The position numbers and the translations under genes were made by a program. 30,553 bases of DNA from a virus. The DNA is taken from the IMG/VR virus record IMGVR_UViG_3300009684_000117, positions 1-30,553 of that record. One strand, given 5' to 3'. Below, one piece after another: positions 1 to 30,553 of the stretch. Below the pieces are notes generated by a model. It was not told the origin of the DNA. It saw only the letters and a program-made list of their open reading frames with translations, and ran no database searches. Each line of letters opens with the position of its first letter. Within the stretch, counting starts at the first letter, position 1.

Positions 1-110
1 CGATAAACTCAAAGTTTTAATACTAGGATACATTTAGGTATAAAATCGTGCCTTAAATGTGCCTTAAAATCGATTTTAGCCTTTTTTTAGCCTTATTTAA
101 AATGTAATTA

Positions 111-451
111 TCCTAATTTAGGACATTTTCCATTTTGGATCAATTTTGTAGCTATTTCCTTATTTAGGATGTTCTACAACTAATTAGACTTCTCCTTGAA
201 AAGATCACTTTATCCTGGTTTAGGACATTGTGATTTGTCCTCATTTAGGACATTTACTTTTGGGATATTTTATCCTTATTTAGGATAGTTACTATTAGGG
301 ACATTATGCAACTAATTAGGACTATCCTTAAACAGATCAGTTTGTCCTTATTTAGGATGTGTGATTTGTGCTGCTTGGCATGTCCTGGTTTAGGACATTA
401 TGCAATTAATTAGGACTATCCTTAAATAGATCGGTTCATCCTTATTTAGGA
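111..451. repeat. Eight-copy palindromic 13-bp repeat array (TCCTnnTTTAGGA)
   Basis: Eight copies of the imperfect palindrome TCCT-nn-TTTAGGA start at 111, 157, 213, 238, 273, 345, 383 and 439. The two variable bases are AA, TA, GG, CA, TA, TA, GG and TA. Three copies (213, 345, 439) sit at the end of a longer composite repeat of about 42 bp that also carries TTAG-GAC-TATCCTTAAA-AGATC elements (184-225, 317-357, 411-451). Spacing is irregular (25-72 bp). No reading frame of note is present. Palindromic iterons in front of an early operon suggest a replication origin or a multi-site operator; which one cannot be decided from sequence alone. Confidence 0.85.
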
Positions 452-473
452 CATCAGAAATTACGCATCTTTT

Positions 474-578
474 AACTCTACTAATTCGGTATAACTACTA
501 TAACTTGGGAAGCAACTTAACTCGACTAATTTGGTAGAACTACTATAACTATACTAATTTAATATAACTCTACTAATT
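474..578. repeat. Four-copy AACTcTACTAATT repeat
   Basis: The 13-mer AACTCTACTAATT occurs exactly at 474 and 566, and with one substitution at 519 (AACTCGACTAATT) and 547 (AACTATACTAATT). Copies at 474 and 519 are followed by related GGTATAACTACTAT and GGTAGAACTACTAT tails. It is a different family from the palindromes to its left and the GC-rich repeats to its right. Function unknown; part of the same non-coding control block. Confidence 0.75.
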
Positions 579-614
579 ACATAGAACTAATGTACTTTTT
601 ATATAGAATTTATA

Positions 615-719
615 CCCACCGAGGCAACCCACCGAGGCAACCCGGCGAGGCAACCCACCTATTAAACCTAGATCCCACCGAGGCAACCCAGCGAGGCAAC
701 CCACCTATTAAACCTAGAT
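615..719. repeat. GC-rich CCCACCGAGGCAA tandem repeats (two 46-bp units plus one 13-bp unit)
   Basis: The 13-mer CCCACCGAGGCAA is present at 615, 628 and 674, with variants CCCGGCGAGGCAA at 641 and CCCAGCGAGGCAA at 687. Each pair is followed by CCCACCTATTAAACCTAGAT (654-673 and 700-719), so 628-673 and 674-719 form two 46-bp direct repeats with a single mismatch. The array is far more GC-rich than its surroundings and ends 22 bp before the -33 element of the first early promoter, a position suited to a protein-binding array. A solitary CCCACCGAGG copy is at 2767. Confidence 0.9.
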
Positions 720-740
720 GTTAAAATTATCATAAAACTA

Positions 741-771
741 TTGTGAGATTCAAATAACCGACATATATTTG
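741..771 (+). promoter_or_regulatory. Early promoter P1 (TTG-N20-TATATTTG)
   Basis: TTG at 741-743, a 20-nt spacer, and TATATTTG at 764-771 match the Bacteroidota primary sigma-factor consensus (TTG, 17-23 nt, TAnnTTTG). Transcription would start near 778, giving a short A-rich leader before the ATG at 795. It likely drives the first early operon. Confidence 0.75.
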
Positions 772-794
772 CAGAGAACAAAAACAAACAAACT

Positions 795-944
795 ATGACG
801 CCAATTAATATGAGAACCAACAAAGTAATCAGAACCTTAGTAAATATGGGTTTTAACTGTAAACAAATTAGAGCGCATTACGGAGAACCAAACAATGCGG
901 AACTGAACAATTATATTAACATTTACGTAAACAAATTAAGATAA
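795..944 (+). CDS. Small hypothetical protein, first early gene (49 aa)
   Basis: ATG at 795 follows promoter P1 by about 23 nt, and the frame runs to a TAA that overlaps the next ATG by 1 nt (taATG), which supports it as a real, translationally coupled gene. The predicted 49-residue product is basic, with a central segment (roughly residues 8-30, containing NKVIRTLVNMGFNCKQI) that could form a helix-turn-helix. A second in-frame ATG is at 810. No family recognised. Confidence 0.55.
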   Translation: MTPINMRTNKVIRTLVNMGFNCKQIRAHYGEPNNAELNNYINIYVNKLR

Positions 945-1177
945 TGAATAAATTATTAGGATTATTAGTAATAGAACATTTAGATTTAGACCAATTCTTT
1001 TCAGTAGATATTGGTAGTGATAGACTTAGAATAATGGGGTATTATAATGAAACCTTATTTGATAATTTACAAAGTATTGGTTATGAGGTATTTGATAAGA
1101 TATATGAAGATGATGATACTATGATTGAATTAATAAAAAATGGAATAGAGATAATACTTGTAAGAAATGGCTATTAA
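944..1177 (+). CDS. Hypothetical early protein (77 aa)
   Basis: 77-residue acidic protein, coupled by a 1-nt overlap to the small gene upstream and overlapping the methyltransferase-like gene downstream by 11 nt. No signal peptide, membrane segment or recognised motif. Its place in a tightly packed early operon makes it credible as a gene; its role is unknown. Confidence 0.7.
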   Translation: MNKLLGLLVIEHLDLDQFFSVDIGSDRLRIMGYYNETLFDNLQSIGYEVFDKIYEDDDTMIELIKNGIEIILVRNGY

Positions 1178-1805
1178 TTTATTAGAATTATTTGCCGGAG
1201 CAAGGTCTGTAGGCAATGTAGCGGATGAGTTAAATATGAATGTATTTTCAGTGGATTGGACTCCATATGATAAGATAAATCTCGCAATTGACATTGAAGA
1301 GCTTACATTAGAGCAAGTTCCATTCGTACCCGATGTAGTATGGGCAAGTCCCGATTGTACAACTTATTCAGTTGCAGCAGTAAGTAAACATAGAAGAGAT
1401 GGAAGTATACCGATAAGTGAATATGCTATAAAATGCGATAATGTAAATCAGCATTGGATTGGACTGATTAAAGAGTGGTTAGAGATAAATCCTAAATTAG
1501 TATTCTTTATCGAAAATCCTCGTGGAATGTTGCGTAAAATGCCATTTATGCAAGAGTTTAAAAGACATACGGTTTGGTATTGCCAGTATGGTGATGATAG
1601 AGCCAAACCCACCGACATATGGACTAATTCCACTACTTGGGTACCAAGACCAATGTGTCACAATGGAAATAAAAATTGCCATCATCAACCTGCTCCAAGA
1701 GGATCTATTACTGGGACTCAAGGAAGAAAGGATAGTTATAATCGCTCAAGAATACCTAAACAATTGTGTAACGAAATATTAAAATCATATGCCATACATC
1801 AGTAA
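1167..1805 (+). CDS. Small C5-cytosine methyltransferase-like protein (212 aa)
   Basis: Rossmann-fold methyltransferase of the cytosine-C5 type. Visible are a SAM-binding motif I (ELFAGARSVG, residues 7-16), an acidic residue closing strand 2 (D30), a motif IV-like SPDCTTYS with candidate nucleophile C64, motif VI ENP (116-118), and QYGDDRAKPTDIW (140-152), characteristic of short phage members. A Cys/His cluster (C164, C171, H172, H173) follows. The usual PC dipeptide of motif IV is DC here, and at 212 aa there is no room for a normal target-recognition domain. It may methylate phage DNA, need a partner for specificity, or have a diverged role. A second, distant homologue lies at 6659-7297. 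It overlaps both neighbours. Family assignment is confident; activity is not. Confidence 0.75.
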   Translation: MAINLLELFAGARSVGNVADELNMNVFSVDWTPYDKINLAIDIEELTLEQVPFVPDVVWASPDCTTYSVAAVSKHRRDGSIPISEYAIKCDNVNQHWIGLIKEWLEINPKLVFFIENPRGMLRKMPFMQEFKRHTVWYCQYGDDRAKPTDIWTNSTTWVPRPMCHNGNKNCHHQPAPRGSITGTQGRKDSYNRSRIPKQLCNEILKSYAIHQ

Positions 1806-2139
1806 AGAAGAAGTAAAAGCAATAAGAGAAGAACTGAAGCAAGCATTCCCTTCAAAATTAGGTTGGAAATTATCGATAGTTAACCAAGATGGTTATAATT
1901 TGAGGATAAGTATCATGGAAGCTCCAGTTGAGCTTAGAAATAATCCCAATAGAGGATATGAGCAAGTAAATCATTACTATTTAAAAAATAGAGCTGAAGA
2001 GTTGTCGCAGATAACAGAGATAGCTAACAGAAATAATTATGATAGGTCAGATGTTCAGAATGATTATTTCGATGTTGGTTACTATTTAAATATAACTATA
2101 GGAAAGTGGGATACACCATTTGTGTTAAAAAAGTGTTAA
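1789..2139 (+). CDS. LPD29-like domain protein (116 aa)
   Basis: The N-terminus (KEEVKAIREELKQAFP, residues 6-21) and the C-terminal block (NDYFDVGYYLNITIGKWDTPF, from residue 91) resemble the LPD29-type domain described in large polyvalent proteins of phages and conjugative elements, where it appears as a standalone or fused module of unknown function. The gene overlaps the upstream methyltransferase-like gene by 17 nt. No catalytic motif is seen. The family link is from memory of the pattern and should be taken as moderate. Confidence 0.6.
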   Translation: MPYISKEEVKAIREELKQAFPSKLGWKLSIVNQDGYNLRISIMEAPVELRNNPNRGYEQVNHYYLKNRAEELSQITEIANRNNYDRSDVQNDYFDVGYYLNITIGKWDTPFVLKKC

Positions 2140-2156
2140 TATCAAACATTTATTTA

Positions 2157-2164
2157 TATATTTG
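2157..2164 (+). promoter_or_regulatory. Promoter -7 element TATATTTG (P2)
   Basis: TATATTTG lies 15 nt before the ATG at 2179, matching the Bacteroidota -7 consensus. The -33 region is weak: only a TGTT is present at about the expected distance. It lies in a 39-bp gap in an otherwise overlapping operon, so it probably marks a new transcription unit. Confidence 0.55.
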
Positions 2165-2178
2165 TAATCAATAAAACT

Positions 2179-2319
2179 ATGAGAGATTTTTATGCAATAT
2201 TCGGAGAAGAATGCCATTATTTTATGTCTTGGAATTTAGTAGGAGCTAAACAGTGGATTAAAGACCATCTAAGCGAAGAAAAGACTTGGATTATAAAAGA
2301 AGTAGTATGGAAGAATTAA
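2179..2319 (+). CDS. Small hypothetical protein (46 aa)
   Basis: ATG at 2179 directly follows promoter element P2; the 46-residue product has a clear amphipathic pattern and several Trp residues (SWNLVGAKQWIKDHL, TWIIKEVVWKN). It overlaps the next gene by 13 nt. No family recognised. Confidence 0.55.
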   Translation: MRDFYAIFGEECHYFMSWNLVGAKQWIKDHLSEEKTWIIKEVVWKN

Positions 2320-2600
2320 ATAAACAACTAGAGCAGATTGTAATCGATAATCAGAAGATACTGGATATGAAGATTGTCGATTACGATTTTGTTAATAGCG
2401 TTAGAAAATATATGTATGATACTGCCTTAGCCTATTTTAGACTAAAAAACAAAACAGTATTATTAAAGAGATTGTCTTGGAAGAATGTACCAACTGAACA
2501 GATTATGCAAATAACTGAACGTGGACTAGTTCAACTAAGATACGACCTAAAGTCCGAAGTGGATCTTAAGTTATTGAAATTCATAATCCCCATTGATTAA
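2307..2600 (+). CDS. Hypothetical protein (97 aa)
   Basis: The start is placed at ATG 2307 rather than at an upstream in-frame TTG at 2286 because ATG is used throughout this operon. The product is mostly helical with a coiled-coil-like N-terminus (MEELNKQLEQIVIDNQKIL). No recognised motif. It is the last gene before a 180-bp intergenic region with RNA-like secondary structure. Confidence 0.65.
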   Translation: MEELNKQLEQIVIDNQKILDMKIVDYDFVNSVRKYMYDTALAYFRLKNKTVLLKRLSWKNVPTEQIMQITERGLVQLRYDLKSEVDLKLLKFIIPID

Positions 2601-2631
2601 GTTAATCTATATAAAAGATATATCGTAGGCG

Positions 2632-2710
2632 GTGTATATGCGTGAGTCAAAGTTGGGAATCAATCGGGGAAGAAAATTCATAGTACCAACAAATATACAT
2701 ATTCTTGACT
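2632..2710 (+). ncRNA. Candidate structured RNA with pseudoknot topology
   Basis: The intergenic region has interleaved complementary segments: TGTATAT 2633-2639 with ATATACA 2693-2699 (plus one G-U pair), and AGTCAA 2645-2650 with TTGACT 2705-2710. This order (a, b, a', b') is that of an H-type pseudoknot. Nested inside are GTTGG 2652-2656 with CCAAC 2686-2690 and GAAT 2657-2660 with ATTC 2676-2679. No promoter was found for it, so it would be the 3' part of the upstream transcript. The pairing is seen; the RNA itself is inferred. Confidence 0.35.
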
Positions 2711-2730
2711 ATTAGGAGAGACTGATTAAA

Positions 2731-2758
2731 AATGCCTGCATTGAAGAATGTGGGCATT
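2731..2758 (+). terminator. Candidate terminator-like hairpin
   Basis: AATGCC 2731-2736 pairs with GGCATT 2753-2758, and an inner CATT/AATG pair closes a GAAG-type loop, with two unpaired bases on each side. Only a weak T-rich tail (CTTTG) follows, so termination would be inefficient or factor-assisted. It lies between the rightward gene ending at 2600 and the leftward gene ending at 2781, where a terminator is expected. Confidence 0.4.
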
Positions 2759-2766
2759 CTTTGTAT

Positions 2767-2776
2767 CCCACCGAGG
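2767..2776. repeat. Solitary copy of the CCCACCGAGG repeat core
   Basis: CCCACCGAGG followed by TAACC, nearly the left-end repeat unit (CCCACCGAGGCAACC), 2 kb away in the gap between two convergent genes. Confidence 0.6.
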
Positions 2777-2780
2777 TAAC

Positions 2781-3029
2781 CTATAATTCAGATTTCAATC
2801 GCTCCAAATATAAACAGAAGTCCATAGCCTCTTGTTGAGCGTGATTGATCCAATCTAACTTACTTAAATCTGTTCTCTCTAGTGTTACTCCATATTTATT
2901 AATTCCAACAGTAGAACGGTCTTTAAATTGCTTTATAACACTTTCTACTATAGAATCCACAATTACAGTTTCTTTATAAGGATTACCCTCTGTTCCAAAG
3001 TATACTACTCCAGTATGATTTATACTCAT
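2781..3029 (-). CDS. MazG-like / NTP pyrophosphohydrolase-like small protein (82 aa)
   Basis: The only leftward gene in the early half. The start is set at the ATG complementary to 3027-3029; an upstream TTG at 3050 lies inside the promoter -7 element and is unlikely. The C-terminal half (INKYGVTLERTDLSKLDWINHAQQEAMDFCLYLERL) has the pattern 'KYGvtler-dls-ldWl-HaqeEamDf-lYLerl' of short all-alpha phage proteins related to MazG-type NTP pyrophosphohydrolases, with an E-(x)3-D metal-binding-like signature. It may be a nucleotide-pool enzyme, but the full metal-binding set of MazG is not evident. It has its own promoter and ends facing the rightward genes. Confidence 0.6.
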   Translation of the reverse strand: MSINHTGVVYFGTEGNPYKETVIVDSIVESVIKQFKDRSTVGINKYGVTLERTDLSKLDWINHAQQEAMDFCLYLERLKSEL

Positions 3030-3047
3030 AATTTTATATAAAAGATA

Positions 3048-3055
3048 CAAAGATA
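3048..3055 (-). promoter_or_regulatory. Leftward promoter -7 element TATCTTTG (P3)
   Basis: On the minus strand TATCTTTG (plus-strand CAAAGATA) lies 18 nt before the ATG at 3029 and matches TAnnTTTG. No clear -33 TTG is seen in the very AT-rich sequence upstream. Confidence 0.6.
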
Positions 3056-3087
3056 CTAAATTATATTTTAATATCCTATATATTTCT

Positions 3088-3107
3088 TAATAATAATAAT
3101 AATAATA
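3088..3107. repeat. TAA trinucleotide microsatellite
   Basis: About 6.7 copies of TAA in the intergenic region upstream of the leftward gene. Prone to slippage; no function assigned. Confidence 0.8.
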
Positions 3108-3134
3108 CTTTTTATATAAAATAATAGAAAATAG

Positions 3135-3194
3135 ACCCCCCCCCTATTTTCGTATACTGTTTTTAGGGGGGGGGGTATAAAAGCGTGTTTTTTT
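3135..3194. other. Homopolymeric C9/G10 hairpin with T-tract
   Basis: A run of nine C (3136-3144) is followed 21 nt later by a run of ten G (3166-3175). Flanking TA/TA and A/T pairs extend the stem to about 12 bp; seven T (3188-3194) follow 12 nt after it. It looks like a terminator in form but lies between two divergently transcribed genes, where no transcript obviously needs ending, and it is extraordinary in a genome this AT-rich. The G-run could also form quadruplex structures and would be unstable in length. The rest of 3056-3324 shows no gene. Confidence 0.7.
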
Positions 3195-3267
3195 ATTTTA
3201 TTGATGAATCGATGAATATTTTTTGTTAAAGTTTTCTAAATTGTTTTTTTTATTTGGATTTGATATG

Positions 3268-3275
3268 TAGATTTG
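3268..3275 (+). promoter_or_regulatory. Promoter -7 element TAGATTTG (P4)
   Basis: TAGATTTG matches TAnnTTTG and lies 49 nt before the ATG at 3325. A TTG at 3241-3243 is 24 nt upstream, slightly longer than ideal. It likely drives the recombination operon starting at 3325. Confidence 0.55.
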
Positions 3276-3324
3276 TACCCGAAGTCAAGGAAGCAAAATT
3301 GCAGCAGACTTTAAACAAATACAG

Positions 3325-3510
3325 ATGGATTTAATATTAGAACAAATCGAGTCATTAGAAATGGTTATAGACAACCAAGCAAAGAAATTAAGTAAAGCCG
3401 AATATTATTTAAAAAGATTAGCTGAAATTGAAACTAATTTTAGTACCTTTGGCTTTCTATCATTTGAGGAACAAGTAGATAAACAACTAATCCTTCAAAA
3501 ATTTCAATAA
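3325..3510 (+). CDS. Small coiled-coil hypothetical protein (61 aa)
   Basis: First gene downstream of P4. Residues 1-40 have a heptad-like pattern (LILEQIESLEMVIDNQAKKL), so a short coiled coil is likely. It is joined to the next small gene by a taATG overlap. No family recognised. Confidence 0.6.
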   Translation: MDLILEQIESLEMVIDNQAKKLSKAEYYLKRLAEIETNFSTFGFLSFEEQVDKQLILQKFQ

Positions 3511-3617
3511 TGGAAAAGATAGAGAAGTTTGATAAGTGGATGAGAAGTACAGTAAAATCCATATATTATTATGATCACGAAAAAATGTCTAACGCATATG
3601 ATAAAATAAAAAGATAA
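3510..3617 (+). CDS. Very small hypothetical protein (35 aa)
   Basis: 35 codons from ATG 3510, overlapping both the previous stop and the next start by 1 nt (taATG at each side). This perfect fit in a coupled series is the main evidence. Basic, Tyr-rich peptide without a recognised domain. Confidence 0.5.
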   Translation: MEKIEKFDKWMRSTVKSIYYYDHEKMSNAYDKIKR

Positions 3618-3895
3618 TGGAATTAAATAGTAACTATAGGATAGTATATGATAGCGATAATACTATCCTTCAGTATTTTGAACAAAGAGAGAAAACAGTA
3701 TATGATGTTTTAACGAGAAAACATATTGGAACAGGAGAGTTTAAAGAGCATACAGTTAATTACTACTATCCTAGTTTAAAAACTGCTTTAAACGGATTTC
3801 TTATCAAATGTCTTTGGGATACAGAAACAGCTACTGATTTATTAGAAAAACTAGAACGTTTAGAGAAGTTAATTAAATCAATTAAAAATGAGTAA
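3617..3895 (+). CDS. Hypothetical phage protein beside the YqaJ nuclease (92 aa)
   Basis: 92 residues with an N-terminal beta-rich part (YRIVYDSDNTILQYFEQREKTVYDVLTRKHIG) and a C-terminal helix containing YYPSLKTALNGFLIKCL and a Leu/Glu/Lys heptad pattern. Short proteins of this layout are common next to phage recombination genes, but the function is not known. It overlaps the YqaJ gene by 8 nt. Confidence 0.65.
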   Translation: MELNSNYRIVYDSDNTILQYFEQREKTVYDVLTRKHIGTGEFKEHTVNYYYPSLKTALNGFLIKCLWDTETATDLLEKLERLEKLIKSIKNE

Positions 3896-4565
3896 TAGAC
3901 AACAAGCATTACAGAATAATGAGCTTTATACAATGAACCATACTGGGGAGGCAATTGCTTGCTCTAATGCTCCTCAACGTAGTGAAGATTGGTACAAAGA
4001 AAGATATGGTAAGTTTACTGCCTCTACGATCCACAAATTACTTGGAGCTAGAGGTCTAGGTCAGACTGGAGAGAGTTATGCAATTGAGAAAGCTATAGAA
4101 CAATTATATGGACAAATTGAAGATGGATATAAAGGCGCTGATATGCAAAGAGGAATAGACCTTGAACCACTGGCTTTTGCAAAGTTTAAAGAATTGTATC
4201 CTGAAACTACAGAATCTTTTATGTATCCATATGGAGAACACGCAGGAGCATCTCCAGATGGAGTTGTAGGAGCTGATGGAATACTTGAGATTAAATGTCC
4301 TAGAGCTACTAAGTTTTTTAAGATAGTTGCTGATGGTAATATCGATAGTGAGTACATTGCTCAAATGCAAATGCAAATGTTGTGTAGTGGAGCTAAGATG
4401 GCGTATTTCTTCAATTATTGTATTGTTCACGGAGAGGAATTACATCATTTGATTAAAGTGCCTAGAGATGAAGCTATGATAACTTTAATTAAGGAAAGAC
4501 TTGAGATGGCTATTGCTATTAAAGAAAGTTATATCACTAAGATAACTAATAATTTAAAAGTATAA
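3888..4565 (+). CDS. YqaJ-family (lambda exonuclease-like) recombination nuclease (225 aa)
   Basis: PD-(D/E)XK nuclease of the YqaJ viral recombinase family, which degrades one strand from dsDNA ends to prepare 3' tails for annealing. Visible motifs: R31-xxx-W35 with GKFTAS (41-46), RGIDLEPLA with E93, the catalytic D124 in GASPDG, E134-I-K136 in LEIKCP, and a following Q-rich helix with Q159 and Q161. The length is normal for the family. It overlaps both neighbours. A partner annealing protein of the RecT or Erf type is not recognisable; the candidate ssDNA-binding protein at 5933-6592 is the best candidate to work with it in recombination or replication. Confidence 0.92.
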   Translation: MSNRQQALQNNELYTMNHTGEAIACSNAPQRSEDWYKERYGKFTASTIHKLLGARGLGQTGESYAIEKAIEQLYGQIEDGYKGADMQRGIDLEPLAFAKFKELYPETTESFMYPYGEHAGASPDGVVGADGILEIKCPRATKFFKIVADGNIDSEYIAQMQMQMLCSGAKMAYFFNYCIVHGEELHHLIKVPRDEAMITLIKERLEMAIAIKESYITKITNNLKV

Positions 4566-4906
4566 TGCCACAGTGTACAACACCCGAAACAATTGGTAGA
4601 CAATTTGGAGTAGGGAAAAATGCTATAATAAGAAGATTTAAAAAACTTGGAGTTGAACCATTTAATTTAAATCATAAGTTATACTTTTTGAATAGCGATA
4701 TAGACCTATTAAGAGAGAAAAAAAGAATTAGTATCCTAACAACGACTGTTGAACGATTTCATATAATAGAGTACTTCTTATCAAATAAACACAATGGCTC
4801 TAAAGTAATAGCTGATTTCTTAGATATTTCAGTTAGAAAAGTAGATAGAGTTATCTCTGATTATTTCAATGCGGGATCTTTTGTTGTAATACAAAGTAAG
4901 TTATGA
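4565..4906 (+). CDS. DNA-binding protein with two helix-turn-helix motifs (113 aa)
   Basis: Two HTH-like segments are seen: residues 8-29 (TIGRQFGVGKNAIIRRFKKLGV), resembling an excisionase/MerR-type motif, and residues 79-99 (SKVIADFLDISVRKVDRVISDY). This suggests a small DNA-binding regulator or architectural protein. Start ATG overlaps the upstream stop by 1 nt (taATG). Target unknown; the palindromes at 111-451 are one possibility worth testing. Confidence 0.7.
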   Translation: MPQCTTPETIGRQFGVGKNAIIRRFKKLGVEPFNLNHKLYFLNSDIDLLREKKRISILTTTVERFHIIEYFLSNKHNGSKVIADFLDISVRKVDRVISDYFNAGSFVVIQSKL

Positions 4907-5124
4907 TAACTAAATGTAAAGGAACAGATTGTCCTATAAGAATGTGGTGCTACAGATTTACTTCAATGCCGGAGAAGTTAAACCAAAAGTATTTAGAAGT
5001 AGTTCCTAAAATTGTAGATGGCGATTGTGATGAGTACTGGGAAAATCAATGCCCATACTGTAATGAGTATAACGGAATACATAAATTTGATTGCGCCACT
5101 AATAAAATAACAGTAATACTATGA
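4903..5124 (+). CDS. Cysteine-rich, probably zinc-binding protein (73 aa)
   Basis: Eight Cys and one His are distributed as CKGTDCPIRMWC (residues 5-16), GDCDEYW, CPYC (51-54) and H-x3-C, a pattern suited to one or two structural zinc sites. The N-terminal 'CkgtdCpir-wC-RFts' layout recurs in small phage proteins of unknown function. ATGA overlap with the upstream gene. Confidence 0.65.
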   Translation: MITKCKGTDCPIRMWCYRFTSMPEKLNQKYLEVVPKIVDGDCDEYWENQCPYCNEYNGIHKFDCATNKITVIL

Positions 5125-5348
5125 ATCGAGATGAGTACATAAGAATAAAGGAATCAACTCCAATGGAGCTAGTGTGGATTTATTACAAAGAACACTCCGA
5201 TACGCTAACTAAAGGAGAATTATATATGTACTTAAACTCTTATGATAATATAAATACAATTCTAAATACTGTAATATCTAGGTATGATAAAAAATTTGAT
5301 ATAACAGTTGTACTTACAGCAGATGGCAAATACATAAAATCAATATGA
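5121..5348 (+). CDS. Hypothetical protein (75 aa)
   Basis: 75 residues in the coupled operon (4-nt overlap on each side). Mixed alpha/beta, ending in a beta-like segment (FDITVVLTADGKYIKSI). No recognised motif. Confidence 0.6.
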   Translation: MNRDEYIRIKESTPMELVWIYYKEHSDTLTKGELYMYLNSYDNINTILNTVISRYDKKFDITVVLTADGKYIKSI

Positions 5349-5665
5349 GAAATCACGAAATAAGTAAAATACTGGTAGACGCTGGTATTAAAGAGCATAG
5401 ACTTTGGGATAAACCAAGACCAAAATGGGACGATTACGATTTCATAGTTTTAGACTGTCTAAAACGTGGGGTTGCAATCGAAAAAAAAAAACATGTTAGC
5501 GAGTTTTCCATAGATAGGAAAGTAAAACGATTAAGTGATGGTAAGGTATATGACTCTGTAAAATTAGCCGCTAAAGATAATGGTGTTGGATTAAATATGA
5601 TTTACGATAACTGCAATGGATTAAAAGAGAAAACTGAATTTATATACATATACAAGAAAAAATGA
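5345..5665 (+). CDS. NUMOD1-like domain protein (106 aa)
   Basis: Residues 60-104 (VKRLSDGKVYDSVKLAAKDNG, then VGLNMIYDNCNG) match the NUMOD1 pattern, a DNA-binding helix-turn-helix module normally found at the C-terminus of HNH and GIY-YIG homing nucleases. No nuclease motif is present in the N-terminal 55 residues, which contain RLWDKPRPKWDDYDFIVLDCLKRG. It could be a DNA-binding protein derived from a homing endonuclease, or a stand-alone regulator. 4-nt overlaps with both neighbours. Confidence 0.6.
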   Translation: MRNHEISKILVDAGIKEHRLWDKPRPKWDDYDFIVLDCLKRGVAIEKKKHVSEFSIDRKVKRLSDGKVYDSVKLAAKDNGVGLNMIYDNCNGLKEKTEFIYIYKKK

Positions 5666-5868
5666 TTTGGATAGTAATTGGAATACTTTGGATAGTAATG
5701 GATCTTATATATAATTATAAAGGTGAAATTAGAATAGCACCCATTAAAGGATTAATGATTGGAGCATTATATAACAACGAGAAAATCAACGAGTTAGATA
5801 CAGAACATATTGTTCAAGTACTTTTTTTCGTATTTTCTTTGAATTTTATTTGGTTAACACAGAAATAA
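5662..5868 (+). CDS. Small membrane protein, two predicted TM segments (68 aa)
   Basis: Hydrophobic segments at residues 1-17 (MIWIVIGILWIVMDLIY) and about 51-65 (VQVLFFVFSLNFIWL) flank a hydrophilic middle part with a central amphipathic stretch. Likely an inner-membrane protein of unknown function; small membrane proteins in early operons sometimes affect superinfection, but nothing in the sequence shows this. Last gene before promoter P5. Confidence 0.55.
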   Translation: MIWIVIGILWIVMDLIYNYKGEIRIAPIKGLMIGALYNNEKINELDTEHIVQVLFFVFSLNFIWLTQK

Positions 5869-5880
5869 GAATTACATTTG
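5849..5880 (+). promoter_or_regulatory. Strong promoter P5 (TTTG-N20-TACATTTG)
   Basis: TTTG at 5849-5852, a 20-nt spacer, and TACATTTG at 5873-5880 are an essentially ideal Bacteroidota promoter. The start site would be near 5887, giving a leader of about 45 nt before the ATG at 5933. The leader contains GGGGGAG (5893-5899) and CTCC (5911-5914), which could form a weak 4-bp stem. A dedicated strong promoter fits a highly expressed ssDNA-binding protein. Confidence 0.8.
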
Positions 5881-5932
5881 TCAAGATGTTATGGGGGAGC
5901 ATCATAATTTCTCCTATTAAATTTTATATGCA

Positions 5933-6592
5933 ATGAGCAATAGAACACAAGTTTTCGCAACAGGGTCAAAGAATCCTAGTACAAAATTTTTAGATTGGAA
6001 ATCTGACCAAAAAGGGTTTTCTTACTACGACAAAGATTTAAAGAAAAATGTTGAAGTTTCGCTTCCATTTAAATTTGTTTTCCTTGATGAATTATCAACT
6101 GTTAAAGGTTGGAATGATGCAAGTGAATCGGGAATCTTCTCTAATGAAGTCAAGTATCTTTCTAAAGAAGTTCTAACTATTAAAGCCTTCAAAGGAGGTA
6201 TTCTAGCAAAAGGTCTTTATAATGAGATTAAAGAACAAGTTAAGAATTGTGGTGGTCACTACTCAAAATCAGTTTACATTATGACTGAAGATGGTAAGCT
6301 ATCTAACATTCAGCTTAAAGGTTCTGCTACTAAGCAGTGGGGTGACTTTGTTAAAGTAAATAAGTCTAGGCTTACACAAACTTGGGTTGAGGTTGCTTCT
6401 GCTACTGAATCTAAGAAAGGTAAAGTAGTTTTCTCAGTACCAAATTTTACTGTAGGAGCTGACATTGAGGATGCTGATACTAATTCTGCTGATTTATGCT
6501 TTGATACACTTGAGGACTATCTTAAAGTTTATCTTGCTAAGGTAGATGCTCCCGAAGTAGAAGCTGAAGTAGAAGAAGAAGAATTGTTTTAA
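5933..6592 (+). CDS. Candidate phage single-stranded DNA-binding protein (219 aa)
   Basis: Four features point to an SSB: a beta-rich body (residues 35-170), a strongly acidic, flexible C-terminus ending EVEAEVEEEELF with a terminal Phe as in SSB and T7 gp2.5-type tails, its own strong promoter and terminator (monocistronic, high expression), and a position between the YqaJ nuclease and the primase-helicase. No classical OB-fold SSB family signature is visible, so the assignment rests on context and tail chemistry. It could instead be a single-strand annealing protein serving the YqaJ nuclease. Confidence 0.65.
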   Translation: MSNRTQVFATGSKNPSTKFLDWKSDQKGFSYYDKDLKKNVEVSLPFKFVFLDELSTVKGWNDASESGIFSNEVKYLSKEVLTIKAFKGGILAKGLYNEIKEQVKNCGGHYSKSVYIMTEDGKLSNIQLKGSATKQWGDFVKVNKSRLTQTWVEVASATESKKGKVVFSVPNFTVGADIEDADTNSADLCFDTLEDYLKVYLAKVDAPEVEAEVEEEELF

Positions 6593-6614
6593 GTGTTAAT
6601 TAATTGATTAAATT

Positions 6615-6640
6615 ACCCTCTTTTCGGAGAGGGTTTTTTT
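6615..6640 (+). terminator. Intrinsic terminator after the ssDNA-binding protein gene
   Basis: ACCCTCT 6615-6621 pairs perfectly with AGAGGGT 6628-6634 around a TTTCGG loop, followed by a run of seven T (6634-6640). Located 23 nt after the stop codon. Confidence 0.9.
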
Positions 6641-6658
6641 ATCTAATAACGTTAAATT

Positions 6659-7297
6659 ATGAAAAGAATACTAGTAGCTTGCGAAGAGAGTCAAGCAGTA
6701 ACAATAGCATTTAGAGAATTAGGATTTGAAGCATTTAGTTGTGACTTGCTTCCATGTAGTGGGAATCATCCCGAGTGGCATTACCAAGAAGATATGTTTG
6801 AGGTCATAAAAAGAGAGCCTAGGTTTGATTTAATGATTGCATTTCCTCCGTGTACAGACCTAGCGGTTAGTGGAGCGATGCACTTTGCAAAGAAAGTTGC
6901 TGATGGTAGTCAACAGAAAAGTATTCAGTTTTTTATGGATATTATAAACGCTGATGTTGATAAAATTGTAGTTGAAAATCCAATAGGGATTATGAGTAGA
7001 CTCTACAGAAAACCCGACCAAATAATCCAACCTTGGCAATACGGAGATAAAGCACAGAAAAGCACTTGCTTATGGCTTAAAAACATATCTAAGCTAGAAT
7101 CCACCGACATAGTTGAAAAAGGAGAGTTTTTTGAGTGGACTGATAGAAAGACCGGGGCAAAGAAAAAGCAGCCAATGTGGTATTACAAGGCGCTACTAGA
7201 TGCAAAAAGTCCAGAGCATAGAAGAACTTTAAGAAGCAAAACATTTCAAGGAATAGCGAATGCAATGGCGCAACAGTTTGGAAATCAATTATTATAA
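6659..7297 (+). CDS. Small C5-cytosine methyltransferase-like protein (212 aa)
   Basis: Second methyltransferase-like protein, of the short phage family that begins with ILVACEESQAV (residues 4-13, motif I). Motif IV is FPPCTDLAVSG with candidate nucleophile C65, motif VI is VENPIG with E106-N107-P108, and QYGDKAQKSTCLWL (127-140) corresponds to the QYGD motif of the homologue at 1167. It lacks a target-recognition domain of normal size. No restriction partner is nearby, so it is more likely a protective or regulatory modification enzyme than part of a restriction-modification system. Starts 19 nt after the terminator T-run; no clear promoter of its own was found, so some readthrough is implied. 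Confidence 0.8.
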   Translation: MKRILVACEESQAVTIAFRELGFEAFSCDLLPCSGNHPEWHYQEDMFEVIKREPRFDLMIAFPPCTDLAVSGAMHFAKKVADGSQQKSIQFFMDIINADVDKIVVENPIGIMSRLYRKPDQIIQPWQYGDKAQKSTCLWLKNISKLESTDIVEKGEFFEWTDRKTGAKKKQPMWYYKALLDAKSPEHRRTLRSKTFQGIANAMAQQFGNQLL

Positions 7298-7299
7298 CT

Positions 7300-9615
7300 A
7301 TGAACGTATCTGTATTTAAAGACTTATTAAAGTCAAAAGAAGTTCCATTTATTGTACCAATAGAAAAAGTTGTTACAAGAATAAGGGAAGGTAAAAGTAA
7401 GGATTTAGTTGAACGTATTAGAAAAGGAGAAGATTTAAAAAAACAACTCCCTTGCATTTTATTTGCAGGTGAATTTTCAGAGCGAAACTCCAATGGATTG
7501 GTATCTCATTCGGGACTAATGGTTGTAGATTACGACAAATATCCCGATAATGCATCAATTAACGAACATTTTAAATTATTGAAGCAAAATCCACACTTTG
7601 TACTTTTGTTTATAAGTCCTAGTGGAAATGGTATAAAAGGAGTAGTAAAAATCCCAGTAGCTGATAAAGATAGTCACCCTAAATACTTCAAAGCATTTCA
7701 AAAGAAATTTGACTTTGATTATTTTGATATAGCCAACTCAAATGTAGATAGAGTTTGTTTTGAGTCTTATGACCCGAATATTTACGTTAATTATGAAGCT
7801 GAAATGTTTGATGCTAAATTAATTGATGAAGGTTTTAGTATTACGGAGCGAGTTCCATTAGTTCCAATTGGAGATGAGGATAAGATTATTGATAAAATAA
7901 TGAAATTTAATTGGGGTAAAGGATTTCACGATGGTGAGCGAAATGCATTTATATTTGATATTGCCGGAGCATTTTGTGAGTATGGAATAACTCAATATAC
8001 TGCTGAAAACTATATCATTAATAATGTTATCATTGGTGACTTTACAGACCAAGAAGCAAAAAATACTATCAAATCTGCCTACCGTAAAAGACAATATGAC
8101 TCAAAATACTTTGAGGATTATCAGAAAATTGATAGAATTAAATTAGACTTACATCGAGGTAAAACTGAAGTAATGAAAATACACAATATCGATGAGAGTA
8201 CATTTGATGATTTAAAAGAGGTAAGTGAGAACGATAACTTTTGGTTTTTAGATAAGAAGGATAATGTTAAAATTGACTCCCTAAAATATAAATTATTCCT
8301 AGAGGAAAAGGGATTTGCCAAACATTATCCAAATGGAAGTGATAAGCCGATGTTTGTATTTATAAAAGAAAACAAGGTAAAAGAGTCATCTATTTCCAGG
8401 ATTAAGGATTTTGTTCTAACGTATCTGCTTGAAAGAAAGCACATTGACGTATTTAACTACTGTTCTACCTATCATAATCTATTTACAGAGCAGTATTTAA
8501 TAATGTTAGAAACAATTGATTTACTGATGCTTAAGGACTCAAAAGACTATAGCTATATTCCATTCTCCAATGGAGTTTTAAAGGTAACTCAAACCGCAGT
8601 TGAGCTTAAGGAGTATTTTGAGATGGATGAATACATATGGGAAAGTCAGATATTGGATCGTGAGTGGAAGAAAACAAAGACAACTGATAATGACTATCAA
8701 AAGTTCATCGAGAATGTATCTCACAACGACCCTACGGCAATGAAATGTACGATAGGTTACTTACTATTAAATTATAAAAATCGTTCCCAAAATAAGGCTG
8801 TAATACTCAATGATGAGATTATATCTGAGTCTCCCGAAGGAGGAACTGGAAAAGGATTATTTGTGCAGGGAATTGGTCAGATAAGAAGAACAGATATTAT
8901 AGATGGTAAACAGTATGATAACAAAAAGTCATTCGCTTATCAGACCATTTCATTAGAAACTAAAGTATTGGTATTTGATGACGTTAAGAAAGGTTTTGAT
9001 TTTGAGAATAATTTCAGTTTAATTACAGAAGGAATTACCTTAGAGAAGAAAAATAAGGATGCTATCAAATTAAATGTACACGAATCTCCAAAGGTTATCA
9101 TCTCTACTAATTACGCAATAAAAGGAGATGGTCACTCACAGGATCGCAGAAGGCACGAATTAGAGATAGCTCAATATTATGGTAAGAATTTAACTCCGGA
9201 GAAGGATTTTGGTAGACAACTTTTTGATGATTGGGAATTATCTGATTTCCATAAGTTTGATAACTATATGATTGAATGTTTACAAGAGTATTTTACATTT
9301 GGACTTATAGCTCAAAACAGTAAGAATACTCATATCCGTAGATTTATCGCAAGTACATCTCCCGAGTTTAACGAATGGTCAATGGATAGTGAGAATTTAC
9401 CAGTAGGAATTAGACTTGACAAGCAGGTTTATTTAGATAATTTTAAAAGAGATTATCCCGATTTCGCCCAATTTAGATTAACTCATAAACGATTTCAAAT
9501 GTTCATACAGAAATATTGTCAATTTAAAGACTTGAAATACAGTGATGGTAATAGCAATGGAATGAAATGGTTTATGATTGATGAAGAAAAAATTGAAGAT
9601 GATGAAATATTTTAA
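7300..9615 (+). CDS. BT4734/VirE-N-type primase fused to SF3-like helicase (771 aa)
   Basis: Replication primase-helicase. The N-terminal part resembles the BT4734-like (VirE N) archaeo-eukaryotic primase-type domain: LMVVDYD with candidate metal ligands D77 and D79, SPSGNGIKGVV (106-116) and NVDRVCFESYDP (148-159). A PriCT-like helical segment follows (about 208-268). The helicase core has Walker A EGGTGKGLF (513-521), Walker B VLVFDD (556-561), a sensor 1-like ISTN (601-604) and arginine-finger candidates RRR (616-618). Walker A has Gly where Ser/Thr normally follows the Lys. A C-terminal winged-helix-like tail (about 680-765) probably contacts DNA. It starts 2 nt after the methyltransferase-like stop. 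The last part of the gene is duplicated 162 bp downstream. Confidence 0.9.
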   Translation: MNVSVFKDLLKSKEVPFIVPIEKVVTRIREGKSKDLVERIRKGEDLKKQLPCILFAGEFSERNSNGLVSHSGLMVVDYDKYPDNASINEHFKLLKQNPHFVLLFISPSGNGIKGVVKIPVADKDSHPKYFKAFQKKFDFDYFDIANSNVDRVCFESYDPNIYVNYEAEMFDAKLIDEGFSITERVPLVPIGDEDKIIDKIMKFNWGKGFHDGERNAFIFDIAGAFCEYGITQYTAENYIINNVIIGDFTDQEAKNTIKSAYRKRQYDSKYFEDYQKIDRIKLDLHRGKTEVMKIHNIDESTFDDLKEVSENDNFWFLDKKDNVKIDSLKYKLFLEEKGFAKHYPNGSDKPMFVFIKENKVKESSISRIKDFVLTYLLERKHIDVFNYCSTYHNLFTEQYLIMLETIDLLMLKDSKDYSYIPFSNGVLKVTQTAVELKEYFEMDEYIWESQILDREWKKTKTTDNDYQKFIENVSHNDPTAMKCTIGYLLLNYKNRSQNKAVILNDEIISESPEGGTGKGLFVQGIGQIRRTDIIDGKQYDNKKSFAYQTISLETKVLVFDDVKKGFDFENNFSLITEGITLEKKNKDAIKLNVHESPKVIISTNYAIKGDGHSQDRRRHELEIAQYYGKNLTPEKDFGRQLFDDWELSDFHKFDNYMIECLQEYFTFGLIAQNSKNTHIRRFIASTSPEFNEWSMDSENLPVGIRLDKQVYLDNFKRDYPDFAQFRLTHKRFQMFIQKYCQFKDLKYSDGNSNGMKWFMIDEEKIEDDEIF
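9536..9593 (+). repeat. 58-bp direct repeat, copy 1 (inside primase-helicase 3' end)
   Basis: Exactly identical over 58 bp to 9698-9755. This copy is in frame in the primase-helicase gene and encodes its last conserved residues (YSDGNSNGMKWFMIDEEK). Confidence 0.95.
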
Positions 9616-9624
9616 ATAAAAGTA

Positions 9625-9654
9625 TTGTTTAACAAAATAAAAGTATTACATTTA
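9625..9654 (+). promoter_or_regulatory. Promoter P6 (TTG-N19-TACATTTA)
   Basis: TTG 9625-9627, 19-nt spacer, TACATTTA 9647-9654; one mismatch to TAnnTTTG. It lies between the two 58-bp repeats and could drive the genes from 9779 onward. Confidence 0.55.
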
Positions 9655-9697
9655 CCAAAAATATAAAACAAATGAAAAAGACAATTACTACTCTTAG

Positions 9698-9755
9698 AAT
9701 ACAGTGATGGTAATAGCAATGGAATGAAATGGTTTATGATTGATGAAGAAAAAAT
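9698..9755 (+). repeat. 58-bp direct repeat, copy 2 (intergenic remnant of primase 3' end)
   Basis: Perfect copy of 9536-9593 located after the primase stop codon. In the primase frame it would continue MKWFMIDEEKIQILK then TAG (9769-9771), so it looks like an alternative, displaced end of the primase gene. An 11-codon frame from ATG 9672 runs into it and stops at TGA, so no functional protein is made there. Confidence 0.95.
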
Positions 9756-9778
9756 ACAAATCTTAAAATAGGAAAAAA

Positions 9779-10072
9779 ATGAAACAATTAGCATCGCTAA
9801 GAACAAATTTAAGTTTTTCTATAGAAAATGGAGCTACAGAATTAAAACCACTAATAGAAATTATACTACTTACTTATAAGCCAGAGTATTCATTTAATTC
9901 TAAAAGTGAAATCCAACAAAAGAAAGCATTGGATGAAACTAGGTTAATTCTAAGTACTGATGGATTAAACCAAATGATTGTTAATCTGCAATTAGCGGCA
10001 ACACAATTACAACAATATGAACAAATGGCAATCGCTTTAAATCAAGTCGTAGACGCAATTAAAAACAAATGA
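9779..10072 (+). CDS. Hypothetical helical protein (97 aa)
   Basis: First intact gene after P6 and the repeat remnant. Mostly helical, Gln-rich C-terminal half (LQLAATQLQQYEQMAIALNQ) that may form a coiled coil. Overlaps the MazG-like gene by 4 nt. Function unknown. Confidence 0.65.
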   Translation: MKQLASLRTNLSFSIENGATELKPLIEIILLTYKPEYSFNSKSEIQQKKALDETRLILSTDGLNQMIVNLQLAATQLQQYEQMAIALNQVVDAIKNK

Positions 10073-10374
10073 AAAATTACATAGAGCTAGAAAATTTAGT
10101 AATCAATTGGGCAAAAGAAAAAGGAATACTTGAAAAAGCAACTCCTATGGCACAATGCTTAAAAACAATAGAAGAAGTATATGAACTTCAAACTGCTATA
10201 GCTACTAATGACAGAGAAGAAATAATTGACGCTTTAGGCGATATACTTGTAACTATAATTATTCAAGCAGAAATGCAAGGATTAAGTTTAGAATCTTGTC
10301 TGCAATCAGCTTATAATGTTATTTCAATGAGAACTGGAAAAATGGTTAATGGTCAATTTGTAAAAGATAAATAA
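10069..10374 (+). CDS. MazG-like nucleotide pyrophosphohydrolase (101 aa)
   Basis: Short all-alpha NTP pyrophosphohydrolase of the MazG-like phage family, hydrolysing (d)NTPs to monophosphates plus pyrophosphate with Mg2+. The metal-binding pattern is present: KTIEEVYELQTAI (E-E-x2-E, residues 32-44) and EEIIDALGDILV (E-x3-D-x2-D, residues 50-61). The C-terminal CLQSAYNVISMRTGKMVNGQFVKD is typical of this subfamily. Length is normal. In phages such enzymes alter nucleotide pools or (p)ppGpp signalling; the substrate cannot be read from the sequence. Confidence 0.88.
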   Translation: MKNYIELENLVINWAKEKGILEKATPMAQCLKTIEEVYELQTAIATNDREEIIDALGDILVTIIIQAEMQGLSLESCLQSAYNVISMRTGKMVNGQFVKDK

Positions 10375-10375
10375 T

Positions 10376-10594
10376 ATGACGTTAAAAGAAACATTTGATA
10401 AAGTAATAGTATATCCATTTTCAGAAAATAGGGAACAAATGAAAGTTTTAAAAGAAGAAAATAGTAATGAATGTATAAAAATAACTGATGAATTTGCTAT
10501 TGGATTTGGTGAATATTTAGATTCATTATTAGAGGAGCAAATTAGAAGTTTTACAATGAAAGAACTATTAGAAATCTATAAAAAAGGATTATGA
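10376..10594 (+). CDS. Hypothetical protein, paralogue A (72 aa)
   Basis: Shares with the next gene the pattern KE-F-K at the N-terminus, DEFAIGFGEYLD (residues 38-49) and ELLEIYKKGL at the C-terminus, so the two arose by tandem duplication. Starts 1 nt after the MazG-like stop. Acidic, helical; function unknown. Confidence 0.65.
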   Translation: MTLKETFDKVIVYPFSENREQMKVLKEENSNECIKITDEFAIGFGEYLDSLLEEQIRSFTMKELLEIYKKGL

Positions 10595-10800
10595 AACTAA
10601 AAGAAAAGTTTAAAAAGCAATTAGATACTGCAACTCCAACTTTAAATAGACCTTGGTATCAAGCCCAAAAATCCACAGAATTAGCAGATGAATTTGCTGT
10701 AGGATTTGCAGAATGGTTAGATATTAATTTTAAACTTAATTTCACAAATAACGTATTTAAAGATTTATTAGAAATATATAAAGAAGAAAAAGGATTATGA
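10591..10800 (+). CDS. Hypothetical protein, paralogue B (69 aa)
   Basis: Tandem paralogue of 10376-10594: DEFAVGFAEWLD (residues 33-44) and DLLEIYKEEKGL at the C-terminus. ATGA overlap with both neighbours. Such short 'DEFAvGFaeWLd' proteins recur in Bacteroidota phage early regions; function unknown. Confidence 0.65.
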   Translation: MKLKEKFKKQLDTATPTLNRPWYQAQKSTELADEFAVGFAEWLDINFKLNFTNNVFKDLLEIYKEEKGL

Positions 10801-11027
10801 CACCAAAAGAAAAAGCAGAAGAATTAGTATTAAGATATTTAAGGCTTCAAGAAAAGGGTAGTTCAAATTGGCTTCATAAAACATTAGCTAAACAATGTGC
10901 ATTAATAGCAGTTGATGAGATAATAGAAAATATTGATTTTGAACTATGCGATATGAATGGAGATTTTTATATAAATCCAAAAGTAAAATATTGGAAAGAA
11001 GTTAAAAGAGAAATAGAGAAATTATGA
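10797..11027 (+). CDS. Hypothetical protein (76 aa)
   Basis: The layout MTPKEKAEELV...AKQCALIAVDEII...KYWKEVKREIEKL is a recurring small protein in Bacteroidota phages. Entirely helical; no catalytic motif. 4-nt overlap on both sides. Confidence 0.65.
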   Translation: MTPKEKAEELVLRYLRLQEKGSSNWLHKTLAKQCALIAVDEIIENIDFELCDMNGDFYINPKVKYWKEVKREIEKL

Positions 11028-11191
11028 CCGCAAAAGATAAATATATAGGAGCTTATTTGGATGGTTATTTTTCTGATAAGGATTTAGAATATGGAATGAA
11101 ATATATATCAATGCTAAATAATGCAATTACAGAGGCTGAAATAAAATACAAAGAATACGGAAAAAACTTAAGACAAATAAATAAATTATGA
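11024..11191 (+). CDS. Small hypothetical protein (55 aa)
   Basis: ATG 11024 overlaps the upstream TGA, and the stop (11189-11191) overlaps the next ATG (11188), which fixes it as a coupled gene. Acidic-basic mixed, Tyr-rich, helical. No family. Confidence 0.6.
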   Translation: MTAKDKYIGAYLDGYFSDKDLEYGMKYISMLNNAITEAEIKYKEYGKNLRQINKL

Positions 11192-11421
11192 CAAATTACA
11201 ATAACCTAAAAGATTGCCATTTAATGTTATGGGATCTTAATCCTAAAAAGAGAAAAGAAATTAGTTTTGTTATTCCTGTAGCTTCAAATATAGTTGAAGG
11301 AGATACTATAACTTGTGGATTAAAGTCAAAGTATACTATAACTGAAATAGTGTCTAAAGTGCCATCTAAAATGGATGGTATGTATTACATAATCGCAAAA
11401 ATAAATTGGAGTAAAATATGA
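11188..11421 (+). CDS. Hypothetical beta-rich protein (77 aa)
   Basis: Predicted small beta-barrel-like protein (SFVIPVASNIVEGDTITCGLKSKYTITEIVSKVPSK). The alternation of hydrophobic residues resembles SH3/KOW-like folds, but this is only an impression. Coupled by ATGA overlaps. Confidence 0.6.
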   Translation: MTNYNNLKDCHLMLWDLNPKKRKEISFVIPVASNIVEGDTITCGLKSKYTITEIVSKVPSKMDGMYYIIAKINWSKI

Positions 11422-11666
11422 TAGAAATTATGCCAAAATGGTTCGATGGTAAAGTATATAGCCAAGGAGCTGAAGTTACAAATGAGTTTAGTGGAGAAAC
11501 TTGTACTTTAAATTGTTATGAGTTGAGTATGTATGATTTTATAATTGGATGTGATAGACTTATATCTAATGGACTACGTAGCAAGAAAATTGTAAATGAA
11601 TTTAACAAAGGTTTAACTTGGTTTAGAAAAACTAATCCAAAAGCCTATTTAATACTCTTAGACTAA
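11418..11666 (+). CDS. Conserved phage hypothetical protein (82 aa)
   Basis: Contains the string of conserved features 'MPKWFDGKVYSQGAEVTNEFSGET', 'NCYELSMYDFIIG' and 'GLTWFRKTNPKAYLILLD', a pattern seen in many phage genomes as a small protein of unknown function. Overlaps neighbours by 4 nt and 1 nt. Confidence 0.7.
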   Translation: MIEIMPKWFDGKVYSQGAEVTNEFSGETCTLNCYELSMYDFIIGCDRLISNGLRSKKIVNEFNKGLTWFRKTNPKAYLILLD

Positions 11667-11794
11667 TGAGTAAGAAGCAACATTTTAAGCCAATAACTAG
11701 AATAAGAAAAGTAATAGACTTCTATTTGGCAAGGGGAGTAAATAAAGAGAGTGTAAATAAAGTATTAAGAAAAATAGTTAAGTTATGGTTATAG
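11666..11794 (+). CDS. Small basic protein (42 aa)
   Basis: 42 residues, very basic (14 Lys/Arg), with an HTH-like stretch (IRKVIDFYLARGVNKESVNKVLRK). Coupled upstream by taATG and overlapping the next small gene by 10 nt. Possibly nucleic-acid binding. Confidence 0.5.
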   Translation: MSKKQHFKPITRIRKVIDFYLARGVNKESVNKVLRKIVKLWL

Positions 11795-11877
11795 CAGTAT
11801 ATTTTTTCGCAGTAATTGGATTTTTAAAGTGTTTTGAGAGATTTATAGATTATATTGTAGATAGATTTAATAGATAG
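11785..11877 (+). CDS. Micro membrane protein (30 aa)
   Basis: 30 codons with one hydrophobic segment (VIAVYFFAVIGFLKCF) followed by a charged tail. ATG 11785 overlaps the upstream gene; the next gene begins 5 nt after the stop. Accepted on position and composition only. Confidence 0.4.
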   Translation: MVIAVYFFAVIGFLKCFERFIDYIVDRFNR

Positions 11878-11882
11878 GAATT

Positions 11883-12635
11883 ATGAAGAATATACACATA
11901 ATAGCAGCGGATAAACCAAGTAGGTTATTTGAATTATCAGGTGATTTACATTTACATACTGAATTAGGTTTCGACTATAAAAGAAGTAGAAACATCTATA
12001 TAACTTCTAATGAAGAAATTAAAGTAGGAGATTACAGATTAAACATTCAAAGATATTATTTTAAAAAAGTCGATAAAGAAGGATTGGATTATTATAATAA
12101 AAGAAATGATATATTTAAAAAAGTTATTTTATCAACAGACCAAGACTTAATTAAAGATGGTGTACAAGCTATTGATGATGATTTCTTAGAGTGGTTCGTA
12201 GCTCATCCAAGTTGTGAGGAGGTTGAAGTTATAAATAAAGGTAAAATGGGTGTATTTTCGGATGGGACAACTGGTATCATTTATAATGATTACAAAATTA
12301 TTATTCCAAAAGAATCACCTAAACAAAATCTAATAAATATGATAGAACAAGATGAAGAATTAGCAATGTATGAAGAATCTTTTAAACACGAAGTAAGAGT
12401 AATTCCAAAAGAAGAGATATTAGAAAATAGATCCTCTGCATATGAGTTTATTGATTTTTATGAGAAAGGTAAAACAAACTTAGAAAAACTACCATTCCAA
12501 GAATTAATTAAAGAGTTTACAGAATATTACAAAAATGTTACGTTAAAATTGCAAAAACCTAAACAAGAAAAAAATTGTAGCGAAGAAGAAATTGAATGGA
12601 AAAAAGAAAGAAATTTTGATATTAATTGCAGTTAA
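11883..12635 (+). CDS. Conserved phage hypothetical protein (250 aa)
   Basis: Opens with KNIHIIAADKPSRLFELSGDLHL and carries RNIYITSNEEIKVGD, KKVILSTDQDLIKDGVQAIDDDFLEWFVAHPSCEEVEVI (about residues 79-117), a set of blocks widespread in Flavobacteria phages and genomes as an unassigned protein. The C-terminal half is charged and helical. No catalytic residues are evident. Largest gene of unknown function in the small-gene cluster. Confidence 0.7.
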   Translation: MKNIHIIAADKPSRLFELSGDLHLHTELGFDYKRSRNIYITSNEEIKVGDYRLNIQRYYFKKVDKEGLDYYNKRNDIFKKVILSTDQDLIKDGVQAIDDDFLEWFVAHPSCEEVEVINKGKMGVFSDGTTGIIYNDYKIIIPKESPKQNLINMIEQDEELAMYEESFKHEVRVIPKEEILENRSSAYEFIDFYEKGKTNLEKLPFQELIKEFTEYYKNVTLKLQKPKQEKNCSEEEIEWKKERNFDINCS

Positions 12636-12647
12636 AAGAAATAAGTT

Positions 12648-12968
12648 ATGATAAAATGTTATTGTGGGCATACTATCAATTGTGATTGCGAAGTAGAGCA
12701 AGAAACACTTGAAGAAGCTGCTGAAAAATATTCATATTATTGGGAAAATATAACAGGTTTAGTTTATGAGGATGAATATCCTTCAGCTGTTAATAAATTA
12801 GATTTTATAAATGGTGCTAAATGGCAACAAAAGAATAGTTATAGCGAGGAAGAAGTTAAAAACATTGCAAATTGGGCTTTTGGGTTTTACAAAAGAAATG
12901 ATTTATCAGATGATGAATTAGAAAATGAATTTAATAGAATTTTAGCTAAAAAATTTAAAAAGAAATAA
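12648..12968 (+). CDS. Cassette protein with AKWQQ-YSEEE module (106 aa)
   Basis: N-terminal Cys/His cluster (CYCGHTINCDC, residues 4-14) that may bind zinc, then EEAAEKYSYYWEN, then INGAKWQQKNSYSEEEVKNIANWAFGF (about 54-80). The AKWQQ-YSEEE module is shared with the proteins at 12972 and 13281, and the C-terminus KKFKKK resembles the QFKKK end of the latter. Function unknown; belongs to a family of phage proteins built from this module. Confidence 0.65.
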   Translation: MIKCYCGHTINCDCEVEQETLEEAAEKYSYYWENITGLVYEDEYPSAVNKLDFINGAKWQQKNSYSEEEVKNIANWAFGFYKRNDLSDDELENEFNRILAKKFKKK

Positions 12969-12971
12969 GTT

Positions 12972-13175
12972 ATGGATTTTAGAAAAGAACTATCAAAGTG
13001 GGGTTACAATAAAGGCAACTCAATTGATGTTGAAACATTAGTTGATGAAATATTACCGAGTTTGTTTTCTCAACAAGAAAGAAGCTATAGCGAGGAAGAC
13101 ATGAGAAAAGCTTTTGAATGGAGAGCGGAACATCATACTTTTGAAGGCTGGATGATACAACATAAAAATAAATAA
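12972..13175 (+). CDS. Cassette protein with QQERSYSEEDMRKA module (67 aa)
   Basis: Residues 34-49 (QQERSYSEEDMRKAFE) are the shared cassette module; at DNA level 13071-13111 matches 13374-13414 with one mismatch in 41 bp. The N-terminal part (FRKELSKWGYNKGNSIDVETLVDEIL) is different. Starts 3 nt after the previous stop through the repeated junction TAAGTTATG. Confidence 0.65.
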   Translation: MDFRKELSKWGYNKGNSIDVETLVDEILPSLFSQQERSYSEEDMRKAFEWRAEHHTFEGWMIQHKNK

Positions 13176-13178
13176 GTT

Positions 13179-13277
13179 ATGAATGATGATAAAATAATTA
13201 AATTAATATTGTATTTACAAACAATAATATATTTAATAGCAATAATATATTTAATATTTTCAATTAAAAAGAAATAA
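13179..13277 (+). CDS. Small single-TM protein (32 aa)
   Basis: 32 codons with one long hydrophobic helix (LILYLQTIIYLIAIIYLIFSI) and a KKK end. Flanked on both sides by the same TAAGTTATG junction as the cassette genes, which supports expression. Confidence 0.5.
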   Translation: MNDDKIIKLILYLQTIIYLIAIIYLIFSIKKK

Positions 13278-13280
13278 GTT

Positions 13281-13556
13281 ATGAAAAAACAAACAGTTGA
13301 AGAAGTTGCTAAAAAATATGATGGAGAAAATGCCGCAAGTGGTGTTAAATCTTTTATAGCAGGCGCTAAATGGCAACAAGAAAGAAGCTATAGCGAGGAA
13401 GATATGAGAAAAGCAATTCAATTAGCGAGGTTATGTACTTTAGATAAAGAAATTGGGGATTTTATTGATTTATCAGGATTAACTGAAATTTGTACTTACG
13501 GATTAGAAGAGACACATTCTGAAAATTCAATCATTGAACAATTTAAAAAGAAATAA
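13281..13556 (+). CDS. Cassette protein with AKWQQERSYSEEDMRKA module (91 aa)
   Basis: EEVAKKYDGENAASGVKSFIAGAKWQQERSYSEEDMRKAIQLA (residues 7-48) is the fullest form of the shared module. The C-terminal part (TYGLEETHSENSIIEQFKKK) is distinct. Coupled to both neighbours by the repeated junction. Function unknown. Confidence 0.65.
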   Translation: MKKQTVEEVAKKYDGENAASGVKSFIAGAKWQQERSYSEEDMRKAIQLARLCTLDKEIGDFIDLSGLTEICTYGLEETHSENSIIEQFKKK

Positions 13557-13559
13557 GTT

Positions 13560-13772
13560 ATGAAATTTGAAATAAATAAAAGGAAGGCAATATTCTCCAA
13601 TTTAAAAGAATTTGATTGTAGTGCAAAAGAGCATTCTTATATAGAAGTTACAGAATGGACAAATGGAGAAGGGTACGATATCAATATACATAATTATACA
13701 GATACAAATATAAGTATTGGATATTTAGAGTTTAAACTATTAAAGAAATTAATTAAAGAATTAGAGAAATGA
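13560..13772 (+). CDS. Conserved phage hypothetical protein (70 aa)
   Basis: Pattern 'SYIEVTEWTNGEGYDINI' (residues 26-43) followed by a C-terminal Leu/Lys helix (FKLLKKLIKELEK) recurs in small phage proteins. Role unknown. 4-nt overlap with the metallophosphoesterase gene. Confidence 0.7.
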   Translation: MKFEINKRKAIFSNLKEFDCSAKEHSYIEVTEWTNGEGYDINIHNYTDTNISIGYLEFKLLKKLIKELEK

Positions 13773-14434
13773 AAATATGGCACATTTCAGATACTCACGG
13801 ATATCACGATTTATTAAAAATTCCATTTGGAATAGATATGGTAATACACTCTGGAGATTGTAGTAATTCAAGAGATCCGTATACAAATGAACTAGAAGTT
13901 AAGGAATTTATTAGATGGTATAAGTCTTTATCGATTAAACATAAAATATATGTAGCTGGAAATCACGATACCAGTATTGAAAAAGGTATAGTTAGAAAAG
14001 AAGATTTTGAAGATATTATATACTTAGAAAATGAATATGTAGATATTGAAAATATAACTATATTTGGATCTCCTTACACTCCTACATTTAACAACTGGGC
14101 ATTTAATAAGGATAGAAATAAGTTGCATAGATTATGGAAAAATGCTATTTATAAACCTTGTGATATAATAGTTACTCATGGTGCGCCAAAAGGAATACTA
14201 GATTTATCTGAAAATAGAGAAGGAAAACTTGAGTTTTGTGGTGATAAATCTCTTTTCAATAGAGTAAAAGAACTAGAACCAACTTATCATTTATTTGGTC
14301 ATATACATAATTGTGGTGATATTATAAATACGGGTTTACGTACTATGTGTAACTCTAAAACTTTATTTAGTAATGGCTCTGTAGTTACAGATAGAAAATT
14401 TGGAATATTAACAAGTAATGGAAATATATTATGA
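13769..14434 (+). CDS. Calcineurin-like metallophosphoesterase (221 aa)
   Basis: All dinuclear metal-site motifs of the calcineurin-like family are present in order: D8-x-H10 (ISDTHG), G29-D30, GNHD (64-67), TH136-H137 (IVTHGAP) and GHIH (177-180). Length is normal for compact members. Phage enzymes of this type can be 2',3'-cyclic or 2',5'-phosphodiesterases, RNA-end phosphatases or nucleases; the sequence does not decide the substrate. Coupled by ATGA overlaps to both neighbours. Confidence 0.9.
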   Translation: MKIWHISDTHGYHDLLKIPFGIDMVIHSGDCSNSRDPYTNELEVKEFIRWYKSLSIKHKIYVAGNHDTSIEKGIVRKEDFEDIIYLENEYVDIENITIFGSPYTPTFNNWAFNKDRNKLHRLWKNAIYKPCDIIVTHGAPKGILDLSENREGKLEFCGDKSLFNRVKELEPTYHLFGHIHNCGDIINTGLRTMCNSKTLFSNGSVVTDRKFGILTSNGNIL

Positions 14435-14622
14435 AAATTTGTACTAAGTGTGGAGAATCTAAAACATTAGATATGTATAGTATTACTGCTACATTTGTAA
14501 AAAGAGGAGATTGTAAAAGTTGTCAAGCTGAATATCATAAGGCTTATTATTTAGTAAATAAAGAACAAATGATGTTAAACCAAAAATTCAGAAATGCTAG
14601 AAAATCCAATAGTAGAAAATAA
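14431..14622 (+). CDS. Zinc-ribbon small protein (63 aa)
   Basis: CTKCGESKTLDMYS (residues 4-17) and CKSCQAEYHKAYY (28-40) give a CxxC-x20-CxxC zinc ribbon like the zinc finger often found next to HNH nucleases in phages. The C-terminus is basic (NARKSNSRK). No HNH motif follows, so it is a stand-alone zinc protein, probably nucleic-acid binding. Confidence 0.7.
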   Translation: MKICTKCGESKTLDMYSITATFVKRGDCKSCQAEYHKAYYLVNKEQMMLNQKFRNARKSNSRK

Positions 14623-14627
14623 AATAT

Positions 14628-14861
14628 ATGAAAGCATTATTAGAATTTGATTTACCCACCGACCAAATAGAATTTAACAGAGCCTCTCAATCTATAAATA
14701 TGGCTTGCGCTTTATTTGATATATCACATTTAAGTAGAAAATGTAGAAAGCAATTTGATGAGGATAAAGGAGATATTTTGGATGGAATTGAAATAATGGG
14801 TGCTAAAATATCAGAGATATTTACAGAGCATAATATTAACTTGGACGAACTACTTCATTAA
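14628..14861 (+). CDS. Hypothetical phage protein (77 aa)
   Basis: Opens with KALLEFDLPTDQIEFNRASQS, a layout common in small phage proteins placed before helicase or polymerase genes; the rest is helical and acidic. Starts 5 nt after the zinc-ribbon gene and ends 2 nt before the helicase gene. Function unknown. Confidence 0.65.
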   Translation: MKALLEFDLPTDQIEFNRASQSINMACALFDISHLSRKCRKQFDEDKGDILDGIEIMGAKISEIFTEHNINLDELLH

Positions 14862-14863
14862 AT

Positions 14864-16078
14864 ATGGAACTACGTGATTATCAACAACGAATATCCTCTG
14901 AGGCAGCCCAATTATTAAAAGACAAAGGATTAGTCTATTTATCGATGGAGGTTAGAACTGGTAAAACAATTACCGCACTTGAAACCGCATATAAATTTGG
15001 AGCTAAAAAAGTTATATTTATAACTAAAATTAAAGCATTTAAGTCCATAAGAAATGATTACGATGCAATTGGATATCTATATGACTTAACTATTATCAAT
15101 AAGGAGTCATTACATACGATTACAGACAATGATTTTGATTTTGTGATATTAGATGAGGCTCACGGTTTTTCTGCATTCCCTAAGGCTTCTAAATACCAAA
15201 AAGATGTAAAGAAAAGGTTCTCAAAGCTACCCATCGTATTCTTATCCGGTACTGCTACTCCAGAGTCTTATTCTCAATGGTTTCATCAATTACAAATATC
15301 AGATAGAAGTCCATTCAAACAATATGCTAGTTTCTACAAATGGGCAAATGATTATGTAAATGTTTTTGAGCAAAACCTAGGGTATGCTAAAGTCAAAATA
15401 TATAAGAATGGAATTAAGGATAAAATACTAGAAATAGTACAACCTTATATCATAAGTTTTACTCAAGCTGAAGCTGGGTTTACATCTCAAGTTAACGAGC
15501 ATATCTTATATTGCGATATGGAGTCTAGGACTCACGATATTATAAGAAAACTTAAAAAGGATAAAATAGTCCAAGGCAGTACTGGATTAATTCTAGGAGA
15601 TACCGGGGTAAAACTGATGCAGAAAATTCATCAATTGTGTAGCGGAACTTGCAAATTTGAAGATGGAACTTCGATGGTGTTAGATTATTCAAAAGCAAAA
15701 TATATAGAGGAGCGATTCAGATTTGAAAAAATAGCGATATTCTACAAGTTCAAAGAGGAATTAAATGCTCTAAAATCTGTTTACGGAAGTGATTTAACAG
15801 AGGATCTCGATGAATTTAATAATACTTCTAAGTGTATTGCGCTACAAATAATATCCGGAAGAGAAGGAATTAGTCTAAAAAGTGCAAAGTATTTGGTTTA
15901 TTATAATATTGATTTTAGCGCTACAAGTTATTGGCAATCAAGAGATAGACTAACTACAATGGATAGAAATACTAATGATATTTATTGGATATTTTCAAAA
16001 GGAGGTATAGAGGATAATATTTATAAATCTGTACAGAATAAAAAAAATTATACTTTATCCAATTTTCGTAGTAGTTAA
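14864..16078 (+). CDS. SF2 DEAH-box helicase, SNF2-like (404 aa)
   Basis: Superfamily 2 DNA helicase/translocase. Seen in order: Q-motif-like LRDYQQ (3-8), Walker A MEVRTGKT (28-35), DEAH box (97-100), motif III SGTATP (128-133), motif V-like GREGISLKSA (332-341) and motif VI QSRDR (358-362) with arginine finger candidates. The compact size and motif spacing match phage SNF2-like helicases. Beside the VRR-NUC nuclease at 16317 it may act in replication-fork repair or recombination-dependent replication. Confidence 0.88.
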   Translation: MELRDYQQRISSEAAQLLKDKGLVYLSMEVRTGKTITALETAYKFGAKKVIFITKIKAFKSIRNDYDAIGYLYDLTIINKESLHTITDNDFDFVILDEAHGFSAFPKASKYQKDVKKRFSKLPIVFLSGTATPESYSQWFHQLQISDRSPFKQYASFYKWANDYVNVFEQNLGYAKVKIYKNGIKDKILEIVQPYIISFTQAEAGFTSQVNEHILYCDMESRTHDIIRKLKKDKIVQGSTGLILGDTGVKLMQKIHQLCSGTCKFEDGTSMVLDYSKAKYIEERFRFEKIAIFYKFKEELNALKSVYGSDLTEDLDEFNNTSKCIALQIISGREGISLKSAKYLVYYNIDFSATSYWQSRDRLTTMDRNTNDIYWIFSKGGIEDNIYKSVQNKKNYTLSNFRSS

Positions 16079-16093
16079 TTCAAATTAAAGTAT

Positions 16094-16101
16094 TATATTT
16101 G
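16094..16101 (+). promoter_or_regulatory. Promoter -7 element TATATTTG (P7)
   Basis: TATATTTG lies immediately before the ATG at 16106 (4 nt), so transcription would start at or inside the next start codon region; a -33 TTG is not evident. It may serve downstream genes from 16317, or be fortuitous. Confidence 0.4.
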
Positions 16102-16105
16102 TCAA

Positions 16106-16366
16106 ATGGAAACAGAAAGCATAGAGTTTAGAAAGATTAAATTATTCTTAGATGGTAGAATCCAATACACCAATGGCGGAAACGAAATAAAATATGTGGG
16201 GTTAAGAGTTAATAGTTCAATTCCATCTCAATTTGTAGGAGGTATGTATAGGTCACATTGGATTTATATGTTTCGATATAATGATGGTAGATTAATAGAA
16301 ATTGAGATGGATTATTATGGAAAAACAAAATTATATGTTAGAGAGTGGGATTCAGACGAAGATTAA
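16106..16366 (+). CDS. Hypothetical beta-rich protein (86 aa)
   Basis: 86 residues with alternating hydrophobic pattern (IKYVGLRVN, HWIYMFRYNDGRLIEIEMD), ending in an acidic tail. Overlaps the nuclease gene by 50 nt if that gene starts at 16317. No family recognised. Confidence 0.6.
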   Translation: METESIEFRKIKLFLDGRIQYTNGGNEIKYVGLRVNSSIPSQFVGGMYRSHWIYMFRYNDGRLIEIEMDYYGKTKLYVREWDSDED

Positions 16367-16589
16367 GAAAAAGTTAGAGGCAGATGGATGGTTTGTCATA
16401 AAGCTGATTAAGACATCAGTAAATGGTATTCCCGATTTGATGGCTTTAAAAAATGGAGAAACAATGTTTATAGAAGTTAAAAGACCAAAAGGAGTCTTAT
16501 CTTCAATACAAAAATTTAGAATACAAGAATTAATTAATAACGGCTTTAAAGCCAAAATTTGGATAGATTATGAGCAAGATTATAATTAA
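16317..16589 (+). CDS. VRR-NUC domain nuclease (90 aa)
   Basis: Stand-alone virus-type replication-repair nuclease of the PD-(D/E)XK class. Motifs: ESGIQTKIKKKLEADGW (N-terminal helix), GIPDLMAL with catalytic Asp, FIEVKRPKG with E-V-K, and LSSIQKFRIQEL with the conserved Gln. ATG 16317 is chosen over an upstream in-frame TTG (16302); ATG 16335 is a possible alternative. Such enzymes cut branched DNA, for example Holliday junctions in some phage members. Encoded just after the SF2 helicase, a recurrent pairing. Confidence 0.85.
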   Translation: MEKQNYMLESGIQTKIKKKLEADGWFVIKLIKTSVNGIPDLMALKNGETMFIEVKRPKGVLSSIQKFRIQELINNGFKAKIWIDYEQDYN

Positions 16590-16842
16590 TAAATCCTATG
16601 TCTCCGGAATAGGTAAAATTGCATTTGGGTTTGGAAAAAGTAGAGATACTGAAACTCCATTTATTTCTGTTAACAATAAAAACAGAGTAGACAAAGTAGG
16701 TGCTGACCTTATTGGCGTGTCTTTTGAAGAAGAGCCTGCTACAATTATTTACTTTAAGACTTTAGAAGGATTAGAGGTATTAGAACTTATGGTTAAAAAA
16801 GTTAGAGAACACTTAGAAAATGAGAGAGCAAGCATTATATAA
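16570..16842 (+). CDS. Hypothetical phage protein (90 aa)
   Basis: Glycine-rich beta N-terminal half (SGIGKIAFGFGKSRDTETPFISVN) and a C-terminal helix. Overlaps the nuclease gene by 20 nt and the next small gene by 23 nt. No recognised family. Confidence 0.65.
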   Translation: MSKIIINKSYVSGIGKIAFGFGKSRDTETPFISVNNKNRVDKVGADLIGVSFEEEPATIIYFKTLEGLEVLELMVKKVREHLENERASII

Positions 16843-16993
16843 AGTCGGAGCTATGTTAGAAGTAGCTAAAAGAGATTTAAATCCAAGTGTATATTGGAAA
16901 TTAGACCAAGAAGGACAAAAGAAATGCGTTGAATCGCAACAAAGAGAAGTAGACACATTACAATACATTTATAATTTAATAGAAAATGAGTAA
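16820..16993 (+). CDS. Small hypothetical protein (57 aa)
   Basis: ATG 16820 to TAA 16993, overlapping both neighbours. Helical, charged (ALYKVGAMLEVAKRDLNPSVYW). No family; accepted on packing in the operon. Confidence 0.55.
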   Translation: MREQALYKVGAMLEVAKRDLNPSVYWKLDQEGQKKCVESQQREVDTLQYIYNLIENE

Positions 16994-17147
16994 CACAAAA
17001 GGTGGTTTTAGAGAAGGAGCAGGTCGAAAAAAACTAGATTATGACTTCAAGATTATACAAGTTAGAGTTCCTGCAGTATTAGAAAACGAAGTAAAATATT
17101 TCATAAAAAAATTAAGAAAAGAATGGCTTATAGCAAACACACAGTAG
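16986..17147 (+). CDS. Small REGAGRK-motif DNA-binding protein (53 aa)
   Basis: GGFREGAGRKK (residues 6-16) followed by IIQVRVPAVLENEVKYFIKKLRK is the layout of short phage ribbon-helix-helix-like proteins: basic Gly/Arg-rich N-terminus, a beta strand VRVP, then helices. Likely DNA binding, possibly a transcriptional regulator. 8-nt overlap upstream, 25-nt overlap downstream. Confidence 0.6.
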   Translation: MSNTKGGFREGAGRKKLDYDFKIIQVRVPAVLENEVKYFIKKLRKEWLIANTQ

Positions 17148-17257
17148 AGAAAAGACTCTCAATTTGGGAGTATGCTGCAGAACAAAAACAAAGAGCTAAA
17201 GAATTATTAGCACAATGTAAAGAAAGAGAATTACAAAAATCATCTCAATTGCGGTGA
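17123..17257 (+). CDS. Small hypothetical protein, last rightward gene (44 aa)
   Basis: 44 residues, strongly helical and basic (EQKQRAKELLAQCKERELQKSSQ), ending 26 nt before the bidirectional terminator. No family recognised. Confidence 0.5.
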   Translation: MAYSKHTVEKRLSIWEYAAEQKQRAKELLAQCKERELQKSSQLR

Positions 17258-17283
17258 TTATCACCGTTAACTACCAATTATTT

Positions 17284-17321
17284 AAAAACCCCATTAACAA
17301 TAAAGCTAGTGGGGTTTTTTT
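17284..17321. terminator. Bidirectional terminator between converging early and late operons
   Basis: AAAAACCCCA 17284-17293 pairs with TGGGGTTTTT 17310-17319; a longer outer pairing ACTACCA (from 17270) with TGGTAGT (to 17327) is also possible. T-runs exist on both strands, so it can stop rightward transcripts ending at 17257 and leftward transcripts ending at 17383. Confidence 0.9.
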
Positions 17322-17382
17322 GGTAGTAATTACGTTCGACTCGCATACTACGAAGCGGCTCAAGTCTATAAATAGTTTTGCC

Positions 17383-18285
17383 CTACAAGAATTTATCCTT
17401 CATTTCTAAATGAAGCTTATATGATGAATTGCTTATTTCGTGAACTTGGTTGCAATCTTGGCATTCCATTAATCTTTTAATCGTTCCTGCAGGAGTCACA
17501 TTGTTTTTAAGCAATATTGCGTTCTCACTTGAGCATACTGGGCAACTGTATTTAAGGTTACCATTTATAACCCCACTATGAGTATTTGGCTTAATATAGT
17601 TCTCCATGGCTAGGTAAACATCTTCTAATACTACTATATCTCCATCACAATAGTTACCCATCTCTTCTAACGCTACTAAGTCATTCTGTAATACTTGCTT
17701 CCACATATCAAATCCACTATGCTGAACTTTTGCACCAACTCCTAAGAATTGAGCTATATAATCTAGTTTATTGGAATTGAAGTAAAATCCACTCTTAGCC
17801 TTTTTTAGGGTATCTAATGTTTTGTAAGCTGGGAACATAGGAACTCTATGGAATATACATCTAGTACGTATCCATTTGATATCAAATCTATCACCATTAT
17901 GAGCTACCATCTCATCTGCTTGATTTGCAACAGCAATAAAATCTTCAAGCATTTTCTTATCACACATATCTTTATCCCAAGTAAGTCTATGGATTTTATC
18001 TTTATGCTCCCACTTGTAGGATATACATATAATTTTGCGTTCTTGTATAATATTCTCCGGAGATATATTTAGTTTATACCCTGCTCTCCAAAAGTATCCT
18101 ATATTAGGAGAAGTTTCGATATCAAAAAACAATCGCTTTATTCCTTCTTGGTTTTGAACAATGTTGAAATATTTATTCTCTTGCTCATAGGATAACCTAT
18201 ATCTTCCGCTCTTATTTATATTTACTCCGATCTTTTTAGCTATCCGATGATTGAATCGATACCTTCTTTCTTCGTTTTTTATCAT
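17383..18285 (-). CDS. DnaQ/PolB-type 3'-5' exonuclease with zinc ribbon (300 aa)
   Basis: RNase H-fold exonuclease: Exo I FFDIETS with D55 and E57, Exo II HNGDRFD with N130 and D135, Exo III Y212-CDG-D216. The N-terminal 45 residues are basic with an HTH-like look (RIAKKIGVNINKSGRYRLSYEQ). After the nuclease domain comes a zinc ribbon (CPVC 248-251, CQDC 275-278). The start overlaps the endolysin stop by 4 nt, so it is co-expressed with lysis genes, an unusual place for a DNA-processing enzyme. Possible roles are host-DNA degradation or genome maturation; no polymerase domain is attached. Confidence 0.85.
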   Translation of the reverse strand: MIKNEERRYRFNHRIAKKIGVNINKSGRYRLSYEQENKYFNIVQNQEGIKRLFFDIETSPNIGYFWRAGYKLNISPENIIQERKIICISYKWEHKDKIHRLTWDKDMCDKKMLEDFIAVANQADEMVAHNGDRFDIKWIRTRCIFHRVPMFPAYKTLDTLKKAKSGFYFNSNKLDYIAQFLGVGAKVQHSGFDMWKQVLQNDLVALEEMGNYCDGDIVVLEDVYLAMENYIKPNTHSGVINGNLKYSCPVCSSENAILLKNNVTPAGTIKRLMECQDCNQVHEISNSSYKLHLEMKDKFL

Positions 18286-19160
18286 ACTAATTTTTTCCCA
18301 AAGATAAAGATAAAAGCAATAACTAATATTATTCCAATGAATATTAATGGATTAGTGGTTTTTTCTATTGCTTTTTTTGCTTCTTGCTTAACTTGCTTAA
18401 CTTCTTTCTTAACCTCTGTAGAGCCTTTATTAACGCTTATTTCTTTAGATGTAGTGTTCTTGCTTATTTTATTCTTAACGTGTCTTAAACGAGCGTTTTT
18501 ATAGCTTATTCCGTTTATAACCATTGGTTTTGTATTATCGACAACTTCAATTACTGTAGTTTCAGAACTATCTGCTATATTAGTGATTATATCTGTTGAT
18601 TTTTTTATATCATTATTGACTTTTATCTCTACATTTTGTTTTAAATCTTCAGTTTTATCTGATTTTTGTACTTTTCTAGTGCCACAAGATGTTAACATAA
18701 GTGCAATTAAAAGCATTTTAGTAAAGTATAATGCAGACTCTTTCATCCTTCTATTAACTAAGCCTATTGACTCTACTTTATTAATTTTACTCCATTTAAG
18801 AAATTCTTTTGCTATCATAGCATCTTTTGGATTTATATTAACCAATTTTAAAAGAGTAGATTTTACAAATGCATCTTGACCTACATTATAACAAAAACAA
18901 AATAGAGAATTGAATTGATTTTGAGTGATAGGTTTCTTAAGATTATTATTAATTGTTTCTTCAAATTTTGCGGCTATTAAATGAAATAAATAGTAAGCTT
19001 GGTCTTTTGTGACTACATCACCTTCTTTTACTTTAGATCCATCGGCATAAAATGTATTACCCAATCCTATAGTCCAAATCCCTGCAGGACACTTATATGC
19101 TTTTAGTTTTAATCCTTCTAATTCTGCTAATAAATTTACTCCGTTTATATCTAATTTCAT
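18282..19160 (-). CDS. GH24 endolysin joined in frame to a spanin-like lipoprotein/TM region (292 aa)
   Basis: Residues 1-147 are a T4-type lysozyme cutting the peptidoglycan glycan chain: the catalytic Glu in ELEGLKLKAYKC-PAGIWT follows the E-8aa-C-5aa-T triad known in phage endolysins (Cys in place of T4 Asp20), with IGLGNT and the C-terminal SLFCFCYNVG and GLVNRR blocks. The frame continues without a stop into MKESALYFTKMLLIALMLTSC (from M139), a lipoprotein signal with lipobox LTSC (156-159), a 110-residue polar periplasm-type region, and a final TM helix (270-288, PLIFIGIILVIAFIFIF). Lipobox plus C-terminal TM is the architecture of unimolecular spanins. An internal start at M139 (preceded by AGAAGG) could release the spanin alone. 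1-nt overlap with the holin gene. Confidence 0.85.
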   Translation of the reverse strand: MKLDINGVNLLAELEGLKLKAYKCPAGIWTIGLGNTFYADGSKVKEGDVVTKDQAYYLFHLIAAKFEETINNNLKKPITQNQFNSLFCFCYNVGQDAFVKSTLLKLVNINPKDAMIAKEFLKWSKINKVESIGLVNRRMKESALYFTKMLLIALMLTSCGTRKVQKSDKTEDLKQNVEIKVNNDIKKSTDIITNIADSSETTVIEVVDNTKPMVINGISYKNARLRHVKNKISKNTTSKEISVNKGSTEVKKEVKQVKQEAKKAIEKTTNPLIFIGIILVIAFIFIFGKKLV

Positions 19161-19585
19161 TATTCTTTTAATTCGTTTAAATCTTTCTTTAATGTTTTTA
19201 ATTTACTTATTAAATCTCTTGATAAAACCCAAACACTTTTATTTCCTAGCTTTATTGAATTTTCATCACAAGAATTTACCTCGTTAAAAATCCATACTGC
19301 AGTCATAGCCTTAGATAGTAATAATTTTATTCCCATAAATGATCCATCTAACATATACTTATCTAAGAAATAAGCCATAATAATAGTGGTTAAGTAAAAG
19401 AATGATTTTACAACTAAGTTAAAGAATTTAGTGGATTTAAAACTATTCCATCCATCTAATTTAATTGAAACATAAATACCAATGATTGTATCTAGCAATA
19501 CAAAAGCTATCATCGTTAGAAGTAGTCCGGATATTGGTAATAAGAATAATGTGATAGCGATTATAAGTGCTGATAGTGTTTTCAT
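19160..19585 (-). CDS. Phage holin (141 aa)
   Basis: Three hydrophobic segments (residues about 4-20, 22-41 and 58-75) and the pattern FVLLDTIIGIYVSIK followed by a charged C-terminus with NEVNSCDENSIKLG match the toxin-secretion/phage-lysis holin type. It would permeabilise the inner membrane to let the endolysin out. It lies directly before the endolysin gene in transcription order, and its stop overlaps that start by 1 nt. Confidence 0.8.
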   Translation of the reverse strand: MKTLSALIIAITLFLLPISGLLLTMIAFVLLDTIIGIYVSIKLDGWNSFKSTKFFNLVVKSFFYLTTIIMAYFLDKYMLDGSFMGIKLLLSKAMTAVWIFNEVNSCDENSIKLGNKSVWVLSRDLISKLKTLKKDLNELKE

Positions 19586-19586
19586 T

Positions 19587-20579
19587 TTAATAACTTGTTA
19601 ATAATGCCATTTCAGCATCTGATAAATATGTTTTATATAATTGTACTCCTTTATTTCTTCCATAAAATGTTGATGAACTAACATTATAATTATCACTACC
19701 TAACCTACTTAATGGATTTGACCAAGAAAGTGTACTAGTTGTAACTGTATTACCAATTTTAGTTCCATTTACCCAAAGAGATATATCGTTTACTTTATAT
19801 CTAATAGCTACTTTTATAAATTGAGTACTATCTATTGTAGCATATGTTAAATTTAATGTAACTGAAGAGCCTGCTACTGTACAAGTAGGAGCAATATTGT
19901 TACCGGTATTATATCCAATACCAAATCTATTATTTATTGTTCCATCACTAATTCCCCAATAATGTGTTACTCCTTCTGAAAAAATGTTAGCAATCTCTAA
20001 ATAAAATACTCCTTCAGTTTGACCTATTAAGTTCTGCATACTAGAATTAGAGAAAACATCTTTTATTCTTGTAAATGTAGATCCTGTTGTAGGCATATAA
20101 CTTGTTTCATATACTCCAACTTCTAATTGTGCATTTGTACAAGATCCACTAACTGTTAATGTTAATGAAGCCGCAGTACTTAAGAATGTTAATATAACTC
20201 TACTTGATGTTCCAGTTCCAACTAATGTTGCTGAATATGCACCACTTAAAGTAATTGTTCCAGTACCGTAAAATGATAACGTATAAGTTGTTGCAGTAGT
20301 AGTTACACTTTGAGTAGATAACGTAGCACTATTTAGTAATACATTTGTTCTTTGTGGTTCTAGTAGCCAACTTGGATCTGTTAAACTTTTACCGTAACTA
20401 AGTCTAGGTATATTACTAGCTAAAGTTTCAACTACTCCGCTAGAATTTACCCTAGTAGCAGTACTACTTCTAGCGCATACTAAATCTCCAGAGCCATCAG
20501 ATGGAATAACTGAATAAGCAGTACTTACTTTATAAGCATTTGGAGTAAAAATTAGCGATGCTTTGGTTAGTAAACTCAT
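19587..20579 (-). CDS. Tail fibre / receptor-binding protein with LamG-like domain (330 aa)
   Basis: N-terminal ARSSTATRVNSSGVVETL, NIPRLSYG and SWLLEPQRTNVLLNS are hallmarks of a Bacteroidota-phage fibre family; the central part is Thr/Ser-rich beta structure, and the C-terminal third (about 180-330: FYLEIANIF..., ISLWVNGTKIG, VQLYKTYLSDAEMALLTSY) is a concanavalin/LamG-like sandwich, likely binding host surface glycans. Start overlaps the upstream stop by 4 nt. Located between the large fibre and the lysis genes. Confidence 0.75.
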   Translation of the reverse strand: MSLLTKASLIFTPNAYKVSTAYSVIPSDGSGDLVCARSSTATRVNSSGVVETLASNIPRLSYGKSLTDPSWLLEPQRTNVLLNSATLSTQSVTTTATTYTLSFYGTGTITLSGAYSATLVGTGTSSRVILTFLSTAASLTLTVSGSCTNAQLEVGVYETSYMPTTGSTFTRIKDVFSNSSMQNLIGQTEGVFYLEIANIFSEGVTHYWGISDGTINNRFGIGYNTGNNIAPTCTVAGSSVTLNLTYATIDSTQFIKVAIRYKVNDISLWVNGTKIGNTVTTSTLSWSNPLSRLGSDNYNVSSSTFYGRNKGVQLYKTYLSDAEMALLTSY

Positions 20580-20743
20580 ATTTTATTTTCTTTTAACTGC
20601 TTAATTTCTTCATATAATTTTAATAACTCATCTTCCTTTTCAGATATTAACTCTTCTTGAGTTTGCTCACTATCTTCGACTTCTATATATTGAACTTCTA
20701 CAAGTCCATTATCGTCATAAATTTCATTTCTAATTTGTGTCAT
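20576..20743 (-). CDS. Small acidic protein between fibre genes (55 aa)
   Basis: 55 residues from the ATG at 20743, very acidic, with a C-terminal coiled coil (EDELLKLYEEIKQLKENK). Small coiled-coil proteins in this place can be fibre chaperones or attachment proteins; nothing specific supports either. 4-nt overlap with the next gene. Confidence 0.6.
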   Translation of the reverse strand: MTQIRNEIYDDNGLVEVQYIEVEDSEQTQEELISEKEDELLKLYEEIKQLKENKI

Positions 20744-20755
20744 ATATTTTTAATT

Positions 20756-22903
20756 TTAAACTACTATACTTACATAAGGTGTTGTGCTACTACTATTTGT
20801 TGGTGTTCCAAATGTAGTTGGAGCAGATCCTAGCGCTACTGCTAATAAATAAGACGACATATTTTGAGGAGTAGCACTAAAAAATAATGATGGTAAACTA
20901 GCAGCAGTATAAGCATTATAAGTTGGTAAAAGAGCTCCATTATGTACACATATCCAATAAGAAGTACCAGCTACAAATGTAAATGCAGTAGTAGCGGTTT
21001 TAAGACCTAATGTTGAACAATCTAAATCTGCACTTTCATATAATTTAGTATTTGGTAATCCATTTAAATCAGAATATATTAATATTCTAGCTAAAGCAGT
21101 TGCAACCCCTACAGTAATATTTATTTGTAAAGAAACACTAGTTATTGTTCTTGCAGGTAAAAATAAAAGAGCCTTTAGTGTATTTGCAGTTCCTGCAATC
21201 GTAGCAAGATTAGTTCCATTTACAGCTAGTGAGTATGATTTAGATACTCCTGTTACTACAGGAATAAGAGCGTGCAATCCGGGTACAAAATTTAATGTAG
21301 GTTGCTTACTATCTAACTGTGTTTGTACGGATGAACCATTCACTCCTTTTAATAAAGCAAGTTCTGTCAATGATGGATATGTTGCGGTAGATAAACTCTT
21401 TACAACCTTATCAGCATCAAAACTAGCTATTGTTGATGATGTTTCATTTGCTATTTGTAAACCTGTATTTTTTATTCTTATCTTTTCAGTTGGGGAAGTT
21501 CCAATAGAACCACTATTTGTTGAGAATATAATTTCAGATGTTCCTGCTGAACCTGCGCCAGGATTACTTGTTACAACAGTTTTTATAGAGGAATTTACAT
21601 ATCCGCCAGTACCAGAATCATCTGTTGAAGTAAATTGAATGTTTCCTACTGTATTTCCTGTATTTACATTTGTATTACTATTCCTTATATCAAGAACACC
21701 TCCAGTTGGGTCACCTATTATTGCAGTTGGTAAAGAACCAAATGTAACATTTCCTAATACACCACTTCCAATAACTGTTTGGTTAGAAAACGTCTTACTT
21801 CCTGCTATAGTTTGCGTATCTGTTGTAATAACTCCTCTTGCTGTTGCACTAGCATCAGGTAGATTAAACTTATGGTCACTTCCTGAATCAACTATTGCAA
21901 AATCTGTACCTGTTGTACCTGTAGTTAATGTTTGCGTAGAACCTGTTAAACTGTTAATTGCAGTTACACCTGTTCCTGCCATTATACCTGACTGTTGAGT
22001 AACTGTAAGAATTACTGACGGTATTATTGGATGAGCAAAAGGTGTTGTTTGAGCGACTTCTGTTAATAATCTAACATGAGTATCCGGCGTTGCCCACATT
22101 AGTTGATAATAATCTCCTTCTGTTACATCAAGAACATAATTCCAAGCTGCAATAATTGGCGATTGCACAGCACTTCCCGTTATTACTATTCTACCTCCGC
22201 TACCCGGAATATCAGTTCCATTCTTTCTTAACCATATATCAATTGAATCCGTACCGGAATTTGTTCTATCAAACTGAGCTGAAAATTGAATATTATATAT
22301 TCCTGTATTTGTAATTGTAATCCTTGTTAAATTTACTCCGTCACTAACAACGCTAACTTGATTAGATATATCAGTTATACCAAGTTTCATTGCGTAAGGC
22401 GTATTAATTGCTGCAGCAGTTTGTATAGTGTTATCTTGAAATGCCCCGTAATAACCTAATGGAGTTGGCGTAGCCGTATTATTAAGAATACCTCCGCTTG
22501 TTAAATTTAAACCTGTTCCTACAGTCACCTCTTGCATTACTCCTGTACCTGTAGTGTATCTACCAATTAACTTATTAGTTGACATTGAAGTGCTAATAGA
22601 AGGAGTTGTTCCTCCTGTTGATGTTATCGGACTAATTGCACTTACTGTCGTTACAACTCCTGTACTAACGCTACCATCAGCTAGTAAAAATTGAGCAGAA
22701 GTACCTCCATTTTTAATGAATGAATTAGCAGTAATTGAGTTAGTAGTACTATTCCCAATATCAGTAACTTGTTGAAGGTTTTGAGAACCTCCAGTACTAC
22801 CACTAACTATTTTATTAATATTAATAACGTTTGTATTTGGTTGTACTGTAAAATTTACCGATGAAATAGTTTGTACTACATCTATGTTTTTTATATCTGC
22901 CAT
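20756..22903 (-). CDS. Large tail fibre protein with C1q-like domain (715 aa)
   Basis: Repetitive Ser/Thr/Gly-rich fibre. Segments: an N-terminal beta region (1-90) with LADGSVS; a jelly-roll C1q/TNF-like domain about 145-300 (YNIQFSAQFDRTNSGTDSIDIWLRKNGTDIPGS); a shaft with LPDASATARGVITTDTQTIAG and LTELALLKGVNGSSVQTQLDSKQP typical of phage fibres; and a C-terminal beta domain (about 560-715). Likely mediates host binding together with the fibres at 19587 and 23372. It overlaps the BppU-like gene by 1 nt. Confidence 0.75.
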   Translation of the reverse strand: MADIKNIDVVQTISSVNFTVQPNTNVININKIVSGSTGGSQNLQQVTDIGNSTTNSITANSFIKNGGTSAQFLLADGSVSTGVVTTVSAISPITSTGGTTPSISTSMSTNKLIGRYTTGTGVMQEVTVGTGLNLTSGGILNNTATPTPLGYYGAFQDNTIQTAAAINTPYAMKLGITDISNQVSVVSDGVNLTRITITNTGIYNIQFSAQFDRTNSGTDSIDIWLRKNGTDIPGSGGRIVITGSAVQSPIIAAWNYVLDVTEGDYYQLMWATPDTHVRLLTEVAQTTPFAHPIIPSVILTVTQQSGIMAGTGVTAINSLTGSTQTLTTGTTGTDFAIVDSGSDHKFNLPDASATARGVITTDTQTIAGSKTFSNQTVIGSGVLGNVTFGSLPTAIIGDPTGGVLDIRNSNTNVNTGNTVGNIQFTSTDDSGTGGYVNSSIKTVVTSNPGAGSAGTSEIIFSTNSGSIGTSPTEKIRIKNTGLQIANETSSTIASFDADKVVKSLSTATYPSLTELALLKGVNGSSVQTQLDSKQPTLNFVPGLHALIPVVTGVSKSYSLAVNGTNLATIAGTANTLKALLFLPARTITSVSLQINITVGVATALARILIYSDLNGLPNTKLYESADLDCSTLGLKTATTAFTFVAGTSYWICVHNGALLPTYNAYTAASLPSLFFSATPQNMSSYLLAVALGSAPTTFGTPTNSSSTTPYVSIVV

Positions 22904-23241
22904 TATCGTGTTACGTCATTAGTTATAATAAAATCTCCTTCGATTAACGTTTCAATTACACCACCAATATTAAACTCCATATCGTAAACATAGTTTCCTG
23001 CAGCAATATCTATAACTTGAGTATTTATTTTGAAAGTTCCACTAGTTGGATTTATAATAGTTATTCCTGCACTACTTACTGAAGTTAATGCTAAATAAGA
23101 TACTCCATCTTTATCCTTTCTTAACTGCATACGAATAACAGCTCCAGTCAAGTTTTGAGCAACTCCATTTAACTTATAAGTAAAATTTATCTCCTTAAAA
23201 GTATCTCCTTTTTTATGTTCTATATTTGGAAAATCTGCCAT
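22903..23241 (-). CDS. BppU-N-like minor structural protein (112 aa)
   Basis: GDTFKEINFTYKLNGVAQNLTGAVIRMQLRKDK, GTFKINTQVIDIAAGNYVYDMEF and FIITNDVTR follow the layout of N-terminal domains of baseplate upper proteins that anchor receptor-binding proteins. Length corresponds to that domain alone, so it may act as an adaptor between tail tip and the large fibre. Confidence 0.65.
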   Translation of the reverse strand: MADFPNIEHKKGDTFKEINFTYKLNGVAQNLTGAVIRMQLRKDKDGVSYLALTSVSSAGITIINPTSGTFKINTQVIDIAAGNYVYDMEFNIGGVIETLIEGDFIITNDVTR

Positions 23242-23372
23242 TATCCTTGTCCTTTATATTTTTTAGTATAATTCTTTGAAGTCTTTAAAGATGACATTTT
23301 TGTCTTAGAATGCACACCTTTTCTACTTACTTTTATCTTATCTTTTTTAGACTCTTCTTTTACCTTTGCCAT
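23241..23372 (-). CDS. Small Lys-rich protein (43 aa)
   Basis: 43 residues, about 40% Lys/Arg, with KVSRKGVHSKTKMSSLKTSKNYTKKYKGQG. This 'GVHSKtK-S-LK-SKNYkk-Y-GQG' peptide is common in structural-gene clusters of Bacteroidota phages. Function unknown; possibly nucleic-acid associated. Overlaps each neighbour by 1-3 nt. Confidence 0.65.
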   Translation of the reverse strand: MAKVKEESKKDKIKVSRKGVHSKTKMSSLKTSKNYTKKYKGQG

Positions 23373-24220
23373 TATTTAGCTTTTAAGATTTCTATTTCAG
23401 CTTTTAACTCTTGAATAGCTTTAATCATTGGCGCAATAAACTCATCATATCCAATAGATAATACATCATTTCCGCCTGCAATTTTATGGTCTTGAAATCC
23501 TCCAAAATCAACTCCACTTTCTTTTATAATAGCCTCAACTTCTTGAGCAATTACTCCGTGATGAAATCTTGAACGAGTGTGTGTTCCATCGTGTTTTAAA
23601 TCATCTATCTTTTCAATATCAGATGTATCTTTAGACCTATAATCATCTCGCATATCCCATTTATAATCAACTGGACGTAATTTAGATATAAAATCAAGAC
23701 CTAAAATAGTATCTCTAACTTCAGCCTTATCTCTTAAATCGGATCTATTTCCAACTGTTCCGTAAACATAAGTAGTTGTAGCAGAATTTCCTAATTGAAC
23801 TTCATTTGATGCATTTACAACTGTAGCATAACCAAGTCCTGTACAATTTGAGAAAGCGGTATTTGAAGAAATAGCATCTCGACCGATTGCAGTATTATTA
23901 GAAGTAGTTGTATTGTTATATAAAGCTCCAAGACCAATAGCGGTATTAGAAGAACCAGTTGTATTAAAAGCAAGACTACTTGCTCCGACTGCAGTATTTG
24001 CGTCTCCAGTAGTATTTGCAGATAAAGTATTATATCCAATAGCCGAACAAAAAGTAATAGATCCTTTACCTTTGCCTACAGTTATTCCATTAATGTTTAA
24101 ATCGCCATTTGAATCTTTACTAGTTGTAGAAAATAAACTATTTAATTTTACAAATGCTGCGTATATTGTATCTCCAGTTGCGGTATTAATTCCACTACCA
24201 AAATCTATATTTAATGCCAT
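23372..24220 (-). CDS. Tail fibre with self-cleaving S74 chaperone domain (282 aa)
   Basis: Residues 55-130 consist of repeated NTAxG / GxGAL-like units (NTAVGASSL, NTAIGLGALY, NTAIGRDAI) as in trimeric fibres. The C-terminal intramolecular chaperone starts at about 158: RSDLRDK contains the S74 Ser-Lys dyad (S160, K165), followed by LGLDFISKLRPVDYKW, HHGVIAQEV and a coiled coil (IKAIQELKAEIEILKAK). Cleavage is expected just before S160, leaving a 159-residue fibre. The gene has its own promoter-like element 15 nt upstream. Confidence 0.85.
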   Translation of the reverse strand: MALNIDFGSGINTATGDTIYAAFVKLNSLFSTTSKDSNGDLNINGITVGKGKGSITFCSAIGYNTLSANTTGDANTAVGASSLAFNTTGSSNTAIGLGALYNNTTTSNNTAIGRDAISSNTAFSNCTGLGYATVVNASNEVQLGNSATTTYVYGTVGNRSDLRDKAEVRDTILGLDFISKLRPVDYKWDMRDDYRSKDTSDIEKIDDLKHDGTHTRSRFHHGVIAQEVEAIIKESGVDFGGFQDHKIAGGNDVLSIGYDEFIAPMIKAIQELKAEIEILKAK

Positions 24221-24234
24221 ATTATTTATTTTTG

Positions 24235-24254
24235 TAAAGTTACGAAATTTTCGT
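24235..24254 (-). promoter_or_regulatory. Late promoter-like element TTCGTAACTTT (P8) with overlapping palindrome
   Basis: On the minus strand TAACTTTA (plus 24235-24242) lies 15 nt before the fibre ATG. The 11-mer TTCGTAACTTT is identical to that of the tape-measure promoter at 30542-30552. It overlaps the palindrome ACGAAATTTTCGT (24242-24254), which could be an operator or a weak terminator for the gene ending at 24256. Confidence 0.55.
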
Positions 24255-24255
24255 G

Positions 24256-25155
24256 TTAATTATTAGGTGCTAAAGTGAATTTTATCTTTGCAAAGTTCTC
24301 TTGTTGTGTTAGTTCGGGTATTTTAACTGCTTCGAATAAAGCATATCTTGTACTGCCAATATATAAATATGGACTCTCTAATACTTGAGAAGTTAAAATT
24401 AAATCATCAATACTCATATATTCTGAATCATATATTTCTAAGTTATGTGACTTAATTGCTTGAGTTACAGTATTCCTAGTTGATGATTCATAATATGTAG
24501 TCAATTCAGTTTGTCTTGATTTCTGTCTAAACCATACTTTTAATCCTAGAGTCTGAAGGTTTTCAGTTGATAAATCTTTATATGAAAAACTAGTTACACT
24601 ATCTTCATCATTTGCAGTTATATAAAATGGATTAGTATAGTAATAAGTTAAGTCACCACTACTTAAATAACTTAATTCAATTGATAAATATGCAGTATCT
24701 TCAAAAGTTCCACTAGCTGCAGAAACTCTATTTTTAAATGCTTTTATAGTATCTAATACTAATTGGTTTATCTCAAATCTAAGGTATATTAAATTAGATC
24801 CAAAATCTTGTGTAGGAGTTATCGACCAATATTCATTACTAGCGTAATATGTATCTACTCTTTGAATATCATTGTTAGCATATACAGATGTACTATTAGC
24901 AAAAGCTAATAAATTACTACTACTATTAGTAGAAGATATAGAATATTGTAATTTTCCTAAAACACTATCATCATAAGCATTTAATACAGAAATAGAATAT
25001 GAATTTGATAATTCAATAGAATCTGATTTTTGAGTATAAGTAGTATTTGGAATAAGTTGTATTCCTCCAAACTCATAGAAATTATTTATTTGACTATCTT
25101 TAAAATAGAAAGCATCTGATTTTGTTGAGTATAATTTAATTGCAGGTATATTCAT
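24256..25155 (-). CDS. Probable tail or baseplate protein (299 aa)
   Basis: Beta-rich, Ser/Asn/Tyr-rich protein without signal peptide. Located directly after the large tail protein, 1 nt apart, which suggests a tail-tip component. C-terminus is well-ordered beta (YIGSTRYALFEAVKIPELTQQENFAKIKFTLA). No family recognised. Confidence 0.6.
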   Translation of the reverse strand: MNIPAIKLYSTKSDAFYFKDSQINNFYEFGGIQLIPNTTYTQKSDSIELSNSYSISVLNAYDDSVLGKLQYSISSTNSSSNLLAFANSTSVYANNDIQRVDTYYASNEYWSITPTQDFGSNLIYLRFEINQLVLDTIKAFKNRVSAASGTFEDTAYLSIELSYLSSGDLTYYYTNPFYITANDEDSVTSFSYKDLSTENLQTLGLKVWFRQKSRQTELTTYYESSTRNTVTQAIKSHNLEIYDSEYMSIDDLILTSQVLESPYLYIGSTRYALFEAVKIPELTQQENFAKIKFTLAPNN

Positions 25156-25156
25156 A

Positions 25157-27772
25157 TTATGTAAATTTTTCTTCTCCTTTTATTGTTAATTCTTTCATCA
25201 AATTCTCGTACTTCATCTGTGTAGGATATAATTTTAATGGATTTCCATTATTATCTTTAGTTAAAATATAACCTCTATCATATCTCAAACTATTTTGTAT
25301 ATTTATAAAATCAATAAATTCAACATTTGAAAATATAACATTATCATACATAAATGGAGTTAATAATGGAGATGTAGTCGATGTATTTATATCTTGATTT
25401 TCAACTAGAGTTAATCCATCATAAGTTCCGGTAAAATATTTATTTTCTTTATACCAAGAATTAACTACATTCTTACTTGAATGATATAAATTACAAGTAG
25501 CTATATATTTTTTCCAATACTTTTCTATATTTCTTCTAATTGAATACCTTAAATTTGCATACTTATTACTTGCAACTAATCTATCTATATTAGTAAATCC
25601 TGCATCAGTATAAGAGCTATATGGATTTACAGATGGATTTAATTGGTAAGTATAATTTGTTCCTACTCCAGTTATTATAGAGTTATCACTAGTTCTCTTT
25701 AAATCTAAATAATATGCAGTTGGATTTATTCCTACTACTTCATAATTCCCTAATTCTATTCCGGTAGTAATCTTAACTATATCTCCTACATATGAAAGTG
25801 GAGTTGGAACAAAATGAGTTATCCTTAAAGATTTATCTATTCCAGTATTTGTAAATTTATAAGTAGCATTTCCAGAAAAGCTAGTACTATTATATTCATA
25901 TACTGTATATGTACTTGGACTTGTAATTAAATCACTTTGTCTTTCTATTTCTAATTTTGAAGCCGAAATGCCTCTAACCGTATAAGTACCATAATTTAGA
26001 GTTGATGTTATCTTAAAGAAATCTCCGACATTAAAAGGTAGTAAAGTAAAATTTAAAGTACCTCCTAATTCCAAATATTCAGTTCCGCCATTGTAATAAT
26101 GATTAAAAATAGATGAGCCATATATATAAGTAGCTATAGTATCTTTAGAGTCTATTATAAAAAGACTATCATCTTCTTGAGATGAAGTATTACTTGTCTG
26201 CTCTATAGCTTTTATTCTATTACTTTCTATAGAGAATGCATCTCTTGTCCATTCTATTGAGATTTCTTTTTTATTCTCTACCATTTTATTGGCTAATACC
26301 CACCTAGACTCTCCGTGAATAACATCAGAAGTGTTTAAGACTTCATTCTCTTTTAATGATTGAAACTTTTTATATCCATAATTAAATTCATTAATTTGAA
26401 ATCTTGGATTAAATGACTTAGCAAATGAAGAAAACTGAGTATTTGTAAATTGTGCAATTTGAGTATCTTTATAGAAATCATCTTCAATTCCAAAGAATAT
26501 ATCTCCATTTTTATCTATTTCCCAATCTGCATTTAGTTCTACTAATGACTTTTCTAAATCATCTAATGATATTAAAAATGCTTTGTTTATTAGAATATTA
26601 TCTTTATCTTTTATGGTATTTATCTTCCTTAAAAAGTTACCATTTACTAATCTATTATCATAAAATTCGCCTCCTACGTCAAATCTTGGAGCTACTATAT
26701 TTAAACCAGATATTGATTTAATTACTTGCTTCATTACATCGACTAACCTAAATGAAAATACAACTGAATCAGAAACTACACTTTCTGCAGAAATATCAAT
26801 AGTCATTTTAGTTTGATCTACATCTATTGCGCTATAACCTCCTCCAGAATGATTTATATATAAGCTATGATATATCCAAATATAAGAACCTGCGGCTAAT
26901 GAGTTTATATCGTAACTAAATGAACTAGTATATGTTTTAGAATCTCCTCCAAAATAAAGAGAAAATATAGAATCGCTAAGTTTATATTCTGTAGCACTAG
27001 CAAAATCAGTTCCGTATTTTATTGCAAAATAACCATTTGCATTTCCACCTCCACTACTATTATAAAGAGCATAAGTGCAGGTAAACTTGTTTATACGTAC
27101 TTTAATATTTTGTAATAAAGTATTCGCTTTTAAAACTTGTACTCCATTTGAACTTCCATCATTTGTTGGACTATAAGTATCTAGTATTGAAGAATCTACA
27201 AGAGTTCTTGACCATAATTTATAATCTGTTCTTCCGCTTCCATAACTATGTACTCCTTGCTCATTAGTAACTTCATCTTGTTGTAGTTTTGAAGTAAGAT
27301 ATATAGGTTTACCAGTTAATATTAGATTTTGCGTAACTAATGGAGTAATAGTATTTCCATCTATATCTTTACTACTAAATAAATCAACTTTAATAGATTT
27401 TCTTCGTTTAACTATTTGTCTACTTGCCTTTTGAATAACTTTACATTTAAAGTACTCTAAATCATCTGTAGTAGATGTGGCAAAATCTAATTCACCAACT
27501 GTTGTAGTTATAGTTCCGGAAGTGATTATTAAATCAACAATTGATTCAAATCCATATATCTTATTGTAACTTATTAACTTATCTAAATAGTGATTACGAT
27601 ATTTAACAAATTCAAACTGAACTTCTCCTCCGTTGAAAGATACGTCACGACCATATCCTTTATCTCTTTGTGACAATTGAAAATCTACCGTAGCAAAGTT
27701 GATAGGCTCATCAATGCTAAGGTATACGTCTTCATTGTTTCTAAATCTTAATTGAAAAGTTTCTCCTGCCAT
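25157..27772 (-). CDS. Large tail-associated protein (871 aa)
   Basis: Second gene of the late operon, next to the tape measure. The N-terminus (FQLRFRNNEDVYLSIDEPINFATVDFQLSQRDKGYGRDVSFNGGEVQFEF) resembles the start of tail proteins in Bacteroidota phages; the rest is beta-rich with repeated KITS...GTY or GNYEV segments (about 575-680) that look like small beta-barrel repeats. By position it corresponds to distal-tail or tail-tip hub proteins of other siphoviruses, but no catalytic or hub motif is evident. Confidence 0.65.
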   Translation of the reverse strand: MAGETFQLRFRNNEDVYLSIDEPINFATVDFQLSQRDKGYGRDVSFNGGEVQFEFVKYRNHYLDKLISYNKIYGFESIVDLIITSGTITTTVGELDFATSTTDDLEYFKCKVIQKASRQIVKRRKSIKVDLFSSKDIDGNTITPLVTQNLILTGKPIYLTSKLQQDEVTNEQGVHSYGSGRTDYKLWSRTLVDSSILDTYSPTNDGSSNGVQVLKANTLLQNIKVRINKFTCTYALYNSSGGGNANGYFAIKYGTDFASATEYKLSDSIFSLYFGGDSKTYTSSFSYDINSLAAGSYIWIYHSLYINHSGGGYSAIDVDQTKMTIDISAESVVSDSVVFSFRLVDVMKQVIKSISGLNIVAPRFDVGGEFYDNRLVNGNFLRKINTIKDKDNILINKAFLISLDDLEKSLVELNADWEIDKNGDIFFGIEDDFYKDTQIAQFTNTQFSSFAKSFNPRFQINEFNYGYKKFQSLKENEVLNTSDVIHGESRWVLANKMVENKKEISIEWTRDAFSIESNRIKAIEQTSNTSSQEDDSLFIIDSKDTIATYIYGSSIFNHYYNGGTEYLELGGTLNFTLLPFNVGDFFKITSTLNYGTYTVRGISASKLEIERQSDLITSPSTYTVYEYNSTSFSGNATYKFTNTGIDKSLRITHFVPTPLSYVGDIVKITTGIELGNYEVVGINPTAYYLDLKRTSDNSIITGVGTNYTYQLNPSVNPYSSYTDAGFTNIDRLVASNKYANLRYSIRRNIEKYWKKYIATCNLYHSSKNVVNSWYKENKYFTGTYDGLTLVENQDINTSTTSPLLTPFMYDNVIFSNVEFIDFINIQNSLRYDRGYILTKDNNGNPLKLYPTQMKYENLMKELTIKGEEKFT

Positions 27773-27774
27773 AA

Positions 27775-30486
27775 TTATACGCTTATTCCAATTGATTGCG
27801 AACGATTACTATTTGAACGAGTTATGCTATTTCCATTTCTAACATAAGTTTGAAATCCGTTCTTGTCAAAGATAGTGTTTTGCGTTTTAATATTTCCAAA
27901 ATGTTTTCCTAATATCTCATCCATTTCTTCAGAAGTCATTCCTTGATTTTGTGGTGACAACATAGATATATTATTACTTTGTAACATTTCAAATAATTGT
28001 TGTTCGTGGTTTAATACCTTAGTACCTTTTGGAGCATCCATCAATACATTTCTGCCTTGAGGCATTATTACTTTACCACTTGGCAATATTACTTTCTCTT
28101 GGAAATTAGATCCCGATCCATCGTTAACCAACATCAGTCCTCCATTATGGTTATCAGTACCTTCAGCATACGCAGGTGGTTTTTGTGAAAGTACTATTCC
28201 TGCTTCAACTGCACCCATAGCCGCAACTGCTAATGCTAATGGACTTCCGAAAAATCCTGTTGTCCCTAATGTAGCCATAACTGCTTGAGCAGTATCTATA
28301 GCTATATTTACGACTGCTATCTTTTGTTTTTCTTTAAACTGTTTAACATCTAGTTCATGTTTTTTCTTTACAAAATCAGCTTCAATCTTGGCTTTAGCAG
28401 CTTCATTATCTCCTGCAAATTTTAATGAAATTTCTTTTTGAGCATCTAATCTTTTTAAATCATTTTCATAATTTTTAGTAGATGCATCATCTATAATTTT
28501 AAATGCTTCTTGTGCTGATTCAGCTATCATATTAAATCTAGCTGCAAATTTTTCACTTTTACTAGCTCCACTTTTATCTATTCTATCCCACATAGTATTA
28601 CCCTTTTCATCTATTTTTATAAATGAATTGAATGTTTCCTTAAGACCTAATCTTTCTCCTAAGTCACTACTAAATGATGATATATAACTATGTAACTCAT
28701 CTAGGTTTTTCTTGATATAAGCTACTGATTCATCATTATTTTTTTTATCCTCTTCGCTTAATTTAAACTTATCTCCAAATATAGTTTTAGGGAATTTTTG
28801 TTCAGCAGCTTTGAATATATCAGAATACATTTTCTGAACTCTAGTTATATTATTTTGAGCCGCATTTTCTATAGATGTAGTTTTATCATTTTCAGCAGTT
28901 TGTATTAATACTTGATCCCCTTTTGCTAAACGTTTCTTTTCATCAAATACTATATTTGCTATTTTTACCTCTCTATCAGCCATCTTCATAGATAGTTCAG
29001 TTTGTTTTTTTAAAGTACCATCAAAGTCTACAAGTAAATCTTTATAAACTTCCTTTTCTCTTTCCGCATTTGATAGTTTTAACTCATATAGATTTTTAAG
29101 TCTTTCCTCTTCTGCTTTAGCCGCTTTTTCTGCTAGTGTATTATCTTTTTTATTTTGCTTTTCATTAGCAGTATTTAATTCATTTTTAGACCTTAAATCT
29201 TGAAGAGCATTTTTATCATTAGACTCTTGTAATTTCTTGTATAAATCATCTCTACTTTTTATTAGTTGTTTTCTAGTTTCATCACTATAAACGACTTCTC
29301 TTCTTTGGAATTCTTTTCTAGCTTCCAACATAGTTAGCCCTAGTTTCTTTTCTAAAAATGTTTCAGCCGCACCCCTATTTGTAGCCGCTAATAATCTATA
29401 AGCATCAAATGAGTCTATTTTTTGTACTTGCTTATCGTATTGTTTTTCAATAGCGCTAGTAGTGTCTACGCCTAACTTTATCCTTAAATCACTTAATTCT
29501 TTTTCGGTAGCTCCTCTAAGTTTTGCTAATTCTATTTCTATTTCGGTATTATATTCTAGCTTTTTTATAGTTTTATCTAATTCGTCATTTTGTAATTTTA
29601 TAGAATTTGTTAAGGAGTCTGTTGCTTGTTTTAATTTATTAGCTCCAGACATTGCATCTATAAGTTTACCCCCATATACAGTAAGTAGCGTAACTCCAAC
29701 TGAAATTAAAGTTTGCCAAGAGAAAAATCCATCAGCTAATTGTTTTAATACTGATACAGTAGGTTTTCCTGTCGCTGCTAATTCTTTATTTTTAAGTCTC
29801 AAATTATCTAATTCATCAGCTAATATTGGTAAGTTATTAGATAATGCCATAAATCCAGTATTCAAGCTATTGGCAAATGCAGGAGCTTCACGAGTAATTT
29901 GATTAATTGAGTTACCTAATCCATTCCAAGACCTAGAATAATCCCCTACGTGCCTTCCATGCTGACCTAATTGTTGGTCAATTTCTTTTAATTTTTTATC
30001 TAATGTATTAGCATTTGCTGCAGCAGTTAAGAATTCTTTTGAATTCACGCCTTGAATAGCAGCTAAATTAGCAGCACTTTCACGAGCTATTTTATGAGCA
30101 GCGCTTAATTTTTCATAAGCTCCAGCTAGTTCGGATGCTTTAGTATTTTGTAATGATAACTCTTTATTTACTAATCTTAAATCTGTAGTTTCTTGAGTAG
30201 TATATTTACTTTTCTCTACAGATTTACTTACATTTTCGCTTAGTTTTTTATTAAGACTTTCATAAGATTTGGTAAGTTCATTTATAGTATTAGTAAGCTT
30301 TGCATTTTCAGCAGTTAACTTTGCTAAATCAGCAGTACTCTTAACCGTATTTGCATTTTTACCAAGTGCGGCAAAATTAGCAGATAATTCTGTAAACTTT
30401 GTATCAACTTCTCCTAATGCTACCAATAATTTAGCTATCTGTGCGAATGCTTCACTTCCAACTACTAAATCTATTTCGTTTGCCAT
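27775..30486 (-). CDS. Tape measure protein (903 aa)
   Basis: Long helical protein with N-terminal coiled coils (about 30-180), a hydrophobic stretch (about 200-280: NLPILADEL, LISVGVTLLTVYGG), a long charged helical middle, a second hydrophobic part (IAIDTAQAVMATLG...ALAVAAMGAVEAGIVL) and the C-terminal GGLMLVNDGSGSNFQEKVILPSGKVIMPQGRNVLMDAPKGTKVLNHEQ signature of tape measure proteins. It sets tail length and is ejected with DNA. First gene after the right-hand late promoter. Confidence 0.88.
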   Translation of the reverse strand: MANEIDLVVGSEAFAQIAKLLVALGEVDTKFTELSANFAALGKNANTVKSTADLAKLTAENAKLTNTINELTKSYESLNKKLSENVSKSVEKSKYTTQETTDLRLVNKELSLQNTKASELAGAYEKLSAAHKIARESAANLAAIQGVNSKEFLTAAANANTLDKKLKEIDQQLGQHGRHVGDYSRSWNGLGNSINQITREAPAFANSLNTGFMALSNNLPILADELDNLRLKNKELAATGKPTVSVLKQLADGFFSWQTLISVGVTLLTVYGGKLIDAMSGANKLKQATDSLTNSIKLQNDELDKTIKKLEYNTEIEIELAKLRGATEKELSDLRIKLGVDTTSAIEKQYDKQVQKIDSFDAYRLLAATNRGAAETFLEKKLGLTMLEARKEFQRREVVYSDETRKQLIKSRDDLYKKLQESNDKNALQDLRSKNELNTANEKQNKKDNTLAEKAAKAEEERLKNLYELKLSNAEREKEVYKDLLVDFDGTLKKQTELSMKMADREVKIANIVFDEKKRLAKGDQVLIQTAENDKTTSIENAAQNNITRVQKMYSDIFKAAEQKFPKTIFGDKFKLSEEDKKNNDESVAYIKKNLDELHSYISSFSSDLGERLGLKETFNSFIKIDEKGNTMWDRIDKSGASKSEKFAARFNMIAESAQEAFKIIDDASTKNYENDLKRLDAQKEISLKFAGDNEAAKAKIEADFVKKKHELDVKQFKEKQKIAVVNIAIDTAQAVMATLGTTGFFGSPLALAVAAMGAVEAGIVLSQKPPAYAEGTDNHNGGLMLVNDGSGSNFQEKVILPSGKVIMPQGRNVLMDAPKGTKVLNHEQQLFEMLQSNNISMLSPQNQGMTSEEMDEILGKHFGNIKTQNTIFDKNGFQTYVRNGNSITRSNSNRSQSIGISV

Positions 30487-30504
30487 AATATATTAAATTA
30501 AGAA

Positions 30505-30534
30505 GGGGACTACCGTTTTCACACAGTAATCCCC
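30505..30534 (-). promoter_or_regulatory. 5'-terminal leader hairpin of the late mRNA
   Basis: On the minus strand GGGGATTAC (30534-30526) pairs with GTAGTCCCC (30513-30505): nine base pairs including one G-U, with a 12-nt loop. Given the promoter at 30541-30548, the transcript would begin right at this hairpin, a placement known to stabilise mRNAs. An 18-nt A/T-rich stretch separates it from the ATG. Confidence 0.65.
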
Positions 30535-30540
30535 GAACTA

Positions 30541-30552
30541 CAAAGTTACGAA
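30541..30552 (-). promoter_or_regulatory. Late promoter -7 element TAACTTTG (P9)
   Basis: Minus-strand TTCGTAACTTTG; TAACTTTG fits TAnnTTTG. The -33 region is outside the window. Drives the tape measure and downstream tail genes. Confidence 0.65.
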
Positions 30553-30553
30553 C

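Follow-up and report, generated by a model that had tools for sequence, protein, structure and literature searches.

Intergenic regions dense in CtrA-binding sites have been described in pili- and flagellotropic alphaproteobacterial phages (PMC9437464), and the packing of regulator sites into a single phage intergenic region is thus already known for CtrA. Two other described systems resemble the locus analysed here: the ori/crr repeats and alpha protein of phage P4 (PMC4234260), and the cluster A mycobacteriophage stoperators, short sites that recur many times and bind a phage regulator (PMC9283540). The locus is a block of repeated sites in a virus record of 30,553 bases (the window, which is the entire record). 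As in the CtrA phages, one large phage intergenic region is packed with predicted regulator sites, both in the window and in its relatives, and in the relatives the regulator would be that of the host. It differs from the CtrA case in the phylum, in the relatives’ regulator (218 aa, HTH/ACT-like and probably amino-acid linked), in a window motif that has no known host regulator, and in that no overlap with a promoter was seen. The likeness to P4 lies in repeats carried by an element that encodes a primase-helicase of several domains, the C-terminal one read as a winged helix, but here the sites are palindromic rather than short direct iterons and vary between phages, while the C-terminal domain is nearly constant. 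Unlike stoperators, which are asymmetric and genome-wide, the window sites are pseudo-palindromic and lie in one block, and no immunity repressor was identified. The literature searched described no exchangeable slot with operators for an HTH/ACT-like regulator of Flavobacteriaceae.

Relatives of the phage were collected through its primase-helicase (59–92% identity) and through flanking motifs. One close relative, G004 (IMGVR_UViG_3300034167_000419; 44,113 b), has ends that overlap by 104 bp and is therefore taken as circular and essentially complete (~44.0 kb), so the window record would lack roughly 13 kb and appears to be a fragment of a ~44 kb phage. Early genes run rightward (0.9–17.2 kb), including a RecE/YqaJ-type exonuclease, a primase/DUF5906 helicase, a SNF2-type helicase, and two DNA methyltransferases, and structural and lysis genes run leftward (17.4–30.5 kb). 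The homologous block in G004 is the point of divergence of the early operon and the late operon, the latter with small genes followed by genes that, by inspection of their sequences, are TerS-like, terminase-like, and portal-like. The nearest cellular matches were contigs of Flavobacteriaceae metagenome-assembled genomes (MAGs), which points to Flavobacterium-type hosts. The block had no match among phage and plasmid records, and pattern scans of viral contigs for window-type arrays returned unrelated coding repeats only. The two methyltransferase genes are located at 1167–1805 and 6659–7297, and close relatives of the first are numerous in viral contigs that otherwise differ.

The sequence-only reading had described eight palindromic 13-mers in a gene-free block, and both the count and the setting were borne out: eight exact copies of TCCTNNTTTAGGA occur, all on the + strand (Table 1), and bases 1–667 contain no ORF ≥50 aa. 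A motif count over the rest of the record, which that reading had suggested, found zero further copies on either strand, and the reversed control pattern had no match. Among same-arm 4+5+4 palindrome families in bases 1–600, the largest had eight members, compared to a maximum of four in 2000 Markov-1 simulations and of two in the other 600-bp segments of the record. Site-to-site spacings were 46, 56, 25, 35, 72, 38, and 56, an irregularity from which the earlier reading had argued against a simple microsatellite, and a microsatellite or chance origin was rejected. The 11 fixed positions of TCCTNNTTTAGGA were identical in 8/8 copies (100%), whereas the 15-bp flanks were near random (37–39% identity; random expectation, 29%). 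Though the block descends in part from a composite repeat, noted in the earlier reading and resolved here as a 75-nt unit (three copies at 154, 286, and 380; 68–75% identical), the contrast between invariant sites and diverged flanks points to selection acting on the site and not just to recent duplication. The term palindromic holds for the 4-bp arms, which match, but not for the asymmetric 5-bp core, in which TTT is always on the + strand, and the sites are hence pseudo-palindromes. DnaA boxes (TTATCCACA-like) were considered and set aside, as the TTATCCT overlap looked accidental.

Table 1. Positions of the control-region features and of the genes considered as binders in the window.
Feature	Position	Strand	Basis or remark
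Conserved left element GATACATTT...CTTAAATGTGCCTTAAAATCGATTTTAG	1..98	.	Base-by-base alignment with nine relatives; cut by the record’s left end
Site 1 TCCTAATTTAGGA	111..123	+	Positional match of CTACTAATTTAGTAGGGTATT in L082, L337, L052, L061, L066
Site 2 TCCTTATTTAGGA	157..169	+	
Site 3 TCCTGGTTTAGGA	213..225	+	
Site 4 TCCTCATTTAGGA, extended palindrome TGTCCTCATTTAGGACA	238..250	+	
Site 5 TCCTTATTTAGGA	273..285	+	
Everted half-sites TTAGGA-CTA-TCCTTA (TTAGGACTATCCTTA)	316..330	.	Sequence
Site 6 TCCTTATTTAGGA	345..357	+	
Site 7 TCCTGGTTTAGGA, extended palindrome TGTCCTGGTTTAGGACA	383..395	+	
Everted half-sites TTAGGA-CTA-TCCTTA (TTAGGACTATCCTTA)	410..424	.	Sequence
Site 8 TCCTTATTTAGGA	439..451	+	
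Second repeat family, four copies of TTAACTCTACTAATTCGGTATAACTACT-like units	472..597	+	
G+C-rich tandem repeats CCCACCGAGGCAACC (variants in relatives)	615..719	+	Present in relatives too
Early rightward promoter TTG-N20-TATATTTG (predicted), Bacteroidota -33/-7 type	741..771	+	-7 box and surroundings conserved in relatives
Candidate binder, protein with two HTH domains (113 aa), strongly diverged from relatives	4565..4906	+	
Primase/SF3-type helicase, considered as origin binder	7300..9615	+	

The same invariance of the arms in 8/8 copies weighs against recognition of the repeats as hairpins, that is, as ssDNA or RNA structure rather than as sequence. As DNA, sites 4 and 7 reach folding energies of -4.7 and -5.5 kcal/mol, and hairpins whose stems differ accompany repeats in two distant relatives (L110 and L134), but at most sites the stem is 4–5 bp long and reaches just -1.6 to -2.2 kcal/mol, and no Rfam match was found, leaving this among the less likely readings and a most improbable one.

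The control region follows a fixed order in the relatives, consisting of the left element (window 1–98), palindromes, G+C-rich tandem repeats of 13–24 bp, and the promoter TATATTTGCA. The left element was 78.6% identical to that of L066 over 98 bp, and the predicted early promoter was the sole match to TTG-N20-TATATTTG within the first 1.5 kb (-33/-7 consensus TTTG/TANNTTTG; PMC6847099). Directly after the left element, site 1 (TTATCCTAATTTAGGACATT) lines up with a palindrome that reads TTAGTCTACCAATTTAGTAGGGTATT / TTATCCTATTAATTTAGTAGGGTATT in L337 and L082 and that has further forms in L052, L061, and L066. The CTACTAATTTAGTAGGGTATT palindrome occurs in 1–3 copies in the relatives, so the TCCT site is best read, from one position in one region, as an altered and expanded form of a phage-lineage site. 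A second motif, CTACTAANYTRGTAGGG, was not recovered as a host operator (0 matches in 150 host genomes).

Several other repeats and insertions were observed in this part of the phages. The G006 slot (L053 2460–2616) has five tandem repeats with CCAG-ATAGA-CTGG, another 4+5+4 palindrome. The CCCACCGAGGCAACC repeat is common to distant phages (window 615–719; L110 20006–20874; L134 1660–2010), and in L110 and L134 a hairpin comes after several of the copies, with a stem sequence that varies from one copy to the next. The same repeat (GAGGCAACC) was also located within the 3' ends of small genes (L056 3430–3450, L052 1480–1510, L182 640–690), where it adds tails such as NPTRQPTE and looks as if it spreads into the ends of genes. 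Two relatives, L049 (1030–1640) and L053 (2890–3490), carry an apparent HNH-type homing endonuclease gene with the tandem repeats on one side and the early promoter on the other.

Given an almost even chance of being correct is the reading of the block as a cis-acting, operator-like platform of binding sites in a divergent early/late control region. In its favour are the position at the early/late divergence, the layout kept in relatives, eight sites with invariant arms and none elsewhere in the record, and the host operators predicted for this slot in sister phages. Against it, the array is not overlapped by a promoter, as 290 bp separate site 8 from the early promoter and the record does not extend to the late one; two relatives (G006 and G007) have the region without palindromes of either type; and the window motif is neither a host operator nor enriched in hosts.

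For most relatives, the slot was found to contain TGTTATATTTGTAACA (the TGTTA-type arrays), from one exact copy to nine close copies (carriers include L052, L061, L066, L082, L049, and L087), and exact TGTTATATTTGTAACA was confined to the slot in the records of those relatives. The array was also present in L339, a marine contig with different flanks. The 16-mer had 46 matches in 31/101 genomes from the genus to which the Flavobacterium MAG belongs, compared to one for the reversed control. Six of the seven host sites read (L226–L232) are just upstream of a conserved gene for the 218-aa HTH/ACT-like regulator, with the remaining site upstream of an AlaDh/PNT-type dehydrogenase gene. The 218-aa protein has weak matches to DUF7523 and ACT_7, below curated cut-offs, and was present in 61/90 genomes of the family. 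Among the 30 orthologues with readable upstream DNA, 19 had TGTTATATTTGTAACA (≤2 mismatches) ≤150 bp upstream, compared to 1% of shuffles. The regulator gene is divergent from an apparent lysC in more distant genera (by inspection), and this gene anatomy suggests autoregulation and an amino-acid signal. TGTTATATTTGTAACA is accordingly predicted to be a host operator upstream of a Flavobacteriaceae HTH-ACT-type regulator gene, and since it is slot-only in the phages and upstream of the regulator gene in the hosts, the slot of the sister phages would hold operators of that regulator. No phage-borne copy of the host ACT regulator was found, and no gene in the comparison table was shared by all TGTTA-array phages and missing from the rest. 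It is possible, though somewhat doubtful, that an exchangeable early/late slot carries regulator-site arrays throughout, many of which are host HTH/ACT operators reading or titrating the amino-acid state, and that the window slot was re-targeted to another regulator. The predicted host-operator arrays of the relatives are the more interesting part of the finding, and the window array, with candidate binders only, is the less informative case.

The window motif did not behave as TGTTATATTTGTAACA did in host genomes. It had two matches in the 101 genus genomes compared to seven for the control, its 11-base core was close to the control, and the extended palindrome had one match in the 101 genus genomes and none in 395 phylum genomes; the window site was thus not recovered as a host-chromosome operator in either set. 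A degenerate host TGTTA operator was also rejected, as no site in the block matched with ≤3 mismatches. These counts bear on whether the TCCT array is a sensor or decoy that reads or titrates another host transcription factor, for which the TGTTA arrays of the sister phages and the CtrA-site-dense regions of alphaproteobacterial phages (PMC9437464) offer direct precedent, and which a single TGTCCTTATTTAGGACA in genome G028, ~400 bp from an XRE gene, also favours. The lack of enrichment in the genus, the absence of the extended palindrome from the phylum, and the alignment of site 1 with a phage-lineage motif absent from 150 host genomes make this explanation quite improbable. Only two TCCTNNTTTAGGACATT matches occurred in the 101 Flavobacterium genomes (L233 1501, L234 1501), both near XRE regulators and surface-polysaccharide genes, and one adjoins an UpxY-type antiterminator, which could be chance.

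Under the operator-like reading, the failure to find a host counterpart of the window motif makes a phage-encoded regulator probable, and the HTH protein at 4565–4906, proposed as a binder in the sequence-only reading, is the best, albeit weak, candidate among the phage proteins. It is 35–40% identical to its homologues, compared to 57–95% among most of these, so that it has diverged from the relatives far more than most neighbouring proteins have, and its second recognition helix reads LDISVRKVDRV in the window where the relatives have FFIPQxRIDRI. G006 and G007, however, lack the TGTTA array and keep the old FFIPQxRIDRI helix; G015 has TGTTA sites, yet its HTH homologue is only 28% identical. 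The small protein at 5121–5348 shows comparable divergence, and no gene in the set compared correlated cleanly with array type. The structure model (pLDDT 77.5) returned weak matches only, the N-terminal part matching RacA/BldC-type winged HTH domains. The other binder suggested by the earlier reading, the RHH-like protein at 16986–17147, was discarded, as it is 66–79% conserved in phages with different or no arrays.

The main rival, itself held to be unlikely, is a replication origin with iteron-like initiator sites beside an AT-rich unwinding region, serving a P4-alpha-like primase-helicase or another initiator and the host polymerase. The block is the largest divergent non-coding block, has eight spaced repeat copies, and is 68–73% A+T in bases 1–600 (the whole genome is A+T-rich). 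The C-terminus of the phage primase/DUF5906 helicase resembles a winged helix, a domain reading that is partly inference, and P4 alpha binds origin repeats through such a helix (PMC4234260). That C-terminus is, however, nearly identical in the window and in TGTTA-type phages with quite different palindromes, which argues against the primase-helicase reading the arms, and P4-alpha-like palindrome binding was disfavoured for this lack of covariation. The structure model of the primase-helicase was too poor for use (pLDDT 39.7). No other initiator was found in the phage, nor a cognate initiator with a DNA-binding domain matching the repeats. The cumulative GC-skew minimum of G003 (2815) adjoins its array motif (2633), but that of G002 is 3.4 kb away, and the skew follows the direction of transcription, turning where the operons converge and not across from the array, so GC skew does not decide the matter. 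Of the iterons or operators first proposed, a conserved non-coding control region with a motif-unique, non-microsatellite, binding-site-like array stands, and the regulator array is favoured over the origin because the slot of the relatives holds predicted host-regulator operators.

It was also considered whether the block, upstream of the late operon, is a pac region at which terminase recognises the DNA. Such sites usually lie in or beside terS. The TerS-like gene of G004 is within ~3 kb on the late side, and the assembly of G004 as a circle is compatible with circular permutation, but a distance of ~3 kb places the sites neither in nor beside that gene; this reading is likewise less likely, and very improbable.

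Returning to the operator-like platform, a dimeric, sequence-specific regulator would bind the TCCT/AGGA half-sites cooperatively and, once bound ~300 bp upstream of the early promoter, would control or time the divergent early/late transcription, and may also control phage copy load. If true, an uncultured family of Flavobacterium-type phages would couple the early/late decision to DNA-binding regulators through multi-copy operators, and these regulators would include an apparently autoregulated host regulator that is widely conserved in the Flavobacteriaceae. It would then be a second, independent case after CtrA of a phage wired to a host regulator through an intergenic region dense in operators.
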